A stretch of 64,000 nt of DNA. It comes from Thaumarchaeota archaeon CSP1-1 (GTDB lineage Archaea > Thermoproteota > Nitrososphaeria > Nitrososphaerales > Nitrosopumilaceae). The translations under genes were made by a program, and so were the position numbers. Location of the stretch: positions 119,387-183,386 of the forward strand of contig LDXL01000006.1 of assembly GCA_001443365.1 (NCBI GenBank), written 5' to 3'. Positions 1 to 64,000 of the stretch are shown here, one piece after another. Numbering within the stretch: the first letter of the stretch is position 1; every line of letters begins with the position of its first letter. The notes below the pieces were generated by a model. The model saw only the letters and a list, made by a program, of their open reading frames with translations, ran no database searches and was not told where the DNA came from.

Positions 1-203
1 TTAGCTTTAACGAACTTCCAAATCCTTTTTGTCATTTCACTTGGGGTGATATACCCTTTACCAAAAACTTCTTCAACAGTTTCTGTTCTACCTGAAAAAC
101 TGATTGCATATCCACCAAAAGGCTGTTTCTTTCCTTTAGATTTTGATTTGGGTTTTGCTTTTCTGCTTATAGTTCTCTTTTTTGATTTTCTTTTTGTTGC
201 CAA
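1..203 (-). CDS. Basic-tailed small protein, 3' end beyond window
   Basis: This minus-strand frame runs off the left edge; 67 codons are visible. It starts at a TTG (201-203), because an in-frame TAG lies at 210-212 and no ATG is available. The first 27 or so residues are very rich in Lys, Arg and Ser (begins MATKRKSKKRTISRK), which suggests a nucleic-acid-binding tail. After this come FGGYAISFSGRTETVEEVFG and ITPSEMTKRIWKFVKA. The last stretch faintly resembles the first helix of SWIB/MDM2 domains, but too little is visible to claim it. Function unknown; a chromatin- or RNA-associated role is only an inference from the charge. Confidence 0.6.
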   Translation of the reverse strand, partial: MATKRKSKKRTISRKAKPKSKSKGKKQPFGGYAISFSGRTETVEEVFGKGYITPSEMTKRIWKFVKA

Positions 204-429
204 ATTCTTCTATGGTCAAATGTAATTGGGGGATTATAATATTTGCGAATGATAGTAGTCACAAATTACCTTTTTTAGGTTCTTAGGCCAAAAATTGATG
301 AATTAAAAAAGATTCCATTACCCACCTTCAACTAATCAAATTTGAATTAAGAGATTTTTTGAAATAGAAAATCTTGTGTAAATAGAATTTAATTTTAGCC
401 TTAAATAAAAGTCAAATGTTCTTTGAATC

Positions 430-582
430 GTGAATTGCAGAAGGTGTCACCATACGGACCAAGCTCATCAACAGTCTAATGAGAGTACTTCTCTTCTAAA
501 ATTAGGAAATTGCCAAATTCCAGATTGTACTTGTAAGCAATATCTTGATATCATAAAAGAGATTGATGAGGAATTGTTGTAA
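430..582 (+). CDS. Cys-rich 50-residue protein (putative zinc binder)
   Basis: A short frame with a GTG start encodes 50 residues beginning MNCRRCHHTDQAHQ and ending CKQYLDIIKEIDEELL. It carries CxxCHH near the N-terminus and a CxxxxCxC cluster near residues 30-37, enough ligands for one or two zinc ions. The C-terminus is an acidic amphipathic helix. It lies in an otherwise empty stretch 39 bases before the next small + gene. The Cys/His spacing makes it look real despite its size. I do not recognise a named family; function unknown. Confidence 0.55.
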   Translation: MNCRRCHHTDQAHQQSNESTSLLKLGNCQIPDCTCKQYLDIIKEIDEELL

Positions 583-621
583 GAAAATAGTTCATATAAC
601 AAACCAAATGAAATTATCTAC

Positions 622-855
622 ATGAAAAAACATTTTCCTCCAGACGAAATGAGAAAGGATCTCGATAATCTTTTAGCAAAAATTAATGCGTTAGAGGTTT
701 CTGCACCAGATGACTACCAAAAAGGGATTGTTAAAGTTCTACGGGTTTTAGTGGAAGGGCAAATTCATTCTATAAATGAGTTTGAACACTTGAAAAAAGC
801 AATAGATCTTGTCACGCTTCAGCTTTTTGACACACAGAATAAAATTAATTCATGA
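622..855 (+). CDS. Small helical protein of unknown function
   Basis: The 77-residue product is hydrophilic and predicted mostly helical, with heptad-like leucine spacing (DLDNLLAKINALEV, then VLRVLVEGQIHSINEFEHLKK). There is no signal peptide, membrane segment or metal site. It follows the Cys-rich mini-gene by 39 bases and could share its transcript. Its last six bases overlap the end of a convergent zinc-ribbon gene. I do not recognise the family; a small dimeric or partner-binding protein is possible but not shown. Confidence 0.6.
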   Translation: MKKHFPPDEMRKDLDNLLAKINALEVSAPDDYQKGIVKVLRVLVEGQIHSINEFEHLKKAIDLVTLQLFDTQNKINS

Positions 856-960
856 TTTTATGGTTGTATCACTCAAACCACACCCAACACATTTCATTAA
901 AATTGAATTTTTTAATTCTTTTTCTTTTTTCATTTCAGAGCCACAGCAGGGACATTTCAT
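850..960 (-). CDS. 36-residue zinc-ribbon protein
   Basis: The minus strand encodes a complete 36-residue zinc ribbon: start MKCPCCGSEMKKEKE, a short linker, then LMKCVGCGLSDTT. The two CxxC knuckles (residues 3-6 and 25-28) are about 20 residues apart, which is classic for a single rubredoxin-like zinc ribbon. The gene overlaps the convergent upstream gene by six bases. Such minimal ribbons often bind nucleic acid or act as protein adaptors, but no specific role can be assigned. Confidence 0.6.
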   Translation of the reverse strand: MKCPCCGSEMKKEKELKNSILMKCVGCGLSDTTIKS

Positions 961-996
961 AAATTATCTTAAAGTTTTAGATTGAAATATCATTAT

Positions 997-1323
997 TTAA
1001 TCTTCCACATTACAAATTGGTTTGTATTGTTCTAAAGCTTTGTTTACAATTCTGTTTCTTTCTTTTTCTTCTGAACCTGCCATTGGGTAAATTGAAAGGT
1101 AAAGATTATCCTCAGAGCCAGTATGTGTGAGCCAGCATTTGAATTTCTTATTTTTTGTAAAAAAATCAGTTTCATTTGTTTTTTCTAATTGATCAATGTA
1201 AATTATGTTAAAGATGTCTTTGTTGCGCGCCAGTATTACAAAGACCACTTCGCTCATAGGAGGCCCCCATTCAGCTAGTTTTATTGGTCCTAAAAACTCA
1301 TAGTGAAGAATTTGAATTGTCAT
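997..1323 (-). CDS. Conserved-looking hypothetical protein
   Basis: The 108-residue product has alternating hydrophobic strands (EVVFVILARN, IFNIIYIDQL, LYLSIYPM) and one short helix near the C-terminus. It ends with two cysteines spread over the protein (FKCWL and PICNV). It has no signal peptide or membrane segment, so it is likely cytoplasmic. It starts at an ATG (1321-1323). I recall similar proteins starting LHYEFLGPIKL in other Nitrosopumilus genomes, but no function is known to me. It stands alone, divergent from the pilin-like gene at 1462. Confidence 0.65.
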   Translation of the reverse strand: MTIQILHYEFLGPIKLAEWGPPMSEVVFVILARNKDIFNIIYIDQLEKTNETDFFTKNKKFKCWLTHTGSEDNLYLSIYPMAGSEEKERNRIVNKALEQYKPICNVED

Positions 1324-1403
1324 ATTGATTGTAATTGAATCAATCTTTTCTTTTTTATGCTAGATCAAGGCTTTTTTAGCCCTATTTTGGTAGACCATGT
1401 TGC

Positions 1404-1418
1404 TGTGCATAATGCACA
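1404..1418. promoter_or_regulatory. Perfect 15-base palindrome before the pilin-like gene
   Basis: TGTGCAT-A-ATGCACA is a perfect inverted repeat with a one-base centre. It ends 43 bases before the ATG at 1462 and runs straight into an AT-rich TATA-like stretch (ataaaa). A related TGTGC-N8-GCACA element lies at 9676-9693 in front of the secretion ATPase gene, in nearly the same position relative to its start. The placement suggests an operator for a dimeric regulator; this is inference. Confidence 0.5.
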
Positions 1419-1461
1419 TAAAACCGGTTAACAACCAACCTGAGATACCCTATATCAACAA

Positions 1462-2091
1462 ATGAAAACAACTACCCAAAAACAAAAAGAACTGAGAACC
1501 AGTCACAAAGCAGTTGCTCCAATTATAGCAACTCTTCTATTGGTTGCAATCGCAGTTGTGGGAGGCACAATTATCTTTGTATTTGCACAAGGATTCTTTA
1601 GCTCTTCACAAATCAGTGGAACACCACAAATCGAATCAGTACAGATCTTAGGTTACGATTCAAGAGCAGTGACAGTCCTTCAAGCACATGATGGAAATCT
1701 AATGCTTGCTGGCTCTGCTGGAGATGTAGATGCAAACAAAGAGCAAGGCGAAAGAGTAGCCATATATCTTACCAACAACAGTGTACAAAAAATTGTACTT
1801 GGTGCGATAAGTTTCGGAGGATATACCTACCAATACATTGATGCATCAGCTACAGGCTTAGGTTCTTACCTTAGTGCAAACGTTCCTCAAGGCAACTATA
1901 CAGTCTTGATTTCAACTCCAGATACACTGTTGGGTCAAGGTGCAGGCGAATTAGCCCCAGGTCAAACTGCAACTGTAGTACTGGATCTTGATAGCGACCT
2001 AAGAATAGGACGTTCTTCACAGTTCAAACTAACAACTTCTAACGGTAATGTGTTTGTAGGAACAGTTTCCGTTGGTCAACAAAGTGGTTAA
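1462..2091 (+). CDS. Type IV pilin-like protein (class III signal peptide)
   Basis: The N-terminus has a short charged leader followed by KAVAPIIATLLLVAIAVVGG, a long hydrophobic helix (about residues 18-43). This is the archaeal pilin/archaellin-like pattern, with processing by a prepilin peptidase expected after K16 or A17. The remaining 165 residues are a beta-rich, Ser/Thr/Gly-rich globular domain with no cysteine, suited to an extracellular fibre. It would be inserted in the membrane and assembled by the ATPase and TadC-like proteins encoded at 9731-13247. An inverted repeat and TATA-like sequence lie upstream. Whether it is the major subunit is not shown, though its separate promoter would fit that. 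Confidence 0.8.
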   Translation: MKTTTQKQKELRTSHKAVAPIIATLLLVAIAVVGGTIIFVFAQGFFSSSQISGTPQIESVQILGYDSRAVTVLQAHDGNLMLAGSAGDVDANKEQGERVAIYLTNNSVQKIVLGAISFGGYTYQYIDASATGLGSYLSANVPQGNYTVLISTPDTLLGQGAGELAPGQTATVVLDLDSDLRIGRSSQFKLTTSNGNVFVGTVSVGQQSG

Positions 2092-2133
2092 CCCCACTCC
2101 CCTTTTTTCCTTTTTATGGAGGTATGCTAAAAA

Positions 2134-4443
2134 ATGAAAATCAACTCCCTAGCCATTTTGTTTTTGATTGTAATATTACTACCAGCAAATATTGTGCCAG
2201 CATTTTCACAAACTAGTTCAAATAATTTTGAAAATTTTCTAGTAGAATTATCACTTTCACCATCACATGTAGATGAACATAGTTCTACACATTCGGTTGG
2301 ATATGTGAATTTGGTAAGCAAAAATGGTTTGGCTATCAAAGCTCCTCAAGATATTGCAGTAGGATTAGAATCAGATGATCCTTCAATAGTTTCTGTACCA
2401 ACTTCAGTTATAATTCCTAAAGGCCACAACTTTGCAGTTTTTGATATACAAACTGGAGATAAAGATGGAGAAACTACTATTTCTACAATATTTAATGATA
2501 AAATAGATTTTAAAAACTTCAAGGTTGGTGGTGCTGATGATTCAATGCCAGATGGCATTAGTCTTAAAATAAATTTTCCAACTAATAACATGCATGTAAA
2601 CTCTGAGATGCCGTTCTCAGTGTACTTGCAAACATCTGATGGTGATATTATCAGAGCCCCATACGATATTGAAATTGAGCTCAATTATGAAAAATCACTT
2701 CTTCATACTAGTACAGAGAAGATGATAATAAAAAAGGGAACCTATTATGCGTGGGGAATCATAAATACATACGAGGAAGTTGGCAATGGATTTCTTAGAG
2801 CATCTTTTGATCGTTTGGGAATAGATACGTCTGAAAATATTGAAATTACTTCTTCATTACCTGTTGCACTTGCAATAAACGTATTTCCTAAACAAATATC
2901 TGCTGATGTTAACAGAAATATTGATGTTTTTGTGAGTTTGGTTGATTCAGATGGCCTTCCTGCTGTAACTCCAGTGGATGTTACATTAGAGTTATTCTCA
3001 GATGAGGATGTTGTTGGAAGAAAATTAGATGATAGGATGAAGGATACAGATGTTGTAATAAAAACAGGTGAATTTGGTTATTACTTTAGAGAACAAATGA
3101 ATCTTGCTGGTTTTGAAGGACGCGAAATAATGATAGGTGTTAGTGCTAAAGATTTAGGAATCGCAACTGAACAATTTGAAGCTGTACAATCACTAAACAT
3201 TGATAATCCCTTGGCAGAAAACCATACTCTAAGTCTTTTTGTCCTTCCACAAATCCCAAGCAAAACAACTTCAATTTTGGTTTATCAAATTATGGCAAAA
3301 GGAAGTGATGAAGGCTGTGAAGAACAAGTAAATGAGGAAGGTGAGACTGTATGTATAGAAGTAAAAAGCGATGAAGAGAAACATCCAATCGAAGCACTTG
3401 GGGATGGGGAATTATATCCAGTACAAGCCAATGAAAATTTTGCGTCTGATGGTTTAGTAGATAAAATAAACATTATCTCAGGGGATAGCTCCATAATCAA
3501 TGTAGAAGAATCTGGTAATATTGAAAGCTCGTATTCGTATGGAACAGCCGTAATATCGAGTGGTCAAAAAAATGGGGAAGTTACTCTTGCTGCAACAGTA
3601 AAGGGGATAGGGGCTGGAACAATAACGTCGGAGGTAATTGATGTATTCAAGCATACTGATACAAAGATTTTTTCCCCTACTGGTCCTGATAATATAGTGG
3701 TAGACAAAAATGGATATTTTGATTTATTTTTAATTGCTCTTGATGGAAAATCAAGACCAAAAATTTTAGAAAAAGATACCAAATACATTTTAAATCCAGT
3801 AAATGATGTTTTAGAAATTAAAAAGAATCATTCCTTTGCAAGTGCAAATTTCCTTAGTGATTCCTTTAATGTAATAGAAGGCACGCCCATTACGGTAACT
3901 GCAGTTCCTATAGGGGTTGAAGCAGAATTGAACCTAGAGGCATCAACTAGCTTTGCTAGCCAGATTTCATCCAGCATAGAAATTGAGCTTCCATTTAAGA
4001 ATCTGGATGCCAATAGCCAGGTTCCATATAATGGCATAGTACAGCTTAGAGATCTATTAGGAAATCCTAGTAGTGCTACAAAGGATGTTAGAATTAATCT
4101 TAATTTGGATGGAGCAAAAATTGTAAATATTCCTGAATATGTAACAATTTCTCAAGGAAATTCATATGCAACATTTCCAATTTCTTCTAACGGGGAAAAC
4201 GGAGATGCCACTATTGGTGCTAACATAAAAGGGGTACTAGGCTCTCAAACAAAAATCAGCACTGTCTCAAATGAACCTAAATTAAAGATCTTTGCAGATG
4301 GCATAACTGCTCCTCTTAATATTGGCGAACCTACAAAATTAAAAATTTTTATTGATGATGAAAATGCCGAGTCAGTGGCTGGGGCAATAATAAAATTTGT
4401 CACAACACCTGGCGTTACAGTATCACCTACAAATACGAACTGA
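2134..4443 (+). CDS. Large secreted Ig-like surface protein, C-terminal frame broken
   Basis: This frame encodes 769 residues. It has a signal peptide (about 1-25, ending AFSQ) and then many beta-sandwich-like repeats with recurring patterns such as GEVTLAATVKG, GDATIGANIKG and ASANF, typical of bacterial/archaeal Ig-like adhesin or S-layer-associated proteins. One acidic insert near residues 390-415 holds two cysteines. It follows the pilin-like gene by 42 bases, so it is probably co-transcribed. The frame stops at 4441-4443 inside a recognisable Ig-like strand. The missing membrane anchor continues in another frame (4397-4726). Removing the single G at 4437 restores one 863-residue-class protein reading TNTTDETG across the join. 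Confidence 0.75.
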   Translation: MKINSLAILFLIVILLPANIVPAFSQTSSNNFENFLVELSLSPSHVDEHSSTHSVGYVNLVSKNGLAIKAPQDIAVGLESDDPSIVSVPTSVIIPKGHNFAVFDIQTGDKDGETTISTIFNDKIDFKNFKVGGADDSMPDGISLKINFPTNNMHVNSEMPFSVYLQTSDGDIIRAPYDIEIELNYEKSLLHTSTEKMIIKKGTYYAWGIINTYEEVGNGFLRASFDRLGIDTSENIEITSSLPVALAINVFPKQISADVNRNIDVFVSLVDSDGLPAVTPVDVTLELFSDEDVVGRKLDDRMKDTDVVIKTGEFGYYFREQMNLAGFEGREIMIGVSAKDLGIATEQFEAVQSLNIDNPLAENHTLSLFVLPQIPSKTTSILVYQIMAKGSDEGCEEQVNEEGETVCIEVKSDEEKHPIEALGDGELYPVQANENFASDGLVDKINIISGDSSIINVEESGNIESSYSYGTAVISSGQKNGEVTLAATVKGIGAGTITSEVIDVFKHTDTKIFSPTGPDNIVVDKNGYFDLFLIALDGKSRPKILEKDTKYILNPVNDVLEIKKNHSFASANFLSDSFNVIEGTPITVTAVPIGVEAELNLEASTSFASQISSSIEIELPFKNLDANSQVPYNGIVQLRDLLGNPSSATKDVRINLNLDGAKIVNIPEYVTISQGNSYATFPISSNGENGDATIGANIKGVLGSQTKISTVSNEPKLKIFADGITAPLNIGEPTKLKIFIDDENAESVAGAIIKFVTTPGVTVSPTNTN

Positions 4444-4726
4444 TGAAACTGGCATGGCTAATGTTGACATAACAGCAAATGAAGGAGAATTAGTTTCAAT
4501 AGAAATACTTGCAAGCGCATCAGGGTATTCTGATGGCAAGGAAAGCTTTGACTATACAGTAGCTGGTTCTTCTGGTAATTCTTTGGCACTTGGTCTTCCT
4601 GAATGGGTAGTTTATGTTGGAGTTGCAGCTGTAATTGGCATTGGGGTAGTTTTACTAGTCTTCCTTCGAAAACCTAAACCAGAAATCGATGAAGAGGAAG
4701 ACTATGAATATGAAGACGAAATTTAA
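4397..4726 (+). pseudogene. Out-of-frame C-terminus of the Ig-like protein (membrane anchor)
   Basis: This frame is a fragment, not an independent gene: its first 14 residues or so are out-of-frame sequence of the upstream gene. From about 4439 it reads TDETGMANVDITANEGE, the natural continuation of the last Ig-like domain. It then has a transmembrane helix (WVVYVGVAAVIGIGVVLLVFL) and an acidic cytoplasmic tail (EIDEEEDYEYEDEI). Together with 2134-4443 it would make a C-terminally anchored surface protein. The break may be a real mutation, a sequencing error or, less likely, recoding. Confidence 0.7.
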
Positions 4727-4785
4727 CCAAAGTCATAAGAATATTTATTTCAAAGAAAAAGGACTTTGTGGATTTAAGTTTTTGA

Positions 4786-5094
4786 TTAACTAGTGCCATT
4801 AACACTTGTTGTGTTCTTTAATTCAGAATGCAAGGTACTATTTTCTACGATAACTTTGTTTTTCAAGTCTTCCACAGTATCTCCTACAAACTTCCTAAAT
4901 TCCTGGGCAACATAACTATTTTTTAATTTTCCTGAGGTGTTTTGACTTAATTCACCAAATTGTTCAAAAGTAATTGTTGCATTTTCCTCGGCAGCTTTTT
5001 TTTCAACTCCTGATGCAATAAAAAATGAAACTATAACACCAAATGAAATCAGAATGAGTCCAGCGCCAAGTCCTGAGATATATTTTTCATTCAT
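4786..5094 (-). CDS. Small anchored surface protein with many N-glycosylation sequons
   Basis: The 102-residue product has one N-terminal transmembrane helix (about residues 7-29) and a hydrophilic, probably outward-facing domain. Five Asn-X-Ser/Thr sequons occur in this short domain (NAT, NTS, NST, NTT, NGT), suggesting a heavily N-glycosylated protein. It is the last gene of the minus-strand pilin operon, 23 bases after the 602-residue pilin-like gene. The N-terminus lacks the usual K-[GA]-[IV]-[SA] prepilin pattern, so it is more likely a plain membrane protein. Function unknown; a pilus accessory protein is inferred from position. Confidence 0.6.
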   Translation of the reverse strand: MNEKYISGLGAGLILISFGVIVSFFIASGVEKKAAEENATITFEQFGELSQNTSGKLKNSYVAQEFRKFVGDTVEDLKNKVIVENSTLHSELKNTTSVNGTS

Positions 5095-5117
5095 TCAAAT
5101 CCTTTATTCTAGCAAAT

Positions 5118-6926
5118 TTATGGGCATGCACCAGAAGGAAGAACCTGCAAAACAATTTCACCAATAGGACCGAGTGGTCTATTATTATTTGTGATACCAT
5201 TTGCCAGCACATGCATCACATACATTTTTTCACAACTTACTGTTGGTGCAATTGCATTAAATTGTATTGTTTTTGCACCTGAGAGAAGATCTGCACTAAG
5301 CACTCCGACTATTTGTGATGAGCTATCAGGAAATGTGTTCACAGTTGGCGGATTATTAAAACCATTATAACAAAGAGGGCAGAGGGGTTGAATTACCTGC
5401 CAATCCTTTGGAATGTTAATTATTAATTGAGTGCCTGCTTTAATCGATTCTGAGGCAGTATTGAGCTCCGCAATATTGATGTTAAATGTTTGAGTGCTAC
5501 CAGAGGGTATACCTAATCTACTTCCTTTCATATCCCCAAGAGCTGTTGATTCTGGAACGGTTGAGAGATATACATTAACAAGCGGTGATGTATCATCATC
5601 CATGGAAGTAGTCCACTTTGATTCTCCAAATGCACCCAATGTAGTGAAAATTGCAGTATGTAACACTACAGAGTCTAAACCTTCGGTAGGTCCTACAATT
5701 ACGCCTGGTTTTATCGTTACAAGGAATGTATATGCAGATCTAGGAGGAATGGCTTGTACATCATAAGGAGCAGTGGTATCATACCATACCAATTGGTTTT
5801 GATTTGGACAATCCCAATGGTCTGTTGCTGGTGCAATATTGGTGTGAACACAGCCGCTATCCAGGATTTTTTGATTATCATTTGCTCCTGCAAAAAGTAT
5901 TGACACTGTAATTTTACTTACATACATTGTTGCATCAGTAGGATTTGCAACTGTTATTCCCCACAGTGCTTGCTGATCGGCATCTCCGAAATTGTTAGGA
6001 ATTATCATAAATATGTCAGGTCTTGCGAAAAGCTCATCTCTGATAACAATCTCTTCACCGCTTCCACCTTGTGGATCCCTGACAATTATCTTATCAGAAG
6101 CCATATTACTTGTAACCGCAAATCCAGTAACTGATTCAGTACCTGTAGCAAAGTTTGAAAATTTCACCTTAATACCAACAGTAGCTGTAGCTTTTAGAGT
6201 AGTATGCCATGAAAAAATGGTAGACTCTGAAGGATTCAGATCTATAGGACTAATAGAAACTGCTTCTACATTACTTACCAAAATGTGTGGTGGAAGAGCG
6301 TCATCCAAAAGTAGATTGTCAGGGGCAACTCCCGAAATCATTGTAGGACCAACATTTGTAACACGTAGTGCAATTGTCGCATTTTCACCCTGACGAACAT
6401 CTGGAGGTATTGCAAACATCTCTGCTAAGAGATAGTTATTCCCTCCTACCTTTAGCTCAGATTTTTCTATGGTTCCAAGTGTTGAAACTACTTTAATGTC
6501 ATAATCATTAGGAAGCATATACAGAGGTTGGTGTTCAAGTATTGAGGAACCATAACCAGCAGGAATAAAAGCATCACTATAATCTACTTCAATTTTTTTA
6601 GTTGGCTGATTTGCTTCACTCTTATTTATAATCCAAATATTTGAAATTTCAACTGGATTAGGTCCCTGATTTTTAACATGAATTCCTAGTTGGTTATTAT
6701 TAGTTTCATCAGTTGCAACAGCTATGGCAAATTGTTCTTGTGTTTTATCAATTAATGAATCTGATATAGTACGCTGTGCATCTATAGTATCTGATTGTAC
6801 ATCCATTGCAACAAAAAATGCTGAAAAACCAGCTGTAAGTAACACCAAAAAGATAATGCCTCCAACTATTGTGGATATTCCTCTTTTTTTGTTAAGTTTA
6901 CTATTGTTTGAAGAGAAATTTACCAT
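5118..6926 (-). CDS. Very large pilin-like surface protein
   Basis: The N-terminus reads KKRGISTIVGGIIFLVLLTAG, a class III signal peptide with likely cleavage after G16 and a hydrophobic helix at about 17-40. Unlike normal pilins (100-250 residues), it has a further 560 residues of beta-rich sequence. Segments such as NATIALRVTNVGPTMIS, LGIHVKNQGPNPVEIS and IPPRSAYTFLVTIKPGV resemble CARDB/alpha-mannosidase-like Ig folds. A CxxC near residue 520 (PLCPLCYN) and nearby cysteines may form disulfides. Its start overlaps the preceding pilin-like gene by seven bases, which points to translational coupling. It may be a tip adhesin or an S-layer-anchored partner of the pilus; this is inference. Confidence 0.75.
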   Translation of the reverse strand: MVNFSSNNSKLNKKRGISTIVGGIIFLVLLTAGFSAFFVAMDVQSDTIDAQRTISDSLIDKTQEQFAIAVATDETNNNQLGIHVKNQGPNPVEISNIWIINKSEANQPTKKIEVDYSDAFIPAGYGSSILEHQPLYMLPNDYDIKVVSTLGTIEKSELKVGGNNYLLAEMFAIPPDVRQGENATIALRVTNVGPTMISGVAPDNLLLDDALPPHILVSNVEAVSISPIDLNPSESTIFSWHTTLKATATVGIKVKFSNFATGTESVTGFAVTSNMASDKIIVRDPQGGSGEEIVIRDELFARPDIFMIIPNNFGDADQQALWGITVANPTDATMYVSKITVSILFAGANDNQKILDSGCVHTNIAPATDHWDCPNQNQLVWYDTTAPYDVQAIPPRSAYTFLVTIKPGVIVGPTEGLDSVVLHTAIFTTLGAFGESKWTTSMDDDTSPLVNVYLSTVPESTALGDMKGSRLGIPSGSTQTFNINIAELNTASESIKAGTQLIINIPKDWQVIQPLCPLCYNGFNNPPTVNTFPDSSSQIVGVLSADLLSGAKTIQFNAIAPTVSCEKMYVMHVLANGITNNNRPLGPIGEIVLQVLPSGACP

Positions 6927-7630
6927 TTTGCATCCCCACTTATAACGTTAAATTCGGCAGGCTGAGGACCGCCAAAATTAACAACTATTCGCATCGAATC
7001 CCACATTGCTATATCTTGTGGAATATCATGGCTCAGCTTAATTATTACTCGAACCTCTTCATCCCCAAGTACCTCGTTAGTTGGTTTTTGTATCTCAGGA
7101 TTTTGTTTTTCAGCAGTTGGAATTATGCTAAAGGTTCCTGCCAAAGGGTAAGTAGTACCAGGAATACCAGTTACTGAAGCATCAAAAAGAACATTTCCAG
7201 TATTCTCTCGCCAATTATGTTTAATGTTATTTATCGAAATACCTTGCAGAAAGATCGAATTAACATTCATGTTACGTAATTTGAGAACGATAAACTCTGT
7301 ACCACTAGCAGAAGGAATGTTATTAAAAGTGAGTAAAGTAACTGTACACTGTACGCTATCGCCTTGAGTACATAACATTTCATTAAAGTCATTTAACAAG
7401 GTAGGTATGCCGATTAAGGTATCAGAATTAGAATCACGAGTATCGTATCCAGTTAACTGGATTGAATCTGCACGAGCATCAGGGCCAGAAGGATTTTGAC
7501 TGACATCAAAAAATCCATCTCTAACGAAATTAGCAACTAAAACTGCCCCTGCAACTGTAATTGCTAGTATTAATAAAGTCCCAATTGTTTCAGCTACGGC
7601 TTTTCTTTTCCTAACTCTGTGAATATTCAT
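6920..7630 (-). CDS. Type IV pilin-like protein
   Basis: The protein (236 residues) starts MNIHRVRKRKAVAETIGTLL. The basic leader ends at K10/A11 and is followed by a hydrophobic helix to about residue 33, including the helix-breaking charged residue E14 that resembles the conserved Glu5 of bacterial type IV pilins. The rest is a beta-rich domain with two cysteines (LCTQGDSVQC), probably disulfide-bonded outside the cell. It overlaps the upstream gene by four bases and the downstream gene by seven, so all three pilin-like genes are translated together. Best reading: minor pilin of the type IV pilus-like machine. Confidence 0.75.
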   Translation of the reverse strand: MNIHRVRKRKAVAETIGTLLILAITVAGAVLVANFVRDGFFDVSQNPSGPDARADSIQLTGYDTRDSNSDTLIGIPTLLNDFNEMLCTQGDSVQCTVTLLTFNNIPSASGTEFIVLKLRNMNVNSIFLQGISINNIKHNWRENTGNVLFDASVTGIPGTTYPLAGTFSIIPTAEKQNPEIQKPTNEVLGDEEVRVIIKLSHDIPQDIAMWDSMRIVVNFGGPQPAEFNVISGDAKW

Positions 7631-8160
7631 GTATTATAGGGCCTCGCTACGGTATCAAAGAAGTTACCACGTGAAGTTATGATAGAAATTTTATATTCAT
7701 GAGCAGTTGGTGTGCTACCAACATTCCAACAGCATGCAGCTAGATCAGCGTCAATAGTTAATTCAGTACTATTTTTGATAGACAAAGTTTTTGGATTGAA
7801 TGTACTCAAAGAGTCAATTTTGTATAGAATATCTTGATTAGTCATATTGACCAAAGTAATACGATCTATGACCGTTTCAACTGAACCAATATTCAGTATA
7901 GAAATCTCTACCGCATTAGATGTGGGAACAAATCTGATATGTTCAAAAATAATATTTTCTTGAATACCATTATTGCGATATTCGACTCTGTTTGACATGC
8001 TATTGTTAAAGGAACTAATTTCAATAACACCATTCAAAAGTATGACAGAACCTATAGGAACAACAATAGCCAACATAAGCAAAGCCCCCATAATTTGACT
8101 AATTCCTCTTCGTTCCTTGAATGATGGAGTTTTGGTTTTTACAAATTTAAAAAATTGCAA
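7627..8160 (-). CDS. Type IV pilin-like protein (minor pilin)
   Basis: The 177-residue product has a basic leader ending ERRG (residue 19), then ISQIMGALLMLAIVVPIGS, a long hydrophobic helix. This is the same [KR]-[KR]-[GA] / [IV]-[SA]-x-[IT] pattern seen in the three other pilin-like proteins of the locus. The globular part is short and beta-rich, with a CC pair (AACCWNVG). It follows the TackOD1 gene by five bases and overlaps the next pilin-like gene by four. A minor pilin that primes assembly is a reasonable but untested role. Confidence 0.75.
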   Translation of the reverse strand: MQFFKFVKTKTPSFKERRGISQIMGALLMLAIVVPIGSVILLNGVIEISSFNNSMSNRVEYRNNGIQENIIFEHIRFVPTSNAVEISILNIGSVETVIDRITLVNMTNQDILYKIDSLSTFNPKTLSIKNSTELTIDADLAACCWNVGSTPTAHEYKISIITSRGNFFDTVARPYNT

Positions 8161-8165
8161 TTTGT

Positions 8166-9584
8166 TTAGGCCTCCAGTTTTGGAACTTTGTTAGATAGAA
8201 TATCTTTAATGGAAGAGAGAATTTTGTTAGGTTCTTTTTCTGTAATTATTGAGATATTGTAGTTGGATGTAATTGTTTTTGCTTTCTCAGAAATTGATGG
8301 GAATCCTATCAGTATGGTTACAGTAGGGGATGTGTCCAATACTTCAATAATTTTAGAATTTAATTCCGAATTATCGCTTTCGGCATTTGGATTTTTAATA
8401 AAAATGAATGTAGTTCTTTTATGTTCATCTTCACCGTATATGTTAATGCGATAATGATTGCCACTTTTTCCAATAACTGTATGATTTTCTTCAGCAGAAA
8501 ATCCAAATGACCCCAAAAGTTTCTTAAGTTGATTTAAGATTGGGGAAATGCTAGCATTAGACGTATCTGCATAATTCTTAATTTTAAATCCTGGTATTAG
8601 AATGGAGTGAGCATTAGAAATTTCAAAATCATGGTTAAATTTTCTACAATGAAGTTTTACTGAAACATCATCAAATTTTTCATTGCATCCATTGCAGTTA
8701 TACCACATAGCAGGCCTTGCAATTTCTTTATTTGCATCATGGATTTGTTTTTTACAGGATGGACAATGTGTAATTGTTCCATCTTCAGAAATTTCAAAAT
8801 TCTTGTTCTCTGAAATGTAACCACATCTTTTATGTTCAATTAAGTGTAATTTTGAAATATCAATTGAGCTACAATGTGGACAATTTATTCGAACACTAGT
8901 AGACATTGATCCTGGATGGTCAGGACAAACAACAAGTCTTTCATAAACAGATCTTTCAAGGATATCAAAGTTTGGAGATGCGAGTTTTTCTAAAAAATCA
9001 AAATTATCATCATCTTCCCCAATTTGCGTTAAAATTGGATACGAGATTGTTCCTTGATCCATACTAATTGAAGGGACAATCATTTTTTCCCTAGAGGATT
9101 CAATGACACTTATTAATTTAGAAATTTTTTCACTTTCAGGACTAACTGATTTAACAGATTTTTTGAACTCCTGTTTGTCTAGCATTTTATCTTGAATTAG
9201 TTCTGTTTTAACTTTTGAACCAAGTTTTTCTTCAAGTTTTGATATTAATTTCTCTTCTATTTTGGCTTCTAGTGTTTTTTCTATTTTTGCTTCTAGAGTT
9301 TCTTCAGGTTTGGCTTCAAGTGTTTCTTCTATTTTGCGCTCTAGTGTTTTTTCTGGTTTTGCTTCTAATTCTTCTTCAACTGCGTTCAAATCAGCGAAAG
9401 TGACTGTTTTATCTTCTTCTCCTGATATGCTTCCTTTGAGAATAGAGGCAATCATTCCATCTTTTAGATATTCCTCTTTTGCTTTTTCAGACTCTGTATC
9501 TTTATCATGATTTTCTTTTAATTGATTAGAATCATTGCCTTTATTTTCGATTTTAAATCTATTTTTTAAATCAAATTTCAACAA
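8166..9584 (-). CDS. TackOD1-type zinc protein with octad repeats
   Basis: The 472-residue product heads the minus-strand pilin operon and starts at TTG. Residues 1-70 are charged. Residues 71-126 are seven eight-residue repeats of the type [KE]-x-L-x-x-K-x-E, likely a long helix. Residues 220-320 hold a multi-zinc module: C220, H223, C235, C238, H251, C254, C274, C277, C297, C300, C313 and H318. The pattern CPHCS...LIEHKRCG...CPSCKK...CNGC matches the thaumarchaeal output domain TackOD1. Residues 345-472 have an alpha/beta pattern (YRINIYGEDEHKRTTFIFIK, TVTILIGFP) that vaguely resembles a restriction-endonuclease fold; this is low confidence. It has no signal peptide or membrane segment, so it is cytoplasmic. 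A regulatory or assembly role in the pilus system is inferred from position. Confidence 0.7.
   Translation of the reverse strand: MLKFDLKNRFKIENKGNDSNQLKENHDKDTESEKAKEEYLKDGMIASILKGSISGEEDKTVTFADLNAVEEELEAKPEKTLERKIEETLEAKPEETLEAKIEKTLEAKIEEKLISKLEEKLGSKVKTELIQDKMLDKQEFKKSVKSVSPESEKISKLISVIESSREKMIVPSISMDQGTISYPILTQIGEDDDNFDFLEKLASPNFDILERSVYERLVVCPDHPGSMSTSVRINCPHCSSIDISKLHLIEHKRCGYISENKNFEISEDGTITHCPSCKKQIHDANKEIARPAMWYNCNGCNEKFDDVSVKLHCRKFNHDFEISNAHSILIPGFKIKNYADTSNASISPILNQLKKLLGSFGFSAEENHTVIGKSGNHYRINIYGEDEHKRTTFIFIKNPNAESDNSELNSKIIEVLDTSPTVTILIGFPSISEKAKTITSNYNISIITEKEPNKILSSIKDILSNKVPKLEA
9207..9374 (-). repeat. Seven tandem 24-base coding repeats
   Basis: Within the TackOD1 gene, seven consecutive 24-base units encode octads such as ETLEAKPE, ETLEAKIE, KTLEAKIE and EKLISKLE. 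The units are imperfect, most alike in the middle. An eight-residue period does not fit a standard heptad coiled coil and may form a charged single helix or a variant coil. The repeat number could vary between strains by slippage. Confidence 0.7.
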
Positions 9585-9675
9585 ATCGTCTTCTCCCTCG
9601 AAATATTTCCAGTACTTAACATACTACGCACCATACAATGAAAAATAGGCGTAATTCAAAGTAAAAGCCGTATGC

Positions 9676-9693
9676 TGTGCATTTGGACGCACA
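9676..9693. promoter_or_regulatory. TGTGC-N8-GCACA inverted repeat in the divergent pilus promoter region
   Basis: This element sits in the 146-base region between the TackOD1/pilin operon and the secretion ATPase operon. The left part shares TGCTGTGCAT exactly with the palindrome at 1401-1410. It ends 37 bases before the ATG at 9731, with an AT-rich TATA-like sequence (agtaaaataatta) just downstream. A shared operator for the pilus locus is inferred. Confidence 0.4.
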
Positions 9694-9730
9694 ATGAGTA
9701 AAATAATTACAAATTAGTTCAATAATACAA

Positions 9731-11386
9731 ATGAAATTTACAATTTTAAAAAATGTACTAAATAACAAGCTGCACAATTTAAATTTTAATCCGGTAAATG
9801 CAATAAAATCTGATTTTCATAAAATTTCAAATCGCAAAGTAAATAAATTAACTATTCAGGACATACCTGATTATAATGTTTTAGAAAAAAAAGAAAAACT
9901 TATTCCCAAATTTATTTCAGTTTCAAAATTAAATTTTGAAAATGCCGAAATCCATGGTGGAGTAACTAAGGATCCAAATGCAAAAGGGGGTTTACAGTAT
10001 ACTATAATTGAACCCACGTTAAGTGAGACAGATAAGAAAAATTTTGAAATTATTAAAAAATTACTCATTACTGAACTCAGTGTCTCTTTGAGTGAAATAA
10101 AAACAAAGCATAGTGCAGAAATGAAACTAACAAAAAAAATATCTCATCTTATAAAAAAATACAATTTAGAAATTCCTTCTAAAAACTTATCAAAAATTAC
10201 CTATTATGCGATTCGTGATTTTATCTATCTAGGAAAAATTGAACCATTGATGAGAGATCACATGGTAGAAGAAATAAGCTGTGATGGAACTAACATACCA
10301 TTATATATTTGGCATAGAGAGTTTGAATCGATTCCCACAAACATTCTCTTTGAAACAGATAAAGAATTGAATAATTTTGCAAGAAAAGTTTCTTATATGT
10401 CTGGCAAGCACGTTTCAATGGCAAACCCAATTGTAGATGCGGCTCTTCCAGATGGAAGTAGAATCAATTTGACTCTTGGTCATGAGATTACAAAAAGAGG
10501 TAGTACTTTTACCATTAGAAGATTTAGAGCAGATCCAATTACTATTGTAGATCTTATTAAATTCCAAACAATGTCAGCTGATATTGCTGCATACTTGTGG
10601 TATGTTGCAGAAAAAAATTCTACTATGCTTGTAGCTGGAGGAACTGCAAGTGGGAAAACAACTGCACTTAATGCATTGGCATCATTTATCCGTCCCGGGC
10701 AAAAAATCGTTACAATCGAGGACACACAAGAGTTGAATTTACCTCATGAAAATTGGATCCCAGCAGTTTCAAGACAAAACTTTACTGATGGACAAATTGG
10801 AGAAATAAATCAATATGATCTGCTTCGTGCTGCATTAAGACAGCGACCCGATATTATTATAGTAGGCGAGACAAGAGGTCGGGAAGCCTATACATTATTT
10901 CAAGCCATGGCAACGGGACACGGAGGCTTTTCTTCTATCCATGCAGATTCTGTTGAAGCGACCTTAACAAGACTAGCATCATCCCCAATGGATATACCTA
11001 AAACATTAATTGCTAATACTTTGGATTTGATTTACCTTCAGCTAAAGCTAAGAGTGAAAGACAAATCAGTGCGAAGGATAATTCAGATTTCAGAAATTGC
11101 TGGTCTTGATGAAAAGACTGGAGAAATTCGTACTCATGAAATATTCAAATGGGATCCTCATACGGATACTCATACATATGGAGGAGACAGCATAGTACTT
11201 AATAAAATAAAAGAAAGACATGGTGAAAGCGATGAACAAATCAACTACGAATTAAGTAAAAGAAAACTTGCTATAGAATGGATGGTAAAAAATAACATCC
11301 GTGAACACAAAGAAGTTTCGAATAACATTCGAGAATTCTATGCAGATCCTGAACGATTTTCTGAGAGAAAAAGAATGTTGGTGTAA
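9731..11386 (+). CDS. Type II/IV secretion (pilus assembly) ATPase
   Basis: The hexameric ATPase powers pilin assembly or secretion from the cytoplasmic face. Visible motifs: Walker A GGTASGKTT (about residues 302-310), an Asp box region after it (ITIEDTQEL-like VTIEDTQELNLP), Walker B DIIIVGETRGREA (about 374-386) and the His box GHGGFSSIHAD. The N-terminal 230 residues contain the N1-like domain with LRDHMVEEISCDG-type sequence. At 551 residues it is of normal length for the archaeal GspE/FlaI/TadA family. It is followed by two TadC-like membrane genes, which makes this the motor of the pilus locus. The absence of archaellum accessory genes (flaJ-neighbours FlaG/F/H) argues for a pilus rather than an archaellum. 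Confidence 0.9.
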   Translation: MKFTILKNVLNNKLHNLNFNPVNAIKSDFHKISNRKVNKLTIQDIPDYNVLEKKEKLIPKFISVSKLNFENAEIHGGVTKDPNAKGGLQYTIIEPTLSETDKKNFEIIKKLLITELSVSLSEIKTKHSAEMKLTKKISHLIKKYNLEIPSKNLSKITYYAIRDFIYLGKIEPLMRDHMVEEISCDGTNIPLYIWHREFESIPTNILFETDKELNNFARKVSYMSGKHVSMANPIVDAALPDGSRINLTLGHEITKRGSTFTIRRFRADPITIVDLIKFQTMSADIAAYLWYVAEKNSTMLVAGGTASGKTTALNALASFIRPGQKIVTIEDTQELNLPHENWIPAVSRQNFTDGQIGEINQYDLLRAALRQRPDIIIVGETRGREAYTLFQAMATGHGGFSSIHADSVEATLTRLASSPMDIPKTLIANTLDLIYLQLKLRVKDKSVRRIIQISEIAGLDEKTGEIRTHEIFKWDPHTDTHTYGGDSIVLNKIKERHGESDEQINYELSKRKLAIEWMVKNNIREHKEVSNNIREFYADPERFSERKRMLV

Positions 11387-11390
11387 AAAC

Positions 11391-12329
11391 TTGCAAAAGT
11401 CTTCTGATTTTTACGCAAAAGCCAATAAAAAAAGATTTGAAGTCAAAGAGTCAACTGGAACAATACATGTTCTAAGCTTTAGACTGCTCAATAAACACAT
11501 TCAATTTTTGTATCCAAAGCTAAGCAATTTGGAAAAAACCATCAAACATGGAATGATGCCAATCCCATTTGAGGTATATGTTTGTAGTATGGTGTTTTTC
11601 AGTATTATTGCAGGAATTATTGGATTAATATCTGGAGTTGTGATTGCACTGTCAATCGATATTCAACCAGTGGCATTTTCTTTTCTTTTGCCAATAATAG
11701 CATGTGCTGGCATGGCACAGGTAACTTTTTTTATTTTACAAATGTTGCCCCAAATCAGTGTAAAGAATCGTGCATCAAGACTGGTTGATGAATTACCACA
11801 TTTTATTGGGTATATGGCAACACTTGCTACAAGTGGGTTATCCTTAGAAGGAATTTTTAAGGCAATATCAAGTGAGGATGCTGATGAAGAAATAGTCAAA
11901 GATTCTAAATTCATTACTAGAAATATTGATGTTTTGGGTATGGATTTGGTTACTGCTATTAACGATTTGATCAAAAGAAGTCCTCCAGGTCCTTATACAG
12001 ATCTTTTAGAAGGTGCTATAATTACTGTTCAATCAGGGGGAGATCTGAAAGAATACTTTATCGCTACTGGTAAAGTTCAATTAGAAGAAAAGAAAATGTC
12101 ATTGAAAAGATCAACTGACTCATTGGGCATTATGGCCGAGATGTATACTATTCTGTTAATTGTGTTTCCATTAATGGCTGTCATTATGTTATCCATAATG
12201 TCAATAATGAGTCCGAATTTGGGTGGTTTTGATCTAATGACTTTGCTGAATTTAATGACTTATGTTATGGTCCCATTTTTTGGGTTTCTCTTGTTGTTTA
12301 TGATGGATTCAATGGTGCCAAAGAGGTAA
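11391..12329 (+). CDS. Type II secretion F / TadC-like membrane protein
   Basis: This is the inner-membrane platform protein on which the ATPase acts. It has a T2SF domain with ELPHFIGYMATLATSGLSLEGIFKAIS, then SPPGPYTDLLEGAIITVQSGGDL, and paired transmembrane helices before (about 85-130) and after the domain. The frame is open upstream to 11301, which would overlap the ATPase gene by 86 bases. I chose the TTG at 11391, four bases after the ATPase stop, giving 312 residues, because the next gene also starts TTGCAAAA after a similar gap and the extra N-terminus only reads the ATPase gene in another frame. Confidence 0.85.
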   Translation: MQKSSDFYAKANKKRFEVKESTGTIHVLSFRLLNKHIQFLYPKLSNLEKTIKHGMMPIPFEVYVCSMVFFSIIAGIIGLISGVVIALSIDIQPVAFSFLLPIIACAGMAQVTFFILQMLPQISVKNRASRLVDELPHFIGYMATLATSGLSLEGIFKAISSEDADEEIVKDSKFITRNIDVLGMDLVTAINDLIKRSPPGPYTDLLEGAIITVQSGGDLKEYFIATGKVQLEEKKMSLKRSTDSLGIMAEMYTILLIVFPLMAVIMLSIMSIMSPNLGGFDLMTLLNLMTYVMVPFFGFLLLFMMDSMVPKR

Positions 12330-12335
12330 TTATTC

Positions 12336-13247
12336 TTGCAAAAAGCAAACCAAAGACCCAGAAAAAGCAGAGACGAGGTAAAATTACCAAAACTATCTTT
12401 GTTTCATTCACAAAAATTCAAAGTTGTGCTTCCTTCTGCCCTTGTAGGCATTGTTATGATTGTGTCAAGTCTTTACTATTCTGGGCTGTCTGGAAATACG
12501 TCCATAAGAGATGTTGGAGTAATCTTTGGTGCCCTTACAGCAATTGTTCCAGTTACTCTAATTCATCTCAGAGAAACTCAAAGAAAAGATAACATTGATC
12601 GAAATCTTCCATTATTCTTACTTGCCTTATCAAGTGCAGTCCAAAGCGGAGCAAATCTGATTCGAGCAATTGAAAATGCTGCAGATCGTAACATGGGCCC
12701 TCTTACCCCAGAATTGAAAAATTTGAGAGCGAACATAAGCTGGGGAATGCCTATAGAAGATGCATTTGAAAATTTTGCTAATAAAACTGGCACAAAAATG
12801 TCAAAACGTGTTGCAGTATTACTAGAAATGGCATTGAAAATTGGAGGGGATATTAGAACAAATTTGGAGATGATACAAAAACATGTTACAGAATTACAAA
12901 ATTTAGAAAAAGAACGAAAATCTTCACTAGCTCCTTATACATATACCATCTACATTTCTTTTGCAGTTTTTCTAGGAATCGCTGTTATACTCTCATCACA
13001 GTTCTTCAGCGAATTTGCAGTTGTTCAAAAATTACTTGAGAAAAGTCCAGGGGAAGGAGAATTTTTTTCGTCAATCACAAATATGGATATTGAAGCATTG
13101 AACACAGTTTTGTTTAATATGTCAATAATTGAAGCAATATTTGGGGGATTAGCAGCAGGAAAAATTGGTTCAGGAAATTATGTTGCAGGAATAAAACACA
13201 TAATCGTTATGATTGTAATGGCAGTTGTAGCATTTATGTTCATCTAG
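12336..13247 (+). CDS. Second type II secretion F / TadC-like membrane protein
   Basis: The 303-residue product has two transmembrane helices near residues 33-75, a cytoplasmic T2SF domain (LPLFLLALSSAVQSGANLIRA, GTKMSKRVAVLLEMALKIGGD) and two or more helices at the C-terminus. It starts at TTG 12336, six bases after the previous stop. Archaeal pilus systems often have the platform protein as a duplicated or paired form; here two adjacent genes encode the pair. It ends the + operon, with a convergent TrmB-type regulator 50 bases away. Confidence 0.85.
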   Translation: MQKANQRPRKSRDEVKLPKLSLFHSQKFKVVLPSALVGIVMIVSSLYYSGLSGNTSIRDVGVIFGALTAIVPVTLIHLRETQRKDNIDRNLPLFLLALSSAVQSGANLIRAIENAADRNMGPLTPELKNLRANISWGMPIEDAFENFANKTGTKMSKRVAVLLEMALKIGGDIRTNLEMIQKHVTELQNLEKERKSSLAPYTYTIYISFAVFLGIAVILSSQFFSEFAVVQKLLEKSPGEGEFFSSITNMDIEALNTVLFNMSIIEAIFGGLAAGKIGSGNYVAGIKHIIVMIVMAVVAFMFI

Positions 13248-13297
13248 TTTTTAAAAATTTTTTTTCAAAGACTAAAGAAATAATTTATTATAATATC

Positions 13298-14209
13298 TTA
13301 ATTATTTTTTATATCTAATTTTGTTAGTGGTTTAGAGGTTCGCCACAAAAATTTACATAAACTAAAAATGTTATTCACCATTTCAGCTGAGTTAGTCCAT
13401 AATGCAAAATCTGAATCTGCTCCTAAACTAAATGAATCAGTAGTTGACCTTGAATTTTCTGTGTTTACAAAATCAGATGCATTCATAACATCAGACATTA
13501 CCATCTGTTTTCCTTCCTCGACTATGATCCTGCCTTTTGAAGGAAGCTTCCCAAGTCGAGTCTCAGTTGGTTTTAATCTATCAATTAATGGTAAGAATTT
13601 TTTATCATCTGCATCAGTTAAAATTCTAACTGTTCCTCCTTTTCCAATGCATTCTTTTATTTTTTCAGGAATTGCAGTATGATACATTCTCAGAATATCT
13701 TCTGTTGTTGTGACAATGTAGATTGTTCCTGAAGAATCTTCTAAGAGTTTTTCAATATGAGAATAAATATTTGCTCTTCCTTGTACGGTTCTGAATGTTG
13801 GAACATAATGTCCATCAGTTATTGGGACAATTTTGTTAATCTTTTTAATTACTTCCTTTCCAATTTTTTCTACTCTATTAATTTCATCTTGTTTTTTTTG
13901 CAAAACTATTTTGAGTACTTCTTCAGGTTTAGTTGCGATACAAAGCTTTGGGTTTGAAATGGTTGTTGAAACAATACTCATGTTAAGTAATTTATCAATA
14001 GTTCTGTATGTTTTTGTTCTATCTACATCAAGTTCTTTAGCCAAAGAACTTGCAGTTACTGGCCCTAATCTAAGTAGATTAAGGTAAATTCGTGCCTCTA
14101 CAGTTTCCAGATCTAAAATAGTCGATAATTGCAAAATGAGTTCTGACCAATCATCATTATAACTGCCAGTCGATAGATTATCATCTACTACAGATCCATT
14201 CTCCAACAT
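13298..14209 (-). CDS. TrmB-family transcriptional regulator
   Basis: The N-terminal winged helix-turn-helix (about residues 33-95: EARIYLNLLRLGPVTASSLAKELDVDRTKTYRTIDKLL) is typical of TrmB regulators. A helical linker (KIVLQKKQDEINRVEKIGKEVIKKI) follows. The C-terminal half has a phospholipase-D-like effector fold pattern (TIYIVTTTEDILRMY, GGTVRILTDAD). The protein of 303 residues is cytoplasmic and probably dimeric. It lies convergent with the pilus assembly operon and could regulate it, but TrmB proteins regulate many pathways and no operator for it is identified. Confidence 0.8.
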   Translation of the reverse strand: MLENGSVVDDNLSTGSYNDDWSELILQLSTILDLETVEARIYLNLLRLGPVTASSLAKELDVDRTKTYRTIDKLLNMSIVSTTISNPKLCIATKPEEVLKIVLQKKQDEINRVEKIGKEVIKKINKIVPITDGHYVPTFRTVQGRANIYSHIEKLLEDSSGTIYIVTTTEDILRMYHTAIPEKIKECIGKGGTVRILTDADDKKFLPLIDRLKPTETRLGKLPSKGRIIVEEGKQMVMSDVMNASDFVNTENSRSTTDSFSLGADSDFALWTNSAEMVNNIFSLCKFLWRTSKPLTKLDIKNN

Positions 14210-14489
14210 GATATTTCCAATATCAAAAATGAGCTCATAAGTTACCAGTCTTTTAAATCGGACAAGCTGTCAGGATATTTTTTAATATATGATAATGAAT
14301 AAGTTATGACTGTTTTAATTTTATTATTTTATGAGGAGTATGATTAGAAAATACAGACAAATTTTCCAAATTATTAAACGATTTGCCAAAACCAAACAAA
14401 TTTGAGAATACTCTAATCAAATTTTTTTGTACATATTCATCTGCTTTGCTATAAAGGATTAAATGTCTCCAATGAAGTTTTTCTCCTAA

Positions 14490-14774
14490 TTGGCAGAGCC
14501 TCACCATCATAGAACTGTAGGATATTCAATGATCGCAGTCGCAGCATCTTTGGCACTTATTGGTATTCTTCATCTTGCAATTGGTCAAAACGTGTTGACT
14601 GGAGATGATATTCAGCGAGCAAAAACTGCAGAGTTTGAGCAATGCAAAGAGACAAACTTTGCAGGAGATGAATGTCGGAAATATGATGACCGTCTAGTAG
14701 TTGATCAGCTTGATTCTGGGAATAAAATTAGTACAGAAATGGATAATGACGTTACATCTTCTGGAACTGAATGA
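14490..14774 (+). CDS. Small membrane-anchored hypothetical protein
   Basis: The 94-residue product starts at TTG and has MAEPHHHRTVGYSMIAVAAS, a His-rich start followed by one transmembrane helix (about 10-32). The remaining 60 residues are hydrophilic, with two cysteines (EQCKE and DECRKY) that could form a disulfide outside the cell. The His cluster could bind metal but this is only suggestive. I do not recognise a named family. It sits between the TrmB gene and a convergent membrane-protein gene. Confidence 0.6.
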   Translation: MAEPHHHRTVGYSMIAVAASLALIGILHLAIGQNVLTGDDIQRAKTAEFEQCKETNFAGDECRKYDDRLVVDQLDSGNKISTEMDNDVTSSGTE

Positions 14775-14807
14775 AAATTATAAAAATTTTTAAATAATTA
14801 AGCTATA

Positions 14808-15533
14808 TCACCTAGATTCACTTGCGAAATCTTCCCACATGTTGAGATTTGATGTAAGTTTGTTCATCTGATAAAGTGTTCCAGCGATTATTCCTGCCTG
14901 ATAAAATACGTACAGATAGACTTGGGAATCGGTTGGATCACTGTTAGTTAGACTGAGTGAGATCATAGAGAAGAAAAAGAATGTTCCAACAAAGGTTATT
15001 ATTTTATTTAGAATTCCATCTATTCTTACGATTCGTTTTGTTGCTGAAGCCATTAACATAATACTTGAGATAATAAGGAATGTGATACCACCGTTGTTTG
15101 AAACAAACTCTGTGGTCCATTCAATCAAACCGTCTTCAAGAATTGAAGTCTGTGGGGTAACTGAACCACCTTGAAGAGCAAAGCTGACAGAGCTGAATAG
15201 ACCTCCTATTATGAAGAAAAGCAAAAATATCTTAATTATAACGCGCTTTAGTCTCCCACGTGTTTCAGATGGCCTTATCACACGCTCTACTATTTTCATT
15301 CCATAAATTACGCCTATAGCAAATATCGGGATATACATAATGTCAATAATGATTGGAGAGTTTTGTGTTATTTCTGAGATTTCGGGATGCATTGTCAGAA
15401 ATAACACAAGTGCGATTATTGCAGCACTAACAAAAACAATCAAATTTCCATAATTATGCCTATTTGATTCTAAATCATTGGTCCAATCGTACACATTGGT
15501 GATTATTAAAAAATAGATTAAAGAAAACGACAA
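14808..15533 (-). CDS. Multi-pass membrane protein of unknown function
   Basis: The 241-residue product has about six transmembrane helices separated by short loops, for example VFVSAAIIALVLFLTM, IMYIPIFAIGVIYGM, IFLLFFIIGGLFSSV and FVGTFFFFSMISLSL. There is no signal for a transporter or enzyme family. The start at TTG 15533 is uncertain; the first 15 residues (LIYFLIITNV) are also hydrophobic. The neighbours are small membrane proteins, also of unknown role. Confidence 0.6.
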   Translation of the reverse strand: MSFSLIYFLIITNVYDWTNDLESNRHNYGNLIVFVSAAIIALVLFLTMHPEISEITQNSPIIIDIMYIPIFAIGVIYGMKIVERVIRPSETRGRLKRVIIKIFLLFFIIGGLFSSVSFALQGGSVTPQTSILEDGLIEWTTEFVSNNGGITFLIISSIMLMASATKRIVRIDGILNKIITFVGTFFFFSMISLSLTNSDPTDSQVYLYVFYQAGIIAGTLYQMNKLTSNLNMWEDFASESR

Positions 15534-15582
15534 AAAATGATTTGTTCAAATTATCAATTCTGTTTACCTTATTAGTAAAATC

Positions 15583-15810
15583 ATGCCAAGAGGAATAATG
15601 AAGGTAGCCAAACCAGTAATTGTTCTTGGGATTATTGTCATAGTTGCAGGAGTAATTTTTCATCTTCAAGGTCAGGCTAAAGTTGGACCTGAATCATCAT
15701 TCATGTATGCAAATCCAGAATGGATTACATACGGTCAACAAATTGCAATTTCAGGAATAGCGATCATTGGGTTTGGTGTGTTCCTTAAAATATCAAAGTC
15801 TAATTGGTGA
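15583..15810 (+). CDS. Two-helix membrane protein
   Basis: This 75-residue protein has two transmembrane segments (VIVLGIIVIVAGVIFHL and IAISGIAIIGFGVFLKI), separated by a loop with a Tyr/Trp-rich patch (FMYANPEWITYG). This hairpin layout is common in small respiratory-complex or stress proteins, but no family is recognisable. An internal ATG at 15598 (MKVAKPV) would also be a reasonable start. The 3' end overlaps the convergent Lrp-type gene by 11 bases. Confidence 0.6.
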   Translation: MPRGIMKVAKPVIVLGIIVIVAGVIFHLQGQAKVGPESSFMYANPEWITYGQQIAISGIAIIGFGVFLKISKSNW

Positions 15811-16030
15811 CTCTCAATGTTATTGTACTTCTAATTTTGTCTAGTTTTCGAATTTTTGATGTGATTAATTCATCCATTTTATCTGAATTTGTAGTTTCTG
15901 CTTCAACTACAATATCATACTCACCAAAAGTTATCAATATTCCCTTTATTTCATCAATTGCACGTAATTGAGAAGCAAGATCATGTTCTTCTCCAATTTC
16001 ACAGCTTAACAGAATGTACGCCTTTTCCAT
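15800..16030 (-). CDS. Stand-alone Lrp/AsnC ligand-binding (RAM) domain protein
   Basis: The 76 residues form a single RAM domain: KAYILLSCEIGEEHDLASQLRAIDEIKGILITFGEYDIVVEAE matches the C-terminal effector domain of Lrp/AsnC regulators, with the hydrophobic core and the Gly-x-[YF]-D turn. There is no DNA-binding helix-turn-helix. Such proteins assemble into octamers and sense amino acids, modulating full-length Lrp partners. The target is unknown. It overlaps the convergent upstream gene by 11 bases and is followed by msrA on the same strand. Confidence 0.85.
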   Translation of the reverse strand: MEKAYILLSCEIGEEHDLASQLRAIDEIKGILITFGEYDIVVEAETTNSDKMDELITSKIRKLDKIRSTITLRVTN

Positions 16031-16055
16031 ATTATAATCACGGAGGAGGTAGGTA

Positions 16056-16553
16056 TTAGTTTAACTTACTGCTACATTGAAAGTGATTATTTTTTTCGAG
16101 GTATTGTTGATGGTATTCTTCTGCCCTAAAAAATTTCATTGCAGGTATAATTTCTGTAACGATTTTTTCTCCAAATTGTTTAAGTGCTGCACTTTGAAGT
16201 TTTTCTTTTAGTTCTTTTGCAGTATTCTCTTGTTTTTGATCGTGAAAAAACACAACGGATCTATACTGTTCGCCGATGTCTGGACCTTGTTGATTAATTG
16301 TTGTTGGATTGTGATTACTCCAAAATATCAATAAAAGATCCTCATATGATACTACAGAGGGATCATATTCAAGTTGAACTGCTTCTGCATGTCCGGTTCT
16401 ACCAGAGCAAACATCTTGGTAAGTCGGGTCTTCAAATTCTCCACCTGTATAGCCAACTTGGGTTGATTCGACCCCTTTTACTTGTCTAAATAATGCTTCC
16501 ACTCCCCAAAAACAACCTGCTGCAAATGTGGCTCTCATAACGGTATACCTCAT
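16056..16553 (-). CDS. msrA: Peptide methionine sulfoxide reductase MsrA
   Basis: The enzyme reduces methionine-S-sulfoxide in oxidised proteins in the cytoplasm. The signature GCFWGVE is present with nucleophile C14, followed by YTGG, the TGHAEAV motif and the YRSVVF segment, all typical of MsrA. A C-terminal cysteine (HFQCSSKLN) may be the resolving residue. At 165 residues the length is normal. The second Met (residue 6, MRATFAAG) is an equally good start. Repair of oxidised proteins fits an aerobic ammonia oxidiser that handles reactive nitrogen and oxygen species. Confidence 0.93.
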   Translation of the reverse strand: MRYTVMRATFAAGCFWGVEALFRQVKGVESTQVGYTGGEFEDPTYQDVCSGRTGHAEAVQLEYDPSVVSYEDLLLIFWSNHNPTTINQQGPDIGEQYRSVVFFHDQKQENTAKELKEKLQSAALKQFGEKIVTEIIPAMKFFRAEEYHQQYLEKNNHFQCSSKLN

Positions 16554-16639
16554 GCTATTGTAATAAATTCTTGCCCAATTTCTTGTCTGTTCATATCATA
16601 CACAAATCAAAGTATTATCTGGATTTGTTTTGAGATTTT

Positions 16640-16870
16640 ATGATTCAAAAACGTATCAAAAGTAAAAAAGATGTTCAACAAAATACCAAATCTATTCAAA
16701 CAGATTTAGATGTACGAGAATTTTATCTCTTAGAAAGACTCTACCAAGTCATGAGAGATGACAAAAAGCGAGGAAAGAGACCGTCAGCTAAAGAATTTTA
16801 CCTCATGGAGAGATTATACCAGGTTATGATTAACGATAAAAATCGTAATAAAAAATTGGTAAAATCCTGA
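16640..16870 (+). CDS. Small basic protein with duplicated motif
   Basis: The 76-residue protein contains a near-perfect internal duplication: VREFYLLERLYQVMRDDKKR and AKEFYLMERLYQVMINDKNR, about 30 residues apart. The spacing suggests two equal helices that could pair. It is highly basic with no membrane segment or cysteine. I recognise no family; nucleic-acid binding is plausible from charge. It converges on truD with only two bases between the stops. Confidence 0.6.
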   Translation: MIQKRIKSKKDVQQNTKSIQTDLDVREFYLLERLYQVMRDDKKRGKRPSAKEFYLMERLYQVMINDKNRNKKLVKS

Positions 16871-16872
16871 AT

Positions 16873-18069
16873 TTAAAACCCAGCAGTTATTGGATCTTTT
16901 GGTTTCATCACCTCACGCATGACAATAGTTGCATAAGATCCTCGTGAAAGTGTGAATCTTATCCAATCATTAGTAATATCAATGTCATCACATTTTATGG
17001 AGGAGTTTCTAAATCCACCTTCACTGCTTATCTCTTGCATTTCTTTTAGAAAAAAATCCTTTGGACTTACTTCTTCAGATTCTAATATTTTAGAAATTTG
17101 ATAATGAAATCTTGTCTTTTTGTAGTAAGAATAACCTACAAATGGAATTGATAATCTTTGGCCAGATTCATTGGAGAATTTTCCAATAATTCCATTTTTA
17201 TCATAACAAACATCACCTTGTTGAGGTAAGAACAAATCTTCGCCATCAATAAATGCCATGCTCAATGTTTTATTAAATAAAAATGATTGATAAGCTTGAA
17301 GATAAAAACGTCTGATTGCCAGTGGCAAGGCACGTATTGCTTTTTTGGGATCGTCATCTTGAATCATTTGATTTACAACAATCCGTTCTAAATCCATTTG
17401 AAATGGGATTTCGTCTAGTAATTTTGAATAGTTTGATTTATCAGAAAGATTTTTTCTTAGTTTAGTATTCTCTGGAGAATCATACTCTGAAGTAAATGAA
17501 AGCAATAAGTTAACTGCTTTTGTATAGTCCTGCTGCAATAGTGCTTTTCCAATTAAATGAGTTACAGGTCTTTTAGAACCAAATCTTTGATATCCGTAAA
17601 AATTTAAAATCTTATCAAACTCGTTAAATTTTGAAATATCTTTAGTAGTATCAGTTATTTTTATTTTAAATTGATTTCCAATCATATCCTTTTTAGATAA
17701 TGGCTTTTTAACAAATCCAATTCTTTCAAGGGAATACTTGTCTTCTGAAATCTTAGCAATAGAATTTAATTTTTTTTCAGAGCAGACATACTGCTCAGTA
17801 ACTGCGGTTGCATCTTTAAGACCTAGTGATTTTAAGCGCAGACTATATTTTTTGAAGACATTTGCAAGAGAGTGAGTAGTGTCAATACCATGTTTTTTTA
17901 ATTTGTAAACTGCATAATCCCCATCTGCGGAAATATTTTGAATTGCATTTTTTGACAAAACTTCTGAGACTAGAAAATCATCATCTTTTGATTTAATTTT
18001 ACCTCCACATCCCTCAAAGCTAGTAGTATATACTGAGATTCCTATTTCAGAGTCAATTTTTGGGATCAC
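16873..18069 (-). CDS. truD: tRNA pseudouridine synthase TruD
   Basis: TruD converts uridine 13 of tRNA to pseudouridine. The characteristic N-terminal sequence is present: KKHGIDTTHSLANVFKKY followed by GLKDATAVTEQYVC, with the catalytic Asp at residue 86 (E. coli family equivalent D80). The middle part has the TruD insertion (FNEFDKILNFYGYQRFGSKRP) and LPLAIRRFYLQAYQSFLFN. The C-terminus has LSRGSYATIVMREV. At 398 residues it fits archaeal TruD. It starts with GTG overlapping the stop of the preceding beta-propeller gene (GTGA), an odd partner for an RNA enzyme. Confidence 0.92.
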   Translation of the reverse strand: MIPKIDSEIGISVYTTSFEGCGGKIKSKDDDFLVSEVLSKNAIQNISADGDYAVYKLKKHGIDTTHSLANVFKKYSLRLKSLGLKDATAVTEQYVCSEKKLNSIAKISEDKYSLERIGFVKKPLSKKDMIGNQFKIKITDTTKDISKFNEFDKILNFYGYQRFGSKRPVTHLIGKALLQQDYTKAVNLLLSFTSEYDSPENTKLRKNLSDKSNYSKLLDEIPFQMDLERIVVNQMIQDDDPKKAIRALPLAIRRFYLQAYQSFLFNKTLSMAFIDGEDLFLPQQGDVCYDKNGIIGKFSNESGQRLSIPFVGYSYYKKTRFHYQISKILESEEVSPKDFFLKEMQEISSEGGFRNSSIKCDDIDITNDWIRFTLSRGSYATIVMREVMKPKDPITAGF

Positions 18070-19664
18070 TGTTCTATTATCACAGTGACAAATTTAGAAA
18101 CAACCAAATCATCAGTTTGTGCACCTATGAGAACCTTGTGTACATCTGGTAATGCATTATCACTTGATGATATTGATACTTGCACAATTCTAGGAGTATC
18201 AGAATCAGGCTTGAATGTGTCTGGGGCGTTATGTTCAACAATTAAATCAGAAAATCCTGCAGTATCTGAAGAGATAATAGAAAGATTGGGAATGTTATGA
18301 CCCTTCGGTATTATTGATAGTGTTAATTGTATTTTCTCACCTTTTTTCAATGTAACTTTTTGGCTGTCTAGTTCCACATCAAAAAAGAGAGGTAATGATG
18401 TATCTATTACTCCAATGTTATTTTCAACCCACTCTGTAAACCATATTTTATCTCCTGAAATTGTGAAATCAAATATTTGAGCTAATCCACAATTTTCCAT
18501 TTCTTCACAGTCTGCCCAGTTTGGATTATTTGATGGTATCACGTATTCAACTAGGGATTCGCTTTCAGGATCAAATACTCCAATGCGGTTTGCAGTTTGT
18601 TCATTAAAAACTAGTTTACCATTTTCATTAAATGTAGTCCAATAGGGTCGTGAAACTGGATTTTTTATCACTCCAGAAGAATTCCCGTAAGAAGAAACCT
18701 GTGGTGTTGACGTAATATATTTAGTAAATGACTCGGTGTTAGGATCAAAACTAAAGAAAAAACTGCTTGATGTATCAGCTATCCATATCTTGCCATTAGT
18801 TCCAGCAGCTATGCCGTTAGGAGTAGTCATTCCTTTGGGAAATTGGTAGACATTAATTAAATCAAAAAGTGGCGTAGTAGAGTTTTCAAATTGTGCGGTA
18901 GACGATTTTTCAAATTTATCTTGGTTAAATTTGGCTAAAACGCCTCCCTTTTGGAAAACCCAATTTGTATACCAGATATTTCTTTGCGAATCAACTGCAA
19001 AGGCGCCTGTTACAGAATTTTCAACTGGTGAGGGTATACTCAAATATGAAATTCCCTCACTAGATTGAGTTGGATCCAAGAAGGTTAGCTTATTTCCAGT
19101 AAAGTCGTTTACTATGATTTTTGAACCTTCAACAGACAAACGCTGGGGTAATGAATCGGCAATTTTTGGATAATCTGTCCTTCCATATTGTTTGTCTATA
19201 ATTGAAAACTTCCATATTCCATCAGTTGCTTCATCAGTAAACCAAAGGCTCCCGTCAGGAGAATAATCAATACCCCACATCATTGAACGTGTTCCTTTTT
19301 GCCATTTTGGATTTTCATATTCAGTAAAGACTTCATTTATGGGATCAAACTTTGCAACACGCCCTGTATTAGTTTGCGTAAACCAAATATTGCCATCCGG
19401 ATCTGTAACAATTGCCAAAGGTTGAGTACATTGTGTTGGAATTTTGTATTCTTTTACAAAGGCGCTAGATTTAGCTGATTCCTCAGAGCTACAAAATTGT
19501 GCTCTTTGAACATCAGGATAGTTATCCATCGGAGTGCCTGTAATCGTAATTTGATCATCCGCATTGTTAACAGGAGTACGAGGAAGGGAAGATGCGGCAA
19601 CAGAAGTTAACATAATAATTCCAAAAAATGCAGCTACTATGAGTCCTTTTGTTTTTTTCTTCAC
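18066..19664 (-). CDS. Secreted Vgb/NHL-type beta-propeller protein
   Basis: The protein begins with a signal sequence (MKKKTKGLIVAAFFGIIMLTSVAAS). Repeated blades carry DGNIWFTQTNTGRVAKFDP, DGSLWFTDEATDGIWKF, IWIADTSSSFFFSFDP and IWFTEWVENNIGVID, typical of virginiamycin-B-lyase-like/NHL propellers. A C-terminal beta domain of about 100 residues (LTLSIIPKGHNIPNLSIIS) follows and may attach it to the surface. Despite the family name, lyase activity is unlikely; an extracellular binding or enzymatic scaffold is more probable. It is translationally coupled to truD downstream. Confidence 0.75.
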   Translation of the reverse strand: MKKKTKGLIVAAFFGIIMLTSVAASSLPRTPVNNADDQITITGTPMDNYPDVQRAQFCSSEESAKSSAFVKEYKIPTQCTQPLAIVTDPDGNIWFTQTNTGRVAKFDPINEVFTEYENPKWQKGTRSMMWGIDYSPDGSLWFTDEATDGIWKFSIIDKQYGRTDYPKIADSLPQRLSVEGSKIIVNDFTGNKLTFLDPTQSSEGISYLSIPSPVENSVTGAFAVDSQRNIWYTNWVFQKGGVLAKFNQDKFEKSSTAQFENSTTPLFDLINVYQFPKGMTTPNGIAAGTNGKIWIADTSSSFFFSFDPNTESFTKYITSTPQVSSYGNSSGVIKNPVSRPYWTTFNENGKLVFNEQTANRIGVFDPESESLVEYVIPSNNPNWADCEEMENCGLAQIFDFTISGDKIWFTEWVENNIGVIDTSLPLFFDVELDSQKVTLKKGEKIQLTLSIIPKGHNIPNLSIISSDTAGFSDLIVEHNAPDTFKPDSDTPRIVQVSISSSDNALPDVHKVLIGAQTDDLVVSKFVTVIIEQ

Positions 19665-19732
19665 GTCGGAAATTTCATGATTGCCTCGTTATATCTTATT
19701 CCAATTAATTGTTCAAACTAGGAGAATATTTA

Positions 19733-20086
19733 TTACAATAATTTCAAATTACCAGTTACTTTGTTGATCATTTCTTCAGGAGCAGGTCCTAATGAAATAC
19801 AAGTGGTAGTTCCAGGCGCAATTTGAGTATGACCTGCATCAGTAACTTCTGACCACGGTAAATCCAAGTCCATTGCGTGTTTCTTTACTTCCTCTAATTC
19901 TTTTGGACCAGGAACTTTGAGAACAATTTTTTCCTGACCTTGCCACCATGCTTTAAACCAGTCTGGATGAGATTTTCTCACGTTTTCAGCTCCTAGAACA
20001 CAGGCATGCCCAACTTGAGCTGCAATCTTTCCCTTGCCCATCTCAAGATCCGTCCTAACTACAATTACTTGCTTTATGTTACTCAT
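19733..20086 (-). CDS. pth2: Peptidyl-tRNA hydrolase 2
   Basis: Pth2 frees tRNA from peptidyl-tRNA that has dropped off ribosomes. The family signature is at the start: VVRTDLEMGKGKIAAQVGHACV, including the conserved Lys and the GKxxAQxxHA motif. The central KIVLKVPGPKELEEVKKHA and the C-terminal DAGHTQIAPGTTTCISLGP match the family, and the length of 117 is usual. It is a single-domain cytoplasmic protein transcribed alone. Confidence 0.95.
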   Translation of the reverse strand: MSNIKQVIVVRTDLEMGKGKIAAQVGHACVLGAENVRKSHPDWFKAWWQGQEKIVLKVPGPKELEEVKKHAMDLDLPWSEVTDAGHTQIAPGTTTCISLGPAPEEMINKVTGNLKLL

Positions 20087-20232
20087 AGGTAAAATGATAA
20101 AATAGGTAGATGAAAAACTTTTGAATTAAACCATCAAGATTTACGAATTGATTTTTAACCTTCATTGATGAAATGATAAGAATAATTATCCAATAATCTT
20201 TTTAGATTGAGTGTCTAATTATTAAACAAAAT

Positions 20233-20400
20233 ATGATAAAAAAATGCCAAAGATGTAACTTAGAATTTGAATGTAAAGAATCTGATTCCTGCTGGTGCTT
20301 TGAAGAAATAGGTATAAGAAATGATGAAATTCAATTTGATAATTGTGTCTGCAAAAAATGTCTACAACTACAGTATAAAGAAAGATTATTGGGGGTTTAA
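20233..20400 (+). CDS. CWC-type cysteine-rich mini-protein
   Basis: The 55-residue product begins MIKKCQRCNLEFECKE and continues SDSCWCFEEIG...NCVCKKCLQ. It contains the CxxC, C, CWC and CVCKKC pattern of the Cys_rich_CWC family, which probably binds two zinc ions. It ends in a basic helix. The start is the ATG at 20233, 147 bases past the divergent pth2 start. It is 40 bases upstream of the geranylgeranyl reductase gene. The function of the family is unknown. Confidence 0.7.
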   Translation: MIKKCQRCNLEFECKESDSCWCFEEIGIRNDEIQFDNCVCKKCLQLQYKERLLGV

Positions 20401-20440
20401 CACACCTTTGAATTAAATTATTGGATAAAAAAGAGGAATC

Positions 20441-21577
20441 ATGTACTATGATGTTGTAATAGCAGGAGGAAGTATTGCAGGCCTATTATGTGCAAGAGAG
20501 GTTGCAAATAATGGTCATAGTGTATTAGTTTTAGAAGAGGATTATGAAATAGGCACTCCTGAGCATTGTGGGGGACTAGTTAGTATTATGGCCCTGGAAG
20601 AGCTTGGAATTATCCCGCATAGAAAAACTTTTGTTCATTACATAGAATCAGCAGAAATTTTTTCTCCAGCAGGAAAGAGATTCTCAATAGAATCTAAAAA
20701 ACAAAAGGTAGCAGAGATAAACAGAAGGGATTTAGATAAGCAAATTGCCCTTCAAGCAAAAAAAAATGGGGCAGAAATTCGAGTTAAAACAAGTTTCAAA
20801 GAAATCACAGATGATGGGGTAAATACTTCAATTGGTAATATAAAATGTAAAATTATCGTAGATGCTAGAGGAGTTTCTGCTCTTATTAACAAAGATAGAA
20901 CTGGAATACTTTCATCAGCCCAATACGAAGTTTATGCTGACTGGATTAAGAATGGAAGAGTTGAGGTTTATTTTGATCAAAAAAAATATCCAGGTTTTTT
21001 TGCATGGATTATTCCATCATCAGATGGAGTAGGAAAGGTAGGAGTAGCTGGCAGAGCGATTAATGCAGCTGATGCGCTTGAAGAATTTCTTTCAAGAAAG
21101 GGAAGTTATTCTACAATTAGAAAAATATTTGCCCCAATATGGATTAAAGGACCAATTGACAAATTTGTATCAAAAAATATAGTAATTGTAGGGGATGCTG
21201 CAGGACAGTCCAAACCCACAACAGCAGGTGGGATCTTTTCATGTGGAGTTGGCGGCATTTTAGCTGGACAAGCAATTTCAAAGTATTTGGAATCAGGAAA
21301 TGAAGAAGATCTTAATCAATATCAAAAATTGTGGAATAAAAAATTTGGTAAAGAATTTGAAAAACAATTACTTGCAAGAAAAATTCTTGAACGTCTAGAT
21401 AATGCCACTATAGACAAATTATTTGATTCTGTCACTCCTGAAATCTTAAAAGAGATTTCAAACAAAGATGATTTTGATTTTCATACAAGTTCAATTATTA
21501 AACTGCTTGGAGTAAAGGGTTCATTCAAGGCTGCACAAATCATCATGACTGGTGAAATGAAAAATCTGTTATCGTGA
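20441..21577 (+). CDS. Geranylgeranyl reductase family FAD enzyme
   Basis: The 378-residue flavoprotein likely saturates geranylgeranyl chains of archaeal membrane lipids. The N-terminal dinucleotide fold has VVIAGGSIAGLLCAREVA and the FAD-binding acidic end VLVLEED. It is followed by IGTPEHCGGLVS, a variant of the family's CxGG-type catalytic loop. The second FAD motif is IVIVGDAAGQSKPTTAGGIFSCG (about 247-268), where GDAAG and the following Gly-rich turn are typical. It is a soluble or membrane-peripheral protein. Related enzymes also act on other isoprenoids, so the exact substrate is open. Confidence 0.85.
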   Translation: MYYDVVIAGGSIAGLLCAREVANNGHSVLVLEEDYEIGTPEHCGGLVSIMALEELGIIPHRKTFVHYIESAEIFSPAGKRFSIESKKQKVAEINRRDLDKQIALQAKKNGAEIRVKTSFKEITDDGVNTSIGNIKCKIIVDARGVSALINKDRTGILSSAQYEVYADWIKNGRVEVYFDQKKYPGFFAWIIPSSDGVGKVGVAGRAINAADALEEFLSRKGSYSTIRKIFAPIWIKGPIDKFVSKNIVIVGDAAGQSKPTTAGGIFSCGVGGILAGQAISKYLESGNEEDLNQYQKLWNKKFGKEFEKQLLARKILERLDNATIDKLFDSVTPEILKEISNKDDFDFHTSSIIKLLGVKGSFKAAQIIMTGEMKNLLS

Positions 21578-21602
21578 GATTGACTGATTTTTGTAAGGAA
21601 GG

Positions 21603-21610
21603 TATAAATT
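21603..21610 (+). promoter_or_regulatory. TATA box for the Zn-ribbon/aEF-1beta operon
   Basis: TATAAATT is centred about 27 bases before the ATG at 21633. This is the spacing expected of an archaeal TATA box whose transcript starts at or next to the start codon, so the mRNA is probably leaderless. Confidence 0.5.
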
Positions 21611-21632
21611 CGACAGGTAGAGTGAGCTGTTT

Positions 21633-21812
21633 ATGTCGTCTACAATCTCTTTACCAGTATGCAGTTGTTGTCATAGGCACATAATGCCAAAGGACAAGTC
21701 TGTAAAATTCAACTGTCCAAACTGTGGGTCTGATCTAATATGGAGATGTCAAAGTTGCAGAGAAGCAGCAAGAACGTATACTTGTAATTCTTGTAATTTT
21801 AGAGGACCTTAG
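21633..21812 (+). CDS. HVO_2753-type zinc-ribbon protein (putative RNA binder)
   Basis: The 59-residue protein has four CxxC-type knuckles: [25 protein letters not shown] and YTCNSCNF, so it binds two zinc ions. The order matches the archaeal small Zn-ribbon family predicted to bind RNA. In many archaea this gene directly precedes aEF-1beta, as it does here with a four-base gap. The conserved linkage suggests a translation-related role, not yet proven. It begins at the ATG at 21633, with a good TATA box upstream. Confidence 0.85.
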
Positions 21813-21816
21813 CAAA

Positions 21817-22098
21817 ATGGCACATCTTCTCCTTATAGTAAAAATCCTACCCACTGGAACAGAAGTAGATTTAGACAAACTTGCAAAAAAAATTCAATCT
21901 GTTTTAAAAGATGGCATAGAATTAAGAAGATTTGAGAAAGAACCGTTAGCTTTTGGATTACACTTCCTTAAAGGGGAGTTTATCGTAGATGATAAAGAAG
22001 GACAAATGGATTCATTAGAAAATGCAGTTAGAAGTGTAGAAGGAGTAAGTGAGATGGAAGTTATGAACATGAGCAGAATGTCAGTTGACATGAAGTAG
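21817..22098 (+). CDS. Translation elongation factor aEF-1beta
   Basis: aEF-1beta is the nucleotide exchange factor that recharges aEF-1alpha with GTP. The 93-residue protein has the expected alpha/beta sandwich: [21 protein letters not shown], then [21 protein letters not shown] and [15 protein letters not shown]. The conserved EPLAFGL segment contacts the partner. It starts four bases after the zinc-ribbon gene and is followed eight bases later by the CDC48 gene. The three genes are probably one transcript. Confidence 0.92.
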
Positions 22099-22106
22099 GG
22101 GATGAT

Positions 22107-24278
22107 ATGGTAAAAAAAGATGAGCCATTACAAATGAGGATTGGGGAAGCAAAACAAAGAGATATTGGTAAAAAACGTGCTCGAATTGGCCCTGATGCAA
22201 TGGATTACCTAAAAGCTGCTCCGGGGGATGTTATTGAAATTACTGGAAAAAGATCTAGTTGTGCAATTGTTTGGCCAGCTGACGAAGATGAAAAATTTCC
22301 AGATGTGATAAAAATTGATGGGCAAACTAGAAAAAATATTGGAGGAGCATTAAACGACATTGTCAAAATAAAAAAGGTTGCTACTAAAGTTGCAAAATCA
22401 GTAGTTTTAATGCCAGTAAACGATGTCGTAACTGTTGATAAAGAATTTACTGACTTTGTAAAAAATAGACTTAAAGGACTGCCTCTTTCTCAAGGCGATG
22501 AGATTTCAGTAATGATTCTTGGAAATTCCATGGATTTTAAAATTAATAAAAATTCTCCAAAAGGAGTTGTAAAAATTGATCGTTCTACAGAACTTACTAT
22601 TCTTGAAGAGACCTCTGTTGACAGAAAGATTCGCGTCACTTATGAAGAAGTTGGAGGATTAAAATCAGAAATTAAAGCAATGAGAGAGATTGTTGAACTT
22701 CCTCTAAGACATCCTGAACTCTTCGCCGGATTAGGTATTGAACCACATAGTGGAATTTTGTTGTATGGACCACCAGGTTGTGGTAAAACATTGATTGCAA
22801 AAGTACTTGCAAGTGAGTCAGAAGCTAACATGTTTTCAATAAATGGTCCTGAAATAATGAACAAATACTATGGAGAAACAGAAGCTAGACTTCGTGATAT
22901 CTTCAAAGAAGCAAAAGACAATTCACCAAGCATTATTTTCATTGATGAGATAGATGCAATTGCACCAAAACGAGAAGAAGCATACGGGGATGTTGAAAAA
23001 AGAGTTGTAGCCCAACTTTTAGCTTTAATGGATGGACTAACCGATAGAGGAAATGTCATTGTTTTGGGTGCAACAAATAGACCGGATAGCGTAGATCCTG
23101 CACTAAGAAGACCTGGAAGATTTGACCGCGAGGTAGAAATCTCAGTTCCAAACGAGGAAGGAAGGTTAGAGGTACTCCTAATTCATACTCGTGGAATGCC
23201 AATCGCCGAAGATGTTAATTTGAAAAATTTAGCGTCAGAGCTTCATGGTTATACTGGGGCTGACATCAAATCACTTTGCCGAGAAGCTGCTATGAAATCA
23301 ATTCGTCGTTATCTTCCAGAAATAGATTTAGAAACTGAAAAAATTCCTTCTGAGATTTTAAAGTCAATGGAAATTAAACTGATTGACTTTTACGATGCAA
23401 TGCATGAAGTTGTGCCAACTGCCATGCGAGAATTTTATGTTGAAAGACCAAAAGTATGGTGGCAAGATGTTGGTGGTTTGGAAGATACCAAAGAAACACT
23501 ACGAGATAATTTGATCCTTGCAATGAAAGAACCTGACAAATTCTTGAAAATGGGAATTAAACCTCCAAAAGGTGCATTACTCTATGGACCTCCAGGTTGT
23601 GGTAAGACGTTACTTGCACGAGCATTAGCTACTGAAAGTGGAGCTAACATGATCCTTGTTCGGGGTCCTGAAATTTTTATCAAATGGGTAGGAGAATCTG
23701 AAAAAGCAATTAGGGAGATTTTTAGAAAAGCCAAAACATCATCCCCATGTGTAGTAATATTTGATGAATTAGATTCACTTGCAAGATTCAAGACAGGGGA
23801 GATGAATGGTGTCGGAGAGACTATCCTAAGCCAATTATTAATAGAAATGGAGGATGGAACTTCTTCAAGAGTTGTTGTTGTCGGAATTACAAATAGGCCT
23901 GATTTACTTGATAATTCCATGTTAAGGACTGGAAGACTAGATCTAATTCTTTACGTGCAACCTCCAGACGAAAAAGGCAGATTAGAAATCATTAAGATAT
24001 TAACTGATAAAATGCCTCTTGCTAATGACATTAAATTAAAAGAAATTGCAGTAGCCACACAAAACTATTCAGGAGCTGACCTTGCATCACTTTGTAGAGA
24101 AGCTGCAGTACATGCAATGCAGAACGATTCCGCAAAGATAGGCAGTATTGATTTTTCTGCTGGATTAAAAAAGGTAAAACCCTCCATTACAAAAGAAGTA
24201 GAGCAGTGGTATAGCACCATGAAAGAAAGTATTTCAAATGTTGTTCCAAAGACAATAGATAAGACATTTTACGGTTAA
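22107..24278 (+). CDS. CDC48/VCP-type double AAA+ ATPase
   Basis: The 723-residue protein unfolds or extracts proteins in the cytoplasm, feeding the proteasome and other pathways. It has an N-terminal double-psi beta-barrel domain (MRIGEAKQRDIGKKRARIG) followed by two AAA domains. D1 has Walker A GPPGCGKT (about 221-228), Walker B IIFIDEIDAI and the arginine-finger region. D2 has YGPPGCGKT (about 493-501), VVIFDELDSLA and GITNRPDLLD. The length is normal for archaeal CDC48. A second-region HPELF/VGG motif and GYTGADI/NYSGADL sensor-2 motifs are present. It is followed by a small partner-like gene after a single base. Confidence 0.96.
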   Translation: MVKKDEPLQMRIGEAKQRDIGKKRARIGPDAMDYLKAAPGDVIEITGKRSSCAIVWPADEDEKFPDVIKIDGQTRKNIGGALNDIVKIKKVATKVAKSVVLMPVNDVVTVDKEFTDFVKNRLKGLPLSQGDEISVMILGNSMDFKINKNSPKGVVKIDRSTELTILEETSVDRKIRVTYEEVGGLKSEIKAMREIVELPLRHPELFAGLGIEPHSGILLYGPPGCGKTLIAKVLASESEANMFSINGPEIMNKYYGETEARLRDIFKEAKDNSPSIIFIDEIDAIAPKREEAYGDVEKRVVAQLLALMDGLTDRGNVIVLGATNRPDSVDPALRRPGRFDREVEISVPNEEGRLEVLLIHTRGMPIAEDVNLKNLASELHGYTGADIKSLCREAAMKSIRRYLPEIDLETEKIPSEILKSMEIKLIDFYDAMHEVVPTAMREFYVERPKVWWQDVGGLEDTKETLRDNLILAMKEPDKFLKMGIKPPKGALLYGPPGCGKTLLARALATESGANMILVRGPEIFIKWVGESEKAIREIFRKAKTSSPCVVIFDELDSLARFKTGEMNGVGETILSQLLIEMEDGTSSRVVVVGITNRPDLLDNSMLRTGRLDLILYVQPPDEKGRLEIIKILTDKMPLANDIKLKEIAVATQNYSGADLASLCREAAVHAMQNDSAKIGSIDFSAGLKKVKPSITKEVEQWYSTMKESISNVVPKTIDKTFYG

Positions 24279-24279
24279 A

Positions 24280-24582
24280 ATGGTAAACATGCCTCTAAAA
24301 AACATAATATATGATCTCATTAAGGAAAATGTGTCATTAACCGATAGTGAACTTTTAAAAAAATTAACCAAAGATGGAACATTGGTTCCAGAGGATAAAT
24401 TTAATAAATTATTACTTGATTTGGAAATTCTTGGGTTGATAAAAGTTTCATGGCTTACAAAGGATACAAGAAGAATTGAGGTTATCACAGAAAAAGAAGA
24501 ATCAGATGAAATTGAATCACAGAACAAAGAAATGATGGAAAATGATTACGAAGCTAGTTTCCCTGGGACAGAAAATAGTTAA
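24280..24582 (+). CDS. Small winged-helix-like protein coupled to CDC48
   Basis: The start codon lies one base after the cdc48 stop. A Met at 24289 (MPLKN) is an alternative. The product (100 residues) has three helices and a wing-like strand (NIIYDLIKENVSLTDSELLKKL, then LGLIKVSWLTKDTRRIEV), the pattern of small archaeal wHTH proteins, with an acidic, low-complexity tail. DNA binding or CDC48 adaptor function could both be proposed; the coupling favours a link with CDC48. No specific family is recognised. Confidence 0.65.
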   Translation: MVNMPLKNIIYDLIKENVSLTDSELLKKLTKDGTLVPEDKFNKLLLDLEILGLIKVSWLTKDTRRIEVITEKEESDEIESQNKEMMENDYEASFPGTENS

Positions 24583-24594
24583 TAATTTTCAAAG

Positions 24595-25467
24595 CTAGAA
24601 TCTAAAGTGAAAAGCAGCATCTATTGCTATTCCAACAAAAATTATTGTAAGGTATGGTGCGGTTACCTTGTATGCTTTCCATGCAAATTCAGAAGTGGGA
24701 TTTTTAGTAAGTTTGTAGTGATATGCAAGCATTAACCCTCCAGAAACTGCTGCTATTACAAGATAAACAATACCTAAACCAAATGCGTATAACATTAAAG
24801 AATAAGGGAGAAGAATTGCAGTATTTACTAAAATATATTTTGAAGTTTTTTGCATTCCGATCACCACTGGAAGCATAGGAACCTTTGCATCAGCATAATC
24901 GTCTTTAATCTTCATGGCAAGGCACCAAAAGTGAGAAGGAGTCCAGACAAAAACTAGGAACCCAACTAAAAATCCTAAAATGTCCATGGATCCTGTTGCA
25001 GCGGACCAGCCTGCCATTGAAGCAGCACTTCCTGCAAATCCTCCTATGACAATATTTGAAGAATTTAGTCGCTTTAGCCAAATTGTGTATATTACTACAT
25101 AGAAAAATATTCCAAGTGCAATAAAAAATGCTGAAACTAGATTCAATGTTAAAGCAGCATAAATAACAGAAGTTGCACTAACACCTACACCATAAATTAG
25201 AACATTTCTTGCTTTCATCCTGCCTGATGGAATAGGTCTAGTACTAGTTCGTTTCATCATAGGATCAATATCTTTATCATAATAGTGATTCAATGCACTA
25301 GAACCAGCAGAAGCAAGGGAACCAGCAATTATGATGTGTAATAATCCCAGGTAATCAAGCTCTGGGCCAATTAACTTACTTGCAGCAAACATAGAGGTAA
25401 CTGCAGTAATTACAAGCAAAACTACTATTCGGGGTTTGGAAATTTCCAATATTTCTTTGGCGCCCAA
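24595..25467 (-). CDS. ctaB: Protoheme IX farnesyltransferase (heme O synthase)
   Basis: This membrane enzyme adds a farnesyl-type chain to heme b, giving heme O for the terminal oxidase. The UbiA-type motif NHYYDKDIDPMMKRTSTRPIPSGRM (about 60-85) carries the conserved Asp-rich Mg-diphosphate site. A second motif, DDYADAKVPMLPVV, is at about 190. Eight or nine transmembrane helices cover the 290 residues, starting with KPRIVVLLVITAVTSM. It stands alone, convergent with the CDC48 operon by 12 bases. It supports an aerobic respiratory chain with heme-copper oxidase. Confidence 0.92.
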   Translation of the reverse strand: MGAKEILEISKPRIVVLLVITAVTSMFAASKLIGPELDYLGLLHIIIAGSLASAGSSALNHYYDKDIDPMMKRTSTRPIPSGRMKARNVLIYGVGVSATSVIYAALTLNLVSAFFIALGIFFYVVIYTIWLKRLNSSNIVIGGFAGSAASMAGWSAATGSMDILGFLVGFLVFVWTPSHFWCLAMKIKDDYADAKVPMLPVVIGMQKTSKYILVNTAILLPYSLMLYAFGLGIVYLVIAAVSGGLMLAYHYKLTKNPTSEFAWKAYKVTAPYLTIIFVGIAIDAAFHFRF

Positions 25468-25623
25468 TCGCTTTAAGCGGCTTTTATAGGCATTTTAATC
25501 TATTCCATATTGAATTTCCATTTCGCTAAATCCCTTTACAATTTTATAAAAATCTTCATAATTTCACCACAGAGTTTTAGTAAAAGTATGATGCTATTCT
25601 AGTAATAAAGTTGAAGACAAAAT

Positions 25624-26043
25624 ATGGGTCATGATAATTTAGAAAAATCACTATCAAAAATCTTAGTAAGAGATATCATGAGTAATTCTCTAATATCTGC
25701 AGATCCTTCGACAACGGTTTATCAAATAGCAAAGTTAATGGAAAAGGGTGGAGTGGGGGCCATAATAGTTAAAAAAGATAACATACCGGCTGGAATAATT
25801 ACAGATAGAGATTTTGCGATAAAAATTGCCTCACAAAAATATCCTTTAGACACTCCAGTCCACAAAGTTGCGTCATATCCTTTGCAAACAATAAACGCAA
25901 ATGAATCGATTTTAGTTGCCGCAGATTTAATGTCTTCAAAAAAAATTCGAAAGCTTGCGGTTGTAGAAAATAACAAAGTGGTTGGAATCATTACGTCAAC
26001 CAACCTAGTAAATCAATTAGCTGTAAAGAAAGATAATAGGTAA
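25624..26043 (+). CDS. CBS-domain pair protein
   Basis: The 139-residue protein consists of two CBS motifs: VRDIMSNSLISADPSTTVYQIAKLMEKGGVGAIIV and then VHKVASYPLQTINANESILVAADLMSSKKIRKLAVVEN. Such pairs bind adenosine nucleotides and act as energy sensors. No catalytic domain is attached, so it probably regulates a partner. The conserved GIITDRDF and GIITSTNLV endings are present in each half. It stands alone; neighbours give no clue. Confidence 0.88.
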   Translation: MGHDNLEKSLSKILVRDIMSNSLISADPSTTVYQIAKLMEKGGVGAIIVKKDNIPAGIITDRDFAIKIASQKYPLDTPVHKVASYPLQTINANESILVAADLMSSKKIRKLAVVENNKVVGIITSTNLVNQLAVKKDNR

Positions 26044-26155
26044 AAACTATTGCATAACCTATAAAAATCTAAAAAGATCCGTTTCAATTTCGCTAAATCA
26101 CGTTAAATTCAAAATTATTCTTAACCTTTACATAATACTAGAAATAAGATATTAA

Positions 26156-26413
26156 TTGTTAAAATTGAAAGACGAATTTCCATCTAACAAAGTAAGCAAT
26201 GAAATGGTCAACACCTTAAACCAAATAATGCCCAAAATACCAAGTATGCGGTGGGGTGCGTTAACTAACATTCATCCTACAAATGCAAAGATAAAACAAA
26301 TGAATAGGCTTTTGCCTCATGATAAGAAATGGCATCTATTGTTTGAAGAAAAAGATCAAGTAAATGTAGATGGGGTTACGATTAGACGAAAAACTTTAGA
26401 TTCTATGACCTAA
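26156..26413 (+). CDS. Small hypothetical protein
   Basis: The 85-residue protein starts at TTG 26156; a second TTG three codons later is equally possible. It is hydrophilic, with KIPSMRWGALTNIHPTNAKIKQMNRLLPHDKKWHLLFEEKD in the middle (separate motifs SMRWG and HDKKWHLLF). There is no metal site or membrane segment. I recognise no family. The Trp- and His-containing motifs and the base composition look like a coding gene rather than a chance frame. Confidence 0.55.
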   Translation: MLKLKDEFPSNKVSNEMVNTLNQIMPKIPSMRWGALTNIHPTNAKIKQMNRLLPHDKKWHLLFEEKDQVNVDGVTIRRKTLDSMT

Positions 26414-26485
26414 GATTAGTCTTTAATTGATTTAGTCGTTGAAGAAAAAAGTTTGTTAAATTACTTTACAATATGAAAAAAGTGT

Positions 26486-27277
26486 TCAATTAGATTTTTC
26501 TTCAGATTCCCTAGTTTTCTCGCTCTCTTCCTTCATCTTTTCTTGTTCCTCTTTCATCTGCTCTCTCTCTTCCTTCATCTTTTCTCTCATTGACTGTAGT
26601 TCTTCTTTGAGTTTGTCTCCACTTTCCTCTCTAATTTTTTGCATTTCTTCTCTCATCTTTTCTCTTTCTTCTCTCATCTGTTTACGAAGAACATCAACTT
26701 CGGCCTTGAGCTCTTCTCGCATTTGAATGCGAAGATCATGAATTCTGTCTTTGAATTCTTCTTGTTGGGCTCGTAAATTAATCGCATCAATTGTAGATAC
26801 GCTATCATCACCACTCATTATTGCTCTGACAGGGACTCTAAACTCCTCGAAAACATCTTGATATGTACGCCGAAGTTGTTTGTATGACTCTCTAACTTCA
26901 TCGAGGTCTTCTCTGCATAGCTTTTTGATGTCTGCTCTTTCTTCTGGAGCGACATTTTCAAGTATGTCTCTGCATTGTTTGATTATTGCTTTTGTCTCTT
27001 CTTTTTGTGTTCTAAATTGGTCTTGGGTATCGTGTACAAAGGCAGAAACTTCTTGTCCTAGACTCCTAATGTCATCTTCGTCATCTACATCTTCTGTTTC
27101 ATCTTCAGTAGTATCTTCGGTTTCCTCAGTGTCTTCTGTTTGGGCAAAAGCAAAGTCAATGTAGGTATTTGTTGGAACAGACCCTAGGATTTGAAAACCG
27201 TTTATTGTTGGAGTAACAACACCTGCTAGTAAGATTGACATTAAAAATAACATTAGTACTGGAAATTTCGGCATCAT
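26486..27277 (-). CDS. Secreted acidic coiled-coil protein
   Basis: A signal sequence (MLFLMSILLAGVVTPTING, first 30 residues) is followed by an acidic TE/ED-rich stretch (TEDTEETEDTTEDETED). The C-terminal 110 residues are an extreme Lys/Glu/Arg/Met helix (KMREEMQKIREES, REKMKEEREQMKEE), likely a long coiled coil or single helix. One Cys pair (IIKQCRDILE, IKKLCREDLD) may form a disulfide. The protein is probably exported and elongated, perhaps bound to the S-layer or cell surface. No enzyme motif is visible. Confidence 0.65.
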   Translation of the reverse strand: MMPKFPVLMLFLMSILLAGVVTPTINGFQILGSVPTNTYIDFAFAQTEDTEETEDTTEDETEDVDDEDDIRSLGQEVSAFVHDTQDQFRTQKEETKAIIKQCRDILENVAPEERADIKKLCREDLDEVRESYKQLRRTYQDVFEEFRVPVRAIMSGDDSVSTIDAINLRAQQEEFKDRIHDLRIQMREELKAEVDVLRKQMREEREKMREEMQKIREESGDKLKEELQSMREKMKEEREQMKEEQEKMKEESEKTRESEEKSN

Positions 27278-27506
27278 AGTAAAACTGACTAAATGGCATT
27301 TAATATTTACGTATTACTACGAAAATACATTATTTCCACACTCATTTACGCATTCGATAAGAAAGTCTAAGAAAATATTCAAGAAACACGTGCCTAAATT
27401 CTCCTTAAAATCATTTTTAGGTGAATTAAAAGGCATTTAATTTCTGCGACTGGGATCTCGGTAGTTTCAAAAGAATTAATTATCTCAGAAATTCCAGCTA
27501 GCACGA

Positions 27507-28610
27507 ATGAGTAACTGGGATCTAATGATGCCTGGAATGGGTCTTACGGCTATCGGGATTGCTGGTGTTTTCATAGCATATTCTGGAATTGCGCATACAT
27601 TCGTTGATGGAATGCATGCACTTACTGGTCTTACAATGTTCTTTGGTTTAATTTTCTTGTCTGCAGGAATTTTAGAAGGAGGCGTCTCAACAACTAACAA
27701 AGCCAAAGCTACAACTTTGGTAATCATATCAATTGCGTTATCTTTTGGAATGGTTGCAGTTGCAATTAATACAATTTCAACAGTACCAGTGTTTGCTGGG
27801 ATTATGTTGATTATTGCTATTCCTGCAATTTTAATTGCTTATGTTGCCACGAAGTATCCAATATATGCAAAGCCTGTATCCATAATTTTCATTTTAGGTG
27901 CTGTTGCTGGAGTTGCAACATATATTGGATTTGGTTTTGCAGGTCCTGAACCCTATCTAATTGGAGAAGAGTCAGTAGAGGAAATAATTGAAGAGATGAC
28001 TGAAGTTATGCCAGTAATGGCACATCAGTCTATTTCCATTCTTCCAGATTCCTCAAAACAAGGAAATCCCGATTATGAACCGGATGTAGTGAATGTCCCA
28101 CAAGGAAATCTAATTGAATGGACAAATAATGATAATGTAGCCCATACTGTTACAAGTTCACTTGATTTTGGCGAAACATTTGATTCAAGTCTAATAGATC
28201 CTGGTTCTAAATTCCTGTTAGATACTTCTGAACTTGCTTTAGGCGAATACGAATACATGTGTATAGTTCATCCTTGGATGACAGCAACTATAGTTATTGA
28301 AGAATCAAAGGAACCTGTTATAGTAGATGTTATTATTCCTGTAGGAGCAAGCACGCAAAAGATTGATCAACTTTACTATGATCCACAAGACATTACAGTT
28401 TCTATTGGAACCACTGTAAAGTGGACAAATAATGATGAGATGATACACACTGTTACTAGCGGAACTCTAGAATTAGGGCCATCAGGAATATTTGACTCTA
28501 GTATTCTTAATGCAGGTTCATCGTTTGAGCACACATTTAGTTCTGCAGAAACAGTTGATTATTACTGCATTGTACACCCATGGATGACAGGTTCAGTTAC
28601 TACCGAATAG
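27507..28610 (+). CDS. Membrane-anchored double cupredoxin (blue copper protein)
   Basis: The first 150 residues contain about four transmembrane helices (GLTAIGIAGVFIAYSG, ATTLVIISIALSFGMVAVAI and others). Two plastocyanin-like domains follow, about residues 165-270 and 275-367. Each carries the type 1 copper ligands: HTVTS, then C-x-x-H-x-x-M in CIVHPWM. The two domains are similar to each other, showing an internal duplication. It probably carries electrons on the outer face of the membrane, part of the copper-rich respiratory chain typical of ammonia-oxidising archaea. Its electron partner is not known. Confidence 0.9.
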   Translation: MSNWDLMMPGMGLTAIGIAGVFIAYSGIAHTFVDGMHALTGLTMFFGLIFLSAGILEGGVSTTNKAKATTLVIISIALSFGMVAVAINTISTVPVFAGIMLIIAIPAILIAYVATKYPIYAKPVSIIFILGAVAGVATYIGFGFAGPEPYLIGEESVEEIIEEMTEVMPVMAHQSISILPDSSKQGNPDYEPDVVNVPQGNLIEWTNNDNVAHTVTSSLDFGETFDSSLIDPGSKFLLDTSELALGEYEYMCIVHPWMTATIVIEESKEPVIVDVIIPVGASTQKIDQLYYDPQDITVSIGTTVKWTNNDEMIHTVTSGTLELGPSGIFDSSILNAGSSFEHTFSSAETVDYYCIVHPWMTGSVTTE

Positions 28611-28612
28611 TT

Positions 28613-29011
28613 TTGCAATTAGTTTTAACAGAAGTACAACGACAATTTCTTTTTAAAGAGGCTACTGATAAGAAGCCAAACGAATCATGTGCATTATTGT
28701 TTGGAAAGAAAGAAAACGATAAACTTATCGTTAGAGATGTATTTCTTGCAGAAAATGTTGAAGAGTCACCAGTAAATTTTACAATTTCTAATGAACAATT
28801 GATTCTTGGTTATAAAGAGGCTGAAGAAAAGGGATTGGACGTAATCGGCATCTTTCATTCCCATCCTAGCTCAGATCCATATCCCTCTGCAACTGATAAA
28901 AAATTTATGGAGATTAATCCAGTTGCATGGGTGATTTTCTCAGACATTACAAAGAGTTTCAAAGCTTACATGTTTGAATCTAAAGTAATAGAGATACCAA
29001 TTATCAGGTAG
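28613..29011 (+). CDS. JAMM/MPN-domain metalloprotease-like protein
   Basis: The JAMM zinc motif is complete: an upstream Glu (NESCALLFG), then HSHPSSDPYPSATD, which fits H-x-H-x7-S-x2-D. Related archaeal proteins remove ubiquitin-like modifiers or act in sulfur transfer, so this may be a deconjugase. The frame is open upstream to 28580, inside the cupredoxin gene. I chose the TTG at 28613, two bases after the cupredoxin stop (132 residues, MQLVLTEVQR). The two genes are probably co-transcribed. The 3' end overlaps the convergent gene by eight bases. Confidence 0.85.
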   Translation: MQLVLTEVQRQFLFKEATDKKPNESCALLFGKKENDKLIVRDVFLAENVEESPVNFTISNEQLILGYKEAEEKGLDVIGIFHSHPSSDPYPSATDKKFMEINPVAWVIFSDITKSFKAYMFESKVIEIPIIR

Positions 29012-29411
29012 AATTTTTTTTCCTAAAAGTAACCTTAGTTCCATTTTTTAATTCTAATAAAATTTTCTTGTCAGCGTTTAGTATTTTTCCAATTATATTA
29101 ACTGGAGAATATGGTCTAATCTCATTCTTATCTCCGATAGGAGTTGGTCCATAAAATAAACAGATTGCCTTACCTGTGGGCCAATAGGCTACATCAAACA
29201 ATTCTACGGTAGGTTTTGCATTTTCTTCTCCCATATCTATTTGAGATTCATCAGTATAGACTTCCTCGCCCCACAAGTTCGTTCCTACTGTAAAAGGTAA
29301 GTTTTTTAGAAATGATTTTACTGTTTTTGGAGAGGTAGTATCATCTAATTCTAAATCTATATTATTTAATTTTGGAATCTCAACTTCAATCTTGTGTTTC
29401 ACGATTGACAT
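29004..29411 (-). CDS. Cyclophilin-like fold protein
   Basis: The sequence VEIPKLNNIDLELDDTTSPKTVKSFLKNLPFTVGTNLWGEEVY, followed by VAYWPTGKAICLFYGPTPIG and IIGKIL, matches the TM1367/DUF369-type cyclophilin-like fold. The prolyl-isomerase catalytic residues are not evident and the function is unknown. The frame extends to 29453, but that ATG would overlap the divergent DUF2024 start (CATG). I chose the internal Met (MSIVKHKIEV) at 29411, which leaves 40 bases between the two divergent starts and gives 135 residues. Confidence 0.75.
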   Translation of the reverse strand: MSIVKHKIEVEIPKLNNIDLELDDTTSPKTVKSFLKNLPFTVGTNLWGEEVYTDESQIDMGEENAKPTVELFDVAYWPTGKAICLFYGPTPIGDKNEIRPYSPVNIIGKILNADKKILLELKNGTKVTFRKKNST

Positions 29412-29451
29412 AATTCTTTGAAATAAATATCCCTTACTTTCAATATATGAC

Positions 29452-29709
29452 ATGGAAATTCATGTATATGATACATACGTCAAGGCAGCCGATGGCCATA
29501 CAATGCATTTTGATGTAATCACAAACAAACAAGACCATCAAAAAGCAATTGATTATGCAAAAAAGTGGTTATTAACCATAGGAGAAGGGGACGCCAAAGT
29601 CACAACAGAAGAATGCCAATTTTGTCATTCCCAAGGGGCTCCTGAACCTGTTGCGCAGGCAATTGAAAAAGATGGATTTTTCATCCAAAAGATGGAAGGC
29701 TGTCCATAA
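29452..29709 (+). CDS. DUF2024 family protein
   Basis: The 85-residue product begins MEIHVYDTYVKAADGHTMHFDV, the signature start of DUF2024 proteins, with a conserved His and Asp. It continues with a helix and a CxxC (EECQFCHSQ) plus a C-terminal Cys (EGCP), which could bind a metal. The family is small and cytoplasmic and its function is unknown. It is divergent from the cyclophilin-like gene. Confidence 0.8.
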   Translation: MEIHVYDTYVKAADGHTMHFDVITNKQDHQKAIDYAKKWLLTIGEGDAKVTTEECQFCHSQGAPEPVAQAIEKDGFFIQKMEGCP

Positions 29710-29746
29710 ATTTTTTTAATTTTTTAAAGAAATATTGTAAACTTTT

Positions 29747-29753
29747 TTTATAC
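29747..29753 (+). promoter_or_regulatory. TATA box before the 68-residue gene
   Basis: The sequence tttatac, preceded by a T run, is centred about 23 bases before the ATG at 29773. The position suits an archaeal TATA box and a leaderless transcript. Confidence 0.45.
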
Positions 29754-29772
29754 ATACGTTATCAAATAACAT

Positions 29773-29979
29773 ATGGAATTACATCCTTATGCAAGATTAT
29801 CCGTTGAAGGAGACAAAAAAACTAGATGGGTCTGTGGTTGTTTTGAAACAGTTGATGGTTTCTTTAAATTCTGTTCAGAACATAATGATTCGCTCAGAAA
29901 AGCAATCGAATCTCAAATTGATGAGCTTGACATGACTATAATAGTAGATGAAAAAAAGTCTGAAGACTTATCGACCTAG
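29773..29979 (+). CDS. Small Cys-containing hypothetical protein
   Basis: The 68 residues begin MELHPYARLSVEGDKKTRWVCGCFET, with a CGC motif, then FKFCSEHNDSLRKAIE and an acidic C-terminal strand and helix. Three cysteines and two or three histidines could hold one metal ion. A good TATA box precedes the gene. The last 12 bases overlap the convergent pyrophosphatase gene. I know of no named family, but the overall composition looks like a genuine thaumarchaeal small protein. Confidence 0.6.
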   Translation: MELHPYARLSVEGDKKTRWVCGCFETVDGFFKFCSEHNDSLRKAIESQIDELDMTIIVDEKKSEDLST

Positions 29980-32007
29980 CACTATTAGTCCAACGAATAT
30001 TGGTACAAATACAATTGCGATAGTGTTGAGTAGTTTTATTACAGTATTCAATGCAGGGCCTGCAGTATCCTTGTAGGGATCTCCGATTATATCACCTACT
30101 ACTGCTACCTTATGTTCTTCTGTGCCTTTTTGTCCTTTAACTTCAATGAGTTTTTTTGCATTATCCCAAGCACCGCCAGTATTTGCAAGATGATATGCAA
30201 GAGGAATTCCAGTTACCACTGCTCCCATTAATAGGCCTACGACAGAAGGCGGGCCTAAGATAATTCCGAGAATTATTGGAGCTGCAATTGCAATTGATGC
30301 AGATTTCCATAATTCTTTAACTGAAGCTACTGTTGCAATATCAACACATTTTGCATAATCGGGTTTTGATTTACCAGTCAAAATTTCAGGATCATTTTTG
30401 AATTGACGTCGAACTTCGTCAACCAATTTTGAAGCTGCTCTAGATACACCATTGATTAATTGTCCAGTAATAATGAATGGAATTAATCCACCTACTAAAA
30501 GTCCCACAATTAGAGTTACGTTTGAAAGGCTGTAATCAAAAACGGTTTCAAATGTATGTGCTGCTTCGAATTGAAATGCCTGAATCATCGCTAAAGCTGC
30601 CAATCCAGCACTGGCTATAGCAAATCCTTTGGTAACTGCTTTTGTAGTATTTCCAACCGCATCAATTTCATCAGTTATTTTACGATTCTCTTCACCCATT
30701 CCAGTCATCTCAACAATTCCACCTGCATTGTCAGCAATAGGTCCGAATGCATCGATGCTTAGAACGATTCCAGCAAGACTCAACATTGCCATAGCAGTAA
30801 GAGAAGTTCCAAAGATTCCATAAAGTAGAGCTTGGGAAGGATCCGGTGATGCAGAATATGCTAATGCAAATGAAATAATGATTGCTAGAATCAAGGTAAT
30901 CATAAAGGGTCCTGTGGACTGCATGCCTTTGATTATTCCAGTTAATGTAAGAGATGCATATCCCCATTTTGCAGAATCTGCAATTTCTCTAACAGGAGGG
31001 AATTTGTAACTTGTATAGTAGTCAGTAATTCTTTGAATTACTGGAACTAGTATAACACCAATTACTGTACAACCAAACAGGGTATATGCTAGATTCGTTT
31101 GACCAAGATACAAATAAGTGAAGACAAAGTTTAATGCGATTGCAACTCCTGCGGAAATAAAAAAAGCTCTGGTAAGTGGTTTCATGACATCTGTAATTTT
31201 CTTAGTACCTATTGACGCAGCCCCAATTATTGATGCAATCATACCTGATGCTCCAATTAAAATTGGATATAGAAAATTCTCAGGAGAGCCAATAAGCGCA
31301 GCAATTAAGATTGATGCAAGAATAGTTACAATATAGGACTCGTATACATCTGAACCCATGCCTGCTGCATCACCTACATTATCACCTACATTGTCTGCAA
31401 TTGTTGCAGGATTCCTTGGATCATCTTCAGGAATATTTGCCTCAACTTTTCCAACCAGGTCTGCAGCCATATCTGCAGCTTTTGTAAAAATACCTCCACC
31501 AATTCTAATGAAAAGTGCAATAAGGCTAGCTCCTATTCCTACTCCTGCAATAGTAATTGGATTAGGGTAGACAAGATATAGTAATGTAATTGCTAATAGT
31601 GCCATAGCTGGAACTGCCAAACCCACAGTAGCCCCACCTCTAAATGCTAAAGCAAATGTTTTCCCAAGACCAATTTGAGTAGCATTAGCTGATCGTACTG
31701 CAGCCTTGACAGTGATTTTTAATGAAATTATTCCAGCTACAGCTGAAAGTCCTGCACCAACTGCAAAGGCAATCCCATTTGATAATTGAAGAAATAGGCC
31801 AATAATTATAGATAAAGCAATAGCAATAGGAATGATAATTTTCATCTCTCGTTTCAGAAAAGCAGATGCACCAGTTTTTACGGCATTTGAGATATCCACC
31901 ATCTCTTTTGTTCCTGCTTGTTGTTTAGAGACCCATGCAGCAAAACCAGCTGCTACAATAAAAGATACAATGGCAGCTCCTATAGGTAGAAGCTCTTGGA
32001 GTTCCAT
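29968..32007 (-). CDS. hppA: Membrane-bound H+-translocating pyrophosphatase
   Basis: The enzyme uses pyrophosphate hydrolysis to pump protons out. Diagnostic motifs: the substrate site DMAADLVGKVEANIPEDDPRNPATIADNVGDNVGD (split here as DMAADLVGKVE and DDPRNPATIADNVGDN), YYTSYKFPPVREIA, and the C-terminal DPYKDTAGPALN. The length of 679 residues and about 15-16 helices fit the family. The subtype marker reads DAVGNTTKAVTKG: the Lys after GNTT points to the K+-independent proton pump rather than the K+-dependent type. It saves energy in an organism with an ATP-poor metabolism. Confidence 0.95.
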   Translation of the reverse strand: MELQELLPIGAAIVSFIVAAGFAAWVSKQQAGTKEMVDISNAVKTGASAFLKREMKIIIPIAIALSIIIGLFLQLSNGIAFAVGAGLSAVAGIISLKITVKAAVRSANATQIGLGKTFALAFRGGATVGLAVPAMALLAITLLYLVYPNPITIAGVGIGASLIALFIRIGGGIFTKAADMAADLVGKVEANIPEDDPRNPATIADNVGDNVGDAAGMGSDVYESYIVTILASILIAALIGSPENFLYPILIGASGMIASIIGAASIGTKKITDVMKPLTRAFFISAGVAIALNFVFTYLYLGQTNLAYTLFGCTVIGVILVPVIQRITDYYTSYKFPPVREIADSAKWGYASLTLTGIIKGMQSTGPFMITLILAIIISFALAYSASPDPSQALLYGIFGTSLTAMAMLSLAGIVLSIDAFGPIADNAGGIVEMTGMGEENRKITDEIDAVGNTTKAVTKGFAIASAGLAALAMIQAFQFEAAHTFETVFDYSLSNVTLIVGLLVGGLIPFIITGQLINGVSRAASKLVDEVRRQFKNDPEILTGKSKPDYAKCVDIATVASVKELWKSASIAIAAPIILGIILGPPSVVGLLMGAVVTGIPLAYHLANTGGAWDNAKKLIEVKGQKGTEEHKVAVVGDIIGDPYKDTAGPALNTVIKLLNTIAIVFVPIFVGLIVLGR

Positions 32008-32065
32008 TTTATACCATGCCTATTTGTGTTAAATATAAATCATTGATAGAAAAATGGTAAAGTTT

Positions 32066-32428
32066 TCATTTTCTTTTTTTGTAAGGAGGAAAAGTTTTTC
32101 CTCTCAGTCCTTGTCTTACAAGTTTGTTAAATCGTTTTCCGTGACTTAGGTATGGGAACCGCATATGGATCAGCTCATGTACAATTGTATTGTCTAATGA
32201 TTTGTCATCAGAAATCTTCTTAATATTTATGAAAATTAAGTTTTGTCGTAAGTAAGAGACCCCATAGTATTTGTAAGCAGAGGTTCTTCTTCCTTCTGTC
32301 ATTTCCTTTGGCATATCTAAAACCTCTCTTGTTGTAAGTAGAACTTTTGGTTCTGGAATAGAGAATCTGTTAGAATAAATTCCAACCTTCTCAAATATTT
32401 CAAGTTTAATTTCAGGATCTAACTTCAT
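32066..32428 (-). CDS. SprT-like putative zinc metallopeptidase
   Basis: The 120 residues contain the zinc-protease motif HELIHMRFPYLSHGKRF, with His-Glu-x-x-His (about 85-89) and a second ligand region. The strand YLRQNLIFINIKKI precedes it. The layout resembles SprT/Wss1-type domains, which in eukaryotes cut DNA-protein crosslinks, but other short HExxH families exist. The C-terminus is basic (GLRGKTFPPYKKRK), compatible with DNA or RNA binding. Function unproven. Confidence 0.75.
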   Translation of the reverse strand: MKLDPEIKLEIFEKVGIYSNRFSIPEPKVLLTTREVLDMPKEMTEGRRTSAYKYYGVSYLRQNLIFINIKKISDDKSLDNTIVHELIHMRFPYLSHGKRFNKLVRQGLRGKTFPPYKKRK

Positions 32429-32579
32429 GTAGGCTTTTTATCAAAACATGGTATATTGATAAATGTCAATTCTAGCTTCAAAGTTTGTTCATTTTGATTC
32501 GGTTAAAGATGAATCAATAGGGTCAGAGATATTAGTAGTGTAATCATTAATCATACAGCCACCGTCTCATCATACCCCA

Positions 32580-33077
32580 TTAATTCATAGAATCAAGTAT
32601 TAATTGTGTTTTTTTTCTTATTTTATCTTCAATTTGAACTATAACTAGTCCCTCGTTTGGTTGTCCATACATTACAACAGAATTGTTTGGGGCGTAGAGG
32701 CATACTGGGATTACTAATAGATCCTCCTCACCATTAATGGTAATTCTAACAGGTGGTTTTGATCTGAATGAATTTTTTATTGCTGTTATACTTTCAGTAG
32801 TGATTTCACCTGCAGGGTTATTACAGGATATGAGGGTAGCCACCATATCTATAGATGGAGGCTCTCGTTTGGATCTTTTTTCTAAAGCGTCAATTATTTG
32901 CAATGAGGGAGTAATTCCAAATTTTAACATCTTTTCTGTAGTTGCATCCCCAACTGTTATGATGAAGGAATCAGAGGAGATATGTTTCAAAACATTTTCT
33001 TTAGTTACTTGGCTATCAGGTAGAAGAATTCCAAATGGAGTTTTTAGTTGGTTACGAAGGTTTTCGGGTAATTTCAC
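32580..33077 (-). CDS. GTP-dependent dephospho-CoA kinase
   Basis: This archaeal enzyme (DUF359 family) makes CoA by phosphorylating dephospho-CoA with GTP. The recognisable motifs are TVGDATTEKML, LQIIDALEKRSKREP, CNNPAGEIT, INGEEDLLVIPVCLYAPNNSVVMYGQPNEGLVIV. The frame stays open to 33158, inside the mrp gene. I chose the GTG at 33077, 14 bases after the mrp stop (MKLPENLRNQLKTPFG), giving about 165 residues, the normal size. It is downstream of mrp on the same strand. Confidence 0.9.
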   Translation of the reverse strand: MKLPENLRNQLKTPFGILLPDSQVTKENVLKHISSDSFIITVGDATTEKMLKFGITPSLQIIDALEKRSKREPPSIDMVATLISCNNPAGEITTESITAIKNSFRSKPPVRITINGEEDLLVIPVCLYAPNNSVVMYGQPNEGLVIVQIEDKIRKKTQLILDSMN

Positions 33078-33091
33078 AAGAATCTTTTTTC

Positions 33092-34183
33092 CTAGTTTGT
33101 TGATGGTGTGGCTTCTGCTTTCATTTCTTCTTGAAGCCTTGCTGCAAGAATACTGCATTGTGCTGCAATATTTTTTGCAGTTTTCCTAAAAGCTTCAGCA
33201 CTAGGAGATTGAGGAGCTGTGATCATAACTGGTTTTCCTTTATCAGAACCTTCCATGATACCAGAGTTTAGAGGAATTTCTCCAACAAATGGAATGTTGT
33301 ATTTTTCACTAATTTTTTTTGCTCCACCTTGACCAAAAATATAATGATTTTCATTGCAGTTTGGACAAACAAAAGAGCTCATATTTTCTACAACTCCAAG
33401 TATTGGAACATTAAGTTTATTGAACATTCCAAGTGCTTTTACTGCTACATTACTTGCAACATCTTGGGGGGTTGTTACAACTAGAATCCCAGTTATCGGA
33501 ATAGTTTGAGCAAGAGTCAGTGGTATATCCCCTGTTCCTGGAGGAAGATCTACAATAAGATAATCAAGATCACTCCAGTTTGTATCAACTAAAAATTGTT
33601 TTAAGATACCAGAGATAATTGGTCCTCTGTAAATTGCTGCTTGGTGTTCTTGTTCGGCAAAAAATCCAAATGAAACAACTTTTAGTCCGTTTGATTCTGC
33701 AGGTTGAAGTTTATTGTCAGCTACTTCCATGTTAACTTTATCCATACCTAACATCAAAGGTATGCTTGGACCGTATACATCTGCGTCTAGTAGACCAACC
33801 TTAGCACCGGTTTGAGATAATGCCAATGCTAAATTAAGAGAGACAGTTGATTTTCCTACTCCGCCCTTTCCACTTGCCACGCCTATGATGTTCTTCACTG
33901 TTGCCATTGCAGTATCTGCATCAAGTGAACGTCCTTCCATAACTTTTGCAGTAACTTTCATGTCAAAGTTATTAATTCCATCAAGTTCACCAATGACTTT
34001 TCTAACATCATCTTCGATTTCTACGTTGAAAGGACATGCCGGGGTAGTTAATTCAAGGGTGAATTTCAAGTTGCCAGAGTTAAGTTCCAAATCTTTTATC
34101 ATACCCATAGAGACAATGTCTTTTTTAAGATCAGGATCAATTACAGTACTGAGTTTTTCTAAAACTTGATCAACGCCAACCAT
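33092..34183 (-). CDS. Mrp/NBP35-type Fe-S cluster carrier ATPase
   Basis: The 363-residue protein assembles or transfers iron-sulfur clusters. An N-terminal MIP18/DUF59 domain (VIDPDLKKDIVSMGMIKDLELN) is followed by the ParA-like ATPase with deviant Walker A ASGKGGVGKSTVSLNLALAL, Walker B LIVDLPPGTGDIPL and the cluster-binding CPNC (SSFVCPNCNENH). All parts fit the ApbC/Mrp family. It is transcribed with the CoA-kinase gene. In Thaumarchaeota it may serve the many Fe-S enzymes, such as NadA and the methylthiotransferase in this window. Confidence 0.95.
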   Translation of the reverse strand: MVGVDQVLEKLSTVIDPDLKKDIVSMGMIKDLELNSGNLKFTLELTTPACPFNVEIEDDVRKVIGELDGINNFDMKVTAKVMEGRSLDADTAMATVKNIIGVASGKGGVGKSTVSLNLALALSQTGAKVGLLDADVYGPSIPLMLGMDKVNMEVADNKLQPAESNGLKVVSFGFFAEQEHQAAIYRGPIISGILKQFLVDTNWSDLDYLIVDLPPGTGDIPLTLAQTIPITGILVVTTPQDVASNVAVKALGMFNKLNVPILGVVENMSSFVCPNCNENHYIFGQGGAKKISEKYNIPFVGEIPLNSGIMEGSDKGKPVMITAPQSPSAEAFRKTAKNIAAQCSILAARLQEEMKAEATPSTN

Positions 34184-34342
34184 GGATAAAAAAATCCTAT
34201 TTACATTATTTAAAGATAAGTCAGCTTATTCCAAAACTTGAGAATAATTTGGCCTTTTTTTGAATTTTATACTAGAAGATATTAAAATTTAGTAATTTTT
34301 ACCCAAAGATTCATAAATTCAAATCTGTGAAGGACTGCACAG

Positions 34343-34969
34343 TTGTTTTCTATATCTACCTTACAAGATGTTGTCAGAATTCCACCAAGCTTGTTTGGCA
34401 CCACACTCAAGAAGGCTGCACTCAATATCTTAAAGTCAAAATACGAAAGTATGATCAATGCAGATTTGGGATACATCATAATGATTATGGACGCAAAGGT
34501 AGAATCGATGGGAAAAATGATTGCGGGCGATGGTGGAACTTATCACATAGTAGAATTTGATGCTTTAACATTTTATCCAAAACTTCAAGAAATTGTCCAA
34601 GGAGAGCTTGTCGACATTACAGACTTTGGAGCTTTTGTAAGGATTGGTCCTACAGATGCACTTTTACATCTTTCACAAGTCATGGATGATTATCTAAAAA
34701 GCGATGTTCAGTCAGGAGTAATACTTGCTAATCAAAGTGGTCGAACTTTAAAAGTAGGGTCTACAATACGAACTAGAATTACTGCTGTGTCGTTGGGAAA
34801 GGCTGCATCTATGGGAAAGATTGGAATTACATGTAGGCAGCCGTTTTTGGGAGCAGATGAATGGATTGCTGAAGAAATTAAAAAATCAAGTGATACAAAA
34901 TCTGGTGAAAAAACTAAAGAGAAAGAAGCAGACAAGCAAAAAAAACCAGTTGAAGTAAAGGAAAAATAG
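34343..34969 (+). CDS. DNA-directed RNA polymerase subunit Rpo7 (RpoE')
   Basis: This is the stalk subunit of archaeal RNA polymerase, paired with Rpo4. The N-terminal RNP-like domain shows DVVRIPPSLFGTTLKKAALNILKSKY. The S1 domain carries GELVDITDFGAFVRIGPTDALLHLSQVMDD. The protein starts at TTG 34343 and has a charged Lys/Glu C-terminal tail (EKTKEKEADKQKKPVEVKEK), longer than in many archaea. It is followed three bases later by spt4, the usual archaeal order. Confidence 0.95.
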   Translation: MFSISTLQDVVRIPPSLFGTTLKKAALNILKSKYESMINADLGYIIMIMDAKVESMGKMIAGDGGTYHIVEFDALTFYPKLQEIVQGELVDITDFGAFVRIGPTDALLHLSQVMDDYLKSDVQSGVILANQSGRTLKVGSTIRTRITAVSLGKAASMGKIGITCRQPFLGADEWIAEEIKKSSDTKSGEKTKEKEADKQKKPVEVKEK

Positions 34970-34971
34970 AT

Positions 34972-35160
34972 ATGGTTAGAGAAATGGCATGTAGAAAGTG
35001 CAAATATGTTACTATTGGAAAGGTTTGTCCAGTATGCAAATCATCAGATCTCACGCCAGACTGGAATGGAGTAGCATTAATTGTAGATCCAGAAAACTCA
35101 CACATTGCCAAAACTTTGGGAATTACCCAAAAAGGAAAATACGCATTAAAGGTAACATAA
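34972..35160 (+). CDS. spt4: Transcription elongation factor Spt4 (RpoE'')
   Basis: The 62-residue protein carries the Spt4 zinc site CRKCKYVTIGKVCPVCKSSDL (C at 7, 10, 19, 22 approximately) and the conserved DWNGVALIVDPENSHIAKTLGI. It pairs with Spt5 to clamp RNA polymerase during elongation. A Met at residue 5 (MACRKCKY) could be the actual start. The gene lies between rpo7 and nadC with three- and two-base gaps. Confidence 0.95.
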   Translation: MVREMACRKCKYVTIGKVCPVCKSSDLTPDWNGVALIVDPENSHIAKTLGITQKGKYALKVT

Positions 35161-35161
35161 G

Positions 35162-35989
35162 TTGGACAATCGTCCAAAAAAAGATCTTGCAAAATTTTTA
35201 TCTGAAGATTTAGGAAAAGGAGATATCACGAGCAATCTCTTACCGAGAAAAAAAATAAAGGCTCGAATAATTTCAAGACAAGATGGAATTATTGCAGGAG
35301 TAAATTACGTAAAGGAGATTTTTTTATCTAAAGGATGTACAGTGCGAATAATCAAAAAGGATGGGAATAAGGCAAGACCAAATCAAACAATACTAGAGAT
35401 AACAGGTTTTGCTCAATCAGTTCTTTCTTGTGAAAGAACAGCTCTGAATTTACTATCAAGAATGAGTGGAATTGCAACAAAAACTAAAAAACTTGTTGAA
35501 AAAATTAATGCTGTTAATCCCAGAGTAAAACTTTATGCCACTAGAAAGACTGCGCCAGGATTACGATTTTTTGATAAAGAAGCAGTAAAAATTGGAGGGG
35601 GAGAAAAACATAGAATGTCACTAGATCAAATGATAATGATAAAGGATAATCATATAGCTGTAGCAGGTTCATTACCAAGATTGATTATCAAAGCTCGAAA
35701 AAAATATAAAAAAATAGAAGTGGAAGTTGAGAATCAAGAAGATGCACTTTTGGCAGCAAGTACAGGAGTAAATATAATTATGCTTGATAATTTTTCACCA
35801 AAAGAAATTATCAATACGGTTAACAGACTAAAAAAATCTAAACTTCGTAAACATGTTAAACTAGAAGCATCTGGTGGAATTAATGAAAAAAATGTAGGGG
35901 TTTATGCTAAAACTGGGATAGATATGATTTCGGTTGGAGAAATTACAAATGCTGTTACTGGAATTGATTTTAGTTTGGAAATACCATAG
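35162..35989 (+). CDS. nadC: Nicotinate-nucleotide pyrophosphorylase (quinolinate phosphoribosyltransferase)
   Basis: NadC turns quinolinate and phosphoribosyl pyrophosphate into nicotinate mononucleotide. Key motifs: EDLGKGDITSNLL near the start, CERTALNLLSRMSGIAT, ATRKTAPGLRFFDKEAVKIGGGEKHRM (with the substrate-binding Arg/His/Lys) and LEASGGINEKNV. The 275-residue length is usual. It starts at TTG 35162, two bases after spt4, so it is transcribed with transcription genes. The partner enzymes NadA and NadX are encoded 0.5-2.5 kb downstream on the other strand. Confidence 0.94.
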   Translation: MDNRPKKDLAKFLSEDLGKGDITSNLLPRKKIKARIISRQDGIIAGVNYVKEIFLSKGCTVRIIKKDGNKARPNQTILEITGFAQSVLSCERTALNLLSRMSGIATKTKKLVEKINAVNPRVKLYATRKTAPGLRFFDKEAVKIGGGEKHRMSLDQMIMIKDNHIAVAGSLPRLIIKARKKYKKIEVEVENQEDALLAASTGVNIIMLDNFSPKEIINTVNRLKKSKLRKHVKLEASGGINEKNVGVYAKTGIDMISVGEITNAVTGIDFSLEIP

Positions 35990-36033
35990 AGGCTAGAGTT
36001 AATGATTATATGTGATAGTTATGCAATTAATTT

Positions 36034-36438
36034 ATGATTGATACAATTGGCGGTAAAGTAGTAATGGTATCTAATCAAGCATCTGCACTAGAATTTTATG
36101 TGAATAAACTTGGTCTTCAAAAAAAAGTAGATATGCAATTTGGCCCTATGCGATGGTTAGAAGTAGCTCCTCCAAATTCTGAAAGTACGATTTCTTTGAT
36201 GGAACCAAATCCCCAAATTATGCCACCCGAAGTTGCTAATGCTGCAAAGAGATCAATTGGTACACCAACAGGATTGTGGTTTTACACAAACGACATTCAA
36301 GGAACTTTTGCAGAACTCAAAGCAAAAGGTGTGAATATCTCCCAACCACAAAAACAAGAATGGGGTGGGACGATGAGTACTATTAAAGATCAGGATGGGA
36401 ACGAATATCAACTTATTTCTGCACCTGAACTCTCCTAG
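36034..36438 (+). CDS. VOC (glyoxalase/bleomycin-resistance) superfamily protein
   Basis: The 134-residue protein has two beta-alpha-beta-beta-beta halves: ASALEFYVNKLGLQKK...MRWLEVAPPN and TGLWFYTNDIQGTFAELKAKGVNIS...STIKDQDGNEYQLI. This is the vicinal-oxygen-chelate fold. A metal site is not obvious, because the canonical first His is absent, so a binding or isomerase role without metal is possible. Substrate unknown. It lies between nadC and nadA but need not belong to NAD synthesis. Confidence 0.8.
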   Translation: MIDTIGGKVVMVSNQASALEFYVNKLGLQKKVDMQFGPMRWLEVAPPNSESTISLMEPNPQIMPPEVANAAKRSIGTPTGLWFYTNDIQGTFAELKAKGVNISQPQKQEWGGTMSTIKDQDGNEYQLISAPELS

Positions 36439-36456
36439 TAATTATTTTTAAAAAAA

Positions 36457-37413
36457 TTAGCTGACAGAAAGCATTCTTTCAATAGCAAGACGTGCCTTAT
36501 CTGCTATTTCTTTAGGAACTTTTACTTCGTATTTGTCTTCCATCAATGAGTTGTAAACCTTTTCAGGTGTAATCATTTTCATGTATTGACATTCAGCTTT
36601 TTCTGAGGCAGGAACAAAGGTTTTTCCTGGATTTTGTTGTCTCATCCTATACAGGATTCCTGTTTCCGTGGCAACAACAAATTGTTGTGCACTGGAATTT
36701 TTTACATAATTCATCATACCCTCAGTTGACAGAATTTGAACCTGTCTGTTTTTGTAATCACCAGATGCTACATCATATAGCATTGATGTGGTACAACTAC
36801 ATTCAGGGTGTATAACAAACTCGGCATTAACAAGATCATCAAGTTTTTTGTGGACGTCAGAGGGACTAATTCCGGCATGTACGTGACATTCTCCTGCCCA
36901 AATGTACATATTTTTCCTTCCTGTCATTTTTGCAACATAAGAACCCAAGAACATATCTGGGAGAAAGAGAATTTCTTTATCTTCTGGGATTGCCTTGACT
37001 ACATTGACTGCGTTAGATGAGGTACAACAATAATCAAGTTCTGCTTTAATCTCAGCTGTAGTGTTAACGTAACCAACGGAAATTGCACCTGGATGTTCTT
37101 TTTTCCATTTTCTTAAATCGTTTACAGTTATAGAATCAGATAGAGAGCATCCAGCTTCTAAATCAGGAATCAATACTTTCTTCTGAGGGCTGATAATCGC
37201 AGCAGTCTCTGCCATAAAATGGACTCCACAAAACAATATTGTCTTGTTTTCTACCTTAGCTGCCTGTCTAGATAGACTTAAAGAATCTCCAACAAAATCA
37301 GCTACATCTTGGACATCAGGTACTTGATAGTTATGTGCTAAGATGACTACATCTTTTTGTTTTTTGAGTTTGAGAATCTCTTCTTTGAGTTGTGTTGCAT
37401 GTTGAACTAGCAT
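36457..37413 (-). CDS. nadA: Quinolinate synthase
   Basis: NadA condenses iminoaspartate with dihydroxyacetone phosphate to quinolinate, using a [4Fe-4S] cluster. The three cluster cysteines can be seen in FCGVHFMAETA, HPECSCTTSM and EKAECQYMK. The nearby IWAGECHVHAGI segment is also characteristic. The 318-residue length is normal for archaeal NadA. It lies downstream of nadX on the same strand (91-base gap). The oxygen-sensitive cluster is notable in an aerobic organism. Confidence 0.95.
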   Translation of the reverse strand: MLVQHATQLKEEILKLKKQKDVVILAHNYQVPDVQDVADFVGDSLSLSRQAAKVENKTILFCGVHFMAETAAIISPQKKVLIPDLEAGCSLSDSITVNDLRKWKKEHPGAISVGYVNTTAEIKAELDYCCTSSNAVNVVKAIPEDKEILFLPDMFLGSYVAKMTGRKNMYIWAGECHVHAGISPSDVHKKLDDLVNAEFVIHPECSCTTSMLYDVASGDYKNRQVQILSTEGMMNYVKNSSAQQFVVATETGILYRMRQQNPGKTFVPASEKAECQYMKMITPEKVYNSLMEDKYEVKVPKEIADKARLAIERMLSVS

Positions 37414-37504
37414 GATCGAAAAAATTAGTTTTTTAACAATTTAAAGAATAAGATGGTATCATAAAAATTCGGCAAAATTCACTATAATGGCAATATTTGC
37501 CAAA

Positions 37505-38323
37505 TTAGGTTCCAATTCTGATATCATCTGTGCATATTTCGCGTAAACGCTCTATTGCAGAAAGAATTGCCAATCTGCTTGTTTTAGGATTATTTTGGTC
37601 TGGAATGTTTTCAACGGTAATTGAGATTTTTCCAAATTTTCCTTGAGCTTGAATTACATGCGTATTTTTATTGGTATTAGGATCTGCGATTACCATTACT
37701 TTGGTGTTTTTGCTACCTAATCCTGCAAGACTCAAAAGTGCAGCTACATTGATGTTTGCAGGAAATAGTTTTACGACTTCGGCTGCATTGCCTTCAAAGA
37801 TAGTAGTTTGTTTTTTAATTGAATCTAGATTAATATCAGAGGTTTCAAAAAATTTTGCTCCTTTGAGTGATCTTGGGTGCTTGGTAGTAACTAGAGTTAA
37901 AGAATCAAGCTCGTCTTTGACTGATTTTATTGCATCCAGGCCTGCAATAGCACCTGATGGCAAATAGATTTGTTTTTTAAATTCTTTGCATGCATTAGTT
38001 AATACTTCAAAAATTGATTCATCCAAAAGTGCACCAACACTCATTATCATAATATCTTTTTTATTTTGTAAGATAGATAGTGCTACATCTTTTACTGCTT
38101 GTTGGGATGCTGCTTCTACTACTAGATCGACTGGGCCTAATGATAAGAGATGCGAGTTTTCAACTATAGTTGGCTTGTTTTTTAGTTTTGATACTAACTT
38201 CTCTGAGGATTCTTTTGATTGGTCATAGATTTGGGTTAGTTGAGCTGGAATTTTCCCTGAATCTATAGCTAGTGCTATCTGAGTTCCTATTGCTCCGCAT
38301 CCTAAAAGGCCAATTTTCTTCAT
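37505..38323 (-). CDS. nadX: L-aspartate dehydrogenase
   Basis: NadX oxidises aspartate to iminoaspartate with NAD(P), the first step of NAD synthesis in this window. The nucleotide-binding motif GLLGCGAIGTQIALAI is at the start. The catalytic-region motif IYLPSGAIAGLDAIKS and the later FPANINVAALLSLAG fit the aspartate dehydrogenase family. It replaces the flavin-dependent oxidase NadB, avoiding hydrogen peroxide formation. It is upstream of nadA on the same strand. At 272 residues the length is as expected. Confidence 0.92.
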   Translation of the reverse strand: MKKIGLLGCGAIGTQIALAIDSGKIPAQLTQIYDQSKESSEKLVSKLKNKPTIVENSHLLSLGPVDLVVEAASQQAVKDVALSILQNKKDIMIMSVGALLDESIFEVLTNACKEFKKQIYLPSGAIAGLDAIKSVKDELDSLTLVTTKHPRSLKGAKFFETSDINLDSIKKQTTIFEGNAAEVVKLFPANINVAALLSLAGLGSKNTKVMVIADPNTNKNTHVIQAQGKFGKISITVENIPDQNNPKTSRLAILSAIERLREICTDDIRIGT

Positions 38324-38422
38324 GCTGTACGATTTAGTGATTTCTTGTAATTAATTGTAGTCTATTATTAGCTAAAGTTCGGTATAACCTAAAGATTTTA
38401 TTTAATCCAACAAAGTATTCGT

Positions 38423-39259
38423 GTGCTAAATACAGTTTACAAAGATGCTATAAAAAATAGAGACCAAATGCTTTCAGTCTTAAAAGGGCCAAAATTTGAA
38501 CAGATATTACAAAAAGCAAAGGAAAACTGGATAGATTATTCACCTACCAAAGAACAAGTAGTTACAGCTGGGATTGACAGTAGTTTTAACAACACCAAGT
38601 TCCAGGGAATTGAGCTTTGGGCAGTTACTGCAGTCTCGATTAAATCAAATGGCGAAGTCTTAGTAGATTGTCATGACTCTGGATTAGGTTCTGATGTTGA
38701 GCTTTCAAGAATTGCAAGTAAGATGGAGATTGAGGCATGTGAGCAAAGTGTTGATTTAGTTGATTTGGTTCTAATGGATGGGTCACTTCACTCTCAGTTT
38801 ATGACACGTCAATCATCTTTGGATACTGCGATAGTAAAAGCGATGAAAAAGAATGATAATGTTATTTTTATTTCAAAGACATCAAACACCAAAAAACAGT
38901 TTGAGAGATTGGGTTCACTCGCTGGAGATATTTTTTATTATAATCACGTGACTAAAAATCCAGGATTTAGTAAAACTTTTGTTGAAAAAAAATATGGAAA
39001 AGACAAAATTATTTCATCGGCCTTTGTTAGATTAAGTGATTCAACTCCAATAATCAAGCTTGAATTCTTGGGAGAAAATCATGATCAAGATGAGATAAAA
39101 TCAGTAATGAATAAGATCTTCACGAATAGTGTTGGAGGGTATCCTTATGCTCTAAAACTAGCACACAACAACTGTAAAATTTCTGATAGGGAACTTTCAA
39201 AGATGGTAAGTCTTTTGGGGCTTAGCAACGAAGTTGGTTCAAGGGAGGTTTTAGGTTGA
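38423..39259 (+). CDS. nurA: NurA 5'-3' nuclease
   Basis: NurA works with HerA to resect DNA ends. The first catalytic Asp is in TAGIDSSFNNTKFQG, and the second acidic region is LVLMDGSLHSQFM, typical of the NurA/PIWI-like nuclease core. The C-terminal part holds GGYPYALKLAHNNCKIS. The length of 278 is on the short side but normal for thaumarchaea. It starts with GTG or nearby at 38423, and its last four bases overlap herA (ATGA-type). Confidence 0.9.
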   Translation: MLNTVYKDAIKNRDQMLSVLKGPKFEQILQKAKENWIDYSPTKEQVVTAGIDSSFNNTKFQGIELWAVTAVSIKSNGEVLVDCHDSGLGSDVELSRIASKMEIEACEQSVDLVDLVLMDGSLHSQFMTRQSSLDTAIVKAMKKNDNVIFISKTSNTKKQFERLGSLAGDIFYYNHVTKNPGFSKTFVEKKYGKDKIISSAFVRLSDSTPIIKLEFLGENHDQDEIKSVMNKIFTNSVGGYPYALKLAHNNCKISDRELSKMVSLLGLSNEVGSREVLG

Positions 39260-40788
39260 ACATTGGATATGTAATTGGAGAATCAAAACCAACCTTCGTT
39301 ACTGCACTTGCATCTAGACCTGTATCTGTTGGCGAGTATGTCATTATTGATTCAGATGAAGGAAGGATTTTAGGTTTAGTTGAAAAGTCATCAGTGTCTA
39401 GTGCAGCATTTGCTGATGTTCGTAATTTTGATGAGGCTGCAGAAAGCATTGAGATTGCTGAAATGAATAGAAGAGACAAAACATATACTGCGCATATTGG
39501 AATCTTGGGATTTTTAGATAAACTTCAAAGAGGTCAATCTATCATTCCTGCTGTGCCACCCATCCCAGGTACTTCCATTATACAACCAACAAAACAAGAT
39601 TTGGAAACAATATTTAGTCCTTCAAAAGAGGGATGGATAAAAATAGGAAATCTTCTTCGAAACCAAACAATTGATGCATGTGTTAATCTTGACAAAATTG
39701 TTTCAAGACATTTGGGAATTTTAGCAATGACTGGAATGGGAAAAAGTAACCTTGTGTCATTGCTTACAAAAGAGATTGCAAAGATTAAAGGAACTGTTGT
39801 AATTTTTGATTATCATAATGATTATACTTCTCTTAACATTCCGAAAATCAATGTAGTTGATGCAAAAATTAATCCACGGCTTCTTGATCATGAACAACTT
39901 TCTGAAGTTTTAGAGATTAGAGATAGTGCAAATGTTCAACAAAGAGTCTTGAGAATGGCTTTTACCAATAAAGTAAAAGAATCAAAAGAATTTTGGACAA
40001 AACTTGAAGAAGAAGTTGAATTCATTGCAAATTCAGAAGATAAAAAATTCAAAGAATACAGAAATTCGGCATATAGAGTACAAGATATCATTGATGAAGC
40101 TCAGAGAAGATTTGGAGAAATTTTAGATCCTGATATGGGGGATCCAATCAGTTTCATCAAGGAAGGTCGAGCAAATATTTTGAATATTTCAGAACTTAGT
40201 GAAAAACAGGCTAATGTCGCATTAGCATTTTACCTGCAACAGATTCTCAAAGACAGAAAAGATGCAAGTCTAGCAAGACATGGTAAATCAAAAAAACTAG
40301 GAACCTACAGATTCAATTCACCAATCTTTGTGATAATTGAAGAGGCACATGTCTTTATTCCCAAGGAACATGATACTGGTGCGAAATATTGGGCCGCAAA
40401 GATAGCTAGAGAAGGTCGCAAGTTTGGCATGGGTTTGGGAATAGTATCTCAGAGACCGCGAAGTGTGGATTTGAATGTGCTCAGTCAGATGGGCTCCTTT
40501 GCCATAATGAAAATAATCCAAGAAGATGACCAACACCAAATTGCCTCAGCTACAGAATCTACAAGCCGTGAGCTTATCAGTCAGCTCACTTCACTTAATG
40601 TAGGGGATTCTATTATGGTAGGCCAGTGGGTAAATCTTCCATCTCTAGTCCACATTGAAGAAGTAAAAGAGAAGATAATGGGGGGAGACCAAAGTGCAGT
40701 AAGTGAATGGGCAAAAGCTGAAAAGATGAGTGAAATTGCAGTAGAATCAACTCAGCAGTTAGTTCAAAAAGATCTGTTGTTGGATTAA
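39256..40788 (+). CDS. herA: HerA bipolar DNA helicase
   Basis: HerA is a hexameric FtsK-like DNA translocase that drives NurA. It has an N-terminal HAS-barrel (IGYVIGESKPTFVTALASRPVSVGEYVIID), Walker A GMTGMGKSNLVSLL (about 154-165), Walker B FVIIEEAHVFIP and the RecA-like finish SQRPRSVDLNVLSQ. The arginine finger is likely in the R-rich REGRKFGMG region. The overlap with nurA by four bases and the immediate start of mre11 indicate a single coupled operon. Confidence 0.95.
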   Translation: MNIGYVIGESKPTFVTALASRPVSVGEYVIIDSDEGRILGLVEKSSVSSAAFADVRNFDEAAESIEIAEMNRRDKTYTAHIGILGFLDKLQRGQSIIPAVPPIPGTSIIQPTKQDLETIFSPSKEGWIKIGNLLRNQTIDACVNLDKIVSRHLGILAMTGMGKSNLVSLLTKEIAKIKGTVVIFDYHNDYTSLNIPKINVVDAKINPRLLDHEQLSEVLEIRDSANVQQRVLRMAFTNKVKESKEFWTKLEEEVEFIANSEDKKFKEYRNSAYRVQDIIDEAQRRFGEILDPDMGDPISFIKEGRANILNISELSEKQANVALAFYLQQILKDRKDASLARHGKSKKLGTYRFNSPIFVIIEEAHVFIPKEHDTGAKYWAAKIAREGRKFGMGLGIVSQRPRSVDLNVLSQMGSFAIMKIIQEDDQHQIASATESTSRELISQLTSLNVGDSIMVGQWVNLPSLVHIEEVKEKIMGGDQSAVSEWAKAEKMSEIAVESTQQLVQKDLLLD

Positions 40789-41931
40789 ATGATATTCTCA
40801 CATATTTCAGATACGCATCTAGGTCTCGTACAGTATGGTTCAGAAGAAAGAGAACAAGATGTATACCATGCATTCAATCAAGCAATAGACACATCAATAA
40901 AAGATCATGTTGATTTTGTCATTTTTGCAGGAGATATTTTTCATTTTCCTAATCCTAATGGAACCGCAATAGTTCAAATGGCAAATGCATTAAAACGATT
41001 AAAACAAAACAAGATTGATTCGTTTTTTGTATTAGGAGAACACGATATCAGTAGAATCCGTACAACGCCAATTCCATATGTATATCATAATTTGGAATTT
41101 TCACGATATATCGGTCAAGGAAAACCGATAAAATACAAAAACATACTTTTGGCAGGATTTGACAAGATGAGAAAAAGTGAGATTCCGCAATTTGAAGAAA
41201 AGTTTTCAGAGATTGATGAAATTGCAAAGAACCATTCAGGACATAAGATTCTTGTGTTGCATCAAGGAATAACTGAATTTAACAAGTATGCAGGAGAATT
41301 ATTGTCAACTGATCTTCCAAAAAACTTCACATACTATGCAATGGGTCACCTGCATGACCATGACATAAAACAATTCAATCATCTAAACGGTCCAATTGCA
41401 TATCCTGGTTCTATAGAATTAACAACAAGTGAAGGAATCAAGGAAACAAAAAAAGGATTCTTTGAAGTGGACATTTCTGGGGCGGAGGCAAAATCGAATT
41501 GGATTGAGCTTGATACAAGACCACAGTTTTCATTCAAGATGATATATGATGATCTTATCAAATCAGTAGATGAAATTTCAGAAAAACTAGTGAATTTTGA
41601 GCGCAAACCCATAGTTGAACTAAAAATCCATGGAGAAAAAATAGAAACAGAAGTAATTCAGGCACAAATTTCACGCCTAAATTCTCTTTCTTTGAGATGT
41701 TTTTGGAGTATTATCAATAAGGAGGGTATTGACTCATCTGTCTTCTTGGAGAGACCTAACATGATTGATGAAGAATTATTCAGACTTTCAATAGATGCTC
41801 TTGGTTCAGAACAGCTCGCATCTTTTGCAGTAAAAGAATTACTGCCACTGTTATCTTCAAAGCAGCTTAAAGATGCTACACAGATAGTAATTGAAGACTA
41901 TAAGAGATTCAAAAAGGAAAAACAGAAATGA
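40789..41931 (+). CDS. mre11: DNA double-strand break repair nuclease Mre11
   Basis: Mre11 is the metal-dependent phosphodiesterase that trims DNA ends together with Rad50. Motifs: SDTHLG (motif I), FAGDIFH (motif II), VLHQGI (motif IV) and MGHLHDHD (motif V). Motif III reads GEHD (residues 83-86) rather than the usual GNHD, so the metal-binding Asn is Glu. The length of 380 is normal. It starts directly after the herA stop and overlaps rad50 by four bases. Confidence 0.93.
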   Translation: MIFSHISDTHLGLVQYGSEEREQDVYHAFNQAIDTSIKDHVDFVIFAGDIFHFPNPNGTAIVQMANALKRLKQNKIDSFFVLGEHDISRIRTTPIPYVYHNLEFSRYIGQGKPIKYKNILLAGFDKMRKSEIPQFEEKFSEIDEIAKNHSGHKILVLHQGITEFNKYAGELLSTDLPKNFTYYAMGHLHDHDIKQFNHLNGPIAYPGSIELTTSEGIKETKKGFFEVDISGAEAKSNWIELDTRPQFSFKMIYDDLIKSVDEISEKLVNFERKPIVELKIHGEKIETEVIQAQISRLNSLSLRCFWSIINKEGIDSSVFLERPNMIDEELFRLSIDALGSEQLASFAVKELLPLLSSKQLKDATQIVIEDYKRFKKEKQK

Positions 41932-44009
41932 TTACAGCAGTTGAATTAGGAAATTTTCTATCACATTCAGATACAACATTAGAGTTTGATAATGGAGTTA
42001 CTGTATTTGTTGGAAATAATGGTGCAGGAAAATCTAGCATTATTGATGCAATTACATTTGCTTTGTTTGGACAACACACGAGAAAATCAAACAAGGGTTT
42101 GATCAAAAGAGGAACAAATCATGCATTTGCTAAAGTTACTTTTAATCTAAATGGAAAACAATATCGAGCGGAGAGAAAGATTGACACAAAAGGAGAATTA
42201 GCAGCAAAATTTTCTGAAAATGTTAATGGAAATTGGATTCAAATTGCGGCTGGAGAAAGAAAGCAGTTTGGGGAATCAATGACATCAGAAGTAGAAAAGA
42301 GAATAGGATTAGATTTTGAAAAATTAAAGATTGCATCCATAGTACAACAAGGTGAGCTCAACGCAATTATCAAAGCAAAACCAAAAGAGTTTAAGGAACT
42401 TCTCAATGCAATTATTGGTATTGATAAATTAGATGTTGCTGCAGAAGCAATGAAAATTATTTCCAAAGACTTTCGTGAAAATATAAGAGAAAATATAGGT
42501 TATGATGACACACAGATTGAAATTTTATCAAAAGATTTAGAAAAATTTTATGATGAATTAAAAGAATTAAAACCGCTCAAAAAAGAATACTTATCAAAAA
42601 AATATCAATATGAAAAAGAAAGTGCAGATCTTAGGATAAAGTTTGAGATTGAAGCTCCAAAGATTGATAAAATAAACCAGCTAGAGTCACGAAGAAATGA
42701 ACTTTCTACCTACGCCAAAGCGGCAATTAAAGAAATTCAGCATGAAATTAATGAAAAAGAACGTAAAATTCGTGAATGTGAAGGGTGTTTTGAACATGTT
42801 GAACCAAAACAGAAACTAGAAACTGAACTCAAAAATGTGGAAGTAGAAATAATTGATTCTCAAAAAAAGATTCAACAGTTAACAAATCAAAAGATATCTC
42901 TAATTGAAAAACAATCCCTAGCCACAAAACTTCAGCTCAAAGACAATAAATGTCCAGTGTGTGATTCTATTGTTGATAAATTAAATCCATTGTTTCAAGA
43001 AAAACATCTGAAAGAGGAAATAGCAACAATAGAAAAAGAGGTTAATTCATTAGAAAAAGAGCTAGAAAGTTACAATGCTGAACGGATTGAGTTTTCTGAA
43101 AAACTTCAAAATATAAGAGAAGCCCAAGCAATACTTCGAGCTTATTCTATCAAAGATCAAAATGAATTAAAAATAATACAAAAAGAAATTGAATTAAAGA
43201 AAAAAAATACACAAAAAATTCCACTTACAATTACATCTGGAAATTTAATGGAAGTTGCTGATCTTGATTCACATACAAAAATGCTTTTCAATTCAATTTC
43301 TAAATTAGAAGAAGAAACAAAAGGATTTGATGAGACTGAGTTTAAAAATCTTAAAAGTTCTATGAATAACATGCAAACTAATCTTTCACAGATTGACCAA
43401 AAGTTAGGAGCTATATCTGAAAACATAAACAAAAATGAAAGTCAGATCAAAATTATTGAAAACGTAATATCGGAACTCAGAGTTGTAAGAAATTATTCCG
43501 AGGAGCTTAATTCTATACAAACTAATGTATTTAACAGAGACGGACCGGTAGCAACGAGTCTTCGTTCATGGGCTCTTAATACAATTTCCATAAGAGCATC
43601 TGAATATCTTACTTTGTTGAATACAAAAATTCAAAGAATATTACTTAAAGAAAAAACGAGAGATGTTATAATTACATGTTTTTCTAAGAAAGAAGTTTTG
43701 GATTTAGAGTCTCTTAGTGGTGGTGAACAAGTAAGTATTGCACTGGCTTTAAGGTTAGGAATGGCAAGTTTACTTGGGGCATCAAATCTTAATTTAATGA
43801 TTCTTGATGAACCTACAACTCACCTTGATGCTGAACGTAGAAAGGCGCTCGTTGAGGTTTTGTCTCAGTTGTCGAATCTTACAAATGCTCAAAATCCAAT
43901 GCAGTTTATCATAATTACGCATGAATCTGAAATCTTTGAGGATTCTAATGTTGAACAAATCTACAAGTTTGAGTCAACAGAACTAGAAAGTAAAGTAACT
44001 GCTCTTTAG
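41928..44009 (+). CDS. rad50: DNA double-strand break repair ATPase Rad50
   Basis: Rad50 is an SMC-like ATPase that tethers DNA ends with Mre11. It shows Walker A GNNGAGKSSIIDAIT (about 29-43), two coiled-coil arms, the zinc hook NKCPVCDSI (about 342-345), the signature LSGGEQVSIALALRLGMASLLG and Walker B LMILDEPTTHLD. At 693 residues it is clearly shorter than Pyrococcus Rad50 (about 880), because the coiled coils are shorter. It ends in the convergent HEAT-repeat gene with a four-base overlap. Confidence 0.94.
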   Translation: MITAVELGNFLSHSDTTLEFDNGVTVFVGNNGAGKSSIIDAITFALFGQHTRKSNKGLIKRGTNHAFAKVTFNLNGKQYRAERKIDTKGELAAKFSENVNGNWIQIAAGERKQFGESMTSEVEKRIGLDFEKLKIASIVQQGELNAIIKAKPKEFKELLNAIIGIDKLDVAAEAMKIISKDFRENIRENIGYDDTQIEILSKDLEKFYDELKELKPLKKEYLSKKYQYEKESADLRIKFEIEAPKIDKINQLESRRNELSTYAKAAIKEIQHEINEKERKIRECEGCFEHVEPKQKLETELKNVEVEIIDSQKKIQQLTNQKISLIEKQSLATKLQLKDNKCPVCDSIVDKLNPLFQEKHLKEEIATIEKEVNSLEKELESYNAERIEFSEKLQNIREAQAILRAYSIKDQNELKIIQKEIELKKKNTQKIPLTITSGNLMEVADLDSHTKMLFNSISKLEEETKGFDETEFKNLKSSMNNMQTNLSQIDQKLGAISENINKNESQIKIIENVISELRVVRNYSEELNSIQTNVFNRDGPVATSLRSWALNTISIRASEYLTLLNTKIQRILLKEKTRDVIITCFSKKEVLDLESLSGGEQVSIALALRLGMASLLGASNLNLMILDEPTTHLDAERRKALVEVLSQLSNLTNAQNPMQFIIITHESEIFEDSNVEQIYKFESTELESKVTAL

Positions 44010-44494
44010 CCACCAGTTAGTTTTGCAAATTTTTCATTTTTGCTTAATTTATCCATAAAGTCAATGTTGGATAATGCAACAACTGCTGACTCTACTACAG
44101 GCTTGTCAGGATCTTTTAACGCTTCCTCAAGTGTTGGAATAGCTTCTTTTGAACCGATGACGCCAAGCGCTATTGCAGCTTCATGACGGACAAACATACT
44201 AGGATCATTTTTAGTTGCATCTTCAAGTGGTTTTATTCCACTACTGTAACCCATTTGACCAAGTGAAAAAGCAGCTTCGTGTCTTACTAACTCATTTGAA
44301 TCATTTCTGAGAACTTTGGCAACATGTTGGACTTTATCCTCACCTCCTAAATCAACAAGAATGCAGGTAGCACGTGTTCGTATAACAAAATCATCATGAA
44401 CTATTAGTTTTACAAAGTAATCGGCATCTTTTTGTTCATATTTTTCTTCCATTTCAGAAAAAAGTCTTAATCTGTCTTCAGTAACTACACTCAA
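44006..44494 (-). CDS. HEAT-repeat (PBS-lyase type) protein
   Basis: The 162 residues are made of about four short HEAT repeats: IRTRATCILVDLGG, VRHEAAFSLGQMG, VRHEAAIALGVIG and VESAVVALSNID, each paired with a second helix. The RHEAA motif recalls deoxyhypusine hydroxylase, but the metal-binding His-Glu sites are not all present and the protein is shorter. It is most likely a protein-protein interaction scaffold. It is cytoplasmic, convergent with rad50. Confidence 0.83.
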   Translation of the reverse strand: MSVVTEDRLRLFSEMEEKYEQKDADYFVKLIVHDDFVIRTRATCILVDLGGEDKVQHVAKVLRNDSNELVRHEAAFSLGQMGYSSGIKPLEDATKNDPSMFVRHEAAIALGVIGSKEAIPTLEEALKDPDKPVVESAVVALSNIDFMDKLSKNEKFAKLTGG

Positions 44495-44585
44495 TTTATG
44501 AATAAATTTTTGCCGCCTATATTATTCTATTAGTTAGATTTTCAAGATAGTTATCTATTTAATAGATTTTCAAGCAAAAATTATT

Positions 44586-45245
44586 GTGAGTGTAAAAATA
44601 GGTGAAAAGGCCCCAAACCTCAAAATTTCACAATGGATTCAAGGATTACCCACAAATTTCGATAAAGAAAAGGATCACATTGTCCTAGTCGAAGTTTTCC
44701 AGGTAAATTGTCCAGGTTGTTTTCTCTATGGAATTCCCGAGGCAATTAATATCTATAACAAATATCATTCAGAAGGAGTAACCGTTCTAGGCGTAGCTAC
44801 TGCATTTGAAGATTTTGATAAAAACACCAAAGAAAATCTTGAACTTTTACTAAAAACAGGAGAAGTAATTGGAGATACAAAAGAAGGACTAAGTCAATAT
44901 GGAAAACTAAACGATAGCAAATTACCTTACAAAATACCTTTTCCTGTTGGAATGGATTCTTTAGTTAAAGAAACTGACGATATTAGCGAATTAAGAATAA
45001 AGAATTTTATTAATAAGCAAATTCCAGATTTTGATTCCCAGTCAGAAGATTATAGAAACCAAATAACTCACAGAGTCAAGGAATATTTAAAATCTAAAGA
45101 ATATTCTGCGGAAACATTTGAAGAGTATTCCCTTAATGGAACACCCTCCACAATTGTTGTAGACAGAAAAGGGATTCTCAGAGATGTTTCATTTGGACAA
45201 AATGGGGCACTAGAACCACTGATTCAATCTTTGTTAAATGAATAA
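44586..45245 (+). CDS. Thioredoxin-fold redox protein (peroxiredoxin/TlpA-like)
   Basis: The 219-residue protein has the redoxin/AhpC-type core: KIGEKAPNLKISQWIQG, VLVEVFQVNCPGCFLYGIPEAIN with active-site CPGC (about 39-42), VTVLGVATAFEDFD, and the C-terminal GTPSTIVVDRKGILRDVSFG with the cis-Pro. There is an extra helical insert of about 60 residues in the middle. It has no signal peptide, so it is a cytoplasmic thiol oxidoreductase. The substrate (peroxide or protein disulfide) is uncertain. The start is GTG at 44586. The end overlaps the convergent gene by 22 bases. Confidence 0.85.
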   Translation: MSVKIGEKAPNLKISQWIQGLPTNFDKEKDHIVLVEVFQVNCPGCFLYGIPEAINIYNKYHSEGVTVLGVATAFEDFDKNTKENLELLLKTGEVIGDTKEGLSQYGKLNDSKLPYKIPFPVGMDSLVKETDDISELRIKNFINKQIPDFDSQSEDYRNQITHRVKEYLKSKEYSAETFEEYSLNGTPSTIVVDRKGILRDVSFGQNGALEPLIQSLLNE

Positions 45246-45724
45246 TTACCAAGTTTTTTTATTTTTCTAGCAAAAATTGTAACTACAAGTGATGCAAATA
45301 AGATCAAAGGAGCAATTTTAGAAAATTCTGGAAGATAAGTGGTTCCTATAATATCAAGTTTGTTTTTTCCAGCTCCTTCAAATTCTACAGTGATAAAGGA
45401 AATTTTTTCACTAGTCTTTACAATAGGAAAAATTTCTTGATCATTTAGCATGAAAGTAAAATTTCCATTAGTTAGATTTTTTGGAATTTGAATCTCTGCT
45501 AAATTATTTTCAAGCCCACTGTTAATGTAAAAAGTTAACCGTTTGTCATCACTGCTAAATTCTACATCTTCAACATTAAAATTTGAAGTCACGTCAACTG
45601 TAAAAGCATATCCACCAGTTTCAATTGTAAAATCTTGGTTTAGACCTGTTCGATCTGAAATCTGTCCGAATGCTGAAGGAACAACTACAAGTAATAAAAT
45701 GACTGAGAAAAATAGTGGGTGCAA
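45224..45724 (-). CDS. Secreted, C-terminally anchored hypothetical protein
   Basis: The 166-residue protein begins with a signal peptide (FFSVILLLVVVPSAFGQ), then a beta-rich domain (GGYAFTVDVTSNFNVEDVEFSS) and a C-terminal transmembrane helix (IAPLILFASLVVTIFARKI) followed by a short basic end. It is probably an extracellular, membrane-tethered protein. No enzyme motif is visible. The sequence style resembles other small thaumarchaeal surface proteins in this window (48315-49061). Confidence 0.65.
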   Translation of the reverse strand: MHPLFFSVILLLVVVPSAFGQISDRTGLNQDFTIETGGYAFTVDVTSNFNVEDVEFSSDDKRLTFYINSGLENNLAEIQIPKNLTNGNFTFMLNDQEIFPIVKTSEKISFITVEFEGAGKNKLDIIGTTYLPEFSKIAPLILFASLVVTIFARKIKKLGNYSFNKD

Positions 45725-45730
45725 CTTTTA

Positions 45731-46183
45731 CTACGCAGGAATAACTCTTTTGCGCAACTCTTTATCTTTAGCAATTCTTGGATGAGAGGGATCAGCTAAA
45801 ATAACTTCATGCCAATAATACATTCCATCTTTGTAAAGAAAATAAGAACCAAGTAATTTCATATTTGGATGTCTTTCCAAAACTCTACGCTCTGCAACCT
45901 CTTTCATACTCACATCTGCCTTAATTCTTGTCACACCAAGATGTTTAGGTCGTCGTCCAGATCTTGGTCGTTTCCTCCTCATGCCTCCTGTTCCAACACG
46001 CATTCGAATAACTACAATTCCTTGTTTTGCTTTATACCCTAATCTTCTTGCTTTCTGAATTCTACTAGGTTTCTCAATTCTAGTTAATGCGTCTTCTTTA
46101 CGCCAACCTACAGCTTTTTCTCTAATGCTAGGAGCATTATCCTTCCACAGGTTTAGCCAAATGAGGTCCTGATTACGAGGCAT
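45731..46183 (-). CDS. rpl15e: Large ribosomal subunit protein eL15 (L15e)
   Basis: The 150-residue protein is a ribosomal component found in archaea and eukaryotes. It is highly basic, with the conserved IREKAVGWRKEDALTRIEKPSR, RARRLGYKAKQGIVVIRMRVG (QKARRLGYKAKQGIVV) and RPKHLGVTR motifs, and the C-terminal YWHEVILADPSHPRI. The match covers the whole length. It is transcribed alone on the minus strand. Confidence 0.96.
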   Translation of the reverse strand: MPRNQDLIWLNLWKDNAPSIREKAVGWRKEDALTRIEKPSRIQKARRLGYKAKQGIVVIRMRVGTGGMRRKRPRSGRRPKHLGVTRIKADVSMKEVAERRVLERHPNMKLLGSYFLYKDGMYYWHEVILADPSHPRIAKDKELRKRVIPA

Positions 46184-46270
46184 ATCGCCACTATCAAAAT
46201 CCCCTTAATATCTGTAATATGATATTCTTTATTGGAAAAGTAGATTTTTAATTCATATTTTATGAGGAAT

Positions 46271-47326
46271 TTACTGATTCTTTGGAAGAATAATTGTGAA
46301 GGTAGTTGGATTTGATTTTACAGTAATTGTTCCACCATGTTGTTCGATTATGGTTTTACATATTGCCAAACCTAAACCTGTTCCGTTAGCTTTAGTAGTA
46401 AATAATGGATCAAATATTTTTGGCATTATCGATTTTGGAATCCCAGATCCAGTATCTTCTATTTCTAATTTTATTGAATCATTATCACTACTTAATCGTA
46501 ATTCTATTTTACCCTCTTTCTCTATTGCTTGAATGCTGTTAGTTAATAGATTGGCAAAAACAGCTTCAAGTTTTCTAAAATCACAATTAATTTTAAAATC
46601 ATCTGTTGGTTTAATTATTTCAATTTGTTTAGGTACATCGATAGAATCTATTGCAGAGTCTATTAGAGATCGAACAGAAGTTTCATTGAGATCTAAATCT
46701 GTAATTCTAACAAAACCCAAAACATCATTAACCAAATGTATTATTCTTAGTAGCGCCCTATCAATTCTAGCATTATACTCTAGTCGTTGTTTTACATCCA
46801 TCTTTGGTTTTTCTTTCATTATACCATGTGCAGTTTTAATAACTGACAGTGGATTTCGCAAGTCATGTGCAAGTCGAGAGGTAAGCTCCCCAATTATAGC
46901 CATTTTTTGGGATTTTATTAATGCATCAGTCTTTAATTCGACTTGTTTTTCTAAATATTTTTTTCTTAACTCTAGATCTTTTTCTGTTTTAGAAACATTC
47001 AGCAATTGTTCTTTGAGCTCATGATTTAATTTATTGTACGTATTTTCTCTTATCGCAAGTTCATTATTTTTCTGTTCTAATTCTTTGTTTTTTGTTTCCA
47101 GAGTATTAGAAAAATCCATTAAAATTTGTACTTTGTTTTGTAAATCTTGGTTTGTTTTTACTGCTGCATGTATTTTCTGATTAGAAATTTCAGCAATTTC
47201 TATTAATTCTAGTTCTTTTTCTTTAAGACTTTGTTTTGTTATCTCTAATTCATGAAAGGCTTGAGATGCAACGTTTGAAAGCTCCTTAACAATAGGGCTC
47301 TCATCTAAAATATCTGAACTTTGCAT
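46271..47326 (-). CDS. Soluble sensor histidine kinase
   Basis: The 351-residue kinase has a long N-terminal coiled coil (residues about 20-135, KTNQDLQNKVQILMDF, KNKELEQKNNELA) in place of a recognisable sensor or membrane domain. The catalytic core is complete: H box LTSRLAHDLRNPLSVI (about 145-160), N box FANLLTNSIQAI, G1 LEIEDTGSGIPKSI and G2 GTGLGLAICKTIIE. It is likely cytoplasmic. No response regulator gene is adjacent. Input and target are unknown. Confidence 0.9.
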   Translation of the reverse strand: MQSSDILDESPIVKELSNVASQAFHELEITKQSLKEKELELIEIAEISNQKIHAAVKTNQDLQNKVQILMDFSNTLETKNKELEQKNNELAIRENTYNKLNHELKEQLLNVSKTEKDLELRKKYLEKQVELKTDALIKSQKMAIIGELTSRLAHDLRNPLSVIKTAHGIMKEKPKMDVKQRLEYNARIDRALLRIIHLVNDVLGFVRITDLDLNETSVRSLIDSAIDSIDVPKQIEIIKPTDDFKINCDFRKLEAVFANLLTNSIQAIEKEGKIELRLSSDNDSIKLEIEDTGSGIPKSIMPKIFDPLFTTKANGTGLGLAICKTIIEQHGGTITVKSNPTTFTIILPKNQ

Positions 47327-47483
47327 ACTAATAATATCTATAATAATTCAACATGAACGCATGTCTGTTCAGGTAAGACATACAAAAAATTCCTTGAGTT
47401 AAATGATTAAAATTCACTTAATCGTTGTTTGTCCTTTTGTGACTACAAGCTAGTCATATTATATGTAATCAAAATTTATCATC

Positions 47484-48308
47484 TTGGAAAAAAAACATAT
47501 CAACAGAAAAAAGTCATATGTTCCAGACGACCTTACAGATTTCAGGTTTAATGCAAAACCTGATGATGATACATGGTCACGTTTTCAACCAACCATTGGA
47601 GAAAAAATTATTTCTGAAGAAATTATCGCAGTCCCAGATAGAGCAATTACTTTTAATAGAAACAAATTTGTGAAGATGGAAGATAATTATAACAACAAAA
47701 CAAAAGAATTCAAAGATAAATTTAGCAACACAGCACAGTATTTGAAATTTCTAAATGCACATTTAGCGGAGAAAAAAAATCATCTTGATAAAATTGTATC
47801 AAAACAAGATAGATTTGATAATGATATCGCAGCTCTAAATCCAAAGTATACTAGTAAAGAGCAGTTAGATAGAATGGATTACAACAAAATAAAAGTTGCC
47901 GATGTACAAAAAGTGTTAGAACAAATACAAAATGAACGTGAATTAATTAAAGAAAAAATAGAACATTTTTCCAATCAAATTAATCAAGCAAAAGTTGAAC
48001 TTACAAATAAAGACAAGCAGATAGATGGAATAAAATCAGAGATTACACTTGTAGAAACAATTGAAAATTCACCCCAATCAGAAATAGAAAAAGAAGAGGA
48101 TGTAGCAGAAGGTATACAAAAAGAATTAAAATCTCTGGCACCAAAAAATGAATCTGAGAAAATTTTCGGAGCAATAAATTCTCTTGTAGTTTTGTTAAAT
48201 TCAAAGAATCAAGCAACTCTTAATGAGCTAAATGCTGTAAAGAACGAATTTAAAAAAATGAAACAAGAATACGACAAAGTTATGCACAACTTTGAACAAA
48301 AGAAATAA
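47484..48308 (+). CDS. Coiled-coil hypothetical protein
   Basis: The 274-residue protein starts at TTG. Residues 1-60 are charged, with RKKSYVPDDLTDFRFNAKP. From about residue 70 to the end it is a long coiled coil (NHLDKIVSKQDRFDND, VQKVLEQIQNERELIKEKIEHF, NELNAVKNEFKKMKQEYDKVM). It has no signal peptide. It lies divergent from the histidine-kinase gene, which also has a coiled-coil N-terminus. A structural or scaffold role is possible, but none is shown. Confidence 0.65.
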   Translation: MEKKHINRKKSYVPDDLTDFRFNAKPDDDTWSRFQPTIGEKIISEEIIAVPDRAITFNRNKFVKMEDNYNNKTKEFKDKFSNTAQYLKFLNAHLAEKKNHLDKIVSKQDRFDNDIAALNPKYTSKEQLDRMDYNKIKVADVQKVLEQIQNERELIKEKIEHFSNQINQAKVELTNKDKQIDGIKSEITLVETIENSPQSEIEKEEDVAEGIQKELKSLAPKNESEKIFGAINSLVVLLNSKNQATLNELNAVKNEFKKMKQEYDKVMHNFEQKK

Positions 48309-48314
48309 AAAAAA

Positions 48315-49061
48315 TTATTTAAGCAGTTGTTTTTGTTCTCTGCTGCCTCTACTAATAATCCAAAGGAAGATTATTACAATAAAAGAAATTACAAAAGCAG
48401 CTGCTGCTCCATAGATTAATTGACTTATGGGTGGACGTTCTGCTGAAGAACTAGATCCAGGTTTATCAAGTACACAAACACCATCTTCAAGATGAGTTCC
48501 TGGCCCACATGTATCTTCTAACACACATGCACCATCCTTTAGCACAGTGCCAGGACCACATTTGGTAGATTCTTCTTCTATTACTTTTGGTTCTTCAGTA
48601 ACTGCAGGTTCTTCAGTAACTGCAGGTTCAGTTCCACTTAGAATTTTACCAAATGTGCCATCCAATATGTGGGAACCGATAATCTCTATTTCCTGCGTTC
48701 CTGATGGAATTTCAATCAAAAGGGTTCTTGTAGAATCAGTTTTGGTCTCCTCAAAAACTGCTTCATCGAAACCATCTAAAATCACGAAAAATGAATCATC
48801 ATCTCCTTGAAATGTTGAATCAAAAAATTCCCTGTCAAAAGTAATTTCCAAAGTTCCAGATGAACCTGTAGCATTAACTGTCAATAACAAAGCAAGTTCG
48901 CCATCACCTTCAATACTTTGAACCTCTACACCTTCAGTATCGATACCAATTACGTATTCTTGGCCATCAACATCTACTGAAACAGAACCTGCTGCGGCAT
49001 AAGCAGAAAATGGCATTAACAAAAGTAAAAACATTGAAAGACTGGCTACTTTTGAATTCAA
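48315..49061 (-). CDS. Surface protein with CGPG repeats and C-terminal anchor
   Basis: The 248-residue protein has a signal peptide (FLLLLMPFSAYAAAG), a beta-rich domain (SVSVDVDGQEYVIGIDTEGV, then ALLLTVNATGSSGTLEITFD), the repeats EEPAVTEEPAVTEEP and two Cys modules (CGPGTVLKDGACVL and CGPGTHLEDGVCVL). The C-terminal transmembrane helix (LIYGAAAAFVISFIVIIFLWII) anchors it. It is a thaumarchaeal-style S-layer/surface protein. No enzymatic domain is visible. It starts three bases after the serA-like gene's stop. Confidence 0.7.
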   Translation of the reverse strand: MNSKVASLSMFLLLLMPFSAYAAAGSVSVDVDGQEYVIGIDTEGVEVQSIEGDGELALLLTVNATGSSGTLEITFDREFFDSTFQGDDDSFFVILDGFDEAVFEETKTDSTRTLLIEIPSGTQEIEIIGSHILDGTFGKILSGTEPAVTEEPAVTEEPKVIEEESTKCGPGTVLKDGACVLEDTCGPGTHLEDGVCVLDKPGSSSSAERPPISQLIYGAAAAFVISFIVIIFLWIISRGSREQKQLLK

Positions 49062-49063
49062 TC

Positions 49064-49996
49064 TTAAATTACGCCTCGTAAGATCTGTATTATCTTTTCT
49101 GCTATAACATTTGCAGCTAGAGACTGAGCTTCTTTTGTCTGAGCTGCAATATGAGGGGTTAAAATTACGTTTGGCAATGTGGCAAGTTTATTTCCAGTAG
49201 CGGGTTCCTTTTCAAAAACGTCCAAGGCTGCACCACCTAGATTACCATTCTTTAGAGCATCATATAGCGCTTCTTCATCTATTACTCCACCTCTAGAAGT
49301 ATTGATGATATTTGCTGTTTTTTTCATTGTAGATAATTTTTTAGCATTAATGAGATGATATGTCGAGTCTAACAATGGAACATGTAATGAAACATAATCA
49401 GAGCTTTGCAAAAGTGTATCTAAATCAGTTTTCATCAAGCCAACCTCTTTTGAAAATTCTTCATCAATAGGAATTACATCATAACCAATAATATTCATGT
49501 TTAATGCCTTGGCCAATCTCCCAAGTTTTTTACCAATGTTGCCTAATCCTACAATTCCAAGATATTTTCCTCTAAGTTCAGTTCCCATCAATTCTTTTTT
49601 GAGCCAATTTCCATTTCGTATTTCTCTATCTGCTAGTGGAATTTGTCTTGCTAGAGATATCATTAAACCTAAAACTTGTTCTGCCACGGCATTCATTGCA
49701 CCTTCAACTGCGTTGATAACCCGGATATTTTTTGCTTTGGCTGCATCCAAATCAATGTTATCTAACCCAACACCTACACGTGCAATAATCTTACAATTAT
49801 TTGCCTTGTCAATCATTTCTTTTGTTAGTGTAGTTCTACTTCTGACAATTACAATATTAAATTCTCCAATCTTTTCTTTAATTTGTTCTGGAGTAATTTC
49901 TGGCTCATATGTGAGATTCAATCCATTTTCTTTTAAGATTTTATTAAGAATTGGATTAACTTGATCACAAATTAAAACAGATTCACTAAATCCCAT
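49064..49996 (-). CDS. serA: D-3-phosphoglycerate dehydrogenase-like 2-hydroxyacid dehydrogenase
   Basis: The enzyme oxidises a 2-hydroxyacid, most likely 3-phosphoglycerate at the start of serine synthesis. The NAD-binding motif GLGNIGKKLGRLAKALNMNIIGYD is clear. Catalytic-site motifs are ARVGVGLDNIDLDAAK, NTSRGGVIDEEAL and ILTPHIAAQTKEA (catalytic His). The length of 310 residues shows it lacks the ACT regulatory domain of long SerA. Related family members use glyoxylate or other acids, so SerA is probable but not certain. Confidence 0.87.
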   Translation of the reverse strand: MGFSESVLICDQVNPILNKILKENGLNLTYEPEITPEQIKEKIGEFNIVIVRSRTTLTKEMIDKANNCKIIARVGVGLDNIDLDAAKAKNIRVINAVEGAMNAVAEQVLGLMISLARQIPLADREIRNGNWLKKELMGTELRGKYLGIVGLGNIGKKLGRLAKALNMNIIGYDVIPIDEEFSKEVGLMKTDLDTLLQSSDYVSLHVPLLDSTYHLINAKKLSTMKKTANIINTSRGGVIDEEALYDALKNGNLGGAALDVFEKEPATGNKLATLPNVILTPHIAAQTKEAQSLAANVIAEKIIQILRGVI

Positions 49997-50088
49997 GCAA
50001 GGGTGCCTTTATTCACTGAATATAATCATTATGAGAAGTTATTACAAAAAATGAATTTAGACTTATTTTTCAACTTTTGTATCTAAAT

Positions 50089-51435
50089 CTAGACTCTAAT
50101 TATTTTATTTTCTACTAAATATTGTATTCCTTTTACAAAGTCGTCATCAGAAATCAGATCATCTGCCCACCATCCTGCGTTGTTTTTTATCCAATTAGGA
50201 ATTTTCTTTTCTTCGGTTATATCTCCACTCTCAGTTGTTGGAACTTTGATTATTCCTGCCTTTATCATAAATTCAATTCCAGAGGCAAAATCACTATCTA
50301 AAATTTTGCCTTCTGACCACCAAGCTGCATTATTTCGAACCCAATCAGGAATAGCAATTTCTTTTGGAGGTTGCCAATCCTTTGAAAACCCTGTTATCAA
50401 AACATTGCCAGATTCTCTTGGTTCTACCGTAAATGCAACGTGCCAGTTTCCCCACTCATCTTTGCTTTGAATATTTGTTTTTGGTTTTTCATTTACGTAA
50501 ACTTGGAATTTTTCATCTTCTGAACTAGCAGAGAATTCAAAATTTGCGTAGGTTTCAAGTGGAAAGCTATTAAGAGTTGTCATTGAAAGTTCGGTCCCTT
50601 CATCATTGAATTTAGCGTTAGAATACCATGTGTAAGAATCATAACGATAATCAAATCTGGCTCCATTTCTGATAGCAAATTGAGGAATTACTGTGGAGTC
50701 ACCAACTGCAAAACAACTATAGTAAGAAATTTGATCTGTAATTGCCGCATCAGGATACATTGTAAATTCTTTTATCTCACCAGGAAGAATTTGATCAATT
50801 CTTTCAATGCTTTGTCCCATGTCAAGAACCTTATTATCAAGACCATGAATTAATGCATAAACTTTGATATTAGTTATTGGGCGGTCGCCATTGTTAATTA
50901 TGCGACCCGTTAGGTGTCCATCCTCATGTCTGATAAGTGAATCATCGTAAAGAACCTCAACAGGAATGGAGCGTTCTGTTCCAGGAAGATAAGAGATTTT
51001 TGGTTCTAATAATACAATAGACGGGCTTGTTAAATTAGGAAATTTTACTTTAAATGGCAAAGTATTTCCTGGCATAATATTAACAAACGTGAATGATTTT
51101 TTTATCAGATTTTCACCGTCTTGGATTTGTATAAGAACTGTTGGAACAATTGGAAAATCCCCAGAATTTTTTATTGCACCAACAACAGTATAAACACCGC
51201 CTACATCAACGTATCTGATAAATTCATTTTCTGGAATAAATACACCTCCATTTCTACTAACATCTTCTTTAGTCGATACATCAGCATTTGCAGTCTGACC
51301 CATATTAAATAAAATCAAAATTAATCCAAAGATGACGATACCTATTGTTGAATTTTTCACAAGTAAATTAATAGTTTTGAAAATTTTAAGGTTGCTTGAA
51401 CATTTAGTACAATAGACTGATATGAAATCTCTCAT
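50089..51435 (-). CDS. Secreted thaumarchaeal W-repeat protein
   Basis: The 448-residue protein has an N-terminal hydrophobic segment (about residues 29-50, STIGIVIFGLILILFNMGQ) and a middle beta-rich region with CARDB/FxLYD-like segments (GGVYTVVGAIKNSGDFPIVP, GHLTGRIINNGDRPITNIKVY). The last about 85 residues are two copies of the motif IPxWIKNNAxWWxxG...D.DF..GI.FLI..GII, about 37 residues each. This repeat is common in thaumarchaeal exported proteins. The role is unknown; it may anchor or attach proteins at the cell surface. It is divergent from another protein with the same repeats. Confidence 0.75.
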   Translation of the reverse strand: MRDFISVYCTKCSSNLKIFKTINLLVKNSTIGIVIFGLILILFNMGQTANADVSTKEDVSRNGGVFIPENEFIRYVDVGGVYTVVGAIKNSGDFPIVPTVLIQIQDGENLIKKSFTFVNIMPGNTLPFKVKFPNLTSPSIVLLEPKISYLPGTERSIPVEVLYDDSLIRHEDGHLTGRIINNGDRPITNIKVYALIHGLDNKVLDMGQSIERIDQILPGEIKEFTMYPDAAITDQISYYSCFAVGDSTVIPQFAIRNGARFDYRYDSYTWYSNAKFNDEGTELSMTTLNSFPLETYANFEFSASSEDEKFQVYVNEKPKTNIQSKDEWGNWHVAFTVEPRESGNVLITGFSKDWQPPKEIAIPDWVRNNAAWWSEGKILDSDFASGIEFMIKAGIIKVPTTESGDITEEKKIPNWIKNNAGWWADDLISDDDFVKGIQYLVENKIIRV

Positions 51436-51501
51436 TGAGCAGATTTAATTAATAGATGAAAGCTTTGGGGTATTTATTACTCTAAAACCATTATTTGTAA
51501 G

Positions 51502-52140
51502 TTGAAAGAGAGGACAATATTTGTTATTTTATCACTATTTATTATAACGAGTTTGGTAGGAATACCAAATGTCTATGCCGCACCTATTGTCAAAATAGAT
51601 ACGGATAAAAACACATACAGTTATGGTGATTTTCTTACCTTTACAGTTGAAGTTTCAGAAATAACAGGCGAGCTGGCAACTCTACACATAATTGATGAAT
51701 CAGGTAAAAGCAGTAGTGCTATTCCTATATCCATTACAGAATCAAAAACAGTAGTTCCTTCACCGTATCCATTTGAATCATCTGTTTATCCTCAAGGAAT
51801 GTATACTTTGAATATTGAATATTCAGGAAGCTCAGACACAACTGAATTTGAATTGATTGATTCTGGAAACATAGTAATTCCATCTTGGATAAAAGAATTA
51901 TCAAGGCATTGGACTAGTGAACTGATTTCTGATAATGAATTTGCGATGGGAATTGAGTTTCTAATTAAAGAAAACATTATTGTTATTCCTGAAGTTGGAA
52001 ATCAAGAAGAAAGTAACGAAGTAAAAATTCCTCAATGGATTAAAACAAGTACTACTTGGTGGCTTGATGGAAAAATTTCAGATCAAGAATATGTAAAGTC
52101 ATTAGAATATTTGATTAAAGTAGGAATTATTATTGTTTAA
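51502..52140 (+). CDS. Secreted thaumarchaeal W-repeat protein (short)
   Basis: The 212-residue product starts at TTG, has a signal peptide (FVILSLFIITSLVGIPNVYA), then a beta domain of about 95 residues (VKIDTDKNTYSYGDFLTF). The C-terminus holds two W-repeats (IPSWIKELSRHWTSELIS and IPQWIKTSTTWWLDGKIS), the same as in the divergent gene at 50089. A TATA-like stretch (tatttatt) lies about 25 bases before the start. It is followed after 12 bases by another membrane or secreted protein gene. Confidence 0.75.
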   Translation: MKERTIFVILSLFIITSLVGIPNVYAAPIVKIDTDKNTYSYGDFLTFTVEVSEITGELATLHIIDESGKSSSAIPISITESKTVVPSPYPFESSVYPQGMYTLNIEYSGSSDTTEFELIDSGNIVIPSWIKELSRHWTSELISDNEFAMGIEFLIKENIIVIPEVGNQEESNEVKIPQWIKTSTTWWLDGKISDQEYVKSLEYLIKVGIIIV

Positions 52141-52152
52141 TAGGTTTCAAAA

Positions 52153-52674
52153 ATGAACAAGCACTCTGTAATAGTAATTATTGCTTCAATAGTAATAGCT
52201 GGTACCTTAGTCTTTACAGCTTTGAATATCTATACAGCTGATCAAATACAACTTAGAGTTACAGATCAAGAGGGATTTAGATATTTTAAGTTAATTAATG
52301 ACGGAATGATTTCGATTTGTAATCCTTTACCATTCTATGCAAGCTTCAATGACTTTAACATCATAATATTCTATGAGGGAAATAACAAAGGGACATTTAG
52401 TGTACAAGGAATAGTTTTAGAGCCCAATTCAGATATAACAACACGAGGAAAATTTCGTTCTGATTCTTTTGAAGAAGTTCAATACCTTTCATTACATTAT
52501 GATGCTCAGTTCAGTGGTACAGGACCAATACGCATTGACCCAACAAAACTAGAAATTGTTACTGAGATTCATACTCCAATAATTGGTTTTATTCCATTTT
52601 CTGTAACTAATCAATATTCAGGATTGGAATTTTGGGAAATGATGAATAATGATAGCGAAGAATATAGTTGCTAA
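52153..52674 (+). CDS. Membrane-anchored hypothetical protein
   Basis: The 173-residue protein has one N-terminal transmembrane helix (VIVIIASIVIAGTLVFTALNIY, about residues 6-27) and a beta-rich outer domain ending with ...EEYSC. It includes GTFSVQGIVLEPNSDITTRGKF, which resembles an Ig-like or LEA-like fold (the LEA/FxLYD pattern), but not clearly. It lies 12 bases after the W-repeat gene and is presumably co-transcribed. The function is unknown. Confidence 0.6.
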   Translation: MNKHSVIVIIASIVIAGTLVFTALNIYTADQIQLRVTDQEGFRYFKLINDGMISICNPLPFYASFNDFNIIIFYEGNNKGTFSVQGIVLEPNSDITTRGKFRSDSFEEVQYLSLHYDAQFSGTGPIRIDPTKLEIVTEIHTPIIGFIPFSVTNQYSGLEFWEMMNNDSEEYSC

Positions 52675-52723
52675 ATCAAAATTATAATTTTAAAAATAGA
52701 AAAAGGTGGAGGGGTTAGACTAC

Positions 52724-54139
52724 CTAGATTGGCGGTAGTGTTGGTACAACGTCCCATAAGGGAATTGCGCCTTGTGCTTCTATTTCGGATGCACGTTCAT
52801 CAGTGTACATACCATGAACATTTACTGCTGGGTGTGCAATGCTGTTTTTACCCATTGGAGGTACAGCGTCACTTGGATTACCCAATGCGTATGCGTAGGA
52901 TGGTACTGGGGATGGAATTACTCCTGCAGCAACAAGTCTTGGGTTTAGATCAAATGGATCACCAGCTACAAAGACTGTGACTGCACCAGTGTAAATTGCT
53001 GCATAGTCATGGTTAACTGCTGCATATGTTCCTGGTTCGTCAAACACCAAATCAACAATCATGTTTTGTGAGCCACCAAGCAACCATGTTTCAGTTGCTC
53101 CCGATTGCACTCTGTTACCTTGGGTAACTCTGTCAAGAATTTCTCCAACAATGTGGAAGAAGAGTGGTTCGTTACCATGGTTTTCAACAAAGATTCTCAC
53201 ATGTTGATCAAGTTCAACATAGAACAGTTGTGATTGATATTGCTTGAGTTCAAGTGCGTTCCATGGTTGAGCTACGAATATGTTCTTGCCTGGGTTACCA
53301 GTTAGGAGTAGGTTGTGTACCATGTTTGGAACATATGGAAATGATAGTCCATTTACAACAGTGTGAGTGTTGTGATGTTGGAACATAGCTCCTGCATCAT
53401 AGGTACCTGCATCAGTCAAGTACAACTGATTGTACTGTAATTGGAATTCCAACGCATCAGCGTCATAGAATTTTTTATCAAGCTCGCCACTTCCTGAGGT
53501 CTTTTCGACCATCAGTTTTTTGTATCCATTTGCTGGATCAACAATGGCGATTCCATACATGCCTGAAAGAACATGTTGGTCCATTCCGAGCAAGTCAACT
53601 CCAGAACAGTGGTATTTGAATACACCCGCAGACTCTGCAATGTAGCAGTAAGTCTTGGAAGTTCCAGGTAGAACTTTTCCAAAGTTTCCTGACGACATTT
53701 GAGATGCGTGCATATCATTTCCGTGTGCAGTAACTTCATCTGATGGAATTGTGAGAGTCATCTTGATGATGTCACCCTGTGTTACTCGCACAGTTGGTCC
53801 TGGAATCTGTTGACTAAAGGTCATTGCAGAATAAGTCTTTGGACTATCTGCTGTGTGGCCTAATATTGGTAGATCAACACTTTCACCAGTTAGTTGAAAG
53901 TCATGTACCATACGACCAGAATTTTCTAGTGCACCACAATCAGTTTCTGCAAAAGCTTGTGGCATTACTAGTTCTAATCCGCCCATATCGTGGATCTTTT
54001 GCATCAAGTCATCTTTAGTACTTGATGCTTCTAATGTAGTTCCACCAATTTGGGTTTGTGTGTATGTGCTTCCGAATAGCGTAGCACTAACTATTGCAAC
54101 TGCTGCAATAGTGAATAACATGCTATATCGCTTATTCAT
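52724..54139 (-). CDS. nirK: NirK-type copper nitrite reductase / multicopper oxidase
   Basis: The 471-residue exported protein has a signal peptide (LFTIAAVAIVSATLFGS) and two cupredoxin domains. The type 1 copper region shows VFKYHCSGVDLLGMDQHVLSGMYGI, with Cys-His-Met ligands and the His-Cys pair linking type 1 and type 2 sites. Further His ligands appear in AHGNDMHASQM and in the C-terminal FFHIVGEIL region. The family is widespread and highly expressed in marine ammonia-oxidising archaea; its precise role (nitrite reduction to NO or another reaction in ammonia oxidation) is debated. A strong TATA box is at 54161-54170. Confidence 0.88.
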   Translation of the reverse strand: MNKRYSMLFTIAAVAIVSATLFGSTYTQTQIGGTTLEASSTKDDLMQKIHDMGGLELVMPQAFAETDCGALENSGRMVHDFQLTGESVDLPILGHTADSPKTYSAMTFSQQIPGPTVRVTQGDIIKMTLTIPSDEVTAHGNDMHASQMSSGNFGKVLPGTSKTYCYIAESAGVFKYHCSGVDLLGMDQHVLSGMYGIAIVDPANGYKKLMVEKTSGSGELDKKFYDADALEFQLQYNQLYLTDAGTYDAGAMFQHHNTHTVVNGLSFPYVPNMVHNLLLTGNPGKNIFVAQPWNALELKQYQSQLFYVELDQHVRIFVENHGNEPLFFHIVGEILDRVTQGNRVQSGATETWLLGGSQNMIVDLVFDEPGTYAAVNHDYAAIYTGAVTVFVAGDPFDLNPRLVAAGVIPSPVPSYAYALGNPSDAVPPMGKNSIAHPAVNVHGMYTDERASEIEAQGAIPLWDVVPTLPPI

Positions 54140-54160
54140 TGGATTCGGTTCGATCCATAG

Positions 54161-54170
54161 CTTATATAAT
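54161..54170 (-). promoter_or_regulatory. Strong TATA box for the NirK gene
   Basis: On the minus strand the sequence is ATTATATAAG, an excellent archaeal TATA box, centred about 26 bases before the ATG at 54139. Spacing implies a leaderless transcript. The quality of the box fits a highly expressed gene. Confidence 0.6.
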
Positions 54171-54251
54171 AATTCCCATTATTTTCAAAAAATAAATGAT
54201 GAAATTTCTGTAGAAAAAGAATGAATAATAGCAATTCTAAGGAAATTTGAT

Positions 54252-55613
54252 TTGAAATTTAGAATTGATAGAGATTCGCTAGGAAATGTAAAAATCCCAT
54301 CTGATGCCTATTATGGTCCTTTTACAGGCAGGGCTCTAATGCAGTATCATGTGACTGGAAATAGGTCTCATCCTAATTTGATAAACGCATTTGTGATGGT
54401 CAAGAGGTCAGCTGCTCTTGCTAACCTCAAAGTTAGCGCCATTGACAAAAAACTAGGAATGGCAATTATCAATGCATGTGACAAAATTTTAGCTGGAAAA
54501 TTTCTTGATCAATTTGTAGTAGATGCAATAAACTCTGGCGCTGGAACTGCATTTAACATGAATACTAATGAGGTGATAGCCAATATTGCCCTCATAGGTT
54601 TAGGAAAAAAGAAAGGACAGTATGAGTATCTTCATCCAAACGATCATGTAAACATGTCACAGTCTAGTAATGATACATTTCCAACTGCTATGCATGTTGC
54701 AATCCTAATGAATCTCAAAAAAACTATTCCTGCAATAGATGGTCTGATAAAATCATTAAGCCGAAAAGCAAAAGAGTTTTCAAATTTTAAAAAAATTGGT
54801 AGGACTCACCTAATGGATGCATTACCAGTAACTTTAGGCAGTGAGTTTGGAGCATATGCAACCTCCATTACTAAAGCCAAAAATTTCCTAGTTGGTGCAA
54901 GTAAAGAATTAGAATATGTTGCACTTGGAGGCACAGCAGTTGGAACTGGCGCAAATGCTCCAAGGGGGTATAGAAAATTTGCAATTACGCAACTTGCAAA
55001 CATTTCAAAACTTCCAGTAAAACCTGAAAAGGATATGCAGTATTCCTTACAAAGTAAATTTGCAGTAGCTACTGTCTCATCAGCACTACGAAATTTGGCT
55101 CTAGAGATCAACAAACTTGCAAATGATATTAGATTAATGGCATCAGGACCTGTTGCTGGAATGTCAGAAATTGGAATTCCTGCAGTACATGCAGGTTCAT
55201 CAATAATGCCTGGAAAGGTAAACCCATCTCTTGCTGAATGTATGAATATGATTTGTTTCAATATTTTAGGAAATGATACTGCAGTTTCATATGCTGCGCA
55301 AAGTGGGCAGTTTGAATTGAATGTAATGTTACCAGGTATGTTAAAGTGTATTTTAGAGTCAACAGATATGTTAAACAATTTTCTTCCAATATTTTCTGTA
55401 AATCTAATTGATGGGCTAACTGCAAATAAGGAAAAATTACTAAAAAATATAGAAAACAATCCAGTAATTGTAACATTACTTGCTCCAAAAATCGGATACC
55501 TAAAATCAGCAGAGTTGTTCAAGGAATCATTGAAAACTGGAAAGACCATTAGAGAATTGGTCATATCAAAGAAATTGTTGACTGTAAAAGAAATCAATTC
55601 TCTTTTAGGATGA
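54252..55613 (+). CDS. Class II fumarase / aspartase superfamily lyase
   Basis: The 453-residue enzyme probably hydrates fumarate to malate. It shows the superfamily motifs at the N-terminus (DSLGNVKIPSDAYYGPFTGRA), NDHVNMSQSSNDTFPTAMH, GRTHLMDALPVTLG and the catalytic loop GSSIMPGKVNPSLAE. The GKVNP form (rather than AKVNP) leans to fumarase over aspartate ammonia-lyase, but the aspartase alternative remains. It starts at TTG 54252 and precedes the methylthiotransferase gene by eight bases. It would serve the TCA cycle and the 3-hydroxypropionate/4-hydroxybutyrate carbon fixation cycle. Confidence 0.85.
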   Translation: MKFRIDRDSLGNVKIPSDAYYGPFTGRALMQYHVTGNRSHPNLINAFVMVKRSAALANLKVSAIDKKLGMAIINACDKILAGKFLDQFVVDAINSGAGTAFNMNTNEVIANIALIGLGKKKGQYEYLHPNDHVNMSQSSNDTFPTAMHVAILMNLKKTIPAIDGLIKSLSRKAKEFSNFKKIGRTHLMDALPVTLGSEFGAYATSITKAKNFLVGASKELEYVALGGTAVGTGANAPRGYRKFAITQLANISKLPVKPEKDMQYSLQSKFAVATVSSALRNLALEINKLANDIRLMASGPVAGMSEIGIPAVHAGSSIMPGKVNPSLAECMNMICFNILGNDTAVSYAAQSGQFELNVMLPGMLKCILESTDMLNNFLPIFSVNLIDGLTANKEKLLKNIENNPVIVTLLAPKIGYLKSAELFKESLKTGKTIRELVISKKLLTVKEINSLLG

Positions 55614-55621
55614 AATACTAG

Positions 55622-56890
55622 ATGGCAAAAATCTGGGTAGAAGCTTATGGATGCTCTGCTAGTTTTGCAGATTCTGAGATGATTTCAGGTCTGATTGTAA
55701 ATGGGGGGCATACTCTAGCCGCCAATTCTTCAGATTCAGATTTGAACCTAATCGTAACTTGTTCAGTAAAGGATGCTACTGCAAACAAAATGGTTAATAG
55801 AATAAAAAATCTCAAATCAAAGCCTCTAGTAGTTGCTGGCTGTTTACCAAAAGCAGAGCAAAAAACGGTAGAAAAATTTTCCCAAAATGCTAGTTTATTG
55901 GGGCCAAATTCCTTGGGAAAAACCCTAGAGGTGATTAGCACAACTCTGAGTGGAGGCAGGATGATACAGCTTGAAGACTCTGATTTGTCCAAAATCGGGC
56001 TTCCTAAGGTGAGGCTCAATCCTGCCGTCGGTATTGTTGAGATAGCAAGTGGTTGTATGAGTGAATGTACATTCTGTCAAACAAAATTATCAAAAGGAGA
56101 TTTACAAAGTTATAGGATAGGAGATATTGTTAGACAGGTAGCAATCGAGATTAAAGATGGGTGTAAAGAGGTATGGCTTACCTCAACTGACAATGGTTGC
56201 TATGGACTAGATATTGGAGAAGATTTGTCTTCTTTAATTAATGCAGTTATCGAGATTCCTTCCAAGTTCAAAATTAGAGTTGGGATGATGAACCCAATGT
56301 ATATGCCAAGAATTCGTGAAGGCCTTCTCAAATCATTCGATAATGACAAAGTCTTCAAATTTCTTCATATTCCTGTACAGAGTGGAAGTGACAAAATACT
56401 CAATGATATGAAGCGTGGGCATACTGCGAAAACCTTTACGGATGTGGTATACAAATTTAGGAAGAAATTTTCTAAATTCACCATAGCCACAGACATAATT
56501 GTTGGATTTCCCTCAGAAACTCAAGAAGATTTCAAACAAACTATTGATTTGTTAAATGATACAAGGCCAGATATTGTGAATCTTTCTAGATACAGCCCTC
56601 GACCAGGAACCAAAGCCGCAGACTATACTCAAATTGATGTTTCAGAAGTTAAACGTAGAAGTAAAATAGTATTTGATGTTTCAAGCCAGATTTCATTTGA
56701 AAATAATCTGAAATGGATAGGCTGGAAGGGAGAAGTATTATTTGATGAAAAGTCTGAGACAGGTATACAAGGAAGAAACTTTGCCTACAAATCAATTCTA
56801 GTTAAAGACAAAGTTGAGATCTGCGAAGTGCATCAAGTGGAAATAATTGATGCTACTAAACATAGCCTAATAGGAAAGATCGCAAGTTAA
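55622..56890 (+). CDS. tRNA-t6A37 methylthiotransferase (e-MtaB/CDKAL1 type)
   Basis: The 422-residue radical SAM enzyme adds a methylthio group to t6A37 of tRNA. The N-terminal UPF0004 domain has the three cluster cysteines (AYGCSAS, VTCSVKD, AGCLPKA). The radical SAM motif is CMSECTFCQ (CxxxCxxC). HIPVQSGSDKILNDMKRGH follows, then VGFPSETQEDF, and a C-terminal TRAM-like domain. It sits between the fumarase-type and FtsZ-like genes. Length and motifs fit the archaeal/eukaryotic branch. Confidence 0.93.
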   Translation: MAKIWVEAYGCSASFADSEMISGLIVNGGHTLAANSSDSDLNLIVTCSVKDATANKMVNRIKNLKSKPLVVAGCLPKAEQKTVEKFSQNASLLGPNSLGKTLEVISTTLSGGRMIQLEDSDLSKIGLPKVRLNPAVGIVEIASGCMSECTFCQTKLSKGDLQSYRIGDIVRQVAIEIKDGCKEVWLTSTDNGCYGLDIGEDLSSLINAVIEIPSKFKIRVGMMNPMYMPRIREGLLKSFDNDKVFKFLHIPVQSGSDKILNDMKRGHTAKTFTDVVYKFRKKFSKFTIATDIIVGFPSETQEDFKQTIDLLNDTRPDIVNLSRYSPRPGTKAADYTQIDVSEVKRRSKIVFDVSSQISFENNLKWIGWKGEVLFDEKSETGIQGRNFAYKSILVKDKVEICEVHQVEIIDATKHSLIGKIAS

Positions 56891-56961
56891 AATTTTTAGA
56901 TCGGAAATTGGATTAAAGCTACGTAAGAAGGTTTTTTATCGTATTTGACAGAATAGGATGA

Positions 56962-57915
56962 ATGAACTTTCAGATATCAGAACCGATTCTAATTGTAGGC
57001 ATAGGCGGAGTTGGAACAAAATTAGCCACCAAAGCAAAAGAATTCCTCAATTCTGATTGCCTTTTGATAAGTAATGACCAAAAAGACCTGAATTCAGATT
57101 GTAACTCAATTAGTATATCCACTAAATCTGTGTTAAATCCCTCTGTTCAACTAATAAGAGGTTCAACATACCAAGTTTCTGAGAATATAAAAAATGAGGT
57201 TTCAAGATATTCCACCATAGTTATTCTTGCAAATTTGGCTGGCAAAGCAGGTGCTGCAATAGCTCCTGTGATATCCCATTTATGCAACGAAGAAAACAAA
57301 AATGTAATTTCTTTTGCAATAATGCCTTTCAAATTTGAAAAAGATAGAATATTTCAATCAGGTATTTCATTAAAACGACTCAGAGAATATTCAGGATGCA
57401 CAGTAGTACTAGATAATGATGCTTTACTTGACAGTAATCCAGATTTGAGCCCCACTGCTTGTCACAAAATCTCAAATGAGGCAATCTTTAAGGTAATTAG
57501 CTCATTAGGAACTACATCAATTCCTGAAGAGACTAACATTTTGTCCACAAGTAAAGATGTTCAAAATGTAGAAGAATCATTGAAAGATTCGTTAAGGATG
57601 CTCTATGAGGATGCACCGCCAAGTAGTGTAAAGCGCTCCATACTCTATGTTCTTGGAGGAAATAATGTTGCTGTAGGAGTACTAAACTCTATTACAAATA
57701 TTGCAAGCAGTGTTTTTAGTCAAGAAAGTACAAGTGTTATCTCCTCAATTAGCACTGCCGAAAAATCCAAAGTCGTCATGCTATCTTCGGTCCAAGGTGA
57801 GACACATTTTGATAGATATGATCCCTTGGGAGTCATTTCCAAAGAAAATACTCTTGATTGGGAACAACCTGAATGCAGTATTGACTGTGAACTTGAATTA
57901 TATCAATTAGAATAA
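56962..57915 (+). CDS. Divergent FtsZ/tubulin-like protein
   Basis: The 317-residue protein resembles FtsZ: N-terminal ILIVGIGGVGTKLATKA is like the FtsZ GTP-binding start, and the loop at about 88-104 (ANLAGKAGAAIAPVIS) occupies the place of the tubulin GGGTGTG signature but lacks it. The later ENKNVISFAIMPFKFEK matches the FtsZ strand with the ...VVT-PF-FE... pattern. Thaumarchaeota divide with Cdv (ESCRT-like) proteins, and their FtsZ is known to be divergent. GTP binding is therefore doubtful. The gene follows the methylthiotransferase gene. Confidence 0.78.
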   Translation: MNFQISEPILIVGIGGVGTKLATKAKEFLNSDCLLISNDQKDLNSDCNSISISTKSVLNPSVQLIRGSTYQVSENIKNEVSRYSTIVILANLAGKAGAAIAPVISHLCNEENKNVISFAIMPFKFEKDRIFQSGISLKRLREYSGCTVVLDNDALLDSNPDLSPTACHKISNEAIFKVISSLGTTSIPEETNILSTSKDVQNVEESLKDSLRMLYEDAPPSSVKRSILYVLGGNNVAVGVLNSITNIASSVFSQESTSVISSISTAEKSKVVMLSSVQGETHFDRYDPLGVISKENTLDWEQPECSIDCELELYQLE

Positions 57916-57922
57916 AATAATT

Positions 57923-58468
57923 TTATTTAGATTTCTTTTTTGGCTTATCTTTTTTACTTGCTGCCTTTTTTGAATCCTTGGATTTTGGTTTTGATTCTTT
58001 AGCTTTTGGTGTTGGTTCTTTAGCCTTTGGTTTTGATTCTTTAGCTTTTGGTGTTGGTTCTTTAGCCTTTGGTTTTGATTCTTTAGCTTTTGGTGTTGGT
58101 TCCTCTTTTACTTCTTTACTTGTTTCTATTTGCTTAGTTTCAGGTTCTGGTTTTTCCTCTACTGCAGGTGTTTTCTTTTCTTTGGTTGGTTGTACAGCTT
58201 CTTCTATTTCCTTTTCATATGGAGAAACTAAAACAAAACCTTCATCTGTTTTTGTCATCCTGACTCTAATTTTTCTAGGAGGATGTTTTATTCCACGTTT
58301 CCAGATCTGATGATTAACAGCTTCTTCAATTTTGATTTCTTCAGTTTTCATATGATGTCTGGCATATTCTTTTACCATATTGACTGCTCTTTTTGCTCTT
58401 TGATTATTTGGTGAGAGCAATACCTTTCCCAAGTTTATTGTATAGACACGTTCTAGTTCCTGAGACAT
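57923..58468 (-). CDS. rpl31e: Ribosomal protein eL31 (L31e) with repeat tail
   Basis: The first about 90 residues are L31e (ELERVYTINLGKVLLSPNNQRAKRAVNMVKEY, IWKRGIKHPPRKIRVRM). The following 90 residues are a Lys/Glu/Pro/Ala-rich tail with three exact or near-exact 14-residue repeats (EPTPKAKESKPKAK). The total length (181) is double the usual. The tail probably projects from the ribosome and binds RNA or protein; function unknown. It lies directly after L39e: the L39e stop abuts its ATG. Confidence 0.93.
   Translation of the reverse strand: MSQELERVYTINLGKVLLSPNNQRAKRAVNMVKEYARHHMKTEEIKIEEAVNHQIWKRGIKHPPRKIRVRMTKTDEGFVLVSPYEKEIEEAVQPTKEKKTPAVEEKPEPETKQIETSKEVKEEPTPKAKESKPKAKEPTPKAKESKPKAKEPTPKAKESKPKSKDSKKAASKKDKPKKKSK
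57977..58102 (-). repeat. Three tandem 42-base coding repeats in L31e tail
   Basis: Three 42-base units encode EPTPKAKESKPKAK twice and EPTPKAKESKPKSK once. They are nearly identical at the DNA level, so copy number may vary between strains. The unit is a positively charged, proline-containing linker. Confidence 0.75.
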
Positions 58469-58627
58469 TTAACCAACCTCTACGTCTGTTGATCTCCAAG
58501 ATCTTCTCTTTGGATTTGTTCTAACTGATCTCTTGGTTCTTAGAATAACCCATGCTGGAACAGAAGAGGCTTGTTTTTGTTTTTTTATCAATCGATTCTT
58601 CCTTCCAGAATGCTTGCGTGCCGCCAT
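58469..58627 (-). CDS. rpl39e: Ribosomal protein eL39 (L39e)
   Basis: The 52-residue, very basic protein has the L39e hallmarks: MAARKHSGRKNRLIKKQKQ, VPAWVILRTKRSVRTNPKRR and SWRS. It lines the exit tunnel of the large ribosomal subunit. The stop codon abuts the L31e start codon, the standard archaeal L39e-L31e order. The small size explains why it is easily missed. Confidence 0.93.
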   Translation of the reverse strand: MAARKHSGRKNRLIKKQKQASSVPAWVILRTKRSVRTNPKRRSWRSTDVEVG

Positions 58628-58664
58628 AAAAATTCAGGCAAGTCAAGCTCTTTTTAAATGAATC

Positions 58665-59213
58665 TCATATTGCTAAACGATTTACAAGTTGTTTTAAGAT
58701 TCTTGCTGAAGCTCCCCATACAATTTTGTCATTGTAAGTGAATGTATACATTTCTTGAAGGGATTGATGATTTGGGTCACGGTCATCATCTAGAGTTTGT
58801 AATAATGGAATCATTGGTATATGCAGTATTGACTCAACTTCAGAATCAGTTTTAAGTTGAGGAATCTTATCAATAATACAAACAAATGGAGTAATGGTAT
58901 AGCCAGAATTGAGAGTCTTTACGTTTGCTAATTGAGCAATCACATCATCTCTTGAAATAGTTAAACCTATTTCTTCCTCAGTTTCACGAAGTGCAGTATC
59001 TAACAAATCAATATCATCGTCTGTCCACTTGCCACCTGGAAAAGCAATTTCTCCTGCATGATTGTTTAGGTGTCTTGATTTTTCAATCATCAATATTTTT
59101 GGTTCTATACCATAAATAATTACAAGTACAGATGCAAGCTTTGTTTTTCCATCATGTTTTGGTTCAGGAAATATTTTACTTGATAATTGAGCCTTTAGTA
59201 TAGTTGTATCCAT
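58665..59213 (-). CDS. Nudix hydrolase, CoA-pyrophosphatase-like
   Basis: The 182-residue protein has the NUDIX box FPGGKWTDDDID...ALRETEEEIGL and, just before it, LNNHAGEIAFPGG, the UPF0035-type signature of CoA diphosphatases (NudL). The conserved final EE-x-G-L block is present. It probably hydrolyses CoA or a related nucleoside diphosphate derivative. It is upstream of the L39e gene on the same strand, 37 bases away. Confidence 0.86.
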   Translation of the reverse strand: MDTTILKAQLSSKIFPEPKHDGKTKLASVLVIIYGIEPKILMIEKSRHLNNHAGEIAFPGGKWTDDDIDLLDTALRETEEEIGLTISRDDVIAQLANVKTLNSGYTITPFVCIIDKIPQLKTDSEVESILHIPMIPLLQTLDDDRDPNHQSLQEMYTFTYNDKIVWGASARILKQLVNRLAI

Positions 59214-59290
59214 ATTGTAATAAAAAACACCACTCCGTTATTGATTTTATCGTTCAAAGGTTTTAATCAAGTAAATTTGAAAGCACTCTA

Positions 59291-60043
59291 ATGACTTTAC
59301 GATATGAGATTAATCCACCTAAAATTACACAAAATTCCAATTTATCACAGGAAGATACTCTAAAATTATTAGATAAAGTAAAACTGAGAGTTTCCGAAAT
59401 TAGTACTCGTTGTGATGGCATTCATTTTACCGATTCGGTTCTAGGGATTCCTAGAATTTCTCCCATAACCACTGGTACGTTAATTCGAAAATCAAATCAA
59501 AAAATTGAGATAACTGTGAGTTTACGTGTAAGGGACAAGAATCTTACTACACTTAGGCAGTTAATGGAAGATGCAGTATCAGGCGGGTTAAATGGAGTAT
59601 TGATTCTAAAAGGGGATCCATCTCCAAACGAACAGAAAGATTCGGGATTAATCCCAAGCAGTACTGTGAAATACTTTAAGGAGTTGGGTTTTGACAAAAA
59701 AATAGATATCTTTCTATCGCTGCCAAGTAATCCTAGCTTTGATAAGATTCAAAAGAAAATAGACGCCGAACCTACAGGATTTATCACACAGGTAATTCAT
59801 TCTGCAGACGAGGTTTCAAGAATTGTTGATAAGCTCAAACCTAGTGGATTTAAAATAATTCCCTGTGTATTGTTACCTTCTGAAAAAAATGCCAAATCTG
59901 CTAAATTTCTAAAATTAGATTGGTCAGAATACAAAAATTCAGTTGAAGATTTCATAAAGCAAGTTCACCAAATTGCTGGAGAAGTGCTTATCACCTCCCC
60001 TAATGATTTCAATTATGCAAAAGAGATCCTTGGCAAATTATAG
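59291..60043 (+). CDS. Methylenetetrahydrofolate reductase-like protein
   Basis: The 250-residue protein starts with LRYEINPPK, the typical MTHFR beginning, and has VSEISTRCDGIHFTDS, NGVLILKGDPSPN (the MTHFR ILALRGDPP-type motif) and GFKIIPCVLLPSE. It is shorter than bacterial MetF but has the TIM-barrel pattern. It probably supplies methyl-tetrahydrofolate (or methyl-tetrahydropterin) to the cobalamin methionine synthase encoded next door. The last six bases overlap the convergent metH gene. Confidence 0.83.
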   Translation: MTLRYEINPPKITQNSNLSQEDTLKLLDKVKLRVSEISTRCDGIHFTDSVLGIPRISPITTGTLIRKSNQKIEITVSLRVRDKNLTTLRQLMEDAVSGGLNGVLILKGDPSPNEQKDSGLIPSSTVKYFKELGFDKKIDIFLSLPSNPSFDKIQKKIDAEPTGFITQVIHSADEVSRIVDKLKPSGFKIIPCVLLPSEKNAKSAKFLKLDWSEYKNSVEDFIKQVHQIAGEVLITSPNDFNYAKEILGKL

Positions 60044-62539
60044 AACAAAATATTCTGCTTCTGGATGATGAACTACAATTGCTGCAGTTGACTGTTCTGG
60101 TATTATTTGACCTGATTCTGTGAGGGTCATGCCTGACTTTTCTGGTTCTAGTAATTTCCACACAAGATTGTGTTGCATCACATCTGGACAGCTTGGATAT
60201 CCCCAGCTATACCTTAGACCCCGATTTTCTCCAATGTTTAATTCTGATTTTATTTTACGGTTTATCCATTCAGCCAATGCCTCTGTAAACTCTACTGCCA
60301 ATCCATGTAGATAGTACGCATCAGTATACTTGTCGTGTTTATTCCATTGTTCAATGATTTCAGGAACTTTGTTCCCTACAGTAACGCATTGAAATGCAAC
60401 AATGTCATCTTTTCCAAAATAATCTGAAAGACAGAGATGTTTGTTCTTCGATGATCTAGGAAAGTCAAAGATGATTTTTTCACCACTGGGATGTTCCACT
60501 TCTAATTTTCCATCTTTGTTATGACATTTGAAATAGCCATGCACTGATTGCGGTTCAAAAAGATTCTCATCTTTTATCCTTATTTTCCATTCTTCAAGTA
60601 ACCTTTCATGATCTTCTTCAGAGTCTTTTCCTGCTTTTCCTCGAAGACCCCAAGACAATTTGAAAAGGGATCTCTTATCAATTAGATTCCATACCTCGTC
60701 CATGTTAATTTGTAACGACTTTAAGCGAATAGGTGTGTTTAAGCTCGGTGCAACAGGTGGAGTTACAGGCTTTACTGCACTATGTGGAAGGCCTGTAGAG
60801 CCAGTTGGTTCTTTAGAAGTTTCTTTCCACTTTTCTAATCTTTCCTTCCATGTTTTGAGAAGATTGTCTTTTTCATCAGAAACTAGTTTGTCCATTGTTT
60901 TTAGTCCTTCAAACATTGTATTACAATAAAACACTCCAGACTCGTATATTCCACCTTCTTTTGCAATTCTGTTGATGTAGTTAGTGTTAATAGCAGCACC
61001 ACCACATAAGACAGGAATTTTCATGTTGGTTTTTCTTGCATGCTCTACAAAAAACTGCATTTGTTTTGATGTTGATACTAGTAAAGCAGACAATCCTATT
61101 GCGTTGGGTTTAACTTCATCGATTTTTTCTAGGAATTTTTGCAATGGGACTTGCTTTCCTAAATCATATACAGTATACCCGTTATTTTCAAAAATTGTTT
61201 TTACAAGATTCTTTCCGATATCATGGACGTCACCATATACAGTTCCTAGTACCAGCTTACCTTTGCTTGTGCCTTCTTCTTTTAGCAAATATTTTTCAAG
61301 CTCAACTACAGCAGCCTTCATGCATTCAGCTGACTTTAGAACAAAAGGCAAAATCAACTCACCTGCCCCAAACTTGTCTCCAACTTCTTTCATGGCAGGA
61401 AGCAAGTCCTCATTTAGAGTCTTGATTGCACCTTCGTGTGTCATCTCTTTTGGCACATCAAGGGTAAGAATTCCATCTTTTTCAATTAACAAATCTGTTT
61501 TTGAAATTTTTTCAGCAATAGCTGTAACTATGTCTTTTTGTATTCCGTCCTTTAGACGATTAACAATTCTAAAGTTGGATTTTTTTCCTGCATTCCATGA
61601 AGGATCAATGTCAACCTTTTTGGTAGGTGAACCAGCTTGAGTACCTGCTTTTTCAATGTGTATGATAAGATCTGAAAGAGCGTTTGGTTGTTTATTAAAA
61701 ATGAGATCTTCTGCTAGTTTTTTCTCTTTTTCATCAATTTCACCATACGGGATGATTTCTTTGGCATTAACTATAGCACAATCAAGACCTGCTTTGACTG
61801 CATGATACAAAAATACTGAATTTAGAATTTTTCTTGCGTATGGAGTCAGTCCAAAGCTGATATTGCTAAGACCAAGGACAGTATACGAACGTGGTAATTT
61901 TTCTTTGACTAGTTTTATTCCTTCTAATGTGTTTTTGCCAGCGTCTAAAAATTCAGCCTCTCCAGTAGCTAGAGTAAAAGTTAGTACATCGAAGATGAAT
62001 TGTTCTGGTTTTAATCCATATTGTTTTCCTGTCTCTAGCAAAAGTTCAGCTGTTTGTAATTTTTCTTGAGGAGTCTTTGCCATTCCTTTAGGACCAATAC
62101 ATAGTGCGATAGCTGGAACGCCATATTTTGCCATCAGTGGTGCTAATTTTTTAAAACGTGTACCATCCCCTTCTAGATTAATTGAGTTAATTATTGGTCT
62201 TCCAGGAATTTGTTCAATTGCAGATTTTATCACATCGGGATCTGTAGAGTCAATTACAAGTGGTGCATCAACTTCTAGACTTATTTTTTTTACAAGTTTT
62301 AGCATAAACTCTTTTTCATCAGCTCGTTCAGTTGTTGCAACACATACATCAATACAATGTGCTCCTTCCTCTACCTGGGATCTAGCTAAACCAACTAGTC
62401 CATCAAAGTCATCATTTAGCACCATTTGTTTTGCTTTCCGTGAACCTTGGGTGTTTACTCGCTCACCAATAATCATTGGTGGGGGTAACTGCTTTAGCTC
62501 AACTGCCTTTAATGCAGAACTAACTCTTGGAGTACTCAA
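60038..62539 (-). CDS. metH: Cobalamin-dependent methionine synthase, C-terminal modules
   Basis: This 833-residue polypeptide holds the pterin-binding domain (IIGERVNTQGSRKAKQMV, SINLEGDG), B12 cap and B12-binding domain (VLGTVYGDVHDIGKNLVKTIFENNGY with the DxHxxG motif whose His coordinates cobalt, then GGAAINTNYINRIAKEGG). The C-terminal activation domain (RYSWGYPSCPDVMQH, SGMTLTESGQIIPEQS) binds SAM for reductive reactivation. It lacks the homocysteine-binding module, which is a separate gene upstream (62586-63533). It starts at TTG 62539. Cobalamin use fits the known B12 synthesis of Thaumarchaeota. Confidence 0.93.
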   Translation of the reverse strand: MSTPRVSSALKAVELKQLPPPMIIGERVNTQGSRKAKQMVLNDDFDGLVGLARSQVEEGAHCIDVCVATTERADEKEFMLKLVKKISLEVDAPLVIDSTDPDVIKSAIEQIPGRPIINSINLEGDGTRFKKLAPLMAKYGVPAIALCIGPKGMAKTPQEKLQTAELLLETGKQYGLKPEQFIFDVLTFTLATGEAEFLDAGKNTLEGIKLVKEKLPRSYTVLGLSNISFGLTPYARKILNSVFLYHAVKAGLDCAIVNAKEIIPYGEIDEKEKKLAEDLIFNKQPNALSDLIIHIEKAGTQAGSPTKKVDIDPSWNAGKKSNFRIVNRLKDGIQKDIVTAIAEKISKTDLLIEKDGILTLDVPKEMTHEGAIKTLNEDLLPAMKEVGDKFGAGELILPFVLKSAECMKAAVVELEKYLLKEEGTSKGKLVLGTVYGDVHDIGKNLVKTIFENNGYTVYDLGKQVPLQKFLEKIDEVKPNAIGLSALLVSTSKQMQFFVEHARKTNMKIPVLCGGAAINTNYINRIAKEGGIYESGVFYCNTMFEGLKTMDKLVSDEKDNLLKTWKERLEKWKETSKEPTGSTGLPHSAVKPVTPPVAPSLNTPIRLKSLQINMDEVWNLIDKRSLFKLSWGLRGKAGKDSEEDHERLLEEWKIRIKDENLFEPQSVHGYFKCHNKDGKLEVEHPSGEKIIFDFPRSSKNKHLCLSDYFGKDDIVAFQCVTVGNKVPEIIEQWNKHDKYTDAYYLHGLAVEFTEALAEWINRKIKSELNIGENRGLRYSWGYPSCPDVMQHNLVWKLLEPEKSGMTLTESGQIIPEQSTAAIVVHHPEAEYFVL

Positions 62540-62585
62540 TGTTATCTATTATTGCGATTTTTCTAAATACTTAACCCTAATTGGA

Positions 62586-63533
62586 TTAAGCTTTTTCATC
62601 AATTACTTTCCTGAGTGCAGCTATATGTTGAGGATTTGTTCCACAGCATCCACCTATTATTCGGATTTTTCCATATTTTGAAATAAAATCTTTTAGTGCC
62701 TTTGCCATATCGTCTGGAGTCATTTTGTATTCTGCGTGTCCTCCAACATTTTCTGGCATTCCTGCATTTGGGACAACAAGTAATTTGTGTGTATTTTGTT
62801 CGTTTAGCCACCTTATGCTTGGAGTCATTTCAATTGGTCCTGTAGAACAGTTTAATCCAAAGACATCAATTCCCATATCTGAAACTGTAGTGTATGCAGC
62901 TTGAATGTTAGTTCCAAGTAACATTTTTCCGTATTGATCAAGAGTTGTGTTTGCAATTATTGGAACTTTTTTTCCGGTTTTTTGTATAGCATTATGACAC
63001 CCTTCTATTGCAAGCTTTACTTCTAAGATGTCTTGACTTGTTTCAATCAGTAACGCATCTACCCCACCAAGGATTAGACCTTCTGCTTGTAGTTCAAATG
63101 CTTGTCTTATTTTATCAAGTGGTATTTGTCCAAGATCTGGATCATTTGAGCTTGGTAAAAATCCAGTAGGACCCATAGAACCAATCACATAACGCGGCTT
63201 GTCAGTAAATTTGGAAGCTACTTCAACTGCAAGCTTTGCAATTTTTTTATTAAATTCCACTGTTTGGTTTCCAAATCCATACTCGTCTAGTTTTAATTTG
63301 TTTGAACCAAACGAGTTTGTTTCAATACAGTCGGCTCCAGCTTCAAGATAACTACGGTGGATTTTTTTTATCCATTCTGGTTTTGTTATAATTAGCCCAT
63401 CATTGAAACCATCTTTTCCATCTGGAAAGTCTTCGGGTTTTGGATTAAATTTTTGTATCTCGGTTCCCATAGCTCCATCAAAAAGAAGAATCTTTTTTTC
63501 CAGTGCTTCTAAAAATGATTCCTTATTTGTCAA
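62586..63533 (-). CDS. Homocysteine S-methyltransferase module of split MetH
   Basis: The 315-residue protein is the N-terminal part of MetH as a separate gene. It has the homocysteine-binding barrel (ILLFDGAMGTEIQKF), FGLNCSTGP and the zinc cysteines GGCCGTNPQHIAALR. An upstream C in GADCIETNSFGSN is also typical. It lies 46 bases upstream of the cobalamin-binding half and would transfer the methyl group from its cobalamin to homocysteine. It belongs to the same operon. Confidence 0.93.
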   Translation of the reverse strand: MTNKESFLEALEKKILLFDGAMGTEIQKFNPKPEDFPDGKDGFNDGLIITKPEWIKKIHRSYLEAGADCIETNSFGSNKLKLDEYGFGNQTVEFNKKIAKLAVEVASKFTDKPRYVIGSMGPTGFLPSSNDPDLGQIPLDKIRQAFELQAEGLILGGVDALLIETSQDILEVKLAIEGCHNAIQKTGKKVPIIANTTLDQYGKMLLGTNIQAAYTTVSDMGIDVFGLNCSTGPIEMTPSIRWLNEQNTHKLLVVPNAGMPENVGGHAEYKMTPDDMAKALKDFISKYGKIRIIGGCCGTNPQHIAALRKVIDEKA

Positions 63534-63659
63534 ATCTTTAACTCGTTTTATGTTATTTCCAAGTTTAATTTATTTGCAAAGTGCATCGATTTCACATTTG
63601 AGTGAATTTCTGAGCAGCATATTTCAAATTAGGTGGTAAATTAGGGATTTTTAGCTATA

Positions 63660-64000
63660 ATGCAACAGATTGGCATAAATAATTTAGTTAGAAGTACAAC
63701 TTTTTTTCAACATGCAGGCATTGCAATAATCTTTATTTTCATGCCTATAATCGCAAGAGGTGTAACTGATTCTCTTTTTGAGGTTGGAATAATTGTAGCC
63801 TCATTTAGTTTTGCGCAAATTCTATCAGAGATTTATTTTGGAAGAATCTCAGACAGAAAAGGAATAAGGCTACTCTTTATTCGCGCTGGATTTGTAGGAT
63901 GTGCCATTACTTTTGGTTTACAGTACTTGGCTACCGACGCTTTATTCCTAATGCTAGCCAGACTTGGGGCGGGAGTAGCAAGTGGCATCATGATTCCTGC
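63660..64000 (+). CDS. MFS-type transporter, 3' end beyond window
   Basis: The visible 113 residues begin MQQIGINNLVRSTTFFQHAG and include several transmembrane helices (AIIFIFMPIIARGV, VGIIVASFSFAQILSEIYF) and the MFS motif A, FGRISDRKGIRL, between helices 2 and 3. The later ARLGAGVASGIMIP fits helix 4. It is an incomplete gene, cut at 64000. The substrate cannot be assigned. Confidence 0.8.
   Translation, partial: MQQIGINNLVRSTTFFQHAGIAIIFIFMPIIARGVTDSLFEVGIIVASFSFAQILSEIYFGRISDRKGIRLLFIRAGFVGCAITFGLQYLATDALFLMLARLGAGVASGIMIP

Follow-up and report, generated by a model that had tools for sequence, protein, structure and literature searches.

Three papers (PMC4858521, PMC5847659, PMC7554672) describe several multi-pilin type IV pili of thaumarchaea, among them loci with a TackOD1 protein, TackOD1 being arCOG06883 (PMC5847659). 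The arCOG06883 loci of Makarova et al. 2016 (PMC4858521) contain an ATPase, one or two TadC genes, several pilins, a cytoplasmic protein with a double zinc ribbon, and extras resembling S-layer proteins or adhesins; their thaumarchaeal clade 4A is also linked to a vWA + MoxR/GvpN pair. Abby et al. 2020 (PMC7554672) distinguish four type IV pilus types in ammonia-oxidising archaea. Candidatus Nitrosocaldus cavascurensis has a locus reported as unique (PMC5797428), with several prepilins, an adhesin between them, an ATPase-binding protein and its own peptidase. Among bacteria, PilB and PilC of Streptococcus sanguinis, found with PilA, are modular tip pilins (PMC9934059).

The window, i.e., the whole stretch of 64,000 nucleotides that was analysed, contains a locus of this kind. 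Its open reading frames confirm all the gene positions of the first-pass annotation and give the following features.

1462 to 2091, forward strand: pilin A, the probable major pilin, 209 aa, class III signal SHKA/VAPIIA (the slash marks the predicted cleavage)
2134 to 4443, forward strand: protein B, a secreted Ig-like surface protein with invasin/Big-like domains and a signal peptide recognised by eye
4397 to 4726, forward strand: C-terminal piece of protein B in a different frame, translated as a single membrane helix and an acidic tail
5118 to 6926, reverse strand: pilin D, a giant modular pilin, 602 aa, class III signal KKRG/ISTIVG
6920 to 7630, reverse strand: pilin E, a minor pilin, 236 aa, class III signal KRKA/VAETIG
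7627 to 8160, reverse strand: pilin F, a minor pilin, 177 aa, class III signal ERRG/ISQIMG
8166 to 9584, reverse strand: protein G, a cytoplasmic TackOD1 protein, 472 aa (PF18551, 5.6e-24)
9731 to 11386, forward strand: secretion ATPase, the pilus assembly motor, 551 aa (T2SSE, PF00437, 2.8e-43, over cut-off)
11301 to 12329, forward strand: TadC1, first half of the membrane platform (T2SSF, 1.1e-12, over cut-off)
12336 to 13247, forward strand: TadC2, second half of the membrane platform (T2SSF, 2.5e-17, over cut-off)
13298 to 14209, reverse strand: TrmB-family regulator, convergent to TadC2 and a neighbour of the pilus genes among orthologs

The ATPase and its two TadC-like neighbours are thus borne out by their profile matches. 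Orthologs of about 307 aa place the true start of TadC1 probably near 11406. An additional ORF (4786-5094, 102 aa) was discarded as a pilus component, being the sole member of its kind and having no counterpart in other loci, and matches to the Pfam families Na_Ca_ex, Malectin_like and Zeta_toxin in the locus are sub-threshold noise.

This gene set shares all the elements of the arCOG06883 loci (PMC4858521) listed above, and the pilus belongs to an already described group. The vWA + MoxR/GvpN pair of clade 4A is absent from the window locus and is found in a paralogous locus of relatives (L062). The locus is probably one of the two "adhesion-like" pili of Abby et al. 2020 (PMC7554672). Nitrosocaldus has the same gene set, the locus of Nitrosocaldus schleperae matching that of the window, unlike the one of Candidatus Nitrosocaldus cavascurensis, and Bathyarchaeota have a reduced set. 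With the archaellum, the locus shares a homologous ATPase, a TadC/ArlJ-type platform, class III signals and an ArlF-like N-terminus in D. However, an archaellar identity was rejected. The ATPase scores 425.6 bits on the FlaI model (NF058587), below the cut-off of 550, whereas the archaellum ATPase of the same genome scores 605.3; that archaellum is encoded separately (contig C2), with FlaH-FlaI-FlaJ-like and chemotaxis genes. Neither the ORF list nor a profile search for ArlC/D/E, ArlF, ArlG and ArlH revealed archaellum accessory genes at the locus, the ArlF-like N-terminus of D being sub-threshold, in agreement with the first-pass annotation. All locus scores on the UpsA, UpsB, UpsF, BasE and BasF models are also far below cut-off. 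The closest solved structure to the ATPase is 2oap. In a tree with an unresolved backbone and without clade-4 reference sequences, the ATPases of the family form five groups: archaellum, vWA type, Bas/Ups-like, the one of this locus, and one further.

An ortholog of the ATPase is present in 54 of the 151 sampled genomes of the family. Among 20 inspected loci, the order ATPase-TadC1-TadC2 is always intact, the F-E-D run of pilins is kept in 19, G lies beside the pilus genes in 19, the TrmB ortholog in 17, and pilin A is found near the locus in 12. Conservation of the locus, which the annotation had proposed as a check, is thus observed. Its description of the pilus as unusual for ammonia-oxidising archaea does not hold, because about one-third of the sampled family genomes carry the locus and multi-pilin type IV pili of thaumarchaea are already in the literature.

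In each of A, D, E, and F, the class III signal is followed by an uncharged hydrophobic stretch of about 18 residues. A scan for motif plus helix over the 73 ORFs of the window returned these four proteins and one evident false positive, when shuffled N-termini predict 0.145 prepilin-like proteins per window; the stricter motif of the first-pass annotation has three matches (0.015 expected). TIGR02537 (archaellin/pilin N-terminus) independently matches A (1.6e-8, over cut-off), E, and F, and Pilin_N matches the same three with scores below its cut-off. In the 13–19 orthologs per protein, K, R or H occupies position −2 and G or A (once S) position −1, with one exception, an ortholog for which the ORF was started beyond the site. 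The site is kept in all 13 orthologs of A, all 18 of E, and all 18 of F. The predicted mature proteins start with V (A and E) or I (D and F), after leaders of 17, 11, 16, and 19 residues, respectively. The four class III-signal proteins of the annotation are therefore well above chance. The same genome has an A24 prepilin peptidase gene away from the locus (contig C8; Peptidase_A24 and Arc_PepC_II over cut-offs). Such a gene is present in 49 of the 54 genomes carrying the orthologous pilus ATPase. More generally, 84 of the 96 genomes that have any pilus ATPase carry it, as against 8 of the 55 that have none (Fisher p 1.6e-19, which overstates independence because the genomes are related). Hence, the elements of archaeal type IV pili in general are all found: secretion ATPase, TadC/ArlJ-type platform, class III prepilins, and A24 peptidase. 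With conserved cleavage sites, synteny, and a co-occurring peptidase, the pilus reading stands, and judging from gene content and sequence the locus is a real and widely conserved type IV pilus gene set of ammonia-oxidising archaea.

The mature domains of the four pilins had been described as unrelated. This is not the case for A and E, whose heads, aligned alone, are homologous by profile comparison (hhalign probability 98.8%, E 1e-15). For the heads of F and D, hhalign, with the helix left out, detected no relation to the A/E heads or to each other.

Pilin D consists of a leader, a 50-residue helix, a pilin head (about 66–160), and a chain of beta domains. Residues 7–145 match the filament subunit 8fk7 (E 1.2e-4), and the N-terminus is ArlF-like (1.1e-6, far below the family cut-off). 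The AF2 model is of middling confidence (pLDDT 74, pTM 0.51), and no whole-chain identity was retained from Foldseek, which found only generic multi-Ig proteins (integrin legs) with TM-scores <0.2 and is informative only to the level of a chain of beta sandwiches. D had been called CARDB-like; a profile search found no CARDB match in it, and its orthologs match other Ig-like families, DUF7507 (10 of 19), NPCBM_assoc, and DUF11. The core (residues ~5–250) matches proteins of about 145–1239 aa. A Vgb/NHL beta-propeller is found in a relative at locus L057 and a lectin-like Laminin_G_3 domain in a 1028-aa relative. Among close orthologs, conservation is about equal in the core and in the outer domains, so that exchange of modules becomes visible only when more distant relatives are compared. 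A domain search of the giant proteins of Bathyarchaeota gave no recognised domain. Prepilin-like ORFs of at least 300 aa lie near only 24 of 46 ATPases of this type, some contigs being short. D thus combines a class III signal with a pilin core and a grafted C-terminal module, and is best read, from these comparisons, as a modular pilin with outer modules (Ig-like, beta-propeller, lectin-like) that vary between relatives. This is consistent with the adhesin-like role suggested by the first-pass annotation. In S. sanguinis (PMC9934059), there are also few minor pilins, some with large adhesive modules, and pilin cores bear grafts including Ig-like plus lectin modules; these pilins are bacterial, D is a chain of Ig-like domains, and the likeness is one without demonstrated sequence homology. 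By this analogy, D would be placed at the filament tip.

Protein B matches Invasin_D3 below cut-off (8.1e-7). Inspection of the DNA shows its frame broken near 4430–4440; most orthologs hold both pieces in a single ORF, and intact ones have 866–942 aa.

The new detail of the locus concerns G. In the AF2 model, a low-confidence N-terminus is followed by a zinc-ribbon domain (152–326) and a domain (about 347–471) with a PD-(D/E)XK nuclease-like fold, which resembles NucS/EndoMS and AF1548. Foldseek matches it to 5gke (9.5e-6), 2vld (1.4e-5), and 1y88 (6.2e-5), the first two with high rmsd and the matches being multi-domain; an independent sequence match to 1y88 is weak (E 0.23). In the motif columns of 69 homologs of G, no complete D ... 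(D/E)xK catalytic triad was found. Hence, it is apparently a dead nuclease fold, probably serving for binding and not as an enzyme. TackOD1, a domain of obscure function, is now tied to a pilus motor and a recognisable fold. Its use as a marker specific to this pilus was rejected, as many genomes have extra TackOD1 proteins (~300–350 aa) elsewhere.

The reading we favour, with a probability of about 0.55, is an adhesive, non-archaellar type IV pilus. A, D, E, and F would each lose their short leader to the membrane-bound peptidase encoded elsewhere, and the ATPase would drive the two-part TadC platform, with pilins added at the base. A would form the filament shaft; F, E, and D, encoded as one block, would initiate the filament and finish at its tip. 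The helix and head of D would be its pilin anchor and the outer beta domains would be displayed as a binding head. B may be a partner that is tethered to the membrane and lies at the surface or with the S-layer. On the cytoplasmic side, G may have a regulatory or adaptor role, and the TrmB-family protein, probably a local regulator, would govern transcription. A more specific form is tentative at best: F-E-D would be an archaeal minor-pilin tip complex (compare bacterial HIJK and PilABC) with lineage-specific adhesive modules on D (Ig chain, propeller, lectin-like), and the zinc-ribbon protein with the dead nuclease fold, which would go with this ATPase in Nitrososphaeria as well as Bathyarchaeota, would gate assembly from inside the cell. 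Ammonia-oxidising archaea rank with the most abundant microbes, and to our knowledge their attachment to particles, surfaces, and partners is little understood. The locus is a concrete and widely shared candidate for this attachment, with D as the likely binding subunit bearing exchangeable modules.

In the same pilus, D could instead be a membrane base anchor like ArlF/ArlG, its beta domains gripping the S-layer and bracing the filament. Its ArlF-like signal would suit such an anchor, as would the even conservation of all its domains among Nitrosopumilaceae and the resemblance of B to an S-layer-type partner. We consider this unlikely, since D keeps its prepilin cleavage site and a stator has no need to replace its outer modules by propellers or lectin-like domains. 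Somewhat less likely still is a system of the pseudopilus or bindosome kind, which would lack a long filament and serve to display binding proteins or to export a secreted protein. The match of the ATPase to BasE (228 bits), the large secreted B encoded alongside and the absence of a retraction ATPase from the locus would fit, but the BasE score is far below the cut-off, and a separate pilin A with an UpsA-like signature accompanies 12 of the 20 inspected loci. DNA uptake was weighed because of the fold of G, which in a competence-like or Ups-like DNA-exchange pilus would use its zinc ribbons and nuclease-like domain to handle DNA; the weak UpsA match of pilin A (1.4e-5) would fit as well. Such a role is improbable: the ComEC channel is found in none of the 151 family genomes, no complete triad was seen in the 69 homologs of G, and the UpsA score is far under cut-off. 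That A, D, E, and F are ordinary surface proteins held by plain signal anchors, the refutation named in the first-pass annotation, is very improbable given a K/R/H-G/A site conserved across four families, a co-occurring peptidase, and fixed synteny with the ATPase and TadC, which as far as sequence goes argue for cleavage.

Paralogs of the TrmB-family protein also flank the prepilin peptidase gene.

The pilus locus belongs to a 1.36-Mb genome (98% complete) from a family of ammonia-oxidising archaea, with Nitrosopumilus, Nitrosarchaeum, and Nitrosotenuis as named relatives. The locus comprises the following genes:

1462-2091, plus strand: A, pilin (209 aa)
2134 to about 4726, plus strand: B, Ig-like surface protein
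5118-6926, minus strand: D, giant modular pilin (602 aa)
6920-7630, minus strand: E, pilin-type protein (236 aa)
7627-8160, minus strand: F, pilin-type protein (177 aa)
8166-9584, minus strand: G, cytoplasmic TackOD1 protein (472 aa)
9731-11386, plus strand: ATPase
directly after the ATPase, ending at 13247, plus strand: TadC1 and TadC2, the two halves of the membrane platform
13298-14209, minus strand: TrmB-family regulator, convergent to TadC2

The ATPase has an ortholog (roughly 60-93% identity) in 54 of the 151 sampled genomes of the family, the named carriers including Nitrosopumilus sp. b1 and Nitrosarchaeum sp. ECS25A1. The first-pass annotation had proposed a search for the same gene order in other Thaumarchaeota, and the order is indeed conserved: among 20 inspected loci carrying the ortholog, ATPase-TadC1-TadC2 is found in all and the F-E-D run in 19, the exception (L060) being stopped by a contig edge inside G. 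G is missing only from L058 (19/20), and TrmB, B, and A are present in 17, about 14, and 12 of these loci. In Nitrosocaldus schleperae, whose ATPase is 51% identical, the set comprises A, B, the ATPase, the two TadC halves, G, F, E, and a D of 248 aa. In Bathyarchaeota, a small pilin and a TackOD1 protein come after ATPase-TadC1-TadC2, often with a long prepilin-like protein between them. The frame of B shifts within 4397-4443, reflecting either a sequencing or assembly error or a decayed gene; B is an intact single ORF in most orthologs and is split in L059 as well.

The locus is not an archaellum. Against the FlaI model its ATPase reaches 425.6 bits, short of the 550-bit cut-off. The archaellum ATPase of the same genome, on contig C2, scores 605.3 bits; around it are a FlaH-like gene of the KaiC family, a gene at the place of FlaJ, CheA, and a methyl-accepting protein. 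In a tree with an unresolved backbone and some long branches, the window ATPase joins its own orthologs and Nitrosocaldus (support 100/100), FlaI proteins form a separate group (100/100), and the ATPases of vWA-associated and Bas/Ups-like pili also stand apart. One genome has an archaellin-like gene truncated at a contig end (L005:1-279) and, in another place, a shortened archaellin-like ORF (L007:1381-1596). TrmB-type regulators adjoin the pilus locus (13298-14209), the prepilin peptidase (L073:9607-10413), and, by eye, an archaellin (L005:553-1362), which suggests one such regulator per surface-appendage locus.

The N-termini of A, D, E, and F have the class III layout, with a basic residue and a following G or A in front of a hydrophobic helix. 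A motif-plus-helix scan of the 73 ORFs of the window returned these four and one false positive, against 0.145 per window expected from shuffled N-termini; the four claimed signals stand. The match to the NCBI archaellin/pilin N-terminal model is strong for A and weak for E and F. In alignments of 19 (D), 18 (E), 18 (F), and 13 (A) orthologs, position -2 is K, R, or H and -1 is G or A (once S) in all rows but one, where the chosen ORF start falls past the cleavage site; positions +4 to +21 are free of charged residues. A prepilin peptidase with A24 and archaeal PepC_II domains is encoded on another contig of the genome. Across the 151 sampled genomes of the family, such a peptidase is present in 84 of the 96 with a pilus-type ATPase versus 8 of the 55 without, a contrast inflated by shared ancestry. 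The mature domains were initially described as all unrelated, which fails for A and E: with the helix removed, their heads are homologous (hhalign probability 98.8%, E = 1e-15). The heads of F and D give no detectable link of this kind.

Over its N-terminal 145 residues, D matches an archaeal filament subunit of known structure (8fk7, E = 1.2e-4). Its predicted model (pLDDT 74, pTM 0.51) shows a helix of 50 residues, a head folded as a beta sandwich, and additional beta domains. In a search of 299 genomes of the phylum with a D profile, the first ~250 positions recur in proteins of about 145 to 1239 aa and the remainder varies, with Ig-like families in many orthologs. The Ig-like chain is replaced by an NHL/Vgb propeller in one relative (L057:15050-17233) and by Laminin_G_3 in another of 1028 aa (L062:16347-19430), the latter in a vWA-type pilus locus. 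Among close orthologs, conservation is about even across the domains of D; hence, module exchange is visible only over larger distances. D shares with modular pilins the architecture of a pilin core plus variable modules; those of S. sanguinis are modelled as adhesins at the tip (PMC9934059), and D may likewise sit at the filament tip. The window also encodes a secreted 532-aa protein (18066-19664) that by eye resembles a Vgb-type propeller, the module type replacing the outer domains of D in L057.

This pilus was first thought unusual for ammonia-oxidising archaea, a view that published systems do not support. Makarova et al. described thaumarchaeal pilus loci with one or two TadC genes, S-layer/adhesin-like extras, and arCOG06883 (PMC4858521), and Abby et al. 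distinguished four types of pilus in ammonia-oxidising archaea, of which two are adhesion-like (PMC7554672). The locus agrees with this picture and therefore belongs to an already known kind, probably one of the two adhesion-like types. What it adds lies in the D family, with its swapped modules, and in the fold of G.

The paper that defined the TackOD1 domain called its function obscure and identified it with arCOG06883 (PMC5847659), which occurs in thaumarchaeal pilus loci (PMC4858521). A partial literature search found no earlier report of the fold of G. In the predicted model of this protein, a zinc-ribbon part modelled with confidence is accompanied by an alpha-beta domain at the C-terminus. 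Among the leading Foldseek hits are NucS/EndoMS (5gke, 2vld), AF1548 (1y88), and the Can2/Card1 nucleases; a sequence profile of the C-terminal stretch independently, if weakly, picks 1y88 (E = 0.23). The C-terminal domain of G is nuclease-like, of the PD-(D/E)XK type, but lacks conservation of the catalytic residues. Because the full D...(D/E)xK set is seen in none of 69 G homologs and a G-K-S-G-x-x-H motif is nearly invariant in them, these sequence patterns make a binding or regulatory role likelier than cleavage. In many Nitrosopumilaceae genomes, additional TackOD1 proteins (about 300-350 aa) are encoded outside pilus loci.
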